Assembly: GCF_025964975.1 (NCBI RefSeq)
Contig: NZ_JAOPXV010000125.1
Location: forward strand, 1 to 51,042
DNA from: Nocardioides sp.
GTDB taxonomy: Bacteria; Actinomycetota; Actinomycetes; Propionibacteriales; Nocardioidaceae
DNA: 51,042 nt
Direction of reading: 5' to 3'
Part shown: positions 1 through 51,042 of the stretch, in pieces
Layout of the letters: every line of letters begins with the position of its first letter
Position numbering within the stretch: position 1 is the stretch's first letter
Notes under the pieces: model-generated
Told to the model about the DNA's origin: nothing
Database searches by the model: none
Seen by the model: only the letters and a program-made list of their open reading frames with translations
Program-made: the position numbers and the translations under genes

Positions 1-2211
1 GACGCCTCAGCGCCGTACACCCCGGCCTGGCAGGAGGCCATCACCGGCGTCCCGGCGCAGGCAGCCGCGCGGATCGCCCGCGAGTTCGCCCAGAACTCCG
101 AGGAGTCCAAGGGCCGCTCGATGATCCTGATGGGCGCCGGCACCAACCACTGGTTCCACTCCGACACGATCTACCGCGGCTTCCTCGGCCTGACCACGCT
201 CACCGGCTGCCAGGGCGTCAACGGTGGCGGCTGGGCGCACTACGTCGGGCAGGAGAAGTGCCGGCCGGTGACCGGCTGGGCCCAGCTCGCCTTCGGTCTC
301 GACTGGACCCGTCCGCCGCGGCAGATGATCCACACCGCCTACTGGTACCTCCACACCAACCAGTTCCGCTACGACACCTTCGGTGCGGACACGGTCTCCG
401 CCAGGACGGGCAGCGGTCTGCTGGCCGGCATGAGCACAGCCGACGTCATCGCCAAGAGCGCACGCATGGGCTGGATGCCGTCCTACCCGACCTTCAACCG
501 CAACCCGCTGGACCTCGCGGACGAGGCGGCGACCGCCGGCCGGCCCGTGGCGGACCACGTGGTCGAGCAGCTGAAGTCGGGTGACCTGCGCTTCGCTGCC
601 GAGGACCCGGACTCGCCGGAGAACTTCCCGCGCGTGCTGGCGATCTGGCGGGCCAACCTCCTGGGCTCGTCGGGCAAGGGCAACGAGTACTTCCTCAAGC
701 ACCTGCTCGGCACCGACAACTCGCTGCGGGCGGGCGAGGCTGACGAGAGCCAGCGTCCCCAGGAGATCGAGTGGCACGACGAGGCACCCGAGGGGAAACT
801 CGACCTGCTCCTCACCCTCGACTTCCGGCAGACCAGCACGACGATCTTCTCCGACGTCGTCCTGCCCGCGGCCACGTGGTACGAGAAGCACGACCTCAAC
901 ACCACCGACATGCACCCGTTCATCCACTCCTTCAACCCGGCGATCGCGCCGCCGTGGCAGACGCGCACCGACTGGGACGCCTGGCAGACGATCGCCACCA
1001 AGTTCAGCGAGCTCGCGGCCGGTCGCCTCGACACCCGGACGGACGTCGTCGCCGTACCCCTGCTGCACGACACCCCCGACGCGATGGCCAACCCCCACGG
1101 CGTCGTCCGCGACTGGAAGCACGGCGAGTGCGAGCCGGTGCCGGGTGTGACGATGCCCAAGATCGTGGAGGTGGAGCGCGACTTCACCGCGGTCGGCGAC
1201 AAGATGCAGGCCCTCGGGCCGCTGCTGGAGAAGCTCGGCACCACGACCAAGGGCGTCACCTACGACGTCACCAAGGCGGTCGACTACCTCTTGCACAAGA
1301 ACGGACCGGTGCGGGGCGGAGCGGCCGCGGGTCGGCCCACGCTGGCCCGGGACGTCGACGCCTGCGAGGCGATCCTGGCGCTGTCCGGGACGACCAACGG
1401 GCACCTCGCCACCCAGGGCTTCAAGACCCTGGAGAAGCGGACCGGCACGCTGCTGCACGACCTCGCGTCCGAGCACGAGGGCAAGCAGATCACCTTCGCC
1501 GACACGGTCGCCGCGCCCGTGCCGGTGATCACCTCGCCGGAGTGGTCAGGGTCGGAGACCGGTGGTCGGCGCTACTCGCCGTTCACCATCAACGTCGAGC
1601 GGCTCAAGCCCTGGCACACCCTGACCGGACGCCAGCACTTCTACCTCGACCACGACTGGATGACCGAGCTCGGCGAGAGCCTGCCGATCTACCGGCCACC
1701 GCTCAACATGGGCGCCCTCTTCAGCGAGCCGGAGATCGGCGACGTCGGGGAGCTCGGGGTCACTGTCAGATACCTGACGCCCCACAACAAGTGGTCGATC
1801 CACTCCGAGTACCAGGACAACCTGTTCATGCTCTCGCTCTCACGCGGGGGCCAGACGATCTGGATGAGCGACCGCGACGCCGCCAAGGTCGGCGTCGTCG
1901 ACAACGACTGGATCGAGGCGGTCAACCGCAACGGCGTCGTCGTGGCCCGCGCGATCGTCTCCCACCGCATGCCCGAAGGGACCGTCTACATGCACCACGC
2001 ACAGGACCGGCTCATCGACGTCCCGCTCGCGGAGACGTCAGGAAAGCGGGGCGGCATCCACAACTCGCTGACCCGCATCCTGGTCAAGCCGAGCCACGTC
2101 ATCGGCGGGTACGCCCAGCTGACGTTCGCCTTCAACTACCTGGGGCCCACGGGCAACCAGCGCGACGAGGTCACCGTCATCCGCAAGCGTTCGCAGGACG
2201 TGACCTACTGA
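1..2211 (+). CDS. narG: Respiratory nitrate reductase alpha subunit, 5' end cut by window
   Basis: This is the catalytic molybdenum-cofactor subunit of the membrane-bound NarGHI complex, which reduces nitrate to nitrite at the cytoplasmic face. About 736 C-terminal residues are present; the family is about 1,230 long. The reading frame is open from base 1 (DASAPYTPAWQEA...), so the ORF-track start at 121 is internal and the truncation is the window edge. Typical NarG segments are visible, such as GAGTNHWFHSD and LTGRQHFYLDHDWM, with a molybdopterin-dinucleotide-binding C-terminal region. Its stop overlaps the narH start by one base (TGATG), indicating translational coupling. Identity rests on these segments and on the complete narHJI behind it. 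Confidence 0.95.
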   Translation, partial: DASAPYTPAWQEAITGVPAQAAARIAREFAQNSEESKGRSMILMGAGTNHWFHSDTIYRGFLGLTTLTGCQGVNGGGWAHYVGQEKCRPVTGWAQLAFGLDWTRPPRQMIHTAYWYLHTNQFRYDTFGADTVSARTGSGLLAGMSTADVIAKSARMGWMPSYPTFNRNPLDLADEAATAGRPVADHVVEQLKSGDLRFAAEDPDSPENFPRVLAIWRANLLGSSGKGNEYFLKHLLGTDNSLRAGEADESQRPQEIEWHDEAPEGKLDLLLTLDFRQTSTTIFSDVVLPAATWYEKHDLNTTDMHPFIHSFNPAIAPPWQTRTDWDAWQTIATKFSELAAGRLDTRTDVVAVPLLHDTPDAMANPHGVVRDWKHGECEPVPGVTMPKIVEVERDFTAVGDKMQALGPLLEKLGTTTKGVTYDVTKAVDYLLHKNGPVRGGAAAGRPTLARDVDACEAILALSGTTNGHLATQGFKTLEKRTGTLLHDLASEHEGKQITFADTVAAPVPVITSPEWSGSETGGRRYSPFTINVERLKPWHTLTGRQHFYLDHDWMTELGESLPIYRPPLNMGALFSEPEIGDVGELGVTVRYLTPHNKWSIHSEYQDNLFMLSLSRGGQTIWMSDRDAAKVGVVDNDWIEAVNRNGVVVARAIVSHRMPEGTVYMHHAQDRLIDVPLAETSGKRGGIHNSLTRILVKPSHVIGGYAQLTFAFNYLGPTGNQRDEVTVIRKRSQDVTY

Positions 2212-3872
2212 TGAAGGTCATGGCGCAGATGGCGATGGTGATGAATCTCGACAAGTGCATCGGGTGCCACACCTGCTCGGTGACGTGCAAGCAGGCGTGG
2301 ACCAACCGCACGGGCACGGAGTACGTCTGGTTCAACAACGTGGAGACCCGACCGGGCCAGGGCTACCCCCGCACGTACGAGGACCAGGAGAAGTGGAAGG
2401 GCGGCTGGCAGCTCAACAAGGCCGGCCGGCTCAAGCTCAAGGGTGGCGGGCGTTTCAAGAAGCTCGCCACGATCTTCTCCAACCCCAAGATGCCCTCGAT
2501 CCAGGACTACTACGAGCCGTGGACCTACGACTACGCCACGCTGACCGACGCCCCCGCCCAGGAGCACACGCCGGTCGCCCGGCCCAAGTCCCTGCTCACG
2601 GGCAAGAACATGAAGATCACCTGGTCCTCCAACTGGGACGACAACCTCGGCGGCTCGGCAGCGACCCTGGAGCACGACCCGATGCTGAAGAAGATTGCCG
2701 ACAAGGTGAAGTTCGAGTTCGAGCAGACCTTCATGTTCTACCTGCCGCGGATCTGCGAGCACTGCCTCAACCCGTCGTGTGCCGCGTCGTGCCCCAGCGG
2801 GGCGATCTACAAGCGCGAGGAGGACGGCATCGTCCTCGTCGACCAGGACAAGTGCCGTGGCTGGCGCATGTGCATCTCTGGCTGCCCCTACAAGAAGATC
2901 TACTTCAACCACAAGACCGGCAAGGCCGAGAAGTGCACGTTCTGCTTCCCGCGGATCGAGGTCGGGCTGCCCACGGTCTGCGCCGAGACGTGCGTCGGCC
3001 GCCTGCGCTACATCGGCCTCATGCTCTACGACGCGGACAAGGTGCTGGCAGCTGCCACCACCGAGGACGAGCACGGCCTCTACGAGGCGCAGCGCGAGGT
3101 CTTCCTCGACCCCGACGACCCGGAGGTCCAGCGCGCGGCGGAGGCCGCAGGCATCCCGCGTGACTGGGTGCAGGCAGCCCAGCGCTCGCCGATCTACGCA
3201 TTGAACAACCGGTTCAAGGTGGCACTGCCGCAGCACCCGGAATACCGGACGATGCCGATGGTCTGGTACATCCCGCCGCTCTCGCCGGTCGTCGACGTGG
3301 TCAAGGACACCGGCTACGACGCGGAGGACAAGGGCAACCTGTTCGCCGCCATCGACGCGCTCCGCATCCCCATCGAGTATCTCGCCGAGCTGTTCACCGC
3401 AGGCGAGGTCGCGCCGGTCGACCTGGTGCTCAAGAAGCTGGCCGCGATGCGCTCCTACATGCGCGACATCAACATGGGGCGCGAGCCGGACGGCTCGATC
3501 CCCGCGGCCGTGGGCATGACCGAGGAGGAGATGTACGACATGTACCGCCTCCTGGCGATCGCGAAGTACGACGACCGCTACGTCATCCCGCCGGCGCACG
3601 CCGAGCAGGCCCACTCGCTGGAGGAGCTGGGCACCGAGTGCTCGGTCTCCGAGTACGACGGCGGACAACAGGGCCTCTTCGGCGAGGGATCGGGTGTGCC
3701 GACGCCGATCGCGGTGGAGAACTTCCAGATGCTGCAGGACCGGCAGACCGCCGATTCCCTGGCCTCCCCGGCTGACAAGTCGTTGCGGGTGAACCTGCTC
3801 AACTGGGACGGCAAGGGTGCGCCGGAGGGCCTGTTCCCGCGCCGGTCCGAGGACGAGGAGAAGACCCCGTGA
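2211..3872 (+). CDS. narH: Respiratory nitrate reductase beta subunit
   Basis: This 553-residue iron-sulfur protein carries electrons from the NarI hemes to NarG. Four cysteine clusters are visible: DKCIGCHTCSVTCKQAW near the N-terminus, CEHCLNPSCAASCP, DKCRGWRMCISGCPY and CTFCF...CAETC. The Trp in CRGWRMC replaces a cluster ligand, as is characteristic of the NarH [3Fe-4S] centre. The ATG at 2211 is chosen because it overlaps the narG stop and begins MKVMAQMAMVMNLDKC, the usual NarH start; the longer ORF in the track is a frame extension through narG. The length is close to the family's usual 510 to 550. It overlaps narJ by four bases. Confidence 0.96.
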   Translation: MKVMAQMAMVMNLDKCIGCHTCSVTCKQAWTNRTGTEYVWFNNVETRPGQGYPRTYEDQEKWKGGWQLNKAGRLKLKGGGRFKKLATIFSNPKMPSIQDYYEPWTYDYATLTDAPAQEHTPVARPKSLLTGKNMKITWSSNWDDNLGGSAATLEHDPMLKKIADKVKFEFEQTFMFYLPRICEHCLNPSCAASCPSGAIYKREEDGIVLVDQDKCRGWRMCISGCPYKKIYFNHKTGKAEKCTFCFPRIEVGLPTVCAETCVGRLRYIGLMLYDADKVLAAATTEDEHGLYEAQREVFLDPDDPEVQRAAEAAGIPRDWVQAAQRSPIYALNNRFKVALPQHPEYRTMPMVWYIPPLSPVVDVVKDTGYDAEDKGNLFAAIDALRIPIEYLAELFTAGEVAPVDLVLKKLAAMRSYMRDINMGREPDGSIPAAVGMTEEEMYDMYRLLAIAKYDDRYVIPPAHAEQAHSLEELGTECSVSEYDGGQQGLFGEGSGVPTPIAVENFQMLQDRQTADSLASPADKSLRVNLLNWDGKGAPEGLFPRRSEDEEKTP

Positions 3873-4582
3873 GCCGCACCCTGACCGGTCGGCGCCGCGT
3901 CGCCGAGCTCACCGAGCGTCAGCTCACGGTGGCCTGGCAGGCCGCGTCCCTGCTCCTGAACTATCCCGACGAGCAGCTGGTGGGGCGGCTCGACCTGATC
4001 CGGCGCGGCTCCTCGGAGCTGCCCGACCGGATCGGGGACCCCCTACGTGCCTGCGCGGATCGTCTCGGGGAGGCGAGCCTGACGGAGCTGGAGAGCGACT
4101 ACGTCGTCACCTTCGACGAGCGCCGCAAGCACAACCTGTTCTTGACCTACTTCGCCCACGGCGACACCCGCAAGCGCGGGATGGCGCTGCTCCGCTTCAA
4201 GCAGACCTACCTCGCATCGGGCTTCGAGCTGACGGACACCGAGCTGCCCGACCACCTGTGCGTCGTCCTCGAGTACGCCGCAACCATCGACCACGACCGC
4301 GGACGACAACTGCTGCTGGACCACCGTGCCGGCCTCGAGATGCTCCGCATCGGGCTCGCCGAGTCCGCCTCGCCCTGGGCCGGCGCCGTCGAGGCGGTCA
4401 CCGCCACGCTGCCTCCGCTGCAGGGCGACGAGTGGGAAGCGGTCCGTCGGCTCGCCGCCGCCGGGCCCCCCGAGGAGGAGGTCGGGCTCACGCCGTACGC
4501 CACGCCTGCCTTCGACCCGGGACCGTCACGCCCGGACGGCCCCACCGCACTGCCGATGCCGACCTTGCGAGGGAACCGCTGA
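3869..4582 (+). CDS. narJ: Nitrate reductase molybdenum cofactor assembly chaperone
   Basis: This 237-residue cytoplasmic chaperone binds apo-NarG and is required for cofactor insertion and membrane docking; it is not part of the mature enzyme. It begins with GTG at 3869 inside the narH stop (GTGA, four-base overlap). The helical NarJ/TorD-type core includes LLNYPDEQ near residue 30 and the family-typical YVVTFDERRKHNLFLTYFAHGDTRKRG around residues 75 to 105. The C-terminal 40 residues are Pro/Gly-rich and poorly conserved, as usual. The stop overlaps the narI ATG by one base. Position between narH and narI supports the call. Confidence 0.94.
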   Translation: MSRTLTGRRRVAELTERQLTVAWQAASLLLNYPDEQLVGRLDLIRRGSSELPDRIGDPLRACADRLGEASLTELESDYVVTFDERRKHNLFLTYFAHGDTRKRGMALLRFKQTYLASGFELTDTELPDHLCVVLEYAATIDHDRGRQLLLDHRAGLEMLRIGLAESASPWAGAVEAVTATLPPLQGDEWEAVRRLAAAGPPEEEVGLTPYATPAFDPGPSRPDGPTALPMPTLRGNR

Positions 4583-5310
4583 TGGACATCTTCCTGTGGG
4601 TGATCGTGCCCTACCTGTGCCTGACGACCTTCGTGGTCGGGCACTTCTGGCGCTACCGCTACGACAAGTTCGGCTGGACGACCCGGTCGTCCCAGCTGTA
4701 CGAGGACCGGTTGCTGCGGTGGGGGAGCCCGTTGTTCCACTTCGGCATGCTCGGCGTCGTCGGCGGTCATGTCATCGGGCTGCTGATCCCGCGGTCCTGG
4801 ACCGCGGCCGTCGGGATGGGCGATCACCTCTACCACTACGTCGCCGTGATCGGCGGGCTGCTGGCCGGGGTGATGACGGTCGTCGGGATGGCCATCCTGA
4901 TCTACCGCCGTCGCACCGTCGGGCCGGTCTTCTCGGCCACCACGGTCATGGACAAGGTGATGTACCTCTTCCTGGCGCTGGCCATCGTGCTGGGGATGTG
5001 GAACACCGTCGCCGGCTCCATCTTCACCATCGGCGGCGAGTACAACTACCGCGAAGGAGTGTCGGTCTGGTTCAGGTCGTTCCTGGCCTTCCAGCCGGAC
5101 GCCTCGCTGATGGGGGAGGCCCCGATCGGGTTCAAGCTGCACGCGCTGGTCGCCTTCTCTCTCTTCGCCCTGTGGCCCTTCACCCGGCTGGTGCACGTCT
5201 TCAGTGCACCCCTGGGCTACCTCACCCGGCCCTACATCGTGTACCGCAGTCGTGACGACTCCGGGCTGGGCAGCCACGCCCCCCGCCGCGGGTGGGATCG
5301 GGTCGGCTGA
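4582..5310 (+). CDS. narI: Respiratory nitrate reductase gamma subunit (cytochrome b)
   Basis: This 242-residue diheme membrane subunit oxidises menaquinol and passes electrons to NarH. About five hydrophobic helices are apparent, starting with IFLWVIVPYLCLTTFVVGHFW, and His residues lie in the expected helices (FHFGMLGVVGGHVIG, FKLHALVAF, TRLVHVFSAPLGYLTRPY). The ATG at 4582 lies in the narJ stop. The ORF track extends the frame far upstream, but that extension reads narJ out of frame. The C-terminal tail is polar and ends one base before the hemerythrin gene's GTG, so the operon continues past the reductase. Confidence 0.95.
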   Translation: MDIFLWVIVPYLCLTTFVVGHFWRYRYDKFGWTTRSSQLYEDRLLRWGSPLFHFGMLGVVGGHVIGLLIPRSWTAAVGMGDHLYHYVAVIGGLLAGVMTVVGMAILIYRRRTVGPVFSATTVMDKVMYLFLALAIVLGMWNTVAGSIFTIGGEYNYREGVSVWFRSFLAFQPDASLMGEAPIGFKLHALVAFSLFALWPFTRLVHVFSAPLGYLTRPYIVYRSRDDSGLGSHAPRRGWDRVG

Positions 5311-5311
5311 C

Positions 5312-5781
5312 GTGTGTGGTCACTGCGGTTGTCACGAGGTGGACGCGATCACCGAGCTGCGCGACGAGCACGTCGCGCTCACGCAGACAGCGGACGAGGT
5401 ACGCCGCGCACTGCGCGACGGCGACCGGCCGACGGTGCTCGTCCACCTGACCGGACTCGTCTCGTCCCTGTCCCGGCACGTGGAACGCGAAGAAGCAGGG
5501 ATCTTCACGGCGCTGCGAGAACACGGTGAGTTCGCCGAGGAGGTGGCGTCCCTGGAGGGCGAGCACGTGTCGCTCGACACCGCGATCGCGGCCCTCGACC
5601 CGGAGGGCGACGGCTTCGACGACGCGGTGTCACGCCTGCTCGACGAGCTCGACGTGCACATCGAGCGGGAGGACCTGGGCATCTTCCCCGTCTCGGTGGT
5701 GACGCTCGGCGCCTCGGGTTGGGAGACTGTGGAGCGCGCGCACGCCGACCATCCGAGCAACCTGTCCGAAAGGACCACCAG

Positions 5782-5785
<4 letters not shown>
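5312..5785 (+). CDS. Hemerythrin HHE domain protein
   Basis: This predicted 157-residue cytoplasmic protein has a hemerythrin-type four-helix bundle. It opens with a Cys/His-rich motif (CGHCGCHEVD), followed by ELRDEHVALTQ, SRHVEREEAGIF, GEHVSLDTAI and LDVHIEREDLGIFP. These supply the His and Glu residues expected for a diiron site. The GTG at 5312 is chosen because it begins MCGHCGC, a common start of actinobacterial homologues, and lies one base after the narI stop; the upstream part of the ORF is the narI shadow. Hemerythrin-like proteins bind O2 or NO and act in iron or nitrosative-stress handling. Next to a nitrate reductase, protection from NO produced from nitrite is plausible but inferred. 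Confidence 0.85.
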
Positions 5786-7687
<1,902 letters not shown>

Positions 7688-7720
7688 AGCCGCCGAGGAG
7701 GTCAGTCGACCCGATTGCAG

Positions 7721-7739
7721 TATGGTTAGCCTGACCTAA
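7721..7739 (+). promoter_or_regulatory. Iron box (IdeR/DmdR-type operator)
   Basis: TATGGTTAGCCTGACCTAA matches the 19-bp actinobacterial iron-box consensus TTAGGTTAGGCTAACCTAA (written with the usual S/W degeneracy) at all but about three positions and is nearly palindromic. It lies 17 bases before the ATG of the iron-binding lipoprotein gene, where bound Fe-regulator would block transcription. This predicts that the four genes that follow are induced by iron limitation. Confidence 0.85.
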
Positions 7740-7755
7740 CTACGAAAGGCTGTCC

Positions 7756-8754
7756 ATGAAGCGCGTCCCTGCTCTGGCGGGTGTTCTCCTGCTGGGTCTC
7801 CTCACCGCGGGCTGCGGCTCCGACGAGCCGAAGCTGGTCGTCTACAACGCCCAGCACGAGCCGTTGCTGGCCGAGCTGGCGCCCGCCTTCACCGAGGCCA
7901 CCGGTATCGAGGTCGAGCTGCGCAACGGCAAGGACCTCGAGATGTCCAACCAGCTCGTGCAGGAGGGCGATGCCTCGCCCGCCGACGTCTTCCTGACCGA
8001 GAACTCCCCCGCGATGTCGCAGGTGGAGGCGGCAGGGCTCTTCGAGGAGCTTCCCGCCGACCTCGTCGCGCCGATCCCGGAGCAGTTCCGGCCACGCAGC
8101 GGTCTGTGGACCGGCTTCGTGGCCCGGTCGACCGTGCTGGTCTACAACACCGACCAGGTGCAGGCCTCCGATCTGCCCGCCTCGATCCTCGACCTCGCCG
8201 ACCCCGAATGGGCGGGCCGCATCTCGTTCTCACCGACGGGCGCCGACTTCCAGGCCATCGTCGCCGCCGTGCTGGAGCTCGAGGGCGAGGACGCCACGCG
8301 CGCCTGGCTCGAGGGGATCAAGGCCAACGGCACCGCCTACGACGGCAACAACGTCGTGCTGGAGGCCGTCGACTCGGGCGAGTCCGAGGTCGGCATCGTC
8401 TACCACTACTACTGGGAGCGCGACCGCGCCGAGAACGGCGACGTCAGCGACAACAGTGAGCAGTACTACTTCGGTGACCAGGACCCCGGCGCCTTCGTGA
8501 GCGTGTCGGGCGCTGGGATCCTGGCGTCCAGCGACATGAAGTCCGAGGCGGAGCAGTTCGTCGAGTTCCTCGTGGACGAGCAGGGGCAGCAGGTGCTCGC
8601 CGACAGCTATGCCCTCGAGTACCCGCTCAACCCGGCCGTCCAGCTCGAGCCGCCGGTCAAGCCCTTCAGCGAGCTGCAGCCGCCCCGGGTCAACGTCTCC
8701 GACCTCGACGCGAAGCGCGTGGTGGAGCTGATGACCGAGATCGGCTTCCTCTGA
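7756..8754 (+). CDS. Ferric iron ABC transporter substrate-binding lipoprotein
   Basis: This 332-residue FutA/FbpA-like periplasmic-type binding protein is anchored as a lipoprotein: the signal peptide ends in LLTAGC with lipidated Cys20. The mature part has the iron-binding family pattern: LVVYNAQHEPLLAELAPAF at the N-terminus, ADVFLTENSPAMSQVEAAGL in the first third, and DSGESEVGIVYHYYWERDRAE, whose Tyr pair is the usual Fe3+ ligand of this family. It is preceded by GAAAGG at a suitable distance and by an iron box. It is the first gene of a permease-ATPase-fusion operon. Free Fe3+ or a simple ferric chelate is the likely substrate. Confidence 0.92.
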   Translation: MKRVPALAGVLLLGLLTAGCGSDEPKLVVYNAQHEPLLAELAPAFTEATGIEVELRNGKDLEMSNQLVQEGDASPADVFLTENSPAMSQVEAAGLFEELPADLVAPIPEQFRPRSGLWTGFVARSTVLVYNTDQVQASDLPASILDLADPEWAGRISFSPTGADFQAIVAAVLELEGEDATRAWLEGIKANGTAYDGNNVVLEAVDSGESEVGIVYHYYWERDRAENGDVSDNSEQYYFGDQDPGAFVSVSGAGILASSDMKSEAEQFVEFLVDEQGQQVLADSYALEYPLNPAVQLEPPVKPFSELQPPRVNVSDLDAKRVVELMTEIGFL

Positions 8755-8855
8755 GCATCGTCGAAGCACCCGCGTCGCCCCGCAGATCGCCAGGTCGTGG
8801 CTCTGCGGGTCCGGCGCCGACCGCTCTTCTCTGGGCGGGGGGCCTGATCGCCGCC

Positions 8856-10337
8856 GTGTCCCTGATGCCCCTCGGCTACGTCCTCGTCACCACAGCCCAG
8901 CTCGGGGCAGGTGAGGCCGCTGCGTTCCTCTGGCGCCCACGGGTGGGTGAGCTCCTGTGGAACACCGTGCGCCTGCTGGTCACCGGGGTCGCGTGCTGCC
9001 TGCTGATCGGCCTGGCGGGCGCGTGGGTCGTGGAGCGTACCGACCTGCGGGGGCGCGGCTGGTGGCACGCCCTCATGTGCGCGCCGCTGGCGGTGCCGGC
9101 CTTCGTCAACGGCTACGGCTGGGTCTCGACCACCCACGCCGTCCAGTCCTTCGCAGGCGCGGTGATGGTGACGACCCTGTCCTACTTCCCCTTCGTCTAC
9201 CTGCCGACCGTGGCCGCGATGCGTCGACTCGACCCCGCGGTGGAGGAGGTGGCGACCTCCCTGGGTCACGGGCCATGGCGCGTCTTCTGGTGGGTCACCC
9301 TGCCTGCGATCAGCCCTGCCGTTCTCGGGGGTGCCCTGCTCGTCGGGCTGCACCTGCTGGCCGAGTACGGCGCCCTGCAGCTGCTCAACTACCCGACCCT
9401 GACGACCGCGATCCTCCAGCAGTACGCCACCGTCTTCAACGGTCCCGCTGCCACCCTGCTGGCCCTGGTGCTGGTGCTCTTCTGCCTCCTGCTGCTGCTG
9501 CTCGAACACCTGCTGCGTGGTCGCCGACCGCTGGCGCGCGTCGGCTCCGGCGCCAGCCGTTCAGCGGTTTGCGTGCCGCTGGGCAGGCACCGGCACACCG
9601 TCGCCATCGCTCTCGCACTGCTGGCCGTGTGGTCGCTGGCAGTGCCGCTCGTCAGTCTCGTGCGGTGGCTGGTCAAGGGCACCTCGGCCGGGATCGACGT
9701 CGCGGAGCTGATCGGTGCGATCGGCACCACCCTCGGGCTCGGTGCCGCCGGCGGCCTGCTGGCCACGGTGACCGCAGTGCCGGTCGTCTGGCTGGCCGTG
9801 CGCCACCGCAGCGCACTGAGCATGTTCGTGGAGCGGAGCGTCTACACAGCCAGTGCCATGCCCGGCATCGTGATCGGGCTGGCGCTCGTCACGATCTCGA
9901 TCCGCGTGATGCCCAGCCTCTATCAGACCGTGGTCGTCCTGCTGGTCGGCTACACGGTGCTGTTCCTGCCCCGCGCGGTGGTGAGCCTCCGCGGCACCGT
10001 CGAGCTCATCCCGGCCTCCCTCGACGACGTCGCTCGCAGCCTGGGCTGTCGCGGGTCCGAGGTGATGCGGCGGGTCACGCTGCCGCTGGCACTGCCGGGC
10101 CTGGCGGCGGCGACGGCGCTGGTGGCGCTGGCCGTGTCGACCGAGCTCACCGCGACCCTCCTCCTCGCGCCGACGGGCACCGACACCCTGGCGACGAAGT
10201 TCTGGTCCGACGCGTCCTCGGTCGCGTACGGCGCCGCAGCGCCGTACGCCCTTGCCCTGATCATCCTGTCGATCCCGGCGACCTGGCTCCTGGGTCGACT
10301 GAGCACCCCCGGCGACCGGACCGAGGTGGCGCGGTGA
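8856..10337 (+). CDS. Ferric iron ABC transporter permease (start uncertain, may begin at CTG 8751)
   Basis: This is an FbpB/SfuB-type permease made of two homologous six-helix halves, each with an EAA loop: EEVATSLGHGPWRVFWWVTLP and DDVARSLGCRGSEVMRRVTLP. From the GTG at 8856 it is 493 residues, but that start removes most of the first membrane helix. The frame is open upstream to 8751 through SIVEAPASPRRSPG...PTALLWAGGLIAAVSLMPLGY, a normal N-terminus for the family, and holds no ATG, GTG or TTG there. The only candidate is CTG at 8751, overlapping the TGA of the lipoprotein gene. Its stop overlaps the ATPase GTG. Confidence 0.9.
   Translation: MSLMPLGYVLVTTAQLGAGEAAAFLWRPRVGELLWNTVRLLVTGVACCLLIGLAGAWVVERTDLRGRGWWHALMCAPLAVPAFVNGYGWVSTTHAVQSFAGAVMVTTLSYFPFVYLPTVAAMRRLDPAVEEVATSLGHGPWRVFWWVTLPAISPAVLGGALLVGLHLLAEYGALQLLNYPTLTTAILQQYATVFNGPAATLLALVLVLFCLLLLLLEHLLRGRRPLARVGSGASRSAVCVPLGRHRHTVAIALALLAVWSLAVPLVSLVRWLVKGTSAGIDVAELIGAIGTTLGLGAAGGLLATVTAVPVVWLAVRHRSALSMFVERSVYTASAMPGIVIGLALVTISIRVMPSLYQTVVVLLVGYTVLFLPRAVVSLRGTVELIPASLDDVARSLGCRGSEVMRRVTLPLALPGLAAATALVALAVSTELTATLLLAPTGTDTLATKFWSDASSVAYGAAAPYALALIILSIPATWLLGRLSTPGDRTEVAR
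10225..10250. repeat. Perfect 11-bp inverted repeat inside the permease gene
   Basis: GCGTACGGCGC and its exact complement GCGCCGTACGC flank a four-base loop (CGCA). The element encodes AYGAAAPYA of the permease, a segment common in this family, so coding constraint may explain it. The stem would be very stable in mRNA. Confidence 0.6.
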
Positions 10338-11437
10338 GCGCGGCACTGGAGGTGCGCGGCCTCGCGGTCGGCTATCCCGGTCGCCCGGTCCTGCGCGGTA
10401 TCGACCTCACCGTCGCAGGCGGCGTGACCGCCGTTGTCGGGCCCTCCGGCTGCGGCAAGACCACCCTGCTCAGGACGATCGCGGGCTTCCACGCGCCCGA
10501 CTCGGGCACGATCTCGATCGCCGGCCGCGACGTGGCCGGCCCGGGCCGCGCCGTACCGGCGCGCAGCCGCGGACTGGGCTTCGTGCCGCAGGAGGGTGCA
10601 CTGTTCCCGCACCTGTCCGTGGCCGCCAACGTGGCCTTCGGGCTGCCGCGCGGCGAGCGGCGCAGCCTGGAGCGTGCCCGCGAGCTGCTGGCCATGGTCG
10701 ACCTGCCCGTCGAGCTGCTCGACCGCTACCCCCGTGACCTGTCCGGGGGACAGCAGCAGCGCGTCGCGCTGGCCCGCGCACTGGCACCCCGTCCGGCCCT
10801 GGTCCTGCTCGACGAACCCTTCTCGTCGCTCGACGCGGGCCTGAGGGAGGGCACCGGACGAGCCGTAGTGGCAGCGCTGCGCAGTGCGGGAGCGAGCGCG
10901 CTGATCGTGACCCACGACCAGGGGGAGGCGCTGTCGCTGGCCGACCAGGTCGCGGTGATGATCGAGGGCCGGTTCCTCCAGGTGAGCGCCCCGGCCCAGG
11001 TCTACCTCGCTCCGGCCGACCCGCGGGTCGCCTCCTTCATCGGTCACGCCACCCTGCTCCCCGGTGTCGCCACCTCACGCGCGGCAGCCACGTGCGCGCT
11101 CGGTGCCCTGCCGTTGAGGACGGCCGTCGCGCCGGGGCCGGTAGAGGTCGCCGTACGCGCCGAGCAGGTGCAGGTGCACCGCGCCGGTGGGCTGGGGGTG
11201 GAGGGGGTCGTCGAGGACGTCAGCTTCTACGGCCATGACGCAGCCGCCACTGTCCGCCTCCACGGGGGCGAGCGGATCGCGGCGCGGATCCCCGCGACGG
11301 GCGTGCCCGAGTCGGGCGTGCGTGTGCGGGTCGAGGTCCTGGGCGAGGTGGTCGCGTTCTCGACGGCTCCGACACCCACTGACGAGACGGGCCTGTCCGC
11401 TGGCGAAGGGACGATGGTCCCGGAGGCGACGGCATGA
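10334..11437 (+). CDS. Ferric iron ABC transporter ATP-binding protein
   Basis: This 367-residue FbpC-like ATPase couples ATP hydrolysis to iron uptake. Walker A (GPSGCGKTT, near residue 37), signature LSGGQQQRVALARALA, Walker B LVLLDEPFSSLD and the switch His in VTHDQGEALS are all intact. A C-terminal TOBE-type regulatory region follows (VEVAVRAEQVQVHRAGGLGVEGVVEDVSFYGHDAAATVRL). It starts with GTG overlapping the permease stop, and its own stop overlaps the ATG of the fusion protein by four bases. All four genes are therefore likely translated from one message controlled by the iron box. Confidence 0.93.
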   Translation: MSAALEVRGLAVGYPGRPVLRGIDLTVAGGVTAVVGPSGCGKTTLLRTIAGFHAPDSGTISIAGRDVAGPGRAVPARSRGLGFVPQEGALFPHLSVAANVAFGLPRGERRSLERARELLAMVDLPVELLDRYPRDLSGGQQQRVALARALAPRPALVLLDEPFSSLDAGLREGTGRAVVAALRSAGASALIVTHDQGEALSLADQVAVMIEGRFLQVSAPAQVYLAPADPRVASFIGHATLLPGVATSRAAATCALGALPLRTAVAPGPVEVAVRAEQVQVHRAGGLGVEGVVEDVSFYGHDAAATVRLHGGERIAARIPATGVPESGVRVRVEVLGEVVAFSTAPTPTDETGLSAGEGTMVPEATA

Positions 11438-13890
11438 CGATGGTGCCCGACTCCGTCCACCAGCTCCTGCCCTTCGCCGGGGCAGCCGAGGACGTCGCCC
11501 TGGTCCAGGACGGCCGGTCCCTCACCTACGCCGGTCTCGCGGCAGCGATCCGCCACGAGGCTGACCGGTTGACCCTGCTCGGTCCGCGCCGCGTGCGGGT
11601 GCTCGAGATGCGCAACGACATCGACTCCGTGGTCGCCCTGCTCGGCTCGCTCACCGCCGGTCATCCGGTCGTCGTGGTCGAGGCCGGCAACCCCACGCGG
11701 TCGGCCGACATCGAGGCCGCGTACGCCGGAGCGAGCGACCTGCACCCCGACCTCGGCCTGCTGCTGTCCACCTCCGCATCCACCGGGTCGCCCAAGCTCG
11801 TACGGCTCTCGCACGACAACATCTGGGCCAACGCGCAGAGCATCGCCGACTACCTCGGTCTGACGGCCGAGGATCGAGCGGTCATGTCCCTGCCCCTGCA
11901 CTACTGCTACGGACTCTCGGTCCTGACCAGCCACCTGGTCGTGGGCGCCACGGTCGTGCTCACCGACGCGTCGGTGGCCGACGACCGCTTCTGGAGCCTG
12001 GCGCGATCGGCTGGAGCCACGAGCTTCGCCGGCGTCCCCTACACGTTCGAGCTCCTCGAGTGCCGGGGCTTCACCGGGGCCGAGCTGCCGACCCTTCGCT
12101 ACCTCACCCAGGCCGGGGGACGGATGGACCCGGCTCGCGTCCGACGGTTCGCCGCACTCGGACGTGAGCGGGCCTTCGACCTGTTCGTGATGTACGGGCA
12201 GACCGAGGCCACGGCGCGGATGGCCTACCTGCCGCCGCACCTCGCGCACGACCGTCCCGAGGCCATCGGCATCCCGGTGCCGGGGGGCGACTTCCGGCTG
12301 GCGCCGGTGCCGGGGGCACCCGACGGCGCCGGCGAGCTCGTCTATACCGGACCCAACGTGATGATGGGCTACGCGCACACCGCGGCGGACCTGGCGCGCG
12401 GCCCGGAGACGACGACCCTGCACACGGGAGACCTGGCACGCCAGGCCGATGACGGGCTCTGGGAGATCTGCGGGCGCCTGGACCGCCATGCCAAGGTCCT
12501 GGGGCTGCGCCTCGACCTTGCACGGCTCGAGGCACGGATGCCCGTGGCGACGGCCGTCGTCGTCGACGCCGACGCCGTGCACGCCTTCGTCACGGCTTCG
12601 AGGATGACCGAGCGCGTACGCCGCGAGCTGAGTGCCCTGTCGGGCCTGCCAGGCCACCTCGTGCGGGTGCACGAGATCGAGACGCTGCCGACGAACAGTC
12701 GGGGCAAGACCGACTACGCGCTCCTCGCTGCCCACGCGTCGGCGAGCGCCACCGCGACCCTCGACGACCAGCACGAGCAGACCATGGAGTCCGCCAGCCC
12801 GGAGGCGTTGCGCAACCTGTTCGCCGTGGTCCTGGGTCGCCCGGACGCGGACCTCGACCACACCTTTGCCGACCTCGGCGGGGACTCGCTGTCCTTCGTC
12901 GAGGTCTCGACCCAGCTCGCCCACCGGCTCGGTCATCTCCCGGCCGGCTGGCCGAGGCTCACCCCGCGGCAGCTCGCCGCGACGGCGCGCCCTGGCTCGC
13001 GCCGGCTCCTGGCCACCGAACCCGCCGTGGTCCTGCGAGCGCTGGCCATCGTCGCGATCGTGATGTCCCACGCCGACCTGTTCATGGTCATGGGCGGGGC
13101 GCACGTGCTCCTGGCCGTGGTGGGCTTCAACCTCGCCAGGCTCTCGCTCCACACGGTCGGGCGGACCGAGCGCGCCAGGCGGCTCGTGGCCAGCACGGCA
13201 GGCTTCGCCGTCCCCGCGGCGGTGTGGATCGGCGTCACCGGCACGGTGACCGGTGACTACAGACCCGCGACGGCGCTGTTCCTCAACCAGGCCGTGGGCG
13301 GGCCGACCTGGACCGCGGACTGGCAGTTCTGGTTCCTGGAGGTCGTCGTCTGGTCCACTCTTGGCCTCGCGGCGCTGGTGCTGCTCCCGGTCCTCGACCG
13401 CGGCCTGCGACAACGGCCTTTCGCGGTCGCCGTGGGCGTCCTGGGATGTGCGCTCGCGGTGCGCTACCTCGCCGTGGGACTCGCGGCCGGCGGTACCGAC
13501 AAGTACACCCTGCTCGGAACGGTGTGGTGCATCGCCATCGGGTGGGCGGCGGCCGAAGCCCGGACGCGACGACAGCGGTATCTGGTGGCCGCGGCGATCG
13601 TGGTCGGAGCCGCTGGCTACTTCTCCGACGACCTTTCGCGAACTGCCGTGCTCGTCGCGGGCATGCTGGTCCTGTTGGCCCCCGGGAACGTGCGCCTGCC
13701 CCGGCACCTCTCGCGGTCCCTCCACCTGGTCGCCGGGGCGTCGCTGTGGATCTACCTCACCCACTGGCAGGTCTATCCCGGGCTCGAGGCCGCTGGTCAC
13801 CCCGTCGCCGCGGTGCTCACGTCGATCGCGGTCGGGCTCCTCGCCCACCGCGCGCACGGGTGGGTCCTCAGCCGGCTCCGTCCCCGCTGA
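11434..13890 (+). CDS. Adenylation - carrier - membrane acyltransferase fusion protein
   Basis: This 818-residue protein has three parts. Residues 1-435 form an AMP-binding adenylation domain: core LLSTSASTGSPKLVRLSH, YGQTEATARM, LHTGDLARQ, GRLDRHAKVLGLRLD and the A10 lysine in NSRGKTDYA (Lys425). Residues 450-520 form a carrier domain with phosphopantetheine Ser485 in DLGGDSLSFVE. Residues 530-818 hold about ten membrane helices resembling acyltransferase family 3, with the helix-1 Arg...His pattern (RALAIVAIVMSHAD) and WQFWFLEVVVW. An acid would be activated, loaded on the carrier and passed to an acceptor at or across the membrane. Substrate and product are unknown. Coupling to the iron transporter suggests an iron-acquisition role. 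I do not recognise a characterised homologue. Confidence 0.8.
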   Translation: MTMVPDSVHQLLPFAGAAEDVALVQDGRSLTYAGLAAAIRHEADRLTLLGPRRVRVLEMRNDIDSVVALLGSLTAGHPVVVVEAGNPTRSADIEAAYAGASDLHPDLGLLLSTSASTGSPKLVRLSHDNIWANAQSIADYLGLTAEDRAVMSLPLHYCYGLSVLTSHLVVGATVVLTDASVADDRFWSLARSAGATSFAGVPYTFELLECRGFTGAELPTLRYLTQAGGRMDPARVRRFAALGRERAFDLFVMYGQTEATARMAYLPPHLAHDRPEAIGIPVPGGDFRLAPVPGAPDGAGELVYTGPNVMMGYAHTAADLARGPETTTLHTGDLARQADDGLWEICGRLDRHAKVLGLRLDLARLEARMPVATAVVVDADAVHAFVTASRMTERVRRELSALSGLPGHLVRVHEIETLPTNSRGKTDYALLAAHASASATATLDDQHEQTMESASPEALRNLFAVVLGRPDADLDHTFADLGGDSLSFVEVSTQLAHRLGHLPAGWPRLTPRQLAATARPGSRRLLATEPAVVLRALAIVAIVMSHADLFMVMGGAHVLLAVVGFNLARLSLHTVGRTERARRLVASTAGFAVPAAVWIGVTGTVTGDYRPATALFLNQAVGGPTWTADWQFWFLEVVVWSTLGLAALVLLPVLDRGLRQRPFAVAVGVLGCALAVRYLAVGLAAGGTDKYTLLGTVWCIAIGWAAAEARTRRQRYLVAAAIVVGAAGYFSDDLSRTAVLVAGMLVLLAPGNVRLPRHLSRSLHLVAGASLWIYLTHWQVYPGLEAAGHPVAAVLTSIAVGLLAHRAHGWVLSRLRPR

Positions 13891-14009
13891 CGCGTGGATT
13901 GCCCGCCCGGATACCGAACATGGGGACTGGCGTGCACCCGGCGAGGGGAGTAGGCAGGAAGGATCCGGCAGTGCCGTTCCGAGCACTGCGACATCACCAA
14001 GGAGCAGCG

Positions 14010-14407
14010 ATGCTGAACGATAGCGCGATCACCGCCAACGTCCCGGTCTCGGACCTTCAACGCGCACGTCGTTTCTACGCCGACACGCTCGGCTCACACC
14101 TGCCGATGAGAACCCGGGCGGGTTGGTCTACACGACCAATGGCGGGACGACCTTCTTCCTCTATCAGACCGAGTACGCAGGACAAGCAGGCCACACCATC
14201 GCGCAGTGGCACGTCGCCAACGTCGCCAACGTCGCAGACGAGGTACGTGACCTGAAGGTCAGGGGCCTGGAGTTCGAGCACGACGACATGCCAGGCGTCA
14301 CCTGGGACGGAGACATCGCCCCCATGGAGGGGATGGGCCACGCCGCCTGGTTCAAGGACAGTGAGGGCAACATCATGTGCCTCGACGACTACGCCGCAAG
14401 CAGCTGA
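14010..14407 (+). pseudogene. VOC (glyoxalase-fold) protein, broken by a one-base deletion
   Basis: The ATG at 14010, behind AAGGAGCAGCG, opens MLNDSAITANVPVSDLQRARRFYADTLG. The frame then shifts at about 14093, and the rest of the domain continues in another frame as LTPADENPGGLVYTTNGGTTFFLYQTE...WFKDSEGNIMCLDDYAASS. Adding one C (GGCTCAC read as GGCCTCAC) restores a continuous domain of about 132 residues, LGLTPADENPGG. This is either a real recent lesion or a sequencing error. The family covers glyoxalase, dioxygenase and resistance folds, and no specific activity can be given. It belongs to neither neighbour's operon with certainty. Confidence 0.8.
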
Positions 14408-14517
14408 ACGAGAGCGGTTTCCGAGGCGTACAGGCGTACAGCGGGGGCACACCGAGCCCACGACTGGTTGTTGAGCGATCCGCCGACGCGTCCCGCAGGG
14501 AGTTCACGCCAGACTGA

Positions 14518-14535
14518 ATACATCATCTGATGTAT
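14518..14535. promoter_or_regulatory. Perfect palindrome over the cmtR-like promoter
   Basis: ATACATCA and its exact complement TGATGTAT are separated by two bases. A -10-like hexamer TATGAT (14533-14538) overlaps the right arm and lies seven bases before the ATG at 14545, so the transcript may be leaderless. The position and symmetry fit an autoregulatory operator for the ArsR-family repressor that follows. Confidence 0.7.
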
Positions 14536-14544
14536 GATTCGGTC

Positions 14545-14880
14545 ATGAACACGACGGCAGTCTCGCTCGATGCACTGGCCCGCTTCGGCCACGCCCTGTC
14601 CGACCCGACCCGGGCGCGCATCCTGATGACGCTGCGCGAGGCGTCCGCGTATCCAGCTGACCTGGCCGACGAGCTCGGGGTCACGCGGCAGTCGATGTCG
14701 AACCACCTCGCCTGCTTGCGTGGGTGCGGCCTGGTCGTCGCCGTCCCCGAGGGCCGCCGGAGCCGCTACGAGCTGGCCGACCCCCGTCTGGGCCACGCCC
14801 TCCTCGACCTGCACGAGGTCGTCCTGGTCACCGACCCTGAGGCCTGCGCTGCCGCGGACACCCACGCGGTGGGCAGCTGA
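14545..14880 (+). CDS. cmtR: CmtR-like ArsR-family metal sensor (Cd/Pb type)
   Basis: This 111-residue winged-helix repressor dissociates from DNA on binding thiophilic metals. It matches mycobacterial CmtR closely: ALSDPTRARILMTLREASAYPADLADELGVTRQSMSNHLACLRGCGLVVA. The three Cys that bind Cd/Pb in CmtR (57, 61, 102) correspond to Cys57, Cys61 and Cys101 here. The ATG at 14545 is chosen because upstream codons lie inside the operator palindrome. It precedes a cation transporter gene by one base, forming a two-gene detoxification unit. In mycobacteria CmtR controls a P-type ATPase; here the target is a different transporter family. Confidence 0.85.
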   Translation: MNTTAVSLDALARFGHALSDPTRARILMTLREASAYPADLADELGVTRQSMSNHLACLRGCGLVVAVPEGRRSRYELADPRLGHALLDLHEVVLVTDPEACAAADTHAVGS

Positions 14881-14881
14881 C

Positions 14882-15550
14882 ATGGTCACGTCCCCCCACG
14901 CGCACCCGATCGTCTCGGCCCATCGCCGCTCCGCGCTCAACCGGCGCATCCGGTTCCTGGTCGCCTTCACCATCTCCTACAACCTCATCGAGGCCGCAGC
15001 CGCGCTCTTCGCAGGAGCGGTCGCCAACTCGAGCGCGTTGATCGGCTTCGGTCTCGGCTCGGTGGTCGAGGTGTCCTCCGCGCTGGCCGTCGCCTGGCAG
15101 TTCGCGGCTCCCCGCCCCGGGGAGCGCGAGAAGACAGCGCTGCGGATCATCGCCCTGTCGTTCTTCGGCCTTGCCGCCTTCGTGGTCTACGACGCCCTCC
15201 ACAGTCTCGTCAGCCAACAGGCGCCGGCGCACTCCACCCTGGGCATCGTCGTCGCGGGGCTCAGCCTGGTGATCATGCCGACGGTCTCGTTGCTCCAGCG
15301 ACGGACCGGCGAGGAGATCGGGTCGCACTCTGCCGTGGCCGACTCCAAGCAGACCCTGCTGTGTTCCTACATGTCGGCGGTCCTCCTGCTGGGCCTGGCG
15401 GCCAACAGCCTGCTCGGCTGGTGGTGGGCCGACCCCGCTGCGGCGCTGGTGATCGCTGCCCTCGCCGTACGCGAAGGAATCAATGCCTGGAACGGCGACG
15501 CGTGCTGCTCGGCCGAGGCGTTGTTCGAGAAGGACGGCTGCAAGGACTAG
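14882..15550 (+). CDS. Cation diffusion facilitator-like transporter
   Basis: This 222-residue membrane protein has about six helices (LVAFTISYNLIEAAAALFAGAVANSSALIGFGLGSVVEV..., LRIIALSFFGLAAFVVYDAL, LGIVVAGLSLVIM, SYMSAVLLLGLAANSLLGWWWADPAAALVIAALAV). It resembles the transmembrane part of cation efflux proteins, but the usual long C-terminal cytoplasmic domain is missing. It ends instead in a short Cys-containing tail (GDACCSAEALFEKDGCKD). The start at ATG 14882 lies one base after the cmtR stop. Export of Cd, Pb or Zn under CmtR control is the likely role. The three tail Cys may bind metal; that part is inference. Confidence 0.8.
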   Translation: MVTSPHAHPIVSAHRRSALNRRIRFLVAFTISYNLIEAAAALFAGAVANSSALIGFGLGSVVEVSSALAVAWQFAAPRPGEREKTALRIIALSFFGLAAFVVYDALHSLVSQQAPAHSTLGIVVAGLSLVIMPTVSLLQRRTGEEIGSHSAVADSKQTLLCSYMSAVLLLGLAANSLLGWWWADPAAALVIAALAVREGINAWNGDACCSAEALFEKDGCKD

Positions 15551-15564
15551 GACGTTGAACATGG

Positions 15565-15600
15565 CTTCGCCACCAGCGTCAGCACGTCGAACGCCGCTAC
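15565..15600 (-). repeat. Copy of the paaZ 3' end (remnant)
   Basis: On the minus strand this segment reads [12 protein letters not shown], nearly the last residues of PaaZ ([14 protein letters not shown]). It matches 31 of 36 bases of the true paaZ end at 16455-16490. The two copies flank the HxlR/VOC pair about 890 bases apart. It lies immediately downstream of the HxlR stop and has no gene attached. Confidence 0.65.
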
Positions 15601-15892
15601 GGGCGCCCGTCCGCGTCCTGCTCGGCGCCCCAGCGTCCGAGCGCCATGATCGCCTCGCGCAGGGCCAGCCCCCGATCGGTCAGGGCGTAGGCCCGGTGTT
15701 GTGCCGCAGAGGGAGGCGGCACACGAGGCCGGCCGTCTCGAGCTCGCGCAGACGGGTCGCGAGCATGTTCGTCGGCACCCCGAGTTCGCGTTGCAGGTCG
15801 CCGTAGCGCAGCGGCCCGGCGAGGAGCCGTTCCACGATGAGCAGGGCCCACCGTGCTCCGACGATGTCGAGGGCCGCTGCCAGGTCGCTCAC
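15597..15892 (-). pseudogene. HxlR-family regulator, frameshifted
   Basis: The GTG at 15892 starts MSDLAAALDIVGARWALLIVERLLAGPLRYGDLQRELGVPTNMLATRLRELETAGLVCRLPLRHN, a standard HxlR winged helix. Translation in this frame then stops early (TGPTP*). The C-terminal part continues in another frame as RAYALTDRGLALREAIMALGRWGAEQDADGRP. A single missing base near 15690-15700 explains the break; restoring it gives about 98 residues, the normal family length. The start overlaps the VOC stop by four bases, so the two form an operon. It is probably a redox or electrophile-responsive repressor acting at the palindrome upstream of the VOC gene, if still functional. Confidence 0.75.
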
Positions 15893-16293
15893 GCGTTCGT
15901 GTCGGTGTCCGGCTTCATCCAGAACGGCGAGTAGTGGTAGCCGTCGGGGTCGTCGAACTGGCGCTGGTACATGAAGGGGTAGTCGTCGGTGTCGCCGATA
16001 CGTCCGCCGGCGACCTTCGCGCGCTCGACGATCTCGTCCACCGCCTCGCGGCTGGCGAGGTCGAACGAGACAGTGACCTTCGAGGGCGTCTCGGGCCCGC
16101 CGGTCAGCTCCTCGGCTCCACCCACGCTCGCGTACATCTCACGACTGCCGAGCATGACGTACTGCTCGGGGGCAATCGCGAAGCAGGACACGTTGTGATC
16201 GGACATCTCGGCGCTGAGGGCCCGGCCGAGGGCCGTGTAGAAGGAAGTCGCGCGTTCGACGCTCTCGACGGGACACGTGAGGAAGAGGCTCAT
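15889..16293 (-). CDS. VOC family (PhnB/glyoxalase-fold) protein
   Basis: This is a 134-residue protein. The ATG at 16293 is chosen because it begins MSLFLTCPVESVERATSFYTALG, the first beta-alpha unit of the fold; the longer ORF runs back through the operator. The fold continues through SCFAIAPEQYVMLGSREMYASVGG, VTVSFDLASREAVDEIVERAKVAGGRIG and ends QRQFDDPDGYHYSPFWM. Metal-site residues are only partly conserved, so enzymatic activity is uncertain. It is the first gene of a VOC-HxlR pair read from the palindrome at 16300-16320. Such pairs in actinobacteria are typically autoregulated; the substrate is unknown. Confidence 0.82.
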   Translation of the reverse strand: MSLFLTCPVESVERATSFYTALGRALSAEMSDHNVSCFAIAPEQYVMLGSREMYASVGGAEELTGGPETPSKVTVSFDLASREAVDEIVERAKVAGGRIGDTDDYPFMYQRQFDDPDGYHYSPFWMKPDTDTNA

Positions 16294-16299
16294 GGGGAG

Positions 16300-16320
16300 A
16301 CACTTGCAAAATGCAAGTGT
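16300..16320. promoter_or_regulatory. Perfect palindrome, likely HxlR operator
   Basis: ACACTTGCA, AAA, TGCAAGTGT: a perfect nine-base inverted repeat with a three-base spacer, ending six bases before the VOC start codon. ACTTGC-type palindromes are common in front of HxlR-controlled genes in actinobacteria. It is the only strong symmetry in this intergenic region. Confidence 0.72.
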
Positions 16321-16445
16321 TCCGTCACGCCCTGGGGCAGACATCGTTCGCGGCGAGATGACCGCCACCTGCGTGAACAGGCCTCACGTCACCGGCCCGG
16401 AGCCGGGACCCATCGAGCTGCTCCCCGCCGAGTGACCGGTCAGGA

Positions 16446-18515
16446 CTAGCGAGTCTTCGCCACCAAGGTCAGCACGTCGTACGTCGCAACCGGCTCGTCG
16501 GCGCCGTTGGTGACCGTCGCGTCCCACCGGACCTCGCCGTAGTCGGCGTTGGACCGCGGGGTGATCTGCTTGACGGTCAGCTCGACCTTGATGGAGTCGC
16601 CGGCCTTGACGGGGGTCAGGAAGCGCAAGCGGTCGACGCCGAAGTTGGCCAGCACCGGGCCCGGGTCGGGATCGACGAACAGTCCGGCCGCGAGCGAGAC
16701 GACGAGGTAGCCGTGCGCCACGATGCCGCCGAAGAGCGGGTTCTTGGTCGCCGCCTCCTCGTCGGTGTGGGCGTAGAACGCGTCGCCGGTGAAGTCCGCG
16801 AAGTGCTCGATGTCGTCGAGGGTGACGAGGCGGCTCCCGCTGCTGATCGTGTCGCCCACGGCCAGCTCGGCGAGGCTCTTGCGGAAGGGGTGCTCGGGGG
16901 TCACGGTCCGCGAGGAGCCGGTGATCCACTGCCCGCCGATCGCGGTGAGCATGTCGGGGGAGCCCTGGACGGCCGAGCGCTGCATGTGGTGGAGCACCGC
17001 GCGAACGCCGCCGAGCTCCTCGCCGCCGCCGGCGCGCCCCGGCCCGCCGTGCACCAGCACCGGCAGCGGAGAGCCGTGGCCGGTGGACTCGGCGGCACAG
17101 GACCGGTCGAGCACCAGCAGGCGCCCGTGCCACGGCGCCAGGCCCCGCGTCAGGGTGCGCGCCACCTCCGCGTCGTGGGTGACGATCGAGCCGACCAGGC
17201 TGCCCTGTCCGCGTGCCGCGAGCCGGACTGCGTCGTCGAGGTCGGTGTAGGTGATCACGGTGGCGACGGGTCCGAAGGGCTCGATGTCGTGCGGCTCGCT
17301 GGCGCCCGGGTAGGCACGTAGCAGGACGGGGGACATGAAGGCCCCGGTCTCGTGGTCCGCGTCGACCACCTCGACGACGTCGGGGTTGCCGAAGACGATC
17401 TCGGCAGAGGCCCGCAGCGCCTGGACGGCCTTGCGGACCTCGTCGCGCTGGGCGAGGCTCGCCAGGGCGCCCATCCGGACGCCCTCGCTGCTCGGGTGGC
17501 CGACGGTGATCTTGGCCAGGCGGGCCGAGATGGCGGCGACGACCTCGTCGGCCATGGCCTCGGGCACGATCACCCGTCGGATCGCGGTGCACTTCTGGCC
17601 GGCCTTGAGGGTCATCTCGGTGACGACGCCCTTGACGAAGAGCTCGAACTCCGGGTCGTCGGCAGCCACGTCGGTGCCGAGGATCGAGCAGTTGAGGGAG
17701 TCGGCCTCGACGCCGAGCTGCACCCCGCCGTGGAGCACCGAGGGGTGCTGGCGCAGGTGTGCGCCGGTCGAGGCGGAGCCGGTGAACGCCACCGAGTCCT
17801 GCGGTCCCAGCTCGTCGAGGAGCCCGGCCGGTGACCCGCACAGAAGCTGGAGGGTGCCCTCGGGCAGGAGGCCGGACTCGATGATGCGGCGTACCACCGC
17901 CTCGGTGACGTAGGCCGTCTGGCTGGCGGGCTTCACGATCGTCGGCAGTCCGGCGATGAAGGCGGGGGCCAGCTTCTCGAGCATGCCCCACACCGGGAAG
18001 TTGAAGGCGTTGATCTGTACGGCGACCCCGGGGCGGGACGTGTAGAGGTGCTGGCCCAGGAAGGTGCCCTCGCGGCCGAGGCGTTCGACCTGTCCGTCGA
18101 GCACGACCACGTCGTTGGGCAGCTCGCGGGTGCCCTTGGAGGCGATGGAGAAGACGGTGCCGATACCGCCGTCGATATCGACCATGGAGTCACGCAACGT
18201 GGCGCCGCTGCGGGCGGAGAGGGCGTAGAACTCGTCCTTGTGCTCGCCCAGCACCTTGGCCATCGCCTTGAGAGCGGCGGCGCGCTCGTGGAAGGTCATC
18301 GACCGCAGCGCCGGCCCGCCCACCTCGCGGGCGTAGGCCGTCATGGCACCGAGGTCGAGACCGGTCGAGGAGATCCGGGCCACCTCCTCGCTGGTGGCAG
18401 CGTCGAGGAGCGGCTCGCCCTCGTCGCTCGCGCGGAACCAGGAGCCGCACGCGAAGCTCTCCAGCAGGGGAGCCTGGGACTCGGTCTCGGAGTTCGTTGC
18501 AGAAGCGTTGGGCAC
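16446..18515 (-). CDS. paaZ: Bifunctional oxepin-CoA hydrolase / 3-oxo-5,6-dehydrosuberyl-CoA semialdehyde dehydrogenase
   Basis: This 689-residue ring-opening enzyme of phenylacetate catabolism has two domains. Residues about 15-525 form an aldehyde dehydrogenase with Glu270 (GVEADSLN) and catalytic Cys309 ([10 protein letters not shown]). Residues about 545-689 form a MaoC-like hydratase with [31 protein letters not shown]. The hydratase opens oxepin-CoA and the dehydrogenase oxidises the resulting semialdehyde. The start is GTG at 18515 ([10 protein letters not shown]); no in-frame ATG lies between there and the conserved region. It diverges from paaABCDE across a shared TetR palindrome. 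A short copy of its 3' end is found about 890 bases downstream. Confidence 0.96.
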
Positions 18516-18528
18516 CGTGTCAGACTAT

Positions 18529-18548
18529 TACCGACCGATCGGTCTGTA
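18529..18548. promoter_or_regulatory. PaaR-type TetR operator between paaZ and paaA
   Basis: TACCGACCGATCGGTCTGTA contains the perfect 12-base palindrome GACCGATCGGTC and is symmetric at 18 of 20 positions. It sits in the 59-base gap between the divergent paaZ and paaA starts. The half site ACCGACCG is typical of TetR-family phenylacetate repressors, which release DNA on binding phenylacetyl-CoA. One site could control both directions. Confidence 0.78.
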
Positions 18549-18574
18549 AATGCCGTGCCAGGAGGAGATCAGCA

Positions 18575-19522
18575 GTGAGCGACACCCTGCAGACAGCGAG
18601 CCTGGAAGCCGACTTCGACCGGGTGATCGAGCGGCACGACCGCATCGAGCCGCGCGACTGGATGCCGGAGAAGTACCGCGCCACCCTCGTGCGCCAGGTC
18701 GCCCAGCACGCCCACTCCGAGATCATCGGCATGCAACCAGAGGGCAACTGGATCACCCGTGCTCCCAGCCTGCGGCGCAAGGCGATCCTGCTCGCCAAGG
18801 TGCAGGACGAGGCAGGTCACGGCCTCTACCTCTACAGCGCCTGCGAGACCCTCGGGGTCACCCGCGCCGAGCTCACCGAGAAGCTGATCGCCGGCAAGCA
18901 GAAGTACTCCTCGATCTTCAACTACCCGACGTTGTCGTATGCCGACGTCGGCACCATCGGCTGGCTGGTGGACGGCGCCGCGATCTGCAACCAGGTCCCG
19001 CTGTGCCGTACCTCTTATGGGCCCTACGGCCGAGCGATGAACCGCATCTGCAAGGAGGAGTCCTTCCACCAGCGGCAGGGCTTCGAGCTGCTGCTGACGA
19101 TGATGAGCGGCACCGACGCGCAGCGCGCGATGGTCCAGGAGTCGGTCGACCGGTTCTGGTGGCCCGCGTTGATGATGTTCGGCCCGCCCGATGTCGAGTC
19201 GCCCAACACCGCGCAGTCGATGGCGTGGCGGATCAAGCGCGACACCAACGACGACCTGCGCCAGAAGTTCGTGGACATGTCGGTGCCGCAGGCGCAGGCG
19301 CTCGGCGTCACCCTGCCGGACGCGGAGCTCCGTTGGAACGAGGAGCGGGGCCACTACGACTTCACCCAGCCCGACTGGGACGAGTTCATGGCCGTGGTCA
19401 AGGGCTCCGGCCCGTGCAACGCCCAGCGGATCGCTCACCGCAAGCGCGCCCTCGACGAGGGTGCCTGGGTCCGTGAGGCCGCGACCGCCTTCGCCCGCAG
19501 CCAGAGGGAGGACGCATCATGA
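18575..19522 (+). CDS. paaA: 1,2-phenylacetyl-CoA epoxidase, catalytic subunit
   Basis: This is the 315-residue diiron subunit of the PaaABCE monooxygenase, which epoxidises the ring of phenylacetyl-CoA. Iron-ligand motifs are visible in the four-helix bundle: [18 protein letters not shown] and [15 protein letters not shown]. The GTG at 18575 is chosen over the ORF-track start because GGAGGAG lies seven bases upstream and the first residues, [18 protein letters not shown], fit the family. The substrate-pocket region [14 protein letters not shown]...[13 protein letters not shown] is typical. The stop overlaps paaB by four bases. It is transcribed from the PaaR operator region. Confidence 0.96.
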
Positions 19523-19887
19523 CGACCGGTCAAAAGTTCTCCGCCGGCGGCGGGCACGGCGCCATACCTCTCGAGGGCGTGTCGACCGGCCTGGGCGAGC
19601 CGCCGCAGCCCGAGTGGCCCCTCTACGAGATCTTCGTCCGCGGCAAGCGCGGCCTCAACCACGTGCACGTCGGCTCGCTGCACGCCGCCGACGACGAGAT
19701 GGCCGTACGCCACGCCCGCGACGTCTACACCCGCCGCAACGAGGGCGTCAGCATCTGGGCCGTCCGTGCCGACCTGATCGTCGCCTCCAGCCCCGACGAG
19801 AAGGACCCGTTGTTCGACCCGGCGGGCGACAAGGTCTATCGGCACCCGACCTTCTACGACATCCCCGCCAACGTCCCCCACATGTGA
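19519..19887 (+). CDS. paaB: 1,2-phenylacetyl-CoA epoxidase subunit B
   Basis: This 122-residue small subunit is required for epoxidase activity and thought to bridge the oxygenase and reductase parts. The family core is clear: [84 protein letters not shown]. An N-terminal extension of about 30 residues ([23 protein letters not shown]) precedes it. The ATG overlaps the paaA stop (ATGA). It lies 26 bases ahead of paaC in the usual paaABCDE order. Confidence 0.95.
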
Positions 19888-19913
19888 CACCCCGGATGCT
19901 GAAGGAACTAGCC

Positions 19914-20834
19914 ATGGATGACCTGGACCTAGACCATGAATCCGTCTACGACGGACTGCTCGGGGGCGACTCCTCCCAGTGGGCCTTCGGCACCGACTTC
20001 GAGGACCCGCTCGCGGGCGTCGACACCATGATCCCGGCAGGCGTCGACGGCGCTGCCCTGGCGGCGTACTGCCTGATGCTCGGCGACGACGCGCTGATCT
20101 ATGCCCATCGGCTCTCCGAGTGGACCAGCAACGCCCCGGACCTCGAGGACGACATCGCGCTGGCCAACATCGCCCTCGACCTCCTCGGCCAGGCGCGGCT
20201 GCTGCTCGCCCGAGCGGCCGCTGCCGACGCCTCGGTGGTGCCGCAGATGCCCGAGGGCTCGCCGGTCCCGCCCGAGGACGCGCTGGCCTTCTTCCGCGAC
20301 GAGCACGCCTTTCGCAACATGGGCTACGTCGAAGCGCTCAACGGCGACTTCGCCGTCACCATCGTCCGGCTGCTCCTCTTCTCCTCCCACCGCCTCGCCC
20401 TTCTGCAGCGGCTGGCCACCAGCGTCGACCCGGTCCTGTCGGCCATCGCGGCGAAGGGCGTCAAGGAGGTCACCTACCACCGTGACTATGCCGGCCGCTG
20501 GTTCGTGACCCTGGCCGGCGGCACCGAGGAGTCGCGGCGGCGTCTGGTCGCCGGGCTGCGCACGGTGTGGCCGACATACGCCGAGCTGTCGAGGTCCACG
20601 CAGGTCGAGACCCTCGCCTCCGAGCAGCGCTTCGGGGTCGACCCCGCTGTGCTCACCGAGGAGGTGGACGCGGTCGTCGACCACGTCCTCGCCATGGCCG
20701 CTCTGGAGCGCCCGGATCTTCCCCCGTCCGGCACCGGCCCGATGGGGCGCATCGGGCGTCACACCGAGGAGATGGGTCACCTGCTCGCCGAGATGCAGGT
20801 CGTCGCTCGCGCCCATCCGCTGGGGAAGTGGTGA
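19914..20834 (+). CDS. paaC: 1,2-phenylacetyl-CoA epoxidase, structural subunit
   Basis: This 306-residue non-catalytic ferritin-like partner forms the heterodimer with PaaA. The sequence has the helical PaaC pattern: LAAYCLMLGDDALIYAHRLSEW, DIALANIALDLLGQARLLL, FRNMGYVEALNGDFAVTIVRLLLFSSHRLALL and VKEVTYHRDYAGRWFVTLAGGTEESRRR. The ATG at 19914 is chosen because GAAGGA lies about eight bases upstream; an in-frame ATG at 19896 would add six residues and has no good ribosome binding site. The stop overlaps the paaD GTG. Confidence 0.95.
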   Translation: MDDLDLDHESVYDGLLGGDSSQWAFGTDFEDPLAGVDTMIPAGVDGAALAAYCLMLGDDALIYAHRLSEWTSNAPDLEDDIALANIALDLLGQARLLLARAAAADASVVPQMPEGSPVPPEDALAFFRDEHAFRNMGYVEALNGDFAVTIVRLLLFSSHRLALLQRLATSVDPVLSAIAAKGVKEVTYHRDYAGRWFVTLAGGTEESRRRLVAGLRTVWPTYAELSRSTQVETLASEQRFGVDPAVLTEEVDAVVDHVLAMAALERPDLPPSGTGPMGRIGRHTEEMGHLLAEMQVVARAHPLGKW

Positions 20835-21334
20835 CCACCCTCGCCGCCGGGCGCACGCGCGCCCGGGAGATCGCCGGCACCGTCGTGGACCCCGAGATGC
20901 CGATGCTGACGCTGGTCGATCTCGGCGTGCTCCGCGACGTCACCGAGAGCGAGGTTGGCGTGAGCGTCACGATCACGCCGACGTACTCAGGCTGTCCGGC
21001 GATGGCGACCATGCGCGACGACCTCGTGCACGCGTTGAGCGACGCGGGATACGCCGAGGTCGAGGTGAAGGTCAGTCTGAGCCCGGCCTGGTCGAGCGAC
21101 TGGATCACCGCGGAGGGACGGCGCAAGCTCCGCGCCCACGGACTCTCCGCCCCCGGCCCGAGCCCGACCGGCCCCGTGCAGCTCAGCCTGGCGCCGGTCC
21201 GCCGCGCGATCGACTGCCCGCGCTGCGGGAGTGCCGACGTGCGGCTGACGTCCGAGTTCGGTCCGACCGCGTGCAAGGCGCTCTACCAGTGCAACGACTG
21301 CCTCGAGCCCTTCGAGCACGTCAAGGAGATCTGA
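20831..21334 (+). CDS. paaD: PaaD, DUF59/MIP18-type Fe-S maturation protein
   Basis: This 167-residue protein has an N-terminal DUF59 domain (EIAGTVVDPEMPMLTLVDLGVLRDV, with TPTYSGCPAMATM carrying the conserved Cys) and a C-terminal zinc-ribbon-like segment (DCPRCGSADVRLTSEFGPTACKALYQCNDCLEPFEH). PaaD is needed in vivo for epoxidase activity and is thought to help build a metal or Fe-S centre, probably in PaaE. The GTG at 20831 overlaps the paaC stop; the rest of the ORF-track frame is a shadow of paaC. Its stop overlaps the paaE ATG by one base. Confidence 0.94.
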   Translation: MTTLAAGRTRAREIAGTVVDPEMPMLTLVDLGVLRDVTESEVGVSVTITPTYSGCPAMATMRDDLVHALSDAGYAEVEVKVSLSPAWSSDWITAEGRRKLRAHGLSAPGPSPTGPVQLSLAPVRRAIDCPRCGSADVRLTSEFGPTACKALYQCNDCLEPFEHVKEI

Positions 21335-22419
21335 TGCTCGACATGCCCCGACCGACGTCCCGACCCGCACGCGGCTTCCACCCGCTGACGGTCTCTTCCG
21401 TCGAGGTCCTGACCGACGACTCCGCAGCCATCACCTTCGACGTCCCCGACGACCTGCGCGAGGACTTCTCGTTCGCGGCCGGCCAGTCGCTCACGTTGCG
21501 TCGGGTGATCGACGGCACCGAGCACCGACGGTCCTACTCGATCTGCGCGCCGACCCGAGCAGCCCCTCGCATCGGCGTACGCGAGATCCCCGATGGTCTG
21601 TTCTCCCGCTGGCTGACCCGCGAGGTGCGGCCCGGCGACGTGATCGAGGTCCAGACGCCGAGCGGGTCGTTCACGGCCAGCGAGGACCTGCCCGGCCGCC
21701 ACCTGTGCATCGCCGCGGGGTCGGGCGTCACCCCCATGCTGTCGATCGCGTCCACCGTGCTCCGCAACCCCGAGGCGAGCGTGACGCTGTTGTACGGCAA
21801 CCGGCGGACCTCGTCGGTGATGTTCGCCGAGGAGCTGGCAGACCTGAAGAACCGCCACCGCGAACGGCTCGAGCTGGTGCACGTGCTGTCCCGCGAGCCG
21901 CGCGACGTCGAGCTGTTCTCCGGGCGCCTCGACGCGGAGCGACTGCACCGGCTGATCACCCTGCTCGTGCCGGTCGGGGCCGTGGACCACGTGTGGCTGT
22001 GCGGTCCGTTCGGGCTGATCGCCGACGCGCGTCAGGTGCTCGCCGAGCTGGGGTTGCACGAGGATCGGGTGCACTTCGAGCTTTTCTACGTCGATCAACC
22101 GCCACCCGAGCTGGACCGTCCCGAGCAGGTCGTCGAGGGCGACGTCAGCGAGGTCACGATCTCGCTCGACGGCCGGACGGCCACCTCGCCGATGCCCCGG
22201 GGGACCTCGATCCTGGACGGCGCAGCTGTCTCGCGCAGCGACCTTCCCTTCGCCTGCAAGGGCGGCGTGTGCGGCACCTGCCGGGCGCACGTGACGAGCG
22301 GCGAGGTCGACATGAGGCGCAACTACGCCCTCGGCGACGACGAAGTGGCCCGTGGCTTCGTGCTGACGTGTCAGACGTTCCCGGTCTCCGACGAAGTGGT
22401 CGTGGACTTCGACGCCTGA
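21334..22419 (+). CDS. paaE: 1,2-phenylacetyl-CoA epoxidase reductase subunit
   Basis: This 361-residue NAD(P)H-dependent reductase feeds electrons to PaaAC. Domains in order are an FAD-binding domain (GTEHRRSYSICAPT, residues about 10-115), a nucleotide-binding domain (IAAGSGVTPMLSIASTVL...VWLCGPFGLI, about 120-245) and a plant-type [2Fe-2S] ferredoxin domain (FACKGGVCGTCRAHV...VLTCQTFP, about 270-361). The start ATG overlaps the paaD stop. Its last 49 bases overlap the 3' end of the convergent paaR gene, so the operon ends head-on with its presumed regulator. Confidence 0.95.
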   Translation: MLDMPRPTSRPARGFHPLTVSSVEVLTDDSAAITFDVPDDLREDFSFAAGQSLTLRRVIDGTEHRRSYSICAPTRAAPRIGVREIPDGLFSRWLTREVRPGDVIEVQTPSGSFTASEDLPGRHLCIAAGSGVTPMLSIASTVLRNPEASVTLLYGNRRTSSVMFAEELADLKNRHRERLELVHVLSREPRDVELFSGRLDAERLHRLITLLVPVGAVDHVWLCGPFGLIADARQVLAELGLHEDRVHFELFYVDQPPPELDRPEQVVEGDVSEVTISLDGRTATSPMPRGTSILDGAAVSRSDLPFACKGGVCGTCRAHVTSGEVDMRRNYALGDDEVARGFVLTCQTFPVSDEVVVDFDA

Positions 22420-23075
22420 GCGTCCTGCTGGTCCGTCGCGAGCGGACGCTGGGACAGGCCGTCGAAGGCAATGCCGGTGATGGCGTGGGCCAGCGCCCCT
22501 GCGTCGACAGACCCGCCGGTGTGGAACCACTCGGTCGAGCTGTTGACCATGCCGAACAGCAGCCGGCTGATGAGCTCGGGCTCGATGTCGGTGCGTAGGC
22601 TGCCCTCTCGTACGGCGTCGCGGACGAGCTCGGCCAAGGCGTCGTCGATCGCCCGGCGCCGCTCGAGGGCGGCCTGCTCCACCTCGCTGTTGCCGCGGGC
22701 CCGCAGCAACAGGGTCACCGCCGCGAGGTGCGCGACGAGGATCTCGACCGAGGACCGGATGGCCGCACGGAGGCGCTCCTCCGCCGGCTTGTCGCTGGTG
22801 GCCGCAATGGTGGTGACGGTGCTGCTGAGCGCCCCCAACGCCTCGTCGAGACCGGACGCGAGCAGGTGCTCCTTGCTGGGGACGTGGTGGTAGATCGCAG
22901 ACTTGGACAACCCGAGCTCGCGGGCCAGGTCGCCCATGCTGGTGGCGTCGTAACCCTGGCGGTTGAAGAGGTCGATCGCTCGACGGAGCACGGTCTCCTG
23001 GTCGTAGCCCGGCCGGCCGCGCCGCGCGGTGCTGATCTCGCCTCCCGTCGCTGGGTCGAGCTCGGAGGCGGTCAT
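22371..23075 (-). CDS. paaR: TetR-family repressor of the paa genes
   Basis: This 234-residue regulator has an N-terminal helix-turn-helix (residues about 25-70: ETVLRRAIDLFNRQGYDATSMGDLARELGLSKSAIYHHVPSKEHLL) followed by an all-helical ligand domain. The ATG at 23075 (MTASELDPATGG) is chosen because the upstream frame is low-complexity leader. It is convergent with paaE, overlapping it by 49 bases. The location and the TetR palindrome between paaZ and paaA make it the likely PaaR, expected to respond to phenylacetyl-CoA. The specific effector is inferred. No second copy of the palindrome was seen before its own start. Confidence 0.85.
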   Translation of the reverse strand: MTASELDPATGGEISTARRGRPGYDQETVLRRAIDLFNRQGYDATSMGDLARELGLSKSAIYHHVPSKEHLLASGLDEALGALSSTVTTIAATSDKPAEERLRAAIRSSVEILVAHLAAVTLLLRARGNSEVEQAALERRRAIDDALAELVRDAVREGSLRTDIEPELISRLLFGMVNSSTEWFHTGGSVDAGALAHAITGIAFDGLSQRPLATDQQDAQASKSTTTSSETGNV

Positions 23076-23201
23076 CCGCCCAGCCTGCCATGAGCGCGCC
23101 ACGTGGGTGCACGCATCCGGGTGGCGTCGAGGTAGGATGGGCCTCGCCTTCGTCGCTGGACCACCCGGTTCGGTGTCGGAGCCCCGGCTCATCCAGTGCC
23201 G

Positions 23202-23223
23202 CACGTGACTCCTCTGTCACGTG
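23202..23223. repeat. Perfect 8-bp inverted repeat in the helicase leader
   Basis: CACGTGAC and GTCACGTG are separated by six bases (TCCTCT). The element lies about 100 bases upstream of the helicase GTG, within the 250-base gap that starts at paaR. It could be an operator or an RNA hairpin. A -10-like TAGGAT at about 23132 would place it in the 5' untranslated region. The rest of the gap shows nothing I recognise. Confidence 0.5.
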
Positions 23224-23325
23224 GCGCCCGCCGGTTCTGCGTCGCCGCCATGCCGCCCAAGTCTGCTGCGACGCAGGTAGTGCTGTCTGTCGCGAGGCGC
23301 GACGGGCAACTCGAGGAGGAACTGA

Positions 23326-25440
23326 GTGGCTCAGCGAAGCCGGCGCACATCCACCGCACGACGCGGCGGCACCAAGGTGATCCGCAAGGACAACGAAGGC
23401 ATCATCCCGGTGCTCGCCAGGTCGGTGCGCGAGGTGGAGCAGGCAGCCGAGCGCGGCAAGGTGGCGCCGCACGGCCGAGCGACCTTCCAGGTGGTCGCGT
23501 TGCTGGTGCGCGACGAGCGCCAGCGCCTCGACGCCGACACCGAGCTCGGCGAGGGCCGCAAGGCCGAGCAGCTCAAGCGCCTCGACGGCATCGCCACGAT
23601 CCTGGCGCGGGCCGCAGCCCGCGACACCTCCCTGCTCCAGCTGCTGGCCGAGGATGCCGAGGTGTCCGAGGGAGCCCGAGCGCTCAAGCGCCAGATGCTC
23701 AAGTCGGCAGGGATCGAGATCCCCGAGGAGGTCGAGGGCCCCAAGCCCGAGACCGCAGCGACCACGTCCTCGCGGCGCACGACTCCGCAGTCGGTGATCT
23801 CGCGCCAGCTGGCCAACCCCTTCCTCAAGCCCGACTTCTCGGCCGCCGAGGAACATCGCGTCCAGTCCGGCCGACTGGCCAACTGGGAGCTCCTCGAGCC
23901 CCTCTTCAAGTCCTTCGAGTACGTCGGTGGCGGCGCCTCCGCGTGCATGAGAATGCCGGACTCCGTCCCCGTCCCCGGAGTTGCGCTGATGGCGCACCAG
24001 GCACAGCTCGTGGCCGCTGCCGCCGCCGGACACCGCACCTTCCTTCTCGCCGACGAGCCCGGTCTGGGCAAGACCGCGCAGGCGCTGCTCGCCGCGCAGG
24101 CTGCCCATGCGTGGCCGCTGCTCTGCGTCGTACCCAACGTCGTCAAGGCCAACTGGGCCCACGAGGCCAGCCTGTGGACCCCCAACCGCTCCGTCACGGT
24201 CATCCACGGCGACGGCGAGGAGGTCGACGGCTTCGCCGACATCATCGTCGTCAACTACGAGGTCCTCGACCGACACGTCGAGTGGCTCGGCAACCACGGC
24301 TTCCGCGGGATGGTCGTGGACGAGGCGCACTTCATCAAGAACAAGAGCTCGCAGCGATCCCAGCACGTGCTCGAGCTCTCGGAGCGCCTCCGGACCCGCG
24401 TCGCACGCCCGCTGCTGATGGCCCTCACCGGCACGCCCCTGATCAACGACATCGAGGACTTCCGGGCGATCTGGCAGTTCCTGGGCTGGATCGACGACCA
24501 CAAGCCGCTGCCGGCGCTGATGAACAAGCTCGAGGACACCGGGCTGATGCCGGGGGAGCCGGGGTTCTATCCCAACGCCCGCCGATCGGTGATCGAGATG
24601 GGAATCGTCCGGCGCCGCAAGATCGACGTCGCCGCCGACATCCCGGCGCGACGCGTGGCCGACCTCCCCGTCGAGCTCGAAGGCGCCGAGGGCCGTTCCA
24701 TCCGCGACGCCGAACGCAACCTGTCGCGTCGCCTCGTCTCCCGCTACGACGCCGCCCTCGAGGCGCGGACCACGAAGGTCGTCGTGGACGGCATCGACCT
24801 CGACCTCGTCCGACGCGTCGCCAAGTGGGAGCGCGAGGACATGGAGTCGGCCAAGGACGGCGAGAACGTCTTCTCGATGATGCGTCGCATCGGCCAGGCC
24901 AAGGCCGGGCTCGCCGCGGACTACACCGCGCAGCTGGCGCGCAGCGTCGGCAAGGTCGTCTTCTTCGCCAAGCACATCGACGTGATGGACGAGGCCCAGG
25001 CAAGCTTTGAGAAGCGGGGCATCAGCTTCGTCTCGATCCGGGGCGACCAGAGTGCCAAGGCACGCGCCGCGGCGATCGAGTCGTTCACCAAGGACCCCGA
25101 GACCTCGATCATCGTCTGCTCGCTGAGCGCCGCCGGCGTCGGCCTGAACCTCCAGGTCGCGTCCAACGTGGTGCTGGCGGAGCTGTCGTGGACCGACGCC
25201 GAGCAGACCCAGGCGATCGACCGGATCCACCGCATCGGTCAGTCCGAGCCCGTCACCGCGTGGCGGATCATCGCCGCGCAGACGATCGACTCGAAGATCG
25301 CCGAGCTCATCGACTCCAAGGCAGGACTCGCTGCTCGGGCGCTCGACGGGGCCGACGAGATCGCGTCGTCGGTCGACGTCCAGCTCGAGGCCCTCGTCGG
25401 GCTGCTCACCGACGCGCTCGAAGCCCGCGGCGGCCGCTGA
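23326..25440 (+). CDS. SNF2-type DEAD/DEAH helicase
   Basis: This 704-residue superfamily 2 ATPase has helicase motif I DEPGLGKTAQALL (about residue 244), motif II DEAHFIKN, motif III LTGTPLIND and motif VI QAIDRIHRIGQ. These place it in the SNF2/SWI2 group that translocates on double-stranded DNA. The N-terminal 200 residues contain no domain I recognise; they are helical and charged (VREVEQAAERGKVAPHG, EGRKAEQLKRLDGIATILARA). The GTG start lies behind AGGAGG. No partner nuclease or methyltransferase gene is adjacent, so a defence role is not indicated. DNA repair or chromatin remodelling is possible. Confidence 0.88.
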   Translation: MAQRSRRTSTARRGGTKVIRKDNEGIIPVLARSVREVEQAAERGKVAPHGRATFQVVALLVRDERQRLDADTELGEGRKAEQLKRLDGIATILARAAARDTSLLQLLAEDAEVSEGARALKRQMLKSAGIEIPEEVEGPKPETAATTSSRRTTPQSVISRQLANPFLKPDFSAAEEHRVQSGRLANWELLEPLFKSFEYVGGGASACMRMPDSVPVPGVALMAHQAQLVAAAAAGHRTFLLADEPGLGKTAQALLAAQAAHAWPLLCVVPNVVKANWAHEASLWTPNRSVTVIHGDGEEVDGFADIIVVNYEVLDRHVEWLGNHGFRGMVVDEAHFIKNKSSQRSQHVLELSERLRTRVARPLLMALTGTPLINDIEDFRAIWQFLGWIDDHKPLPALMNKLEDTGLMPGEPGFYPNARRSVIEMGIVRRRKIDVAADIPARRVADLPVELEGAEGRSIRDAERNLSRRLVSRYDAALEARTTKVVVDGIDLDLVRRVAKWEREDMESAKDGENVFSMMRRIGQAKAGLAADYTAQLARSVGKVVFFAKHIDVMDEAQASFEKRGISFVSIRGDQSAKARAAAIESFTKDPETSIIVCSLSAAGVGLNLQVASNVVLAELSWTDAEQTQAIDRIHRIGQSEPVTAWRIIAAQTIDSKIAELIDSKAGLAARALDGADEIASSVDVQLEALVGLLTDALEARGGR

Positions 25441-25537
25441 CGCTCAGCCCTGGCGGTGCGTGAGCCACCTTCGGTACGCGGAAGTGGGGCTGTGGCACCG
25501 CTGGGCCGGCGCTGCGGGCGCCGTACGGCGAGACCGC

Positions 25538-26272
25538 TCAGCCCATCAGCTTGCGGGCGATCGGCAGCGGCAGGTGCTCGAGCGCGAACCCGATCGGCAC
25601 CCACGGCCAGGCCGGCACCCGGGCGGACGACTTCTCCTTCTCGATCGCGGCCACCATGGCGCGGACGCCGCGCTCGGTGGAGGCCACCAGCGGCGTGGTC
25701 TTCGACGTGGCGGACATCTCGGAGACGATGTAGCCCGGATAGAGCACCGTGACCTTGATCGGGGTGCCCATCACGTCGGCGCGGAAGCCCTCCGCGAGGT
25801 GGGCGACGGCGGCCTTCGTGGCGGCGTACGTCGTGATGTTCCCGGGCATCCCGCGCAGCGCCGAGACCGACGAGATCATCACGAGGTGGCCCGAGTTCTG
25901 CTCGCGGAAGATGCGTGCGGCCGCCTCGGTCTGGGCGAGGGCACCGATGAAGTTGGTCTGCGCCGTGGCCAGGTTGGCGTCGAAGCGACCGGTGCCGAGC
26001 GGTTGGCCCTTGCCGAGACCAGCGTTGACGACGACCTTGTCGAGGGTGCCGAACTCCGCCCGGAACTCCTCGAAGACCCGGAAGACCGCGTCGTGGTCGT
26101 TGACGTCGAGGGCCTTCACGCTGACTCGGACGGAGGACAAGGAGGCTGCGAGCTCGTCGAGCCGGTCGGTACGCCGCGCGCACAGGGCCAGGTCGTAGCC
26201 GAGGGCCGCGAACTGGCGCGCCATCTCGGCGCCGAGCCCGGCGGAGGCGCCGGTGATCAGGACGGTGGGCAT
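25538..26272 (-). CDS. Short-chain dehydrogenase/reductase
   Basis: This 244-residue classical SDR starts at ATG 26272 with MPTVLITGASAGLGAEMARQFA (TGxxxGxG cofactor motif, near residues 7-14). Acidic Asp in LDVNDHD, NAG in VVNAGLGKG and the catalytic Ser...YxxxK (MISSVSAL...TYAATKAAV) are intact. A Pro/Trp-rich C-terminal segment (SARVPAWPWVPIGFALEHLPLPIARKLMG) resembles lipid-acting SDRs of actinobacteria. It is last in the minus-strand run led by the acyl-CoA dehydrogenase, nine bases after the phosphatase gene. The substrate is unknown; an alcohol or keto group on a lipid or CoA intermediate is likely. Confidence 0.87.
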   Translation of the reverse strand: MPTVLITGASAGLGAEMARQFAALGYDLALCARRTDRLDELAASLSSVRVSVKALDVNDHDAVFRVFEEFRAEFGTLDKVVVNAGLGKGQPLGTGRFDANLATAQTNFIGALAQTEAAARIFREQNSGHLVMISSVSALRGMPGNITTYAATKAAVAHLAEGFRADVMGTPIKVTVLYPGYIVSEMSATSKTTPLVASTERGVRAMVAAIEKEKSSARVPAWPWVPIGFALEHLPLPIARKLMG

Positions 26273-26280
26273 GGAGGGTC

Positions 26281-26934
26281 CTATCGGTAGGTCTGGTCGG
26301 CGGGGGAGAGGTGGGTGTGCTCGTTGAAGGCGAGCAGGGTGGCACCACGCGAGCCGACGACGAAGCTCGTGACGCCGCCGTTGAGGGTCACCTGGTTGAG
26401 GCGAAGCCACAGGTCGGGATCGCTGCCGAGCGCGGCCGCGGCGGCCCAGGAAAGGGGACCCCCGCTGGTGAAGACGACGGCGGTGCCACCAGACCCCAGA
26501 GCGGCGATCGTCCGCTCGAACGCGGCGGAGACCCGCTCGCAGAAGGCGGCGAAGGACTCGTCGTAGTCGTCGTGCTCGCCGGCGGTCCAGCGAAGGGTGG
26601 CATCGGAGAACCACCGTTGGAAGGCGCGCCGGTCCACCGTCAGGTCGACGCCCTCGGGGGCTGGGTGACGGGACAGGACCTGGAGGTGGTCGAACTCGTT
26701 CCACCCGTCGTCCGTCGCGACCGGGAGCTCCCAGCCGGCGCCCTCGCAGGCCCCGACGGCGGTCTGCCGGTGCCGCCTCATCGCTCCCGAGAGGAGCACC
26801 TCGGGGGTGATCCCCTGGCCGGCGAGGGCGGCGCCGAGCGTACGCGCCTGGGACTCGCCCAGGCTCGAGAGCTGGTCGTAGTCGGCGGCTCCCCACGAGG
26901 CCTGTCCGTGGCGCACAAGCAAGATACGAGTCAC
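26281..26934 (-). CDS. Histidine phosphatase superfamily protein
   Basis: This 217-residue phosphoglycerate-mutase-like enzyme has the phospho-accepting RHG motif at the N-terminus (ILLVRHGQASWGAADYDQLSSLGESQARTLG), the Arg in SGAMRRHRQTA, and the second catalytic His region in VVFTSGGPL, where the usual GH/SHG is replaced by SGG. That substitution at the second His position is unusual and may affect activity. It lies between the kinase-like gene and an SDR in the same operon. A phosphatase beside an APH-type kinase and an acyl-CoA dehydrogenase is reminiscent of the domain set of ACAD10; its real substrate is unknown. Confidence 0.84.
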   Translation of the reverse strand: MTRILLVRHGQASWGAADYDQLSSLGESQARTLGAALAGQGITPEVLLSGAMRRHRQTAVGACEGAGWELPVATDDGWNEFDHLQVLSRHPAPEGVDLTVDRRAFQRWFSDATLRWTAGEHDDYDESFAAFCERVSAAFERTIAALGSGGTAVVFTSGGPLSWAAAAALGSDPDLWLRLNQVTLNGGVTSFVVGSRGATLLAFNEHTHLSPADQTYR

Positions 26935-26995
26935 GCGGGGTCCCCGCGTCGTTGTTCGGGGGAGCGGAGAGGGGGAGAAGAACGTCGTGGGGTGA

Positions 26996-28066
26996 TCACG
27001 CGAGCAGCTCGGCGATCCGACGGTCGAGGATCTGCACGCCGGGGCCGAACAGCGCGAACATCTCGTTGCTGGTCTGGCCGTGGAAGTAGCGGTAGTAGAT
27101 CTGCTGGGCGATGACCGCGTTGCGGAACAGGCCGAAGACCTCGTAGTAGCGCCACGCCTCGGGGGTCAGGTCGAACCCCATCCGCTCGCAGTAGCGCTGC
27201 ACGAACTCGTCGCGGGTGATCATGCCCGGCAGGTCGGTGGGCACCCGCTTGGTCAGGCGGAGCTCCTCGGAGTCGTCGGCCTGGATCCAGAACGCCAACG
27301 CGCCACCGAGGTCCATCAACGGATCACCCAAGGTCGCCATCTCCCAGTCCAGGACGCCGATGACCCGGGTCGGGTCGTCGGCCGCGAAGACCAGGTTGTC
27401 CACCTTGAAGTCGTTGTGGATCACGCAGGTGGCCACGTCGGCGGGCTGGTGGGCGTCCAACCAGGCCATCACCTCGGTGAGCTCCGGGTTGTCGGGGGTG
27501 TGCGCGTTGCGGTAACGCGTGGACCAGCCCTCGACCTGGCGCCGGACGTAGCCCGCGCCCTTGCCGAGGTGCGTCAGGCCGGCCTTCTCCGCGTCGACGC
27601 TGTGCAGCTCGGCGTAGACCTCGACGACGTTGAGGCACACCTGCCGCGCCTGCTCGGGTGTCAGGGGGACATCAGCCGGCCAGGTGCTGCGAGGAATCAG
27701 GCCGTCGATCCGCTCCATCACGTAGAAGTCACCACCGAGGACCGACTCGTCGTCGCAGAATCCGACCATCGGGGCGACGTAGGGAAACACCGGCGCGAGC
27801 GCCGACTGGATCACGAACTCGCGACGCATGTCGTGCGCGCCCTTGGCCTTGGTGCCTTGCGGCGCCCGTCGCAGGATGAGGTCACGGTCGGGGTAGCGCA
27901 GCAGGTAGGTCAGGTTGGACGCACCTCCGGAGAACTGCCGCACCTCAGGAGTGCCTTCGAGCCCGGCCTCGCCGACGGCGGTGGCTCGCAGCCAGGAGGC
28001 GACGGCACCGACGTCGAAGGAGTCCTCCTCGCGTACCGCGCGGGCGCCGGGCACCTCGGCGTTCAC
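26996..28066 (-). CDS. APH-fold phosphotransferase of ACAD11/LvaA type
   Basis: This 356-residue kinase-fold protein has a P-loop-like start (VRQFSGGASNLTYLLRYPDRDLILRRAPQG), the catalytic loop CVIHNDFKVDNLVF and metal-binding LDWEMATLGDPLMDLGG. The whole is clearly related to the N-terminal kinase domain of eukaryotic ACAD11 and to LvaA, which phosphorylates 4-hydroxyacyl-CoA. The GTG at 28066 overlaps the stop of the upstream SDR (GTGA). Immediately before it come an SDR and an ACAD11-like dehydrogenase. Phosphorylation of a hydroxyacyl-CoA is therefore a better guess than antibiotic resistance. The function is inferred from family and context. Confidence 0.87.
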   Translation of the reverse strand: MNAEVPGARAVREEDSFDVGAVASWLRATAVGEAGLEGTPEVRQFSGGASNLTYLLRYPDRDLILRRAPQGTKAKGAHDMRREFVIQSALAPVFPYVAPMVGFCDDESVLGGDFYVMERIDGLIPRSTWPADVPLTPEQARQVCLNVVEVYAELHSVDAEKAGLTHLGKGAGYVRRQVEGWSTRYRNAHTPDNPELTEVMAWLDAHQPADVATCVIHNDFKVDNLVFAADDPTRVIGVLDWEMATLGDPLMDLGGALAFWIQADDSEELRLTKRVPTDLPGMITRDEFVQRYCERMGFDLTPEAWRYYEVFGLFRNAVIAQQIYYRYFHGQTSNEMFALFGPGVQILDRRIAELLA

Positions 28067-28836
28067 GACAGGGCGTCCAGCCGTGCTGCCTGGTGCCGCA
28101 TGACCTTGTCGTACGCCGCACGGTCGGCCCACTTGAGGAAGTAGGCCTGGCGCGCCGCCTCGTCGGGCACGATCACGTCCTCGCCGGCCTCGATGCCGGC
28201 AAGCACGGCTGAGGCGATGTCGTCGGCGGTGATGTCCGAACCCTCGACCAGCTCGGTGATCATGCGCGCGAGGGTCTCGTCCTGGCCCTGCATCGAGTCC
28301 AGCAGGTTGGTCCGGAAGTAGGAGGGGCAGACCGCGCTGGCGCGGATTCCGTACGCCGCAAGCTCGTGCCCGCACGTCTCGGTGAACGCCACGACGGCCG
28401 CCTTGACCGCGTTGTAGGAGCCCATCCCGGCGGGGTGGACCAGCCCGGCGAGGGAGGCGACGTTGACGATGTGGCCCGAGCGCTGCGCCTTGAGCATCGG
28501 CGTGAACGTCTGCACGCCGCGAACGACTCCGAAGAGGTTGATCTCGGTGATCCACCGCCAGTCGTCCATCGAGCACAGCTCTATCCGGCCGCCTCCGGCC
28601 ACCCCGGCGTTGTTGACGAGGACGTCGAGGCCGCCCCAGCGCTCCTCGACGAGTCCGAGCGCGGCCGTCCAGTCGTCCCCGGAGGTGATGTCCAGGACCA
28701 GGTCGATGCCGTCCGCGGCGACCCGGTCGGTGGCGAGCACCTCGTCGCCCCGGATGCGCAACGTGCTGGTGAGCGCCTCACCCAAGCCGGACGCGGCGCC
28801 CGTGACCAGCACGCGGCGCGGGGTCGTGGCGTTCAT
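28063..28836 (-). CDS. Short-chain dehydrogenase/reductase (LvaD-like position)
   Basis: This 257-residue classical SDR has RVLVTGAASGLGEALTSTL (cofactor motif near residues 9-18), VNNAGVAGGG and the catalytic SLAGLVHPAGMGSYNAVKAAV. It overlaps the acyl-CoA dehydrogenase stop by four bases upstream and the kinase start by four downstream, so the three are tightly coupled. In the levulinate pathway an SDR (LvaD) reduces 4-oxoacyl-CoA to the 4-hydroxy form before phosphorylation, and this gene is placed to do the equivalent. An alternative is 3-hydroxyacyl-CoA or steroid dehydrogenation. Confidence 0.88.
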   Translation of the reverse strand: MNATTPRRVLVTGAASGLGEALTSTLRIRGDEVLATDRVAADGIDLVLDITSGDDWTAALGLVEERWGGLDVLVNNAGVAGGGRIELCSMDDWRWITEINLFGVVRGVQTFTPMLKAQRSGHIVNVASLAGLVHPAGMGSYNAVKAAVVAFTETCGHELAAYGIRASAVCPSYFRTNLLDSMQGQDETLARMITELVEGSDITADDIASAVLAGIEAGEDVIVPDEAARQAYFLKWADRAAYDKVMRHQAARLDALS

Positions 28837-30098
28837 GCGCTGGTCCTGGCGCCGGACTTGCCGAGCTCGATCTTGGCGATCACGTTGCGGTGCACCTCGT
28901 CGGGTCCGTCGGCGAGGCGGAGCGATCGCGCGCCGACGTAGGCGCCGGCCAGGGCGAAGTCGTCGGTCATCCCGGCACCGCCGTGGAGCTGGATCGCCAT
29001 GTCGATGACGTCGAGGGCCATGTTGGGCACCTCAACCTTGATCTCGCTGACGGCCGACAGGGCCTCGATCGACATCCCCTGGTCGAGCAGCCACGCGGCA
29101 TGCATGACCAGCAGGCGGGAGCGGTTGATCGCGATGCGGGCGTCCGCGATGCGCTCGCGGTTGCCGCCGAGGTTGGCGAGCGGCTTGCCGAAGGCGCTGC
29201 GGCTCAGCGCGCGGTCGCAGGCGAGCTCGAGGGCGCGCTCGGCGAGCCCGATGGCGCGCATGCAGTGGTGGACCCGACCGGGGCCAAGGCGCCCCTGGGC
29301 GATCTCGAAGGCCCGCCCCTCGCCGAGGAGGATGTTGGTGGCCGGCACCCGCACGTCGTCGAAGGTCACGTCGCCGTGGCCGAGGGGCTCGTCGTAGTAG
29401 CCCATGGTGGTGAGCATCCGCTCGACCTTCACGCCGGGTGCGTCCCGCGGCACCAGCACCATGGTGTGGCGCGAGTGGCGGTCGACGTCGGGGAAGGTCA
29501 GCCCCATGAAGACGAGGATCTTGCATTCGGGATTGCCGACGCCGGTGGAGAACCACTTGCGCCCGTTGATGACGACCTCGTCGCCGTCGCGGATCGCCGT
29601 CGCCTCCATGTTGGTCGCGTCCGAGGAGGCGACGTCGGGCTCGGTCATGCAGAAGGCGCTGCGGATCTCCGAGCGCAGGAGCGGCTCGAGCCACTGGGCT
29701 CGCTGCTCGTCGGTGCCGTAGCGCAGCAGGACCTCCATGTTGCCGGTGTCCGGCGCGTTGGAGTTGAAGATGAGCGGAGCGAGGAAGGAGCGGCCCATCG
29801 TCTCGGCGAGCGGGGCGTAGTCGATGTTGCTGAGCCCCTCGCCGCCGTCGGTGCCGAAGTCGGCGGCGTACGACCCGGCGTGCTCCGCGGGCAGGAACAG
29901 GTTCCACAGGCCCTGCGCACGTGCCTTCGCCTGCAGCTCCTTGATCCGAGGGTCGGGCGTCCAGCTGTCACCGCCGCTCTCGCGCGCCTGCTTGATGCGC
30001 TCGTGCATGTCGGCCTCGAGGGGCTCGATCTCGGTGTCCATGAACGCGCGCACGCGCGCCTGCAGGTCGGCGGCGCGGGGCGAGAGGGAGAAGTCCAT
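28833..30098 (-). CDS. ACAD11-like acyl-CoA dehydrogenase family protein
   Basis: This 421-residue flavoprotein contains APDTGNMEVL, FCMTEPDVASSDATN, WFSTGVGNPECKI, QGRLGPGRVHHCMR and LRLADGPDEVH. All of these are shared with the dehydrogenase domain of eukaryotic ACAD11/ACAD10 and with LvaC rather than with short-chain fatty-acyl dehydrogenases. Aligning LADGPDEVH with the classical YEGTAQIQ segment puts Asp, not Glu, at the usual catalytic-base position; this is my alignment by eye. The family can eliminate phosphate from 4-phosphoacyl-CoA. It is first gene of a five-gene minus-strand operon and diverges from a TetR gene. Confidence 0.9.
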   Translation of the reverse strand: MDFSLSPRAADLQARVRAFMDTEIEPLEADMHERIKQARESGGDSWTPDPRIKELQAKARAQGLWNLFLPAEHAGSYAADFGTDGGEGLSNIDYAPLAETMGRSFLAPLIFNSNAPDTGNMEVLLRYGTDEQRAQWLEPLLRSEIRSAFCMTEPDVASSDATNMEATAIRDGDEVVINGRKWFSTGVGNPECKILVFMGLTFPDVDRHSRHTMVLVPRDAPGVKVERMLTTMGYYDEPLGHGDVTFDDVRVPATNILLGEGRAFEIAQGRLGPGRVHHCMRAIGLAERALELACDRALSRSAFGKPLANLGGNRERIADARIAINRSRLLVMHAAWLLDQGMSIEALSAVSEIKVEVPNMALDVIDMAIQLHGGAGMTDDFALAGAYVGARSLRLADGPDEVHRNVIAKIELGKSGARTSA

Positions 30099-30119
30099 GG
30101 GTTGACCCTACGCATACTG

Positions 30120-30134
30120 TTGAGCAATGCTCAA
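30120..30134. promoter_or_regulatory. Palindrome overlapping the TetR gene start
   Basis: TTGAGCA and TGCTCAA flank one central base, and the site covers the ATG at 30127. A CATACT hexamer at 30112-30117 is a possible -10 for a leaderless transcript. The position between the TetR gene and the divergent acyl-CoA dehydrogenase suggests an operator controlling both directions. Confidence 0.62.
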
Positions 30135-30735
30135 TAGCGTGTCCGATCCATCACGTCGCCGGCTGAGTGCGGACGACCGGCGTCGTCAGTTGGTCGGCAT
30201 CGGTCTCGCCATGATCATCGAGACGCCGATCCAGGACCTCTCCTTGGACCAGGTCGCCGCGGAGGCAGGGATCTCGCGCGGTCTGTTGTTCCACTACTTC
30301 CCGACCAAGACCGACTTCTACCTCGCGTGCATCTCAGCGGCGGGCCGGCGCATCTTGCGCAACACCGCCCCGGATGAATCTGCGAGCGGGGCGGACCAGG
30401 TCTGGGGGATGGTCACGGCGATGGTCGAGCAGATCGAGCGGCGCCGCTCGTTCTACCTCACGCTCGTGCACGGCAGCGGTGTCGCCGACCCCCGGGTGAG
30501 CGAGGTCTACGACTCGGTGCGTTCGGTCTCCACCGACCGGGTCGTCGGCGCGCTGGGGCTCGCCCCGGCGACCAGACCCGTCGTGCACGCGTGGTGGGCC
30601 TATGTCGAGGACCGCGCGCTGAGCTGGACGGCCGTCCCGACCGACGAGCGCACCGGGTCGTTGCCGGAGCTGGTCAGCCACTGCGAGACGGTGCTGCAGG
30701 CCGTCCTGGACGTCAGCCCCGACGCTTCGCCTTGA
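30127..30735 (+). CDS. TetR-family regulator of the divergent catabolic operon
   Basis: This 202-residue regulator has an N-terminal helix-turn-helix (residues about 18-62: RRRQLVGIGLAMIIETPIQDLSLDQVAAEAGISRGLLFHYFPTKTDFYL) and a helical ligand domain with ARG/LVH contacts typical of acyl-CoA-responsive members. It is divergent from the ACAD11-like gene with only 28 bases between them, and a palindrome overlies its start codon. Self-repression and control of the catabolic operon by an acyl-CoA or hydroxyacid ligand is the natural reading; the ligand is not known. Its last 23 bases overlap the convergent secreted-protein gene. Confidence 0.83.
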   Translation: MLNSVSDPSRRRLSADDRRRQLVGIGLAMIIETPIQDLSLDQVAAEAGISRGLLFHYFPTKTDFYLACISAAGRRILRNTAPDESASGADQVWGMVTAMVEQIERRRSFYLTLVHGSGVADPRVSEVYDSVRSVSTDRVVGALGLAPATRPVVHAWWAYVEDRALSWTAVPTDERTGSLPELVSHCETVLQAVLDVSPDASP

Positions 30736-32254
30736 CCGCCTTGGCGACGACCGTGAACGGCACGTTGTCATCCAGCGCAGTGCCCTGGCAGACCAGATCG
30801 GTGCCCCGACCACACCTGAAGCGCGTGGAGACGTTGGCGACCGAGACGGTCACGGCGACGATCTTGGCCGAGCTGAAGGGGGCCAGCGTCTGCGCGCGGC
30901 CGCGGCTGGTGAACCTCACCCGTCGGGTCGCCACCGTGCCGTCGACCTTGTGCACGACGAGGCGAGCGGCAGGACTCGAGCTGGGTCGGGGTCCGCTGAT
31001 GTTGACGCGCAGCTTCCACCTGGGACCGCTCAGCTCGGCGGCCGGCTTGAGGTGGATGGCCTCCGCCGAGAGGTGGTCGACCTTCTTGCGCTCCACGTGC
31101 CGCTTGTCGGCTCGGCTCAGCGTCTCGTCGGCGAGCGGCAGCGGGTCCGCGTACTCCGCCACCCCGGGGGCCTCCGCATAGGTGAGCGCCGGCGTTGTGT
31201 TGGCGGCTGCGAAGTCGGCGTACACGTCGGTGAAGCTCTGCTTCTTCTTGCGCAGCACTGCCTTGACAGCATCGATGGAGTGGTTGCGGCCGTCCGTGCG
31301 CCGGGTGCCGGCGGCCAACCACGCCTTCTTGACGAATCCCGTCCCGAAGCGCTCGGTGAGGTATTCCCAGAAGATCCAGTTGCCGTACTGGAAGCCCAAC
31401 GTCGTGCTGAAGGCGTCGAGATGGACGTACGGCGCCTGCAGCTGGCTCTGGCGGAGGTACTGCCTGTTGTCGTTGACGTCGTCGAAGACCTGCTCCTCCA
31501 TCCACGTGGCCGTCGACTCGAGCATCCACGGGTCCTCGGCGTAGTCGTAGGAGTACTGGACCGCGTGGAAGAACTCGTGCGCCGCGGTGACCCGGAGGTT
31601 GTCCTCCGGCGTCTTGGCGGGGAACTGGGCGGGGGCGTAGTCGTTGTCGAGGACGCAGAAGCCGCTGGCCGTGCGGGCAGACTTGTCGCGCTCCGCGGCG
31701 CAGTAGCCGTAGAGCCCGGCGCCGAGGTCCTTGAGATAGACGTCGAGCCGCGCGTCGCCGCCGTCGACGCCGTCCTTGCGCGGAGCGCGGTAGCCGAGCT
31801 GGTGCACCTCGCGGTCGTAGACGGCCTCCATCGTGGACAGGGTGAGGGCGACCCACTCGGGGCTCGGGGGAGCGTCGGCCGTGGTGGTCACGTAGTGGAC
31901 GCACACCTCGACGCCGCACTCCCGGGTGGCAGGGACGGTGTAGCCGTTGTCGAAGGGGTCAGCGGCGCCGTCGGTGGGACGAGCCAGCAGGGCGGTCGCC
32001 TCCACCGCCTCGGTGCCGGTGAGGTCGGGGCGTGCCATCCACAGGTCGCGCAGCGCGAGGGTGGCCGACGGGTCGGTGGCGCGGGCGTCGCCTGCCAGCA
32101 CGCGACCGGCAGTGCCGAGCGGGGACACCGCCTCGCGCGACGACGGCTCGGCGGGCGGGGACGTCGGATATGCCGCGGCGAGGGTCACGCCGCCGGACAT
32201 CGGGGCCAGGAACAGTCCAAGCACCACGACAAGCATGGTTGACGACCTACGCAC
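30713..32254 (-). CDS. Secreted MXAN_6640-family putative metalloprotease, copy 1
   Basis: This 513-residue exported protein begins with a Sec signal peptide (MLVVVLGLFLAPMSGGVTLAAAYP). The metalloprotease-like motif HEFFH is at residues 226-230, followed by EDPWMLESTATWMEEQVFDDVNDNRQYL, where ESTATWMEE supplies the likely third zinc ligand. Four Cys (ECGVEVC, YGYC, GFC) suggest disulfides, and a beta-rich C-terminal domain (about residues 390-513) ends in a basic tail. It is about 60 bases downstream of a paralogue on the same strand. The protease assignment rests on the motif and the family name, not on known activity. Confidence 0.78.
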   Translation of the reverse strand: MRRSSTMLVVVLGLFLAPMSGGVTLAAAYPTSPPAEPSSREAVSPLGTAGRVLAGDARATDPSATLALRDLWMARPDLTGTEAVEATALLARPTDGAADPFDNGYTVPATRECGVEVCVHYVTTTADAPPSPEWVALTLSTMEAVYDREVHQLGYRAPRKDGVDGGDARLDVYLKDLGAGLYGYCAAERDKSARTASGFCVLDNDYAPAQFPAKTPEDNLRVTAAHEFFHAVQYSYDYAEDPWMLESTATWMEEQVFDDVNDNRQYLRQSQLQAPYVHLDAFSTTLGFQYGNWIFWEYLTERFGTGFVKKAWLAAGTRRTDGRNHSIDAVKAVLRKKKQSFTDVYADFAAANTTPALTYAEAPGVAEYADPLPLADETLSRADKRHVERKKVDHLSAEAIHLKPAAELSGPRWKLRVNISGPRPSSSPAARLVVHKVDGTVATRRVRFTSRGRAQTLAPFSSAKIVAVTVSVANVSTRFRCGRGTDLVCQGTALDDNVPFTVVAKAVKAKRRG

Positions 32255-32316
32255 GCAACATTCCCTTCGTCGTCGGCCCGAGCAGCCGTCTCCGCGAGGT
32301 TACGTCAGGGACGTGA

Positions 32317-33810
32317 TCAACGGACAACCGTGACGGTCACCGCGAAGCGCTGGCGGTCGTCCAAGGGCTGTCCGTGGCACGCGAACTCCGTCTGCCGTCC
32401 GCACGCGTAGCGGGTGGAGGCGTTGACGAGCAGCAGGACGACTCGACGGACGCGCGATCGGCCGAAGGCGACGAACCTCTGACCGGTGCCGCGGTCGTCC
32501 AGCAGGATGGGCGCCCGGGCCACCTTCCCGGACTTCAGGAAGACCAGCGTGGTGGCGATCGCTCCGCGGGGTCGCTCGGCGTCCACGGTGATCCGGAGCC
32601 GAGATCCGCCCCGGTGGCCGGAAAGGGCTCGTACGTCGATGGCACGCGAGCTCAGGTGCGGAGCAGCAATCCGACGAGCTCGCCAGGAGCGCTGGCGAGC
32701 GCCCATGCGGACGGTCCGGTCGGCTGCCGCGGCCCGGTAGCTGGACCCTTCGTCGTAGGAACGGCGCGGCACCATGTTGGCGGCGGCGAACGCCGCGTAG
32801 ACCCGGGTCATGCTCCTCCCGCGGCTCTCCACGAAGCGGCGCACGGCCTGCGCCGAGAAGTGATCCGGTGCGCCGGGCCCGGCACCGGCCAGGGCCCAGA
32901 TCTGCCGCACCGCGTCGACGCCGTGACGCTGGGCCAGGAACTGGAAGACGATCCAGTTCCCGTAGCTACCGAGGCCGACGCCTGCATGGTCGAGTGGGGT
33001 GCTTCGCTCGGCGAGCTGTCCCGCGACGAGGAACTGCCGGTTGTCGTTGACGTCGTCGGCGACCTGCTCCTCGATCCAGGTCGCGGTGGACTCGAGGAAC
33101 CAGCGGTCCTCGCCCACGTCCATGCCGAACTGCACCGCGTGGAACAGCTCGTGGGCAGCGGTGACGCGCAGGCTCTCGTCTGCCGCCATGGGGAAGCCGC
33201 GGAAGTCGTTGTCGAAGACGCAGTACGACGACGCGAGTCCCGGCGCGCCGGGGACGGGGGCCTCGGGGGCGCAGTAGCCGTAGAGACCCGCGCGGGAGAT
33301 GTCGGCCAGGTAGATGTCGAACTGGGCACCGCCACCCCGGCCCTCGTCGGTGGGCGGGGAGGGATAACCGAGCTCGCTCATGCGGGCCAGCGAGAACTCG
33401 GCCACGACGAGGTTGCGGCGTACCCAGTCCGGGGTCGTGCCGTCGGTGGCCGCGAGGGGTGGAGCGTCAGAGGTGGTGGCGACGTAGTGCACGCACGCTG
33501 TCGAGCCGCACAGCCGCTCGCGCGGGGCCGCCGGGTCCCAGGACAGCTCGCCCGACCCGTTGGGCGGGTCGCTCGGGCGCGGACTGACGTCTCTTGGGCC
33601 ATAGCGGGCCCCACGCTGCGAGACGTCGGAGGCGGCCTCGAGGTAGGCGTCGCGCAGGTCCAGCGTGCGGTCGCGCGCGAGCGGCGATGCATCGTCTGCG
33701 CCGTACGCCGAAGGGGCCGGCGACGAGACCGGTGCGGCTGCCACCGGTCCACTGGTGATGGTGATGGCCAGCAGCACGAGGGTGGCCAAGAGGAGCCGGA
33801 CGGATCGCAC
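32317..33810 (-). CDS. Secreted MXAN_6640-family putative metalloprotease, copy 2
   Basis: This 497-residue paralogue of the next gene also has a signal peptide (VRLLLATLVLLAITITSGPVAAAP). The motif HELFH is at residues 220-224, followed by EDRWFLESTATWIEEQVADDVNDNRQFL. Shared landmarks are CVHYVATTSDAPP, AGLYGYCAPE and the C-terminal ASTRYACGRQTEFACHGQPLDD, which match CVHYVTTTADAPP, AGLYGYCAAE and VSTRFRCGRGTDLVCQGTALDD of copy 1. The regions between have diverged, so the duplication is not recent. Both genes are probably co-transcribed. The role may be extracellular peptide turnover or cell-wall processing, but the substrate is unknown. Confidence 0.78.
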   Translation of the reverse strand: MRSVRLLLATLVLLAITITSGPVAAAPVSSPAPSAYGADDASPLARDRTLDLRDAYLEAASDVSQRGARYGPRDVSPRPSDPPNGSGELSWDPAAPRERLCGSTACVHYVATTSDAPPLAATDGTTPDWVRRNLVVAEFSLARMSELGYPSPPTDEGRGGGAQFDIYLADISRAGLYGYCAPEAPVPGAPGLASSYCVFDNDFRGFPMAADESLRVTAAHELFHAVQFGMDVGEDRWFLESTATWIEEQVADDVNDNRQFLVAGQLAERSTPLDHAGVGLGSYGNWIVFQFLAQRHGVDAVRQIWALAGAGPGAPDHFSAQAVRRFVESRGRSMTRVYAAFAAANMVPRRSYDEGSSYRAAAADRTVRMGARQRSWRARRIAAPHLSSRAIDVRALSGHRGGSRLRITVDAERPRGAIATTLVFLKSGKVARAPILLDDRGTGQRFVAFGRSRVRRVVLLLVNASTRYACGRQTEFACHGQPLDDRQRFAVTVTVVR

Positions 33811-33868
33811 GCGGTGGACTCTCTCTCAAGGGCGAGCCGTCAGCCTACAAGTGGAGATCGCTCGTGCC

Positions 33869-34264
33869 CTACATCTCCGCGATGTGCTCGATGATCGCGG
33901 TCGTCGAGATGGCGGGGGTCCGCGCGAGGTAGACCACCTCGCACACGTCGGAGAACTCGTCGAACTTGCCGGCCCAGTCGTCACCCATGACCAAGACGTC
34001 TGCTCCGTGCTCGATGAGGTAGTCGCGTTTGGCCTCGAGGCTGTGCTCGATGAACACCTCGTCCACGACCCGGAGTGCTGCCACGATGGCCAGCCGCTCA
34101 CGCTCGCTGAAGATAGGAACGCGACCCTTCTTCTTCTCGTTCAGGGCATCCGCCGAGACGCCGACGACGAGCCTGTCGCCCAGCCCAGCAGCGCGCTCGA
34201 GCACCCGGAGATGCCCGACGTGGAAGACGTCGAAGGTGCCGAAGGTGAGCACGGTGCGCGACAT
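33869..34264 (-). CDS. Cytidylyltransferase-fold protein (TagD/glycerol-3-phosphate cytidylyltransferase-like)
   Basis: This 131-residue nucleotidyltransferase starts at ATG 34264 (MSRTVLTFGTFDVFHVGHLRVLERA). GTFDVFHVGH holds the HxGH catalytic motif, and TPAISTTAIIEHI is the second conserved signature, close to RTEGISTT of TagD. The length matches CDP-glycerol-forming enzymes, which supply teichoic acid synthesis. Other adenylyltransferases share the fold, so the substrate is a guess. It is a single gene, divergent from the DUF445 gene; no teichoic acid polymerase is nearby in this window. Confidence 0.8.
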   Translation of the reverse strand: MSRTVLTFGTFDVFHVGHLRVLERAAGLGDRLVVGVSADALNEKKKGRVPIFSERERLAIVAALRVVDEVFIEHSLEAKRDYLIEHGADVLVMGDDWAGKFDEFSDVCEVVYLARTPAISTTAIIEHIAEM

Positions 34265-34302
34265 GCGCGTCAATCTATCGGGCCGCCTGAGAGGATCCTC
34301 GC

Positions 34303-35574
34303 GTGCCCACACTGCCGCCGATGTCGATCATCACGCCCGACCCGGGTGCGGACGAGGAGCGCCGCCGGGGGCTGCGACGGATGCGCACGGTGGCCGTCTC
34401 GCTCCTGGTCTTCGCTGCCATCGTGTACGCCGCAACGCTGGACCGCGACGGCGCGTGGGGCTTCGTCAACGCCGGCGCGGAGGCCTCCATGGTCGGTGCG
34501 ATCGCGGACTGGTTCGCCGTGACTGCGCTCTTCAAGCACCCGTTGGGAATCCCGATCCCACACACCGCGCTGATCCCCAAGCGCAAGGACGAGCTCGGCA
34601 AGAGCCTGGAGGAGTTCGTCGGCGAGAACTTCCTGCAGGAGGACATCATCCGCGAACGCGTGGTCGCGGCCGCGATCTCGCAGCGCGTGGGCGACTGGCT
34701 CTCCGACCCCGCCAACGCCCGTCGGGTCGTCGACGAGGTCTCCGAGGTGGCCGCCATCGCCCTGGGGAAGATCCGTGACGAGCACATCGCCGACCTGGTC
34801 ACCGAGGCGTTCGTGCCGCGCTTCCGCGAGGAGCCGATCGCGCCCCTCCTCGGCACCCTGCTCACCGAGCTGGTCAGCGACGACCTGCACCACGGCGTGG
34901 TCGACCTGGCGCTCGAGGAGCTCCACCGGTGGCTGGTGCACAACGGGGACACCTTCATCGACGTGCTCGCCGAGCGTGCGCCGTGGTGGGCGCCCCCGCG
35001 GCTCAACGAGGCTGTGACCCAGCGGCTCCACCTCGAGGCCATCCGCTGGGTCGCCGACATCCGGGACAACCCCGACCACCACGCGCGCGAGGCGCTGGAC
35101 TCCATGCTCCGGCAGCTCGCCCATGACCTCCTGACCGATGCCGCCACCCAGGACCGCGCCGAACGGTTCAAGGACAGGCTTCTCGACCACCCCCAGGTCG
35201 TCACCACCGCCATCTCGCTGTGGAAGGCGATGCGCTCGGCGCTCCTGAGCTCGATGCGCGATCGCGAGGGCGCCGTCCGCAAGCGCCTGCTCGTCGAGCT
35301 CAAGGCCTTCGCCGACCTCATCGCGAGCGACGCCGCGCTCCGCAGCAAGCTCGACAAGGCAGCCGCAGACGTGGCCGTCTTCACCGTGTCCCGCTACGGC
35401 GCCGAGCTGACGGCGGTGATCACCCACACCATCGAGCGCTGGGACGGCAAGGAGGCCGCGCGCAAGATCGAGCTCCACGTGGGGCGAGACCTGCAGTTCA
35501 TCCGCATCAACGGCACGATTGTGGGCGGGCTCGTCGGCGTACTGATCCACACGATCTCGCTGGTGGTTCACTGA
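34303..35574 (+). CDS. DUF445 membrane-associated protein
   Basis: This 423-residue member of the DUF445 family has one hydrophobic segment near residues 28-46 (VAVSLLVFAAIVYAAT) and a second at the C-terminus (TIVGGLVGVLIHTISLVV). Between them is the conserved stretch GAEASMVGAIADWFAVTALFKHPLGIPIPHTALIPKRKDELG and a long helical region. The GTG at 34303 is taken from the ORF; an ATG at 34321 (MSIITPDPGADEE) is equally possible. It is followed four bases later by an S4-domain gene. The function of DUF445 is unknown; homologues are widespread and often annotated as YjiN-like. Confidence 0.82.
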   Translation: MPTLPPMSIITPDPGADEERRRGLRRMRTVAVSLLVFAAIVYAATLDRDGAWGFVNAGAEASMVGAIADWFAVTALFKHPLGIPIPHTALIPKRKDELGKSLEEFVGENFLQEDIIRERVVAAAISQRVGDWLSDPANARRVVDEVSEVAAIALGKIRDEHIADLVTEAFVPRFREEPIAPLLGTLLTELVSDDLHHGVVDLALEELHRWLVHNGDTFIDVLAERAPWWAPPRLNEAVTQRLHLEAIRWVADIRDNPDHHAREALDSMLRQLAHDLLTDAATQDRAERFKDRLLDHPQVVTTAISLWKAMRSALLSSMRDREGAVRKRLLVELKAFADLIASDAALRSKLDKAAADVAVFTVSRYGAELTAVITHTIERWDGKEAARKIELHVGRDLQFIRINGTIVGGLVGVLIHTISLVVH

Positions 35575-35578
35575 GCGC

Positions 35579-35848
35579 GTGACCGACCCAACGACCGACC
35601 CCGTCCCTGTGCCCGTCGACGTCCCGATCCGCGACGAGGCGATCCGGCTCGGACAGTTCCTCAAGCTGGCCAACCTGATCGACGCGGGCTCCGACGCCAA
35701 GCCGCTGCTCGCCGACGGTCAGGTCAGTGTCAACGGCGACGTCGAGACGCGACGAGGCCGCCAGCTCGTCGCTGGCGACGTCGTCGCGTTGGCCGGTCAG
35801 GCGGCGCGCGTCGCGTCGGGGGAGACGGAGATCGACGTCCCCTGGTGA
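35579..35848 (+). CDS. S4-domain RNA-binding protein
   Basis: This 89-residue protein has a single S4 domain: IRLGQFLKLANLIDAGSDAKPLLADGQVSVNGDVETRRGRQLVAGDVVAL. Small stand-alone S4 proteins of the YaaA/YbcJ type bind structured RNA, often ribosomal. The GTG start is four bases after the DUF445 stop, so the two are probably co-transcribed. An extension of about 18 residues rich in Pro, Asp and Val precedes the domain. It is convergent with the FKBP gene. Confidence 0.85.
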   Translation: MTDPTTDPVPVPVDVPIRDEAIRLGQFLKLANLIDAGSDAKPLLADGQVSVNGDVETRRGRQLVAGDVVALAGQAARVASGETEIDVPW

Positions 35849-35876
35849 CGCGTCAGGTGACTCCGACCGTGCGGGC

Positions 35877-36245
35877 TCAGCTGACCGCGAGCAGGTCCAC
35901 GACGAAGATCAGCGTCTCGCCGGGCTTGATGGCGCCGCCGGCTCCGCGGTTGCCGTAGCCGAGGTGCGGCGGGATGACGAGGCGCCGGCGGCCACCCACC
36001 TTCATGCCCTGGACGCCGGTGTCCCAGCCCGAGATCACCTGGCCGATGCCGAGCCGGAACTTGAGCGGGTCGCCGCGGTTGTAGGACGCGTCGAACTCCT
36101 CGCCGGTGGAGTGGGCCACGCCGACGTAGTGGACGGAGACGTTGGAGCCTTCCTTCGCCTCGGCACCGTCACCCTCGACGAGGTCGGTGATTTCCAGGTC
36201 GGCGGGGGCGTCTCCGATGTGCGGGTCGACGTCTGGCTTGTCCAT
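35877..36245 (-). CDS. FKBP-type peptidyl-prolyl cis-trans isomerase
   Basis: This 122-residue single-domain cytoplasmic isomerase starts at ATG 36245 (MDKPDVDPHIGDAPADLEITD). Conserved FKBP landmarks are VSVHYVGVAHSTGEEFDASYNRGDPLKFRLGIGQVISGWDTGVQGMKVGGRRRLVIPPHLGYG and PGETLIFVVDLLAV. No signal peptide is present. It is monocistronic between the S4 gene (convergent) and the CBS gene (upstream on the same strand, 53 bases away). The longer ORF-track frame reads the CBS gene out of frame. Confidence 0.93.
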   Translation of the reverse strand: MDKPDVDPHIGDAPADLEITDLVEGDGAEAKEGSNVSVHYVGVAHSTGEEFDASYNRGDPLKFRLGIGQVISGWDTGVQGMKVGGRRRLVIPPHLGYGNRGAGGAIKPGETLIFVVDLLAVS

Positions 36246-36298
36246 GGTGGTGCCTTCCGATAGGTCTGGTTTGTGCCTGTTCACACCAGATGTTCTGG

Positions 36299-36730
36299 TC
36301 AGGTCTGGTGGAGGTAGGTGTCCAGCTGGTCGCGCTCGAACTCGAGCTCGCCGATGCGATTCTTCACCACGTCGCCGATGCTGATGATCCCGGTCAGCTT
36401 GCCCCCGGTCAGCACGGGCACGTGTCGCACACGGTGCTCGGTCATCACCCGCATGAGGTCGGTCAGGGCCGCATCGGCCTCGCACGTGCGCACGTCGGTG
36501 GTCATGATCTCGGAGACCTGCGCGTCGAGCACGTCGGGACGGCCGTTGAGGTGGCGTACGACGTCCCGCTCGCTGATGATCCCGTCCACGGACTCGCCGT
36601 CTGCGCTGACGATCAGGGCGCCCACGTTGTGCTCGGTCAGCAGGGCGACCAGGTCACGGATGGATGCGTCCGGACCGATCGTGATCACGTCGCGACTGGA
36701 CTTCGCGTTGAGAACGTCGTTGATGCGCAT
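36299..36730 (-). CDS. Tandem CBS-domain protein
   Basis: This 143-residue protein consists of two CBS motifs, which together form one nucleotide-binding Bateman module: residues about 1-62 (SRDVITIGPDASIRDLVALLTEHNVGALIV...GIISERDVV) and about 73-130 (MTTDVRTCEADAALTDLMRVMTEHRVRHVPVL...GIISIGDVV). Such stand-alone modules bind AMP, ATP or related ligands and act as energy or stress sensors; some are linked to hypoxia in actinobacteria. The ATG is preceded by GAGGAAGCC. No partner gene is adjacent. The 73-base gap upstream contains no recognisable site. Confidence 0.88.
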   Translation of the reverse strand: MRINDVLNAKSSRDVITIGPDASIRDLVALLTEHNVGALIVSADGESVDGIISERDVVRHLNGRPDVLDAQVSEIMTTDVRTCEADAALTDLMRVMTEHRVRHVPVLTGGKLTGIISIGDVVKNRIGELEFERDQLDTYLHQT

Positions 36731-36803
36731 GGCTTCCTCCGCAGTTTTTGAATTCTGCTGCCACGCTAGCGCTAGGACGATGCTGGTGGAAACAAGCGGC
36801 CCA

Positions 36804-37691
36804 TCAGTCGGTCTGCGGGGCCTGCCGAGCGCGGAGGTCGTGCACCGAGCCGGCGCCGTCCGGCCGCGAGTCAGGGTCCGTGTCGTCGTGCGGCAGGGAC
36901 CCCAGGAACGCCAGCGCGGACTCGTGGAGGTGCCCGTTGCTGGCGATCGCGTTGCCGCCGTAGGGCCCGGCAGTGCCGTCGAGGGAGGTGAACCTGCCCC
37001 CGGCCTCGCGGACGATGACGTCGAGGGCGGCCATGTCGTAGAGCTCTAGTTCCGGCTCGGCCGCCAGGTCGAGGGCGCCCTCGGCCACCAGCATGTTGGA
37101 CCAGAAGTCGCCATACGCGCGGGTGCGCCAGCAGCGCCGGGACAGCGAGATGAAGTCCTGCAGGCGGTCGCGCTCGTCCCACCCGGAGAGCGAGCTGTAG
37201 GACAGGGAGGCGTCCTCCAGGCGGCGTACGTCGGAGACCTCGCACTTCGTCGCTTTCAGCAACGAGCGGCCCGTCCACGCGCCGTGGCCCTTGGACGCCC
37301 ACCAGCGTCGCTGCAGCGCCGGCGCGGAGACGACGCCGAGCACCACCTCGTCGTCCACTGCCAAGGCGATCAGGGTGGCCCAGACCGGGACGCCGCGGAC
37401 GAAGTTCTTGGTGCCGTCGATCGGGTCGACGATCCATCGCCGCTGGCTGTGGCCGCTGGATCCCTGCTCCTCGCCCAGGACGGCGTCGCGGGACCGGGCG
37501 CGCGAGAGGGTGCGCCGGATCCCCTCCTCGACAGCCTGGTCGGCGTCGGACACCGGCGTCAGGTCGGGCTTGCTCATCACGTGCAGGTCGAGCGCCTTGA
37601 ACCGCGCCATCGTGAGGGAGTCGGCGTCGTCGGCGAGCACGTGGGCGAGACGCAGGTCGTCGGTGTAGTCGGACGGACCGGAGATGGGCAT
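36804..37691 (-). CDS. hisN: Inositol-monophosphatase family histidinol-phosphatase
   Basis: This 295-residue Mg-dependent phosphatase is likely HisN of histidine synthesis. Metal-site motifs are visible: GEEQGSSGHSQ (Glu of motif A), WIVDPIDGTKNFVRGVPVWATLIAL and YDMAALDVIVREAGGRFTSLDG. Start ATG 37691 (MPISGPSDYTDDLRLAHVLADDADSLTMARF) fits the actinobacterial HisN N-terminus. It is divergent from the DUF2231 gene; the aroA-rsgA pair lies just beyond, an arrangement seen in other actinobacteria. Other inositol-phosphatase family activities cannot be excluded from sequence alone. Confidence 0.85.
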   Translation of the reverse strand: MPISGPSDYTDDLRLAHVLADDADSLTMARFKALDLHVMSKPDLTPVSDADQAVEEGIRRTLSRARSRDAVLGEEQGSSGHSQRRWIVDPIDGTKNFVRGVPVWATLIALAVDDEVVLGVVSAPALQRRWWASKGHGAWTGRSLLKATKCEVSDVRRLEDASLSYSSLSGWDERDRLQDFISLSRRCWRTRAYGDFWSNMLVAEGALDLAAEPELELYDMAALDVIVREAGGRFTSLDGTAGPYGGNAIASNGHLHESALAFLGSLPHDDTDPDSRPDGAGSVHDLRARQAPQTD

Positions 37692-37733
37692 GACCCACAG
37701 GCTATGGCCAGCGGGTGCCACTACGGTGCATCC

Positions 37734-38201
37734 ATGGAGATCAACGGTCTGCCGCTGCACTTCCTCGTCGTCCACGTCGTCGTCGTCCTCGCCCCTCTCG
37801 CCGCACTGACGGGTCTCGTCTACGCCGCGATCCCGAAGTGGCGCTGGTTGCTCCGGTGGCCGCTGGTGGTCCTCGGCGTTGTAGTCGCGATCACTGCCGT
37901 CGTGGCGGTGCAGGCGGGCGGGGCGTTCCTCGACTCGCGCCCGGCGCTGGGTCCGCTCGTCGAGGAGCACGAGGACTGGGGAGAGCTGTTCCGCAACGTG
38001 TCCCTGATGTTCGTGGTCGCAGCGATGATGGGGGCGTGGGCCCTGGGCGGCCCCTCCGCCCTCGCCTCGGGCCGCGGTGCCCAGGTCTCCCGTGGCGCGC
38101 TCGGCTGGGTGGCCGTGGTGCTGCTCGTCGCCGTGTCGGTGGCCCTGCTCGTGCTGGTGTTCCTCGCCGGCGACTCCGGGTCACGCGCCGTCTGGGGCTA
38201 G
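37734..38201 (+). CDS. DUF2231-type membrane protein
   Basis: This 155-residue protein has four predicted membrane helices, starting MEINGLPLHFLVVHVVVVLAPLAALTGLVYA, where the LH...VH pattern is the hallmark of DUF2231. The remaining helices are LLRWPLVVLGVVVAITAVVAVQAGG, VSLMFVVAAMMGAWALGG and GWVAVVLLVAVSVALLVLVFLAG. The conserved His residues may bind heme or metal, but this is unproven. ATG 37734 is chosen since the upstream frame reads hisN antisense. The gene ends one base before the convergent rsgA stop. Confidence 0.8.
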   Translation: MEINGLPLHFLVVHVVVVLAPLAALTGLVYAAIPKWRWLLRWPLVVLGVVVAITAVVAVQAGGAFLDSRPALGPLVEEHEDWGELFRNVSLMFVVAAMMGAWALGGPSALASGRGAQVSRGALGWVAVVLLVAVSVALLVLVFLAGDSGSRAVWG

Positions 38202-38202
38202 C

Positions 38203-39207
38203 TCACCACTCGTGCGCGCCCTCGCGTGCGGTGAGGAGCCGACGGAAGGACTCGACGCGGTCGGGGTCCGACTGGCCGGCGGCGACGGCGACGTCGAGGC
38301 CGCACTCGGGCTCGTCCGTGCCGTGGGTGCACCCCCGCGGGCAGTCCTCGGTCACCTCCTCGAGGTCGGGGAACGCGCTGATCAGGTCTTCCGGCTGCAC
38401 GTGCGCGAGCCCGAACGACCGGATACCGGGGGTGTCGATGATCCAGCCGTCGCCCTTGCCGTCCGGACCGGGGAGCTCCAGCAGGTAGGCCGAGGTCGAG
38501 GTGTGGCGGCCTCGACCGGTGACCGCGTTGACCACGCCTACGCGGAGGTTGGCGTCGGGGATGAGCGCGTTGACCAGGGTGGACTTGCCGACACCGGAGT
38601 GCCCGACGAGCACGCTCGTCCGCCCGCGGAGCCGTTCACGCACCTCGGCCAGGTCGCCGCCGCGCTCGGTCACCACCCACGGCACACCGAGGGAGCGGTA
38701 GGTGGACAGGAGCACCTCCGGGTCCGCGAGATCGGCCTTGGTGAGGCACAGCAGCGGGGCCATCCCGGCGTCGAAGGCCGCCACGAGCGCGCGGTCGATG
38801 AGTCGCGGCCGGGGCTCAGGGTCGGCGAGGGCGGTGACCACGACGAGCTGGTCGGCATTCGAGACGATGACGCGCTCGACGGGGTCGTCGTCATCGGCAG
38901 TACGGCGCAGCGTCGTCGTCCGCGGCACGACCTCGACGATGCGTGCCAGTGAACCGTCTGCACCGGAGACGTCGCCGACGACGCGCACGCGATCCCCGAC
39001 GACGACGCCCTTGCGGCCCAGCGGCCTCGACTTCATCGCCATCACCCGGGCGCCGTCGATCAGGAGCGTGAAGCGGCCACGGTCGACGGTGACCACGACG
39101 CCGTCCACTGCGTCGTCGTAGGTGGGCCGGTCCTTGGTCCGCGGCCGGGTGCGACGGCGCGGGCGCTCGTAGTGCTCCTGGTCGTGGTCGGTGTAGCGGT
39201 TGTTCAC
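38203..39207 (-). CDS. rsgA: Ribosome small subunit-dependent GTPase A
   Basis: This 334-residue circularly permuted GTPase acts late in 30S maturation. An N-terminal OB fold (VVVTVDRGRFTLLIDGARVMAMKSRPLGRKGVVVGDRV) is followed by permuted G motifs: TKADL (G4), GHSGVGKSTLVNAL (G1) and DTPGIRSFG (G3). A C-terminal zinc-finger-like region contains CPRGCTHGTDEPECGL. The GTG at 39207 (VNNRYTDHDQEHYERPRRRTRPR) overlaps the aroA stop by four bases. The basic N-terminal extension is typical of actinobacterial RsgA. Confidence 0.95.
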   Translation of the reverse strand: MNNRYTDHDQEHYERPRRRTRPRTKDRPTYDDAVDGVVVTVDRGRFTLLIDGARVMAMKSRPLGRKGVVVGDRVRVVGDVSGADGSLARIVEVVPRTTTLRRTADDDDPVERVIVSNADQLVVVTALADPEPRPRLIDRALVAAFDAGMAPLLCLTKADLADPEVLLSTYRSLGVPWVVTERGGDLAEVRERLRGRTSVLVGHSGVGKSTLVNALIPDANLRVGVVNAVTGRGRHTSTSAYLLELPGPDGKGDGWIIDTPGIRSFGLAHVQPEDLISAFPDLEEVTEDCPRGCTHGTDEPECGLDVAVAAGQSDPDRVESFRRLLTAREGAHEW

Positions 39208-40517
39208 GGGGTCCCCGTCAGGTCCGGACGGGACTGGTCGGCGCCCACCACGCCGAGCCAGGCAGCGGCGAAGTCGGGGAAGGTCTTCGACGTGGTCGCG
39301 ATGTCCTCCACCAGCACCCCGTCGACGGCCGAGCCGATGATCACCCCGGCGTGGGCCATGCGGTGGTCGGCATACGTCCTGAAGACGCCGCCGTGCAAGG
39401 GGGCGGGCCGGATCGAGAGACCGTCGGCGCGCTCGGTCACGTCGGCACCCAGGGCGCCGAGCTCGGCTGCGAGCGCCGCCAACCGGTCGGTCTCGTGGGC
39501 CCGGATGTGGCCCACGCCGCGCAAGTGGGAGGGCGAGTCGGCCAGGGCGCACAGGGCAGCGATCGCCGGGGTGAGCTCGCCGATGTCGTGCAGGTCGAGG
39601 TCGACGCCGTGGATCTGCCCGGTCCCACGGACGGTCAGTCCGAGGTCGTCGAGCGACACCTCGCACCCCATCTGCTTCAGGACCTCGCGCAGGTCGGCGC
39701 CCGGCTGGGTCGTGCTCGCCGGCCAGTCGCGGATGGTGATGGTGCCACCCGTCGTCGCGGCCAGGGCCAGGAACGGCGCGGCGTTGGACAGGTCCGGCTC
39801 GATGGCCTCGTCGAGTGCTGCGATCGACCCGGGGACCACGGCCCAGCGGTTGGCGTCGGCGTCGTCGACCTCGACCCCGCGTGACCGCAGCATCGCGAGA
39901 GTCATCTCGATGTGCGGCAACGAGGGCACCGGCTTGCCGTCGTGGCGGACGTCGACGCCACGGTCGTAGCGCGCGCCCGCCAGCAGCAGGGCGGAGATGA
40001 ACTGCGACGAGGCGCTGGCGTCGATCACCACGGTGCCGCCCCGGACCGATCCCGTGCCGCGCACCGAGAAGGGCAGCGCTCCTCGCCCGCCGTCGTCGAT
40101 GCTCATCCCGAGCGAGGCCAAGGCGCCGAGCACCTCCCCGACGGGACGCCGGCGCATGTGCGGGTCGCCGTCGAAGGCGACGGTGCCCGTCGACAGCCCG
40201 GCGACGGGCGGCACGAACCGCATGACCGTCCCGGCCAGTCCGCAGTCCACGTCGGCGTCGCGGATGAGTGCGGCCGGGGTGATCTTCCAGTCGTCACCGT
40301 CGTCGGCCACGCCGACGCCCATGGCGGCCAGCCCGGCAGCCATCAGCACCGTGTCGCGCGAGCGCAGCGGTCGGCGTACGACGCTCGGACCCTCGGCGAG
40401 GGCGGCGAGGACCAGCGCCCGGTTGGTCAACGACTTGCTGCCCGGCAGCGAGACGATCGCCCTGACCGGCGCGGCCGGGCGAGGGGCCGGCCACAGGTCG
40501 GCAGGGGACGAGGTCAC
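39204..40517 (-). CDS. aroA: 3-phosphoshikimate 1-carboxyvinyltransferase (EPSP synthase)
   Basis: This 437-residue enzyme of the shikimate pathway joins shikimate-3-phosphate and phosphoenolpyruvate. Family signatures are LPGSKSLTNRALVLAALAEG near the N-terminus, CGLAGTVMRFVPP, and the C-terminal HETDRLAALAAEL and YADHRMAHAGVIIGS. The GTG at 40517 (VTSSPADLWPAPRPAAPVRAIVSLPGSKS) is chosen because the ORF upstream is a shadow of the DoxX gene. It is coupled to rsgA, as in mycobacteria (Rv3227-Rv3228). The length is normal for the family. Confidence 0.95.
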   Translation of the reverse strand: MTSSPADLWPAPRPAAPVRAIVSLPGSKSLTNRALVLAALAEGPSVVRRPLRSRDTVLMAAGLAAMGVGVADDGDDWKITPAALIRDADVDCGLAGTVMRFVPPVAGLSTGTVAFDGDPHMRRRPVGEVLGALASLGMSIDDGGRGALPFSVRGTGSVRGGTVVIDASASSQFISALLLAGARYDRGVDVRHDGKPVPSLPHIEMTLAMLRSRGVEVDDADANRWAVVPGSIAALDEAIEPDLSNAAPFLALAATTGGTITIRDWPASTTQPGADLREVLKQMGCEVSLDDLGLTVRGTGQIHGVDLDLHDIGELTPAIAALCALADSPSHLRGVGHIRAHETDRLAALAAELGALGADVTERADGLSIRPAPLHGGVFRTYADHRMAHAGVIIGSAVDGVLVEDIATTSKTFPDFAAAWLGVVGADQSRPDLTGTP

Positions 40518-40560
40518 CCGGACGACCTTAACGGTGCCGGGTGCTCCATCGTCTGTGCGT

Positions 40561-41091
40561 TCAGCTGAGGTGGGCCTTGGCGAGCTTGGCCTCGTTGCGT
40601 GCTGCCTTCGCGAGCTGACGACCCTCACGCTTCGCGTCCTTCGCCGCACGACGTGCCCGCCAGGCGAGGCCGGGCTTGCCGTCGGTGTCGACGCCTGCCA
40701 GGAGGAGGCCCCCCAGCATCGAGAGGTTCTTGGCGAAGTGGACCTTCTGGTCGGCCTTGACGGCGGGGTCGCCCTCCTCCCAGAAACGGTGTCGCGCTGC
40801 CGTGGTGGGGAGGAGTGTCGCCGCCAGCAGGGAGGCGGAGAGCCTCGGAGCCCGGCCCGTCGCCAGCGCTGCGCCGGCCAGGATCTGGGCGGCGGCGTTG
40901 ATGCGGACCAGCGTCGTGGCGTCGGTGGGGATCGGCAGCTGCGGCATCGCCTTCTGGGCCAGCGGCACCACCTTGTCGGTGACCGGCTTGGCAGCCACGG
41001 CGTGTGCCTCGGCGTTCTTGAGGGCGCTGACACCGCCCACCACGAACACGGAGGCCAACATGGGTCGGGCGAGCATTCTGGTGACGGTCAT
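40561..41091 (-). CDS. DoxX family membrane protein
   Basis: This 176-residue protein has a DoxX-like four-helix membrane core: RPMLASVFVVGGVSAL, LVRINAAAQILAGAALATG, RLSASLLAATLLPTTAARHRFWEE and KVHFAKNLSMLGGLLLAGVDTDG. It ends in a strongly basic tail (AWRARRAAKDAKREGRQLAKAARNEAKLAKAHLS). It lies 43 bases upstream of aroA on the same strand and is divergent from the SRAP gene. Mycobacterial DoxX-like proteins have been linked to oxidative-stress membrane complexes; the role here is not known. Confidence 0.85.
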   Translation of the reverse strand: MTVTRMLARPMLASVFVVGGVSALKNAEAHAVAAKPVTDKVVPLAQKAMPQLPIPTDATTLVRINAAAQILAGAALATGRAPRLSASLLAATLLPTTAARHRFWEEGDPAVKADQKVHFAKNLSMLGGLLLAGVDTDGKPGLAWRARRAAKDAKREGRQLAKAARNEAKLAKAHLS

Positions 41092-41215
41092 GTGTCCTTC
41101 CTACACGATGCGGCGAATCCCGCGTCCACCCCTGTGGACCCCGGCACCGCCGGCCCCGTCGCGCGCCGTACCGCGATCCCCGCCCCGACATGACGCCGTT
41201 CACTAGGGTGGCCAC

Positions 41216-41962
41216 ATGTGCGGCCGCTACGCCTCGTCTCGAAGCTCCGACGACCTCATCGAGGAGTTCGAGGTCATCGAGGACCGCACGCCTGCGCCAC
41301 TGGCCGCTGACTACAACGTGGCACCCACCAAGGAGGTCTACGCCGTGGTGGAGAGGTCGCCGGGCAAGTACAGTCCCGTCCCTCCCCAACGGCAGCTCCG
41401 CGTCCTGACCTGGTGCCTGGTCCCGTCCTGGGCGAAGGACCCGAGCATCGGCAACCGGATGATCAACGCCCGGATGGAGACCGTGGCCGAGAAGCCCGCC
41501 TTCAAACGAGCCTTCGCCGTCCGCCGCTGCCTGCTCCCCGCCGACGGCTACTTCGAGTGGTACCCCACCTCGCTGACCAACGCCAAGGGCAAGCCGGTCA
41601 AGCAGCCCTACTTCATCCGTCCCGCCGACGGCGGCGTCCTCGCCATGGCTGGTCTGTACGAGATCTGGCGCGACCCCACCCGGTCCGAAGACGATTCCGA
41701 GCGCTTCCGCTGGAGCTGCACCGTGCTGACGACCCAGGCGGAGGACTCGCTCGGCCACATCCACGACCGGATGCCGCTCATGGTCGAACGCGACCGCTGG
41801 AGGGAGTGGCTCGACCCCCGAGTCGGCGGTGAGTTGTCGCTCCTCGTGCCCGCCGCCCCCGGGAGCCTCGAGGCCTATCCGGTCGCCAGCCTGGTGAGCA
41901 ACGTGCGCAACAACGGTCCCGAACTCGTCGAGCCGCTGCCCCTGGAGGAGGTCTCCTCATGA
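41216..41962 (+). CDS. SRAP (YedK-type) abasic-site crosslinking protein
   Basis: This 248-residue SOS response-associated peptidase-fold protein has nucleophile Cys2 exposed after Met removal (MCGRYASS). Other family signatures are ADYNVAPTKEVYAV, INARMETVAEKPAFKRAF, LLPADGYFEWY and GHIHDRMPLMV, whose His and Glu complete the active site. SRAP proteins form a thiazolidine crosslink with abasic sites in single-stranded DNA. It overlaps an alpha/beta hydrolase gene by four bases. The position next to aroA-rsgA-sigR matches the mycobacterial order (Rv3226c), a conserved neighbourhood. Confidence 0.93.
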   Translation: MCGRYASSRSSDDLIEEFEVIEDRTPAPLAADYNVAPTKEVYAVVERSPGKYSPVPPQRQLRVLTWCLVPSWAKDPSIGNRMINARMETVAEKPAFKRAFAVRRCLLPADGYFEWYPTSLTNAKGKPVKQPYFIRPADGGVLAMAGLYEIWRDPTRSEDDSERFRWSCTVLTTQAEDSLGHIHDRMPLMVERDRWREWLDPRVGGELSLLVPAAPGSLEAYPVASLVSNVRNNGPELVEPLPLEEVSS

Positions 41963-42612
41963 TCAAGCCGGTGCTCCGCAGCGTTGCGACGCCGTACGGC
42001 GAAGGGCGGCTCCACGTCCGTCGTGCGACCCGGCCGATCGCCACCCTGCTCCTCAGTCATGGCGCCGGCCGCGGCGTGGACGCCCCGGACCTGCTGGCGC
42101 TCGCGGGTACCCTTCCTCAGCAGGGCGTCAGCGTGATGCTCTTCGAGCAGCCGTGGCACGTGGCTGGTCGCAAGGTGGCGACGCCCCCGCCCACCCTGGA
42201 CGCCGGGCTGGTGGCGGCGGCCAACGCCTTGCGCGGTCGCACCCCGCTGGTGGTGGGCGGGCGGTCGGCGGGTGCCAGGTCGGGCACGCGCTGTGCCAAG
42301 GGGCTGGGGGCACGCGGTGTGCTGGCGCTGTCCTTCCCGCTGCATCCGCCGGGAAGCCCTGAGAAGACACGCGTGGCGGAGCTCCGCGGGGCCGGGCTAC
42401 CCATGCTCGTGGTGCAGGGTGAGTGCGATCCCATGGGTCGACCCGGGGAGTTCCCCGCCGACGTCCCGGGTCTCGACATGGTCATCGTGCCCGAGGCCGA
42501 TCATGGTCTGAAGGTGCCGAAACGCGCGGCGCTCTCGCAGGACGAGGCGCTCGGGATCGTGGTCGAGTCCACGCTGGAGTGGCTGGTCCTGCACATCGTC
42601 GGTTCGCCGTGA
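41959..42612 (+). CDS. Alpha/beta hydrolase (KANL3/Tex30-like)
   Basis: This 217-residue hydrolase-fold protein has the oxyanion-hole-type [14 protein letters not shown], a nucleophile elbow in [10 protein letters not shown] (Ser in GRSAG), and catalytic Asp and His candidates in [12 protein letters not shown] and [10 protein letters not shown]. These match the Tex30/KANL3-like subfamily, whose substrates are unknown. ATG overlaps the SRAP stop (ATGA), so the two are co-translated. The 3' end precedes the SigR-type promoter of the sigma factor gene. Confidence 0.84.
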
Positions 42613-42634
42613 GACGACGGTCGGCGCCGGCGGC

Positions 42635-42661
42635 GGGAATCATCGCCGGCAAGGCGATGTT
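42635..42661 (+). promoter_or_regulatory. SigR/SigH-type autoregulated promoter
   Basis: GGGAAT at 42635-42640, an 18-base spacer and GTT at 42659-42661 match the SigR/SigH consensus GGGAAT-N18/19-GTT. It is placed directly before the SigR-type gene. The expected transcription start, about 42668-42672, coincides with the in-frame GTG at 42671, so this promoter could give a leaderless mRNA for a longer sigma isoform. Confidence 0.82.
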
Positions 42662-42670
42662 AAGATTGAC

Positions 42671-43360
42671 GTGCTGGCAATGCGATCACGCCCCGTGGAC
42701 ATCGACGACGAGGATGCGGCGGTAGTCTGGAAGATGATGACTGACTCTTTCTCCGACGACCTCCTCGAGACCGAGACCGCCGACGAGCGCTCGGCGCGGT
42801 TCGAGCGCGACGCCCTGCCCTTCCTCGATCAGCTGTATGGCGCAGCGATGCGGATGACCCGCAACCCGGCCGACGCGGAGGACCTCGTGCAGGAAACCTT
42901 CGCGAAGGCCTACTCCGCCTTCCACCAGTTCAAGCCGGGCACCAACCTCAAGGCGTGGCTCTACCGGATCCTGACGAACACCTACATCAACACCTACCGC
43001 AAGAAGCAGCGTCAGCCGCAGCAGTCCATGGCGGAGGACGTCGAGGACTGGCAGCTCGCGCGGGCCGAGTCGCACAGCTCGACCGGCTTGAAGTCGGCGG
43101 TGATGGTGGCGCTCGAGCACCTCCCCGACTCCGAGGTCAAGGAAGCGCTCCAGCGCCTGCCCGAGGAGTTCAGGCTCGCGGTCTACCTCGCCGACGTCGA
43201 GGGTTTCCCCTACAAGGAGATCGCCGAGATCATGAACACCCCGATCGGCACCGTGATGTCCCGGCTGCACCGTGGGCGGCGACAGCTGCGCGACATGCTC
43301 GCCCACCACGTGCGAGCCAACGACCTCCTCCCGTCCGGCGCGACGGAGGGCACGTCATGA
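42671..43360 (+). CDS. sigR: SigR/SigH-type thiol-stress ECF sigma factor
   Basis: This ECF sigma factor directs the disulfide-stress regulon of actinobacteria. Region 2 is seen in [57 protein letters not shown], and region 4 in [47 protein letters not shown]. From GTG 42671 it has 229 residues; from ATG 42737 ([13 protein letters not shown]), the usual start, it has 207. Both may be used, as with SigR and SigR' in Streptomyces. Its stop overlaps the antisigma gene ATG by four bases. Partner and autoregulatory promoter are both present. Confidence 0.93.
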
Positions 43361-43641
43361 GCCAGAGCCACTCCCACGGCGACAATGGCCCCGGCGAGGC
43401 CGAGTGCGCCGACTACCTCGAGCGCATCGTCTTCTTCCTCGACAACGAGCTCGACGAGGCCGACTGCTCCGAGGTCCGGGTGCATCTCGACGAGTGCGGA
43501 CCCTGCCTGGAGAAGTACGACCTGCAGCGTGTCGTCAAACAGGTGGTCGCCCGGTCCTGCTCGGAGTCGGCCCCTGACGACCTCCGCGAGCGGGTGCGGA
43601 TCCGGATCCGCGAAGTGCAGATTCGCATCACCGAGTCCTGA
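43357..43641 (+). CDS. rsrA: RsrA/RshA-type zinc antisigma factor
   Basis: This 94-residue redox-sensitive antisigma factor has the ZAS motif HLDECGPC (His43, Cys47, Cys50) and further Cys at 17 and 37 ([15 protein letters not shown]). Oxidation of the Cys ligands releases the sigma factor. The ATG overlaps the sigma gene stop (ATGA), ensuring matched synthesis. The C-terminal helix-rich part ([18 protein letters not shown]) is basic. The position corresponds to mycobacterial rshA (Rv3221A) near sigH. Confidence 0.93.
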
Positions 43642-43648
43642 CTCGCTG

Positions 43649-43665
43649 CCAGTGATTCGCACTGG
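43649..43665. terminator. Possible hairpin after rsrA
   Basis: CCAGTG and CACTGG flank five bases right after the rsrA stop. The stem is short and no T-run follows, so attenuation or partial termination before the bL37 gene is possible but weakly supported. Confidence 0.3.
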
Positions 43666-43739
43666 GGCCCGGGATTTGAGAAGATGGCTGATGCCCTGCA
43701 TGGGCACCCGCCAGGGCAATCGATCCACGGAGGACCATC

Positions 43740-43814
43740 ATGGGCAAGACTGGACGTAAGCGTCGCGCGCGCAAGAAGAAGGCCGCCAACCACGGCAAGC
43801 GCCCCAACGCCTGA
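43740..43814 (+). CDS. 50S ribosomal protein bL37
   Basis: This 24-residue very basic protein, MGKTGRKRRARKKKAANHGKRPNA, is too short for the ORF track. The ANHGKRPNA end and Lys/Arg content match bL37, a small actinobacteria-specific large-subunit protein seen in mycobacterial ribosome structures. The ATG is preceded by GGAGGACC six bases upstream, and a strong hairpin follows. The gene lies downstream of sigR-rsrA. Identification is by sequence pattern and location. Confidence 0.88.
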   Translation: MGKTGRKRRARKKKAANHGKRPNA

Positions 43815-43835
43815 GCATCGCGCTCACGCATCACC

Positions 43836-43863
43836 GAACCCCCGGCCATCGGCCCGGGGGTTC
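43836..43863 (+). terminator. Strong intrinsic hairpin after the bL37 gene
   Basis: GAACCCCCGG and CCGGGGGTTC form a perfect ten-base stem with an eight-base loop. It lies 21 bases after the bL37 stop and 27 bases before the convergent thioesterase stop, so it could serve both directions. The tail contains only short T-runs. Confidence 0.75.
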
Positions 43864-43890
43864 GTTGCGTCTGGACGCGGTGTCGGGGAC

Positions 43891-44268
43891 TCAGACCCGA
43901 GCCAGGAACCTCTCGGCGTCCACGACGACCCGGGTGACCTCGCCGGTCGCCACCACCTTGGTGTCCTTCGCCGCACCCCCTGCGTGTCGGGCTGCCACCG
44001 AGAAGCGGTGGAGCCGCCCGTCGACGTACACACTCGTCGCCGTGACCTCGAGCGCTGCGCCGACGGGGCTGGCCGCCAGGTGCTCAAGGGAGATGCGCGT
44101 GCCGACGCTGGTCGACCCCTCCGGCAGTGACGCCTCGATGGCTCGGCACGTCGCGGCCTCGCACCACGCCAGCATCCGGGGAGTGCCCAGGACGGGCAGC
44201 GAGCCACTGCCCATCGCGATGGCAGTGTCCTCCTGGGTCACCACGAAGCTCAACGTCGCGTCGCTCAC
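43891..44268 (-). CDS. Hotdog-fold thioesterase (FlK-like)
   Basis: This 125-residue hotdog protein, LGTPRMLAWCEAATCRAIEASLPEGSTSVGTRISLEHLAASPVGAALEVTATSVYVDGRLHRFSVAARHAGG, resembles the fluoroacetyl-CoA thioesterase-like family; EASLPEGSTSVGTRI and LEHLAASPVG carry the usual active-site positions. The activity is presumably acyl-CoA hydrolysis; fluoroacetate is unlikely to be the substrate. The ATG overlaps the GNAT gene stop by four bases. It is last in a four-gene operon with an IlvG-like enzyme. Confidence 0.8.
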   Translation of the reverse strand: MSDATLSFVVTQEDTAIAMGSGSLPVLGTPRMLAWCEAATCRAIEASLPEGSTSVGTRISLEHLAASPVGAALEVTATSVYVDGRLHRFSVAARHAGGAAKDTKVVATGEVTRVVVDAERFLARV

Positions 44269-44750
44269 GACATCTCCTTGGCGTAGGCGATCAGGTGGAC
44301 GCCCGGAGCGGGATCCCAGTCGAGTCCAGGCGCTCGGCGGTAGCCCAGCCGTTCATAGAGGCGGTGGGCCGCACCCATCGACTCCAGCGTCGAGATCGTC
44401 ATCTCGGTAGCTCCCGTCTTCGTCGAGAGGGACTCGCACAGACCGATGAGGGCTTCGCCGACGCCACGGCCCCGGGCAGTGCGAGCAACAGCCAGCATGC
44501 GGAACTCGCCTTGTTCGGGCGTGGAGATCTCGCGCCATCGGGACCCGGGCGGGCACCACGTGACGCAGCCGAGGAGCTCACCGTCCTCGTCCTCGGCCAC
44601 CCACACCTCGGCCTCCCGGTCGCGGCGCGCGACGTCGCGGAGCCGTTCGACGTAGAAGTCCTCCGCGCCACCCGTGAACTCCTCGTAGGCCGCCACCGTG
44701 AGCTCTCCCAGGGCGTCGTGCTCCTCGGACCTCGCTCGCCGCAGCTGCAT
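44265..44750 (-). CDS. GNAT-family N-acetyltransferase
   Basis: This 161-residue GNAT protein has motif A EFRMLAVARTARGRGVGEALIGLCESLS (acetyl-CoA pyrophosphate loop RGRGVG) and motif B MGAAHRLYERLGYRRAPGLDW. The start ATG overlaps the ThDP-enzyme stop by one base. The acceptor is unknown: such enzymes can modify small metabolites, peptides or antibiotics. Membership of the operon with the ThDP enzyme and a thioesterase suggests a metabolic role. Confidence 0.87.
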   Translation of the reverse strand: MQLRRARSEEHDALGELTVAAYEEFTGGAEDFYVERLRDVARRDREAEVWVAEDEDGELLGCVTWCPPGSRWREISTPEQGEFRMLAVARTARGRGVGEALIGLCESLSTKTGATEMTISTLESMGAAHRLYERLGYRRAPGLDWDPAPGVHLIAYAKEMS

Positions 44751-46405
44751 CAGATGCCGAACGTGCTGCGCGGGTAGGCCGCGTCGACGTCGGTGATGAT
44801 GTTGACGAGGTACGGCACGCCGGAGTCGAATGCCCGGTCGAGGGCGGGGCCGATCTGCTGGGGGTCACTGACCTTCTCGCCGGCGCCGCCGAGCGCCTTG
44901 ACCACCTCGTGGTAGGACGTCTCCTTCGCCAGGTCGGCCGCGACGTCGTAGCCGTAGAGCATCTGCATCGGACCCTTCTCGAGGCCCCAGGCCGAGTTGT
45001 TGCCCATCACCATCACGACGGGCAGGTCGTGGCGTACGAGCGTGTCGACGTCCATCAGCGAGAAGCCGGCCGCGCCGTCGCCGAGGAGGAGGGCGACCTG
45101 CGAGGAGGGGCGAGCCAGTCGGGCGGCGATGGCGGCGCCGAGACCTGCCCCGAGGCAGCCGTAGGGGCCCGGGTCGAGCCAGCCGCCCGGACGCTTGGGT
45201 TCGACGAACTTGCCGGCGAAGCTGACGAAGTCGCCGCCGTCGCCGATGACGACCGCGTCCTCGGCGAGCCGGGGGACGAGCTCACCGTAGATCCGGGCGG
45301 GATGGATCGGGTCCGCCTCCGCCGTCAGGAGCTCGTTGTCCTTGGCGATGCCCGCCCGGACCAGGTCGGCGAGCCGGTCCGACCAGTCCGACCAGTCAGG
45401 CGTGCTACGACCTGCCTGCAGGGCCGTTGCCACGCCGTCCAGGACCGAGCTGAGGTCTCCGGCAGCGGAGGCGGCGAGCTCGGCGTGCCTGGCCAGCTGG
45501 CCGGGGGAGTCCGCAACGTGCACCACGCGCGCCGGGGTGGCGCCGTCCTTGCCCCCGAAGACGCCGTAGCCGAGCCGGAAGTCCAGAGGGGTGCCCACGA
45601 CGATCACGAGGTCGGCCCCGTTGATGGCTGCTCCCCGCGCCTTGGTGACCAGGAGCGGATGCCCCCCGGGGAGGATCCCGCGACCCATCCCGTTGGTCAG
45701 TGTCGGGATCCCCAGCGCCTCCACGAAGCGCAGGCCTGCTTCCTCGGCCCGGTCGGCCCACACGTCGGTGCCCAGGATCAGCAGCGGGTGGCGCGATTCG
45801 GCGAGCAGTCCGGCGATCCTCCCCAGATCGTCGGAGTCCGGCTCGACGACGGCGGCGCCCTCGCCGGCGGAGGCCGGTCCGGAGCCCGAGTTGAAGAACT
45901 CGTCCATCGGGATGTCGAGGTACACCGGGCCACGATGGGAGGACCGCGCGACGGTGAAGGCGTCGTCGAAGCCCGCCGCGACGTCGGCCGCGGCGTGGAT
46001 GGTCCGCGCCTGCTTGGACACCGGGGACACGATCGGCAGGTGGTCGATCTCCTGCAGGGAGCCCGAACCCCAGCGGTTGCTCGGCGCGCGCCCCCCGACG
46101 ACGACCATCGGCGAGCCGGCGAACTGGGCCTGAGCGATGGCCGACACCCCGTTCGTGACGCCGGGTCCCGCGGTGAGGACCGCCAGACCCGGTACCCGGG
46201 TGAGCTTCCCGGTGGCCTCGGCAGCGAAGGCGGCAGTCTGCTCATGGCGTACGTCGAGCAGGCGCATCGGCGGTTCGGCCTTCACCGCACCGTCGTACAT
46301 CGGGAACACATGGGCGCCGGACAGGGTGAACATCGTCTCCACGCCATGGGCCCGCGCAACCGAGACTGCCAGTTCGCCGCTGTGGCCCGAAATTTCTTCG
46401 CTCAT
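44750..46405 (-). CDS. IlvG-like acetolactate synthase-family ThDP enzyme
   Basis: This 551-residue thiamine diphosphate enzyme has the catalytic Glu in LDVRHEQTAAFAAEA near residue 55, a middle domain (PLLILGTDVW..., residues about 190-330), and the ThDP/Mg motif GDGAAGFSLMDVDTLVRHDLPVVMVMGNNSAWGLEKG in the C-terminal third. It is closest in form to mycobacterial IlvG-type acetolactate synthase relatives; benzoylformate-decarboxylase or oxalyl-CoA-decarboxylase-like activities are possible. No ilvN regulatory subunit or ilvC is nearby, so it is unlikely to be the main branched-chain synthase. It is followed without a gap by GNAT. Confidence 0.83.
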   Translation of the reverse strand: MSEEISGHSGELAVSVARAHGVETMFTLSGAHVFPMYDGAVKAEPPMRLLDVRHEQTAAFAAEATGKLTRVPGLAVLTAGPGVTNGVSAIAQAQFAGSPMVVVGGRAPSNRWGSGSLQEIDHLPIVSPVSKQARTIHAAADVAAGFDDAFTVARSSHRGPVYLDIPMDEFFNSGSGPASAGEGAAVVEPDSDDLGRIAGLLAESRHPLLILGTDVWADRAEEAGLRFVEALGIPTLTNGMGRGILPGGHPLLVTKARGAAINGADLVIVVGTPLDFRLGYGVFGGKDGATPARVVHVADSPGQLARHAELAASAAGDLSSVLDGVATALQAGRSTPDWSDWSDRLADLVRAGIAKDNELLTAEADPIHPARIYGELVPRLAEDAVVIGDGGDFVSFAGKFVEPKRPGGWLDPGPYGCLGAGLGAAIAARLARPSSQVALLLGDGAAGFSLMDVDTLVRHDLPVVMVMGNNSAWGLEKGPMQMLYGYDVAADLAKETSYHEVVKALGGAGEKVSDPQQIGPALDRAFDSGVPYLVNIITDVDAAYPRSTFGI

Positions 46406-46446
46406 GCCCGAACGCTAGAGCATCATCCCAGAGCTGGGGGTCGGAA

Positions 46447-47304
46447 TCAGGCGCTGGCGGCGGGGAGCGAGAGGAACGGGAAGTTCGTCGACTTCAGGGC
46501 ATCGACCAGCGAGAGGATCAGGTCGGGCCGCGTGGGAGGCGGATCGCCGGCCAGGGTGAGCTGGAGGTGCAGGGAGCGCAGGAATGCCTGCGCGTTGCCG
46601 GTCAGGGCGTAGGGGTCGTCCTCGCCGCTGCTGTTGAACGGGTTGGCGGCCTGCGCGATCCGCGCCACCCAGGGCTCGAGGATCTTGAGGCTGATGACGT
46701 TGCGGCGCAGGATCTGCATGGTGGCGGCTGCCACCCGGTCGGTCTCGCCGGCCAGCAACAGGTCGCTGCCGGGCATCAGCAGCCGGTCAGCGAGCACGTC
46801 GAGCAGGACCGTCAGCTCGTTGGTGGCGAAGTGCGGGGACTGCGCCAGGATGCCGATCGCATCGGCGCCGTGGGCGATGGCGTGCGCCCAACCCTTGCCC
46901 GGAACGTATCCCCGGGTGTCGCGCTCGCGGAGGTACCAGGAGGCAATCCGGTCGCCCCACTCGAAGACACGATCGCTGGGCAGGATGTTGCGCTCGTTGT
47001 CGCGGGCGAGGCACTCGGCCAGCGCCAGCGCGGAGAAGCTGCGCCGGAAGACCGAGTCGGTGCCGCGCTCGCCGAGGCCCACCGTCAGGCCGGCAGCCAT
47101 GCCGTCGCCGAGGCCCGGCAGCAGGTCGTCGTAGATCCCACGCTCGATCCACGTCGCCAGGGCTGGGTAGGCCGTGCCGTCACGCTGCTCGGGATCGGGG
47201 GATCCCAGCATGCTGGTGAGCTCGACCGTGAGATCTTCGAGATGTCGGTCCGAGGGCACCGCGAGACCCTTCGACAGGATCTCCTGCCAGTACCCAGTGG
47301 CCAT
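46447..47304 (-). CDS. DUF2785 protein
   Basis: This 285-residue, mostly helical cytoplasmic protein has the DUF2785 core in DERNILPSDRVFEWGDRIASWYLRERDTRGYVPGKGWAHAIAHGADAIGILAQSPHF followed by LTVLLDVLADRLL. The conserved GWAHAIAHGAD and a second helical repeat region suggest a metal or ligand site, but no function is known. It lies 41 bases upstream of the ThDP-enzyme gene on the same strand and may be co-transcribed. It is divergent from pdtaS. Confidence 0.8.
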   Translation of the reverse strand: MATGYWQEILSKGLAVPSDRHLEDLTVELTSMLGSPDPEQRDGTAYPALATWIERGIYDDLLPGLGDGMAAGLTVGLGERGTDSVFRRSFSALALAECLARDNERNILPSDRVFEWGDRIASWYLRERDTRGYVPGKGWAHAIAHGADAIGILAQSPHFATNELTVLLDVLADRLLMPGSDLLLAGETDRVAAATMQILRRNVISLKILEPWVARIAQAANPFNSSGEDDPYALTGNAQAFLRSLHLQLTLAGDPPPTRPDLILSLVDALKSTNFPFLSLPAASA

Positions 47305-47388
47305 GGCTCCATCTTGCCAGCCACCTGTCTCCCCGGTCGAACCCAGCGGTCACCCACGCCCGAGACGGGGACGAGTCACTAGGCTGTC

Positions 47389-48882
47389 GTGGTGCCCTCA
47401 CTCCTCGAGCTCGTCCGGGCGCATACCGACCTCGACGATGACGACGTCGCCTGGCTCCACCGGCTGATGGCGGACTGGCAGATCATTGCCGACCTCTCGT
47501 TCGCGGACCTGGTGCTGTGGTTGCCGGACCGCGAGGGTCGCGGGTTCTGGGCGGGTGGGCAGATGCGGCCCACGACGGGGCCCACCTCGTTGGCCGACGA
47601 CGTGATGGGCACGTTCGTGCCGGTCGGTCGCCGACGGATGCTGGACGAGAGCTTCGAGTTCGGTCGCCTGGTGCGCGAGGGAGATCCGGAGTGGCGCGAC
47701 GACGTGCCGGTGCGTGTCGAGGTGATCCCCGTCCGCCGATCGGGTCGCATCATCGCCCTGGTCGCTCGCAACACCAACCTGCTCGGCGTACGCACCCCCA
47801 GCCGCCTCGAGCTGTCCTACCTGCAGACCGCGGCCGAGCTGACCCAGATGATCGCCGGCGGCTGGTTCCCGCCGACGGGCCAACGCAGCGGCCATGCGGA
47901 CTCCCCGCGGGTCGGCGACGGATTCCTCCGTCTCGACGATGCCGGGAAGGTCGTCTATGCCAGCCCGAACGCGCTCTCGGTCTACCGACGGCTCGGACTG
48001 CACGGAGACCTCACCAACCTGGTGCTCGCCGACCTCACCCGTGAGCTCGTGCCTCCCCGTCGCCGGCCGGACGAGGAGTCCCTCAGCGCCGTCCTGGGCG
48101 GTCGTGCCGACCGCGACACGGAGGTCGCCACCGACGAGGTCGCGCTGATCGTGCGGAGCATCCCGCTACGCCCTCTCGGGGAGCGGATCGGCGCCGTCAT
48201 CCTGGTGCGTGACGTCAGCGACCTCCGTCGCCGCGACCGGGAGCTGGTCACCAAGGACGCCACGATCCGCGAGATCCACCATCGGGTGAAGAACAACCTG
48301 CAGACCGTTGCTGCACTTCTCCGGTTGCAGGCCCGCCGGACCTCGCAGCCCGAGGCGCGCTCGGCGCTCGAGGAGGCCGTACGCCGCGTCGGGTCGATCG
48401 CCATCGTGCACGAGACGCTCAGCCAAGCGGTGGAGGAGACCGTCGACTTCGACGAGATCGCCGACCGGCTCGGACGCATGGTGACCGACGTCAGCGTCCT
48501 GGGTGACCGGGTGCAGGTGCTGCGCACGGGCAGCTTCGGGGTGCTGCCCTCCGAGACGGCGACTGCGCTGGCCATGGTGCTGACCGAGACGCTGCAGAAC
48601 GCGGTCGAGCACGGCTACCCGGCGCCACCAGACCTGCCCGACACGGAGGCGCGGGACGGCCGCATCCTGATCGACGCGCGCAGGATCGTCGGGCGACTCC
48701 ACATCAGCGTCCAGGACGACGGAGTGGGCCTGCCCAGCGGTTTCGACCTGGACGGATCCACCAGCCTCGGCCTGTCGATCGTGCGGACCCTCGTGGAGTC
48801 AGAGCTTGGAGGGCTGATCGAAATCGGTGCCGCCCCAGCTGGTCACGGAGCGAGGGTGCAGATCGACGTACCCCTGAGCTGA
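47389..48882 (+). CDS. pdtaS: Sensor histidine kinase PdtaS
   Basis: This 497-residue cytosolic kinase has GAF (residues about 15-160), PAS (about 185-285) and HisKA_2/HATPase_c domains. The H-box is IREIHHRVKNNLQTVAALLRLQARR and the ATP lid includes VQDDGVGLPSGFDLDGSTSLGLSIVRTLVESELGG. In mycobacteria PdtaS phosphorylates PdtaR, an RNA-binding antitermination regulator; pdtaR is not in this window. The location beside whiB1 matches Rv3219-Rv3220c. The GTG at 47389 starts MVPSLLELVRAHTDLDDDDVAWLHRLMADW. It is convergent with whiB1. Confidence 0.93.
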   Translation: MVPSLLELVRAHTDLDDDDVAWLHRLMADWQIIADLSFADLVLWLPDREGRGFWAGGQMRPTTGPTSLADDVMGTFVPVGRRRMLDESFEFGRLVREGDPEWRDDVPVRVEVIPVRRSGRIIALVARNTNLLGVRTPSRLELSYLQTAAELTQMIAGGWFPPTGQRSGHADSPRVGDGFLRLDDAGKVVYASPNALSVYRRLGLHGDLTNLVLADLTRELVPPRRRPDEESLSAVLGGRADRDTEVATDEVALIVRSIPLRPLGERIGAVILVRDVSDLRRRDRELVTKDATIREIHHRVKNNLQTVAALLRLQARRTSQPEARSALEEAVRRVGSIAIVHETLSQAVEETVDFDEIADRLGRMVTDVSVLGDRVQVLRTGSFGVLPSETATALAMVLTETLQNAVEHGYPAPPDLPDTEARDGRILIDARRIVGRLHISVQDDGVGLPSGFDLDGSTSLGLSIVRTLVESELGGLIEIGAAPAGHGARVQIDVPLS

Positions 48883-48888
48883 GGACGG

Positions 48889-48905
48889 GACCCGAGACGC
48901 GGGTC
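48889..48905. terminator. Hairpin between convergent pdtaS and whiB1
   Basis: GACCCG and CGGGTC flank five bases, between the pdtaS stop (48882) and the whiB1 stop (48908). This is a short bidirectional terminator candidate with no T-run, so support is modest. Confidence 0.35.
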
Positions 48906-48907
48906 GC

Positions 48908-49159
48908 TCAGGCGGTCCGGACGCGGGCGCGAGCCGTACGTCGCTTCAGTGAGCGTCGCTCGTCCTCGCTGAGTCCGCCCCAGACGCCGTGGTCCTGACC
49001 GGCCTCAAGGGCCCACTCGAGGCACTGTTCGCGCACCTCGCACCGACGGCACACCTGCTTGGCCTCCTCGATCTGGAGGATGGCCGGACCGGTGTTGCCG
49101 ATCGGGAAGAACAGCTCCGGGTCCTCATCGAGGCAGGCAGAGCGCGAGCGCCAATCCAT
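48908..49159 (-). CDS. whiB1: WhiB1 transcription factor
   Basis: This 83-residue Fe-S transcription factor binds a [4Fe-4S] cluster that reacts with NO and partners the primary sigma factor. Four Cys ligands are visible (SACLDEDPELFF; CRRCEVREQC), with the GVWGG turn (DHGVWGGLSEDERR) and a basic C-terminus (LKRRTARARVRTA). The ATG at 49159 (MDWRSRSACLDEDPELFFPIGNTGPA) is preferred over the ORF-track start at 49183: it matches the family start MDWR and has GAGGA upstream, while the longer form has no ribosome binding site. Length agrees with Mycobacterium WhiB1. Confidence 0.93.
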   Translation of the reverse strand: MDWRSRSACLDEDPELFFPIGNTGPAILQIEEAKQVCRRCEVREQCLEWALEAGQDHGVWGGLSEDERRSLKRRTARARVRTA

Positions 49160-49310
49160 GGAGTGGGTGATCCTCTTCGTCATACATCAGGGCTGTGTGC
49201 GGGCGGTCAGCGGAGCCCGGGCGCCGTGGTCTGGGCATACCAGTACGAACTCATCCACGAGCGCAGGTACAGCGTGACAAGAATTGGACCGATAAACAAC
49301 CCCTTGTCAG

Positions 49311-49326
49311 GGTCACTTGTGTCACA
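49311..49326 (-). promoter_or_regulatory. Possible CRP-like half-palindromic site upstream of whiB1
   Basis: On the minus strand TGTGACACAAGTGACC carries a perfect TGTGA half site; the second half matches TCACA at three of five positions. Mycobacterial whiB1 is controlled by a CRP/FNR-family protein at TGTGA-N6-TCACA. It lies about 150 bases upstream of the whiB1 start and 54 bases before the divergent membrane gene. The remaining 220-base gap holds no clear -35/-10 pair. Confidence 0.35.
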
Positions 49327-49379
49327 AAGTCCCTACATCGGTGCCTGCTCACCGCATGGGGTCCGCATAGTCTGGTGTT

Positions 49380-49775
49380 GTGAACAACGAGACCTCGCCA
49401 TCGGCTCCACCGCCCCTGGTGACGGCGGCTTCCCTGACAGGGGTCGAGGGCCTGATGATGGTCGCCCTGGCGCTGCTCGAGCTGTCCAGCCTCAGCGGCA
49501 GCCGCGTGACGATGGGGCTGACCACGGCGGTGTTCTTCGCCGTTTTCGGCGTGCTGCTGATCGCGTGCGCGTGGCTGGTGACCCGGGGTCAGACGTGGGC
49601 GCGAGGACCGATCCTGATGGCTCAGCTGATCGGCCTCGGCCTGGCCTGGAACCTCCGCGGGGGGCAGACGACGCCGGTGGCGATCGGCCTGGCCGTCGTG
49701 GCGGCCATCGTCATCGCCGGCCTGCTCCACCCGGCCAGCGTGGAGGCGCTCAACCCCGAGGGCGAACGATCCTGA
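49380..49775 (+). CDS. Small integral membrane protein of unknown function
   Basis: This 131-residue protein has four predicted membrane helices: GVEGLMMVALALLELSSLSG, TTAVFFAVFGVLLIACAWLV, WARGPILMAQLIGLGLAWNL and PVAIGLAVVAAIVIAGLLH. The soluble ends are polar (NNETSPSAPPPL; NPEGERS). The GTG start has no strong ribosome binding site. I do not recognise a characterised family; similar proteins occur in many actinobacteria next to whiB1 or sigma genes. It is divergent from whiB1 and convergent with the sigma factor gene. Confidence 0.78.
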   Translation: MNNETSPSAPPPLVTAASLTGVEGLMMVALALLELSSLSGSRVTMGLTTAVFFAVFGVLLIACAWLVTRGQTWARGPILMAQLIGLGLAWNLRGGQTTPVAIGLAVVAAIVIAGLLHPASVEALNPEGERS

Positions 49776-49777
49776 GG

Positions 49778-49813
49778 ATCAGTCCTGCGCTCGGTCCTGC
49801 ACTCAGTCCTGCT
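49778..49813. repeat. Three tandem 12-bp repeats at the sigF 3' end
   Basis: Consecutive copies ATCAGTCCTGCG, CTCGGTCCTGCA and CTCAGTCCTGCT have a 12-base period. The last copy contains the sigma factor stop codon. On the minus strand the array would read EQD, stop, VQDRAQD, so the repeats look like a duplicated gene end. Confidence 0.6.
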
Positions 49814-50660
49814 CGAGGGACGCGCGCAGCTGGTTGAGGGTCTTGGTCAACAGCCGTGAGACGTGCATCTGCGAGACCCCGATCTCCTCGGCGATCTGCG
49901 ACTGCGTCATGTTCTTGAAGAAGCGCAGCAGCAAGATGCGCTTCTCTCGCGGGTCGAGCCCCTCGAGAAGCGGCTTGAGGGACTCCCGAACCTCGACATG
50001 GGCCAGGTTGTGGTCCTCGACCCCGAGGACGTCCAGCATGCTGGGCGGGGAGTCGTCGGAGCCGTCGTTCGCGTCGAGGCTCAGCGTGGAGTAGGCGTTG
50101 CTCGACTCCAGGCCCTCGATGATCTCTTCCACGCTGCAGCCGAGCACCTCTGCCAGCTCTCGTGCCGTGGGTGACCGACCCAGCTTCTGCGTCAGCTCGG
50201 CCGTGGTCGCGGTGATCTGCATCCGGAGCTCCTGCAACCGGCGAGGGACCCGGATGGCCCAGCCCTTGTCGCGGAAGTAGCGCTTGATCTCGCCGATGAT
50301 CGTGGGCGTGGCATAGGTGGAGAACTCGACTCCGCGGTCTGTCTCGAACCGGTCGACTGCCTTGATGAGGCCAATCGTCCCCACCTGGACCAGGTCGTCG
50401 TGCGGCTCACCCCGGTTGCGGAACCGACGCGCACAGTGCTGCACCAGGGGGAGGTGCAGGTGCACGAGGTCCTCGCGCGCGGTCGTGCGCACAGCAGCGG
50501 AGAGCTCCTCGTCGCGGACGATGACGAACAGCTCCGCGCTGAGCTTGCGCGTGACCTCGATCTTGGTGAGCTCCACCGGCGCCAGTTCGTCGACAGCCTC
50601 CGCGCCGTCCACGATCGCGCCGTCCCCCGTCGCGTGTTGCGTCATCTCAGTGGTCTGCAC
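49803..50660 (-). CDS. SigF/SigB-type general stress sigma factor
   Basis: This 285-residue group 3 sigma factor has region 2 in LVQHCARRFRNRGEPHDDLVQVGTIGLIKAVDRFETDRGVEFSTYATPTIIGEIKRYFRDKGWAIRVPRRLQELR and region 3 in LGRSPTARELAEVLGCSVEEIIE. Region 4 is DPREKRILLLRFFKNMTQSQIAEEIGVSQMHVSRLLTKTL. It lies directly behind an RsbW-type antisigma gene, whose stop overlaps its first codons. GTG 50660 gives MQTTEMTQHATG; ATG 50645 is an alternative. It corresponds to the mycobacterial SigF-UsfX module. Confidence 0.9.
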   Translation of the reverse strand: MQTTEMTQHATGDGAIVDGAEAVDELAPVELTKIEVTRKLSAELFVIVRDEELSAAVRTTAREDLVHLHLPLVQHCARRFRNRGEPHDDLVQVGTIGLIKAVDRFETDRGVEFSTYATPTIIGEIKRYFRDKGWAIRVPRRLQELRMQITATTAELTQKLGRSPTARELAEVLGCSVEEIIEGLESSNAYSTLSLDANDGSDDSPPSMLDVLGVEDHNLAHVEVRESLKPLLEGLDPREKRILLLRFFKNMTQSQIAEEIGVSQMHVSRLLTKTLNQLRASLEQD

Positions 50661-51042
50661 CTGCCGGGCCCATGGCCGCCCCTGCGGCCAGCTGGGAGGT
50701 CATCGAGAAGGTCACTCGGAAGACGCCGTCGACCGACTCCACGAGTGCATCGCTGGTCAAGGTGTCGAGCACCTGCCAGGCGAAGCTCTCGCGATCGGGC
50801 TCCGGGTTGTCGATGGCTGCGGTCTCGACCTCGATCGTCATCGTGCCCAGACCGAGGTGGAAGCGTGCCACCACATCGGCATTCGGGTCCGCCTCGGGCA
50901 GGATCAGCGCGCTTGCCTCGCCCACGGCGATGCGGAGGTCCTCGATGTCGTCGATGGTGAAGTCGAGGCGGGCGTCCAGTGCTGCAGTGGTCGTCCGGAG
51001 CACCGACGCGTAGGCCCCATCGGCCGGCAACCTCAGCTCGAC
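50647..51042 (-). CDS. RsbW/UsfX-type antisigma factor, 5' end cut by window
   Basis: This is a partial histidine-kinase-fold antisigma protein. The frame is open to base 51042 and reads VELRLPADGAYASVLRTTTAALDARLDFTIDDIEDLRIAVGEASALIL, where DLRIAVGEA is the N-box of the ATP-binding fold. The region downstream is DRESFAWQVLDTLTSDALVESVDGVFRVTFSMTS. About 131 residues are present; a short N-terminus lies beyond the edge, so the TTG start at 51030 in the ORF track is not real. It binds the stress sigma factor encoded immediately downstream. Partner-switching via an anti-antisigma factor is expected. Confidence 0.87.
   Translation of the reverse strand, partial: VELRLPADGAYASVLRTTTAALDARLDFTIDDIEDLRIAVGEASALILPEADPNADVVARFHLGLGTMTIEVETAAIDNPEPDRESFAWQVLDTLTSDALVESVDGVFRVTFSMTSQLAAGAAMGPAGADH

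Follow-up and report, generated by a model that had tools for sequence, protein, structure and literature searches.

We find that a predicted iron-starvation operon of Nocardioides sp. encodes, together with a ferric-iron transporter of the FbpABC type, an adenylation-carrier-acyltransferase fusion that probably serves iron uptake as a so far undescribed helper. Within the window, by which we mean the whole 51,042-nucleotide stretch of DNA analyzed, the fusion gene lies on the forward strand at 11434-13890 as a single open frame for a protein of 818 amino acids. In the reading that we favor, tentatively and at a little under an even chance, the product of this fourth gene of the operon works with FbpABC by creating an Fe(III) ligand on an extracytoplasmic acceptor.

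The fusion has three domains in total, which follow one another in the order AMP-binding (PF00501; 138.7 bits against a Pfam cut-off of 29.9), PP-binding (PF00550; 37.9 bits against 20.8), and Acyl_transf_3 (PF01757; 43.5 bits against 31); condensation and release domains are absent from the Pfam results for this protein and for the 26 homologues scanned with it. The adenylation (A) domain, comprising residues 1-440 (11434-12753, + strand), has a core that Pfam recognizes from about residue 107, and the AlphaFold model is ordered from about residue 20. Its ANL motifs A3, A5, and A7 read STSASTGSPK, MYGQTEAT, and TGD, the catalytic lysine is K425, and D333, R348, and K425 are kept among homologues. 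The carrier domain (residues 457-500; 12802-12933, + strand) possesses the phosphopantetheine-attachment serine characteristic of PF00550, the invariant Ser485 within GGDSL, and it is followed by the Acyl_transf_3 (AT3) membrane domain at residues 533-791 (13030-13806, + strand). The G+C content of the gene by codon position, 0.74/0.52/0.91, is like that of the fbp genes. A 919-amino-acid antisense frame at 11227-13986 was dismissed as a GC-rich shadow frame.

The operon consists of fbpABC and the fusion gene and nothing else. It begins with a 332-amino-acid ferric-binding lipoprotein of the FbpA/SfuA type (7756-8754, + strand), assigned to Pfam SBP_bac_6 and containing a YHYY tyrosine pair; its best PDB matches are SfuA and YfuA (E 2e-100, with the tyrosine pair included in the alignment), and its NCBIfam matches, to other ABC families, fall below cut-off. 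An FbpB-type permease with two BPD_transp_1 stretches (8856-10337, + strand) and an FbpC-type ATPase with ABC_tran and TOBE_2 domains (10334-11437, + strand) follow. The listed fbpB start, a GTG at 8856, falls within the first membrane helix, and the real start is probably further upstream. The features of FbpABC/SfuABC systems, namely a binding protein with the FbpA-type tyrosine pair, a permease, and an ATPase, are all present, and judged by its sequence FbpABC is here a ferric-iron transporter. The start codon of the fusion at 11434 shares the letters ATGA with the fbpC stop codon at 11435-11437, a 4-nt overlap like the one between fbpC and fbpB. The observation made in a preliminary description of this DNA, in which a protein combining adenylation, carrier, and acyltransferase domains was coupled by a four-base overlap to the ATPase of a ferric-iron transporter, is confirmed as a whole by the 818-amino-acid frame, its domains, the overlap with fbpC, and the SfuA/YfuA-type FbpA.

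That description also called the system iron-regulated, and a predicted DtxR/IdeR/DmdR-type iron box, TATGGTTAGCCTGACCTAA (7721-7739), located 16 nt before the fbpA start codon, supports the claim. The box has two mismatches to TWAGGTTAGSCTAACCTWA, a degree of similarity for which none are expected in shuffled sequence, and it is the sole site with at most three mismatches in the 3.66-Mb genome, the reversed control giving 0. Comparable boxes (at most four mismatches) directly precede fbpA or the fusion gene in 28 of 35 named actinobacterial loci, a count that takes in related genomes and has as its control a single match in 713 kb of reversed sequence; some of these boxed loci have no adjacent FbpABC. 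Boxes of this type are also found in most of 40 Nocardioidaceae loci, and none occurs in 403 kb from non-actinobacterial loci. Among rhizobia, the operator of RirA (IRO box, TGA-N9-TCA; consensus from PMC6386902) lies within 90 nt of the start in 14 of 22 fusion loci, some of which are close relatives or have guessed start codons, where 0.068 per locus, or about 1.5 over all 22, would be expected. These IRO boxes often overlie a TTGAC -35 element, and the Sinorhizobium meliloti fusion carries one as well. No convincing number of ICE or Fur boxes was found before alphaproteobacterial fusions, and a genome-wide count of IRO-like patterns was set aside as too unspecific. Thus, one gene family appears, from predicted sites, to be under the control of two unrelated repressors, DtxR/IdeR-type and RirA, in two phyla.

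The pairing with FbpABC recurs well outside the window. The fusion is not rare beside iron transporters, a point on which the preliminary description had staked its proposal: FbpA, FbpB, and FbpC are encoded near it in 35 of 40 sampled Nocardioidaceae loci, and FbpABC-linked fusions are also found in loci of Mycobacterium, Streptomyces, Rhodococcus, Lentzea, Phytohabitans, Agromyces, and Janibacter. The order fbpABC-fusion is shared by the window and Mycolicibacterium chubuense, the fusion comes before fbpABC on plasmids of Rhodococcus opacus and R. fascians and in Janibacter, and the two are divergent in Streptomyces and convergent in Agromyces and some Nocardioidaceae. Because the gene order is permuted in this way, the linkage speaks for the pairing itself being under selection. 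In whole-genome searches of 200 Nocardioidaceae genomes, which include related genomes and were not corrected for kinship, FbpA occurs in 74 of the 78 genomes with the fusion versus 13 of the 122 without it, and the fusion is present in 47 of the 48 genomes with a close FbpA. Three of the four fusion genomes lacking FbpA are 76-82% complete, and the remaining one is split over about 300 contigs; in six of six genomes with an unlinked fusion, FbpA is encoded elsewhere. The association is weaker in a sample of the phylum, in which FbpABC is adjacent in 5 of 17 cases. The idea that the fusion replaces siderophores, which we considered in terms of fusion genomes without IucA/IucC, was unsupported (21 of 78 versus 42 of 122, p 0.28).

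What the A domain activates can be approached through its pocket, which was mapped by hand on motifs, following GrsA numbering, and then checked against an alignment with VinN: C158, Y159, S162, G200, T225, A227, M253, A261, R262, and K425. The Asp at position 235 that binds the amino group in NRPS and DltA A domains is missing, its place being taken by C158 in the fusion and by Ser or Thr in relatives, which makes an amino acid an improbable substrate. In VinN, a loop has K330 and R331 as its key residues (PMC11253843); the fusion likewise has Arg at position 331, and the acid may carry a second acidic group. Solved relatives of the domain (VinN, MenE, and oxalyl- and malonyl-CoA ligases) are suggestive only as pointers to the acid, and the fold matches MenE and PltF. 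Save for Cys, Ser, or Thr at 235, the pocket is near-invariant both in the family and in relatives consisting of the A domain only, which are encoded in surface-glycan clusters beside a small ACP, SDR, LuxE, and LuxC; in Treponema, such a gene is followed by a separate AT3 gene. Because the pocket is common to these glycan-cluster relatives, it is uninformative about iron specifically.

Scanned singly, all 26 homologues match AMP-binding and PP-binding and 24 of 26 match PF01757, and an alignment of the 26 full proteins retains the A-domain motifs and Ser485, as well as R535 and H546 in every member; these two residues constitute, in helix 1, the R-X10-H motif described for AT3 proteins (PMC9833829), bearing out the earlier assignment of the C-terminal helices to acyltransferase family 3. 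By one alignment count, H557 and R569 are likewise present in 26 of 26; H557 is near-invariant in the actinobacterial set and is mostly A, G, D, or W in alphaproteobacterial members, so that the acceptors may differ between the groups. At helix 3, the RXXR motif keeps its first Arg (R577) in 14 of 26 homologues and its second (R580) in 23 of 26. Since RXXR touches the 3'-phosphate of CoA in simulations of OafB (PMC9833829), its loosening would fit a carrier as acyl donor. AlphaFold modeled the full-length protein with a mean pLDDT of 87 and a pTM of 0.52, so that the placement of domains is unreliable, and the AT3 domain alone with a pLDDT of 95. A sequence search of the PDB with the AT3 domain gave no match; its model weakly matches solved structures of HGSNAT (TmAT superfamily), and its single strong structural match is a 637-amino-acid viral protein without a name. 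No relatives of the rhizobial member were found in viral contigs.

Whole-genome searches of a phylum-wide set gave a match at E <= 1e-60 in 18 of 397 genomes. Named loci include those of Nocardioides, Mycobacterium, Streptomyces, Arthrobacter, Pedococcus, Lentzea, Phytohabitans, Agromyces, and Cellulomonas and, outside the actinobacteria, Rhizobium, Ensifer, Mesorhizobium, Phyllobacterium, Leisingera, and Caulobacterales. The public records examined annotate the gene only as 'AMP-binding protein'. In a tree of A domains, the actinobacterial fusions fall into a single clade (100/96) that excludes both the alphaproteobacterial fusions and the A-only proteins. In the loci examined, the rhizobial fusions stand as single genes away from any fbpA; those of Caulobacterales and Sphingomonadales, without a recognized iron site, are near polysaccharide genes and adjoin flippase genes or a second AT3 gene. 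These last contexts, with those of the A-only proteins, point to a basic function in acylating an acceptor outside the cell, and the Caulobacterales and Sphingomonadales members suggest that the enzyme may acylate more generally, with iron among its uses.

A mechanism can be proposed on this basis. When iron is low, a DtxR/IdeR-type repressor would quit the box observed upstream of fbpA, and the operon would be expressed. The A domain, whose motifs are in place, would turn a small acid into its acyl-AMP and load it onto Ser485; the acid would lack an alpha-amino group and might place a second carboxylate or a hydroxyl near Arg262. The carrier would present the thioester to the AT3 domain from the cytoplasm, and this domain, through R535 and H546, would move the acyl group across the membrane to an extracytoplasmic hydroxyl or amine. 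The product, surface-bound or released, would act as a weak ligand of Fe(III) and so collect the metal for FbpA. We infer this Fe(III)-ligand step from the operon, the co-occurrence, and the control by two unrelated regulators. We consider it possible but doubtful that FbpABC cannot do without an Fe(III)-binding acyl group, surface-bound or released, that is the work of this one enzyme.

Several other roles are conceivable for such a protein. One would be the making of a released minimal siderophore: the AT3 domain would attach the acid on the carrier to a small soluble molecule, and FbpABC would import the product or strip it of its iron. Against this role, proteins of the SfuA/FbpA type bind ferric ion in bare or anion-bound form and not within classical siderophores. 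No exporter or receptor gene is linked to the fusion, either, and we consider this role distinctly unlikely, even though certain AT3 enzymes have small molecules, macrolides for example, as their acceptors, the fusion is a standalone gene with a predicted iron box in rhizobia and Arthrobacter relatives, and the source Nocardioides genome has no IucA/IucC gene. Modification of the neighboring lipoprotein, raised in the preliminary description, was dismissed as the main role and is disfavored, because the rhizobial members examined are away from fbpA and the A-domain relatives point to glycan or small acceptors.

Modification of the envelope is another conceivable role. The usual acceptors of known AT3 proteins are extracytoplasmic carbohydrates (PMC9558356), succinyl-adding members provide a model, and A-only relatives and some alphaproteobacterial fusions sit in glycan clusters; hence low-iron acylation of a wall or capsule polysaccharide or a lipid might change charge or permeability and benefit FbpABC indirectly, through access or retention, with no chelator being made. 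The close pairing with one transporter type exceeds what a general envelope change needs, however, and we judge this explanation rather unlikely. The alphaproteobacterial members away from iron genes could also mean that a general acyltransferase with no part in iron uptake has been caught in iron-regulated operons. Such incidental linkage seems very improbable to us in light of the sites of two unrelated repressors, the permuted gene orders, and the co-occurrence in 47 of 48 genomes.

Comparison with known systems helps to delimit the fusion. Like Dlt (DltA, DltC, DltB, and DltD), which D-alanylates teichoic acid, it couples adenylation and a carrier to a predicted delivery of acyl groups, at the membrane, to an acceptor outside the cell; unlike Dlt, it does so in one chain, with AT3 in place of the MBOAT protein DltB and an A domain without the amino-group Asp, has no MBOAT DltB or DltD partner in its operon, and is associated with iron boxes. 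The earlier interpretation is accordingly upheld in part: the place of the fusion beside FbpABC and its AT3 identity stand, and the likeness to Dlt is fair as an analogy of activating, carrying, and transferring, but not as membership. With OafB, OatA, and ExoH, the fusion shares PF01757, R-X10-H, and about ten helices, whereas its AT3 domain is joined to A and PCP domains and its donor is probably its own carrier domain rather than acyl-CoA; the AT3 fusion types named in PMC9558356 and PMC9833829 are those with SGNH and alanine-racemase domains only. The ACP-AMP ligase-LuxE-LuxC glycan cassettes contain its closest A-domain relatives, with nearly the same pocket and a dedicated ACP, but as separate genes and without a fused AT3. 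NRPS siderophore synthetases and aryl-acid loading enzymes similarly have A and PCP domains under iron control, which for the fusion is predicted; the fusion differs in having no condensation or thioesterase domain and a pocket that is not of the DhbE type. AimS, an AT3 protein of Acinetobacter baumannii that is needed in metal starvation and induced by low iron, acts without altering cell metal content (preprint PMC13345540) and, unlike the fusion, is an AT3 protein by itself.

In the open-access literature searched, we found no description of the fusion, of FbpABC with an acyltransferase, or of a RirA or IdeR regulon with such a gene, and the text of the DmdR1 regulon paper (PMC12161575) mentions neither FbpABC nor AMP-binding.

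We know of no account of what feeds FbpABC-type uptake in free-living actinobacteria, and a fusion that mostly accompanies FbpABC in that phylum, and that has, in two phyla, predicted sites for iron-responsive repressors unrelated to each other, bears on this question. A carrier-fed enzyme would be an addition to the AT3 family, which has been described as using acyl-CoA. If FbpABC does require an Fe(III)-binding acyl group made by the fusion, the ferric import that passes for 'siderophore-independent' in many actinobacteria and in some rhizobia would need a dedicated, hitherto unseen ligand of its own.

Upstream of the standalone rhizobial fusions (loci L080, L083, L086 and L189-L202), the IRO boxes, which are RirA operators (TGA-N9-TCA), overlap a TTGAC -35 element, and a TATAAT-like -10 element lies about 17 nt beyond it. 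Because the operator overlaps the -35 element, predicted occupancy of the IRO box by RirA would directly block the fusion promoter.

Within the window operon, the sole ATG, GTG or TTG start for fbpB is the GTG at 8856, which falls within the first membrane helix. A CTG at 8751 is in frame with fbpB and overlaps the fbpA stop, and judging from the sequence it may be the true fbpB start. Downstream of the fusion, the VOC/glyoxalase-like gene at 14010-14407 begins in one frame at 14010 but continues in another from about 14123, so it is frameshifted or contains a sequencing error. Next come phenylacetate-degradation-like genes (16446-19522), among which a PaaZ-like gene (minus strand) and a PaaA-like gene (plus strand) were recognized by eye; these are outside the fusion/FbpABC system.

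The A-domain pocket of the fusion is shared with an ACP-SDR-AMP ligase-LuxE-LuxC cassette that recurs in surface-glycan clusters of many phyla (L100, L101, L102, L122, L126, L146 and other loci). Plasmids of Rhodococcus, Mycolicibacterium and Pseudarthrobacter (L209, L210, L212, L213) also bear the fusion, with or without fbpABC, and in several cases cadmium and other metal-transport genes are nearby.

At the fusion loci L157, L159, L161, L162, L173 and L180, the gene convergent with FbpABC is the fusion, and the FbpABC belongs to a second type that is more distant. Here too, this FbpABC often has an iron box of its own. The arrangement suggests that the fusion and FbpABC have been paired repeatedly.
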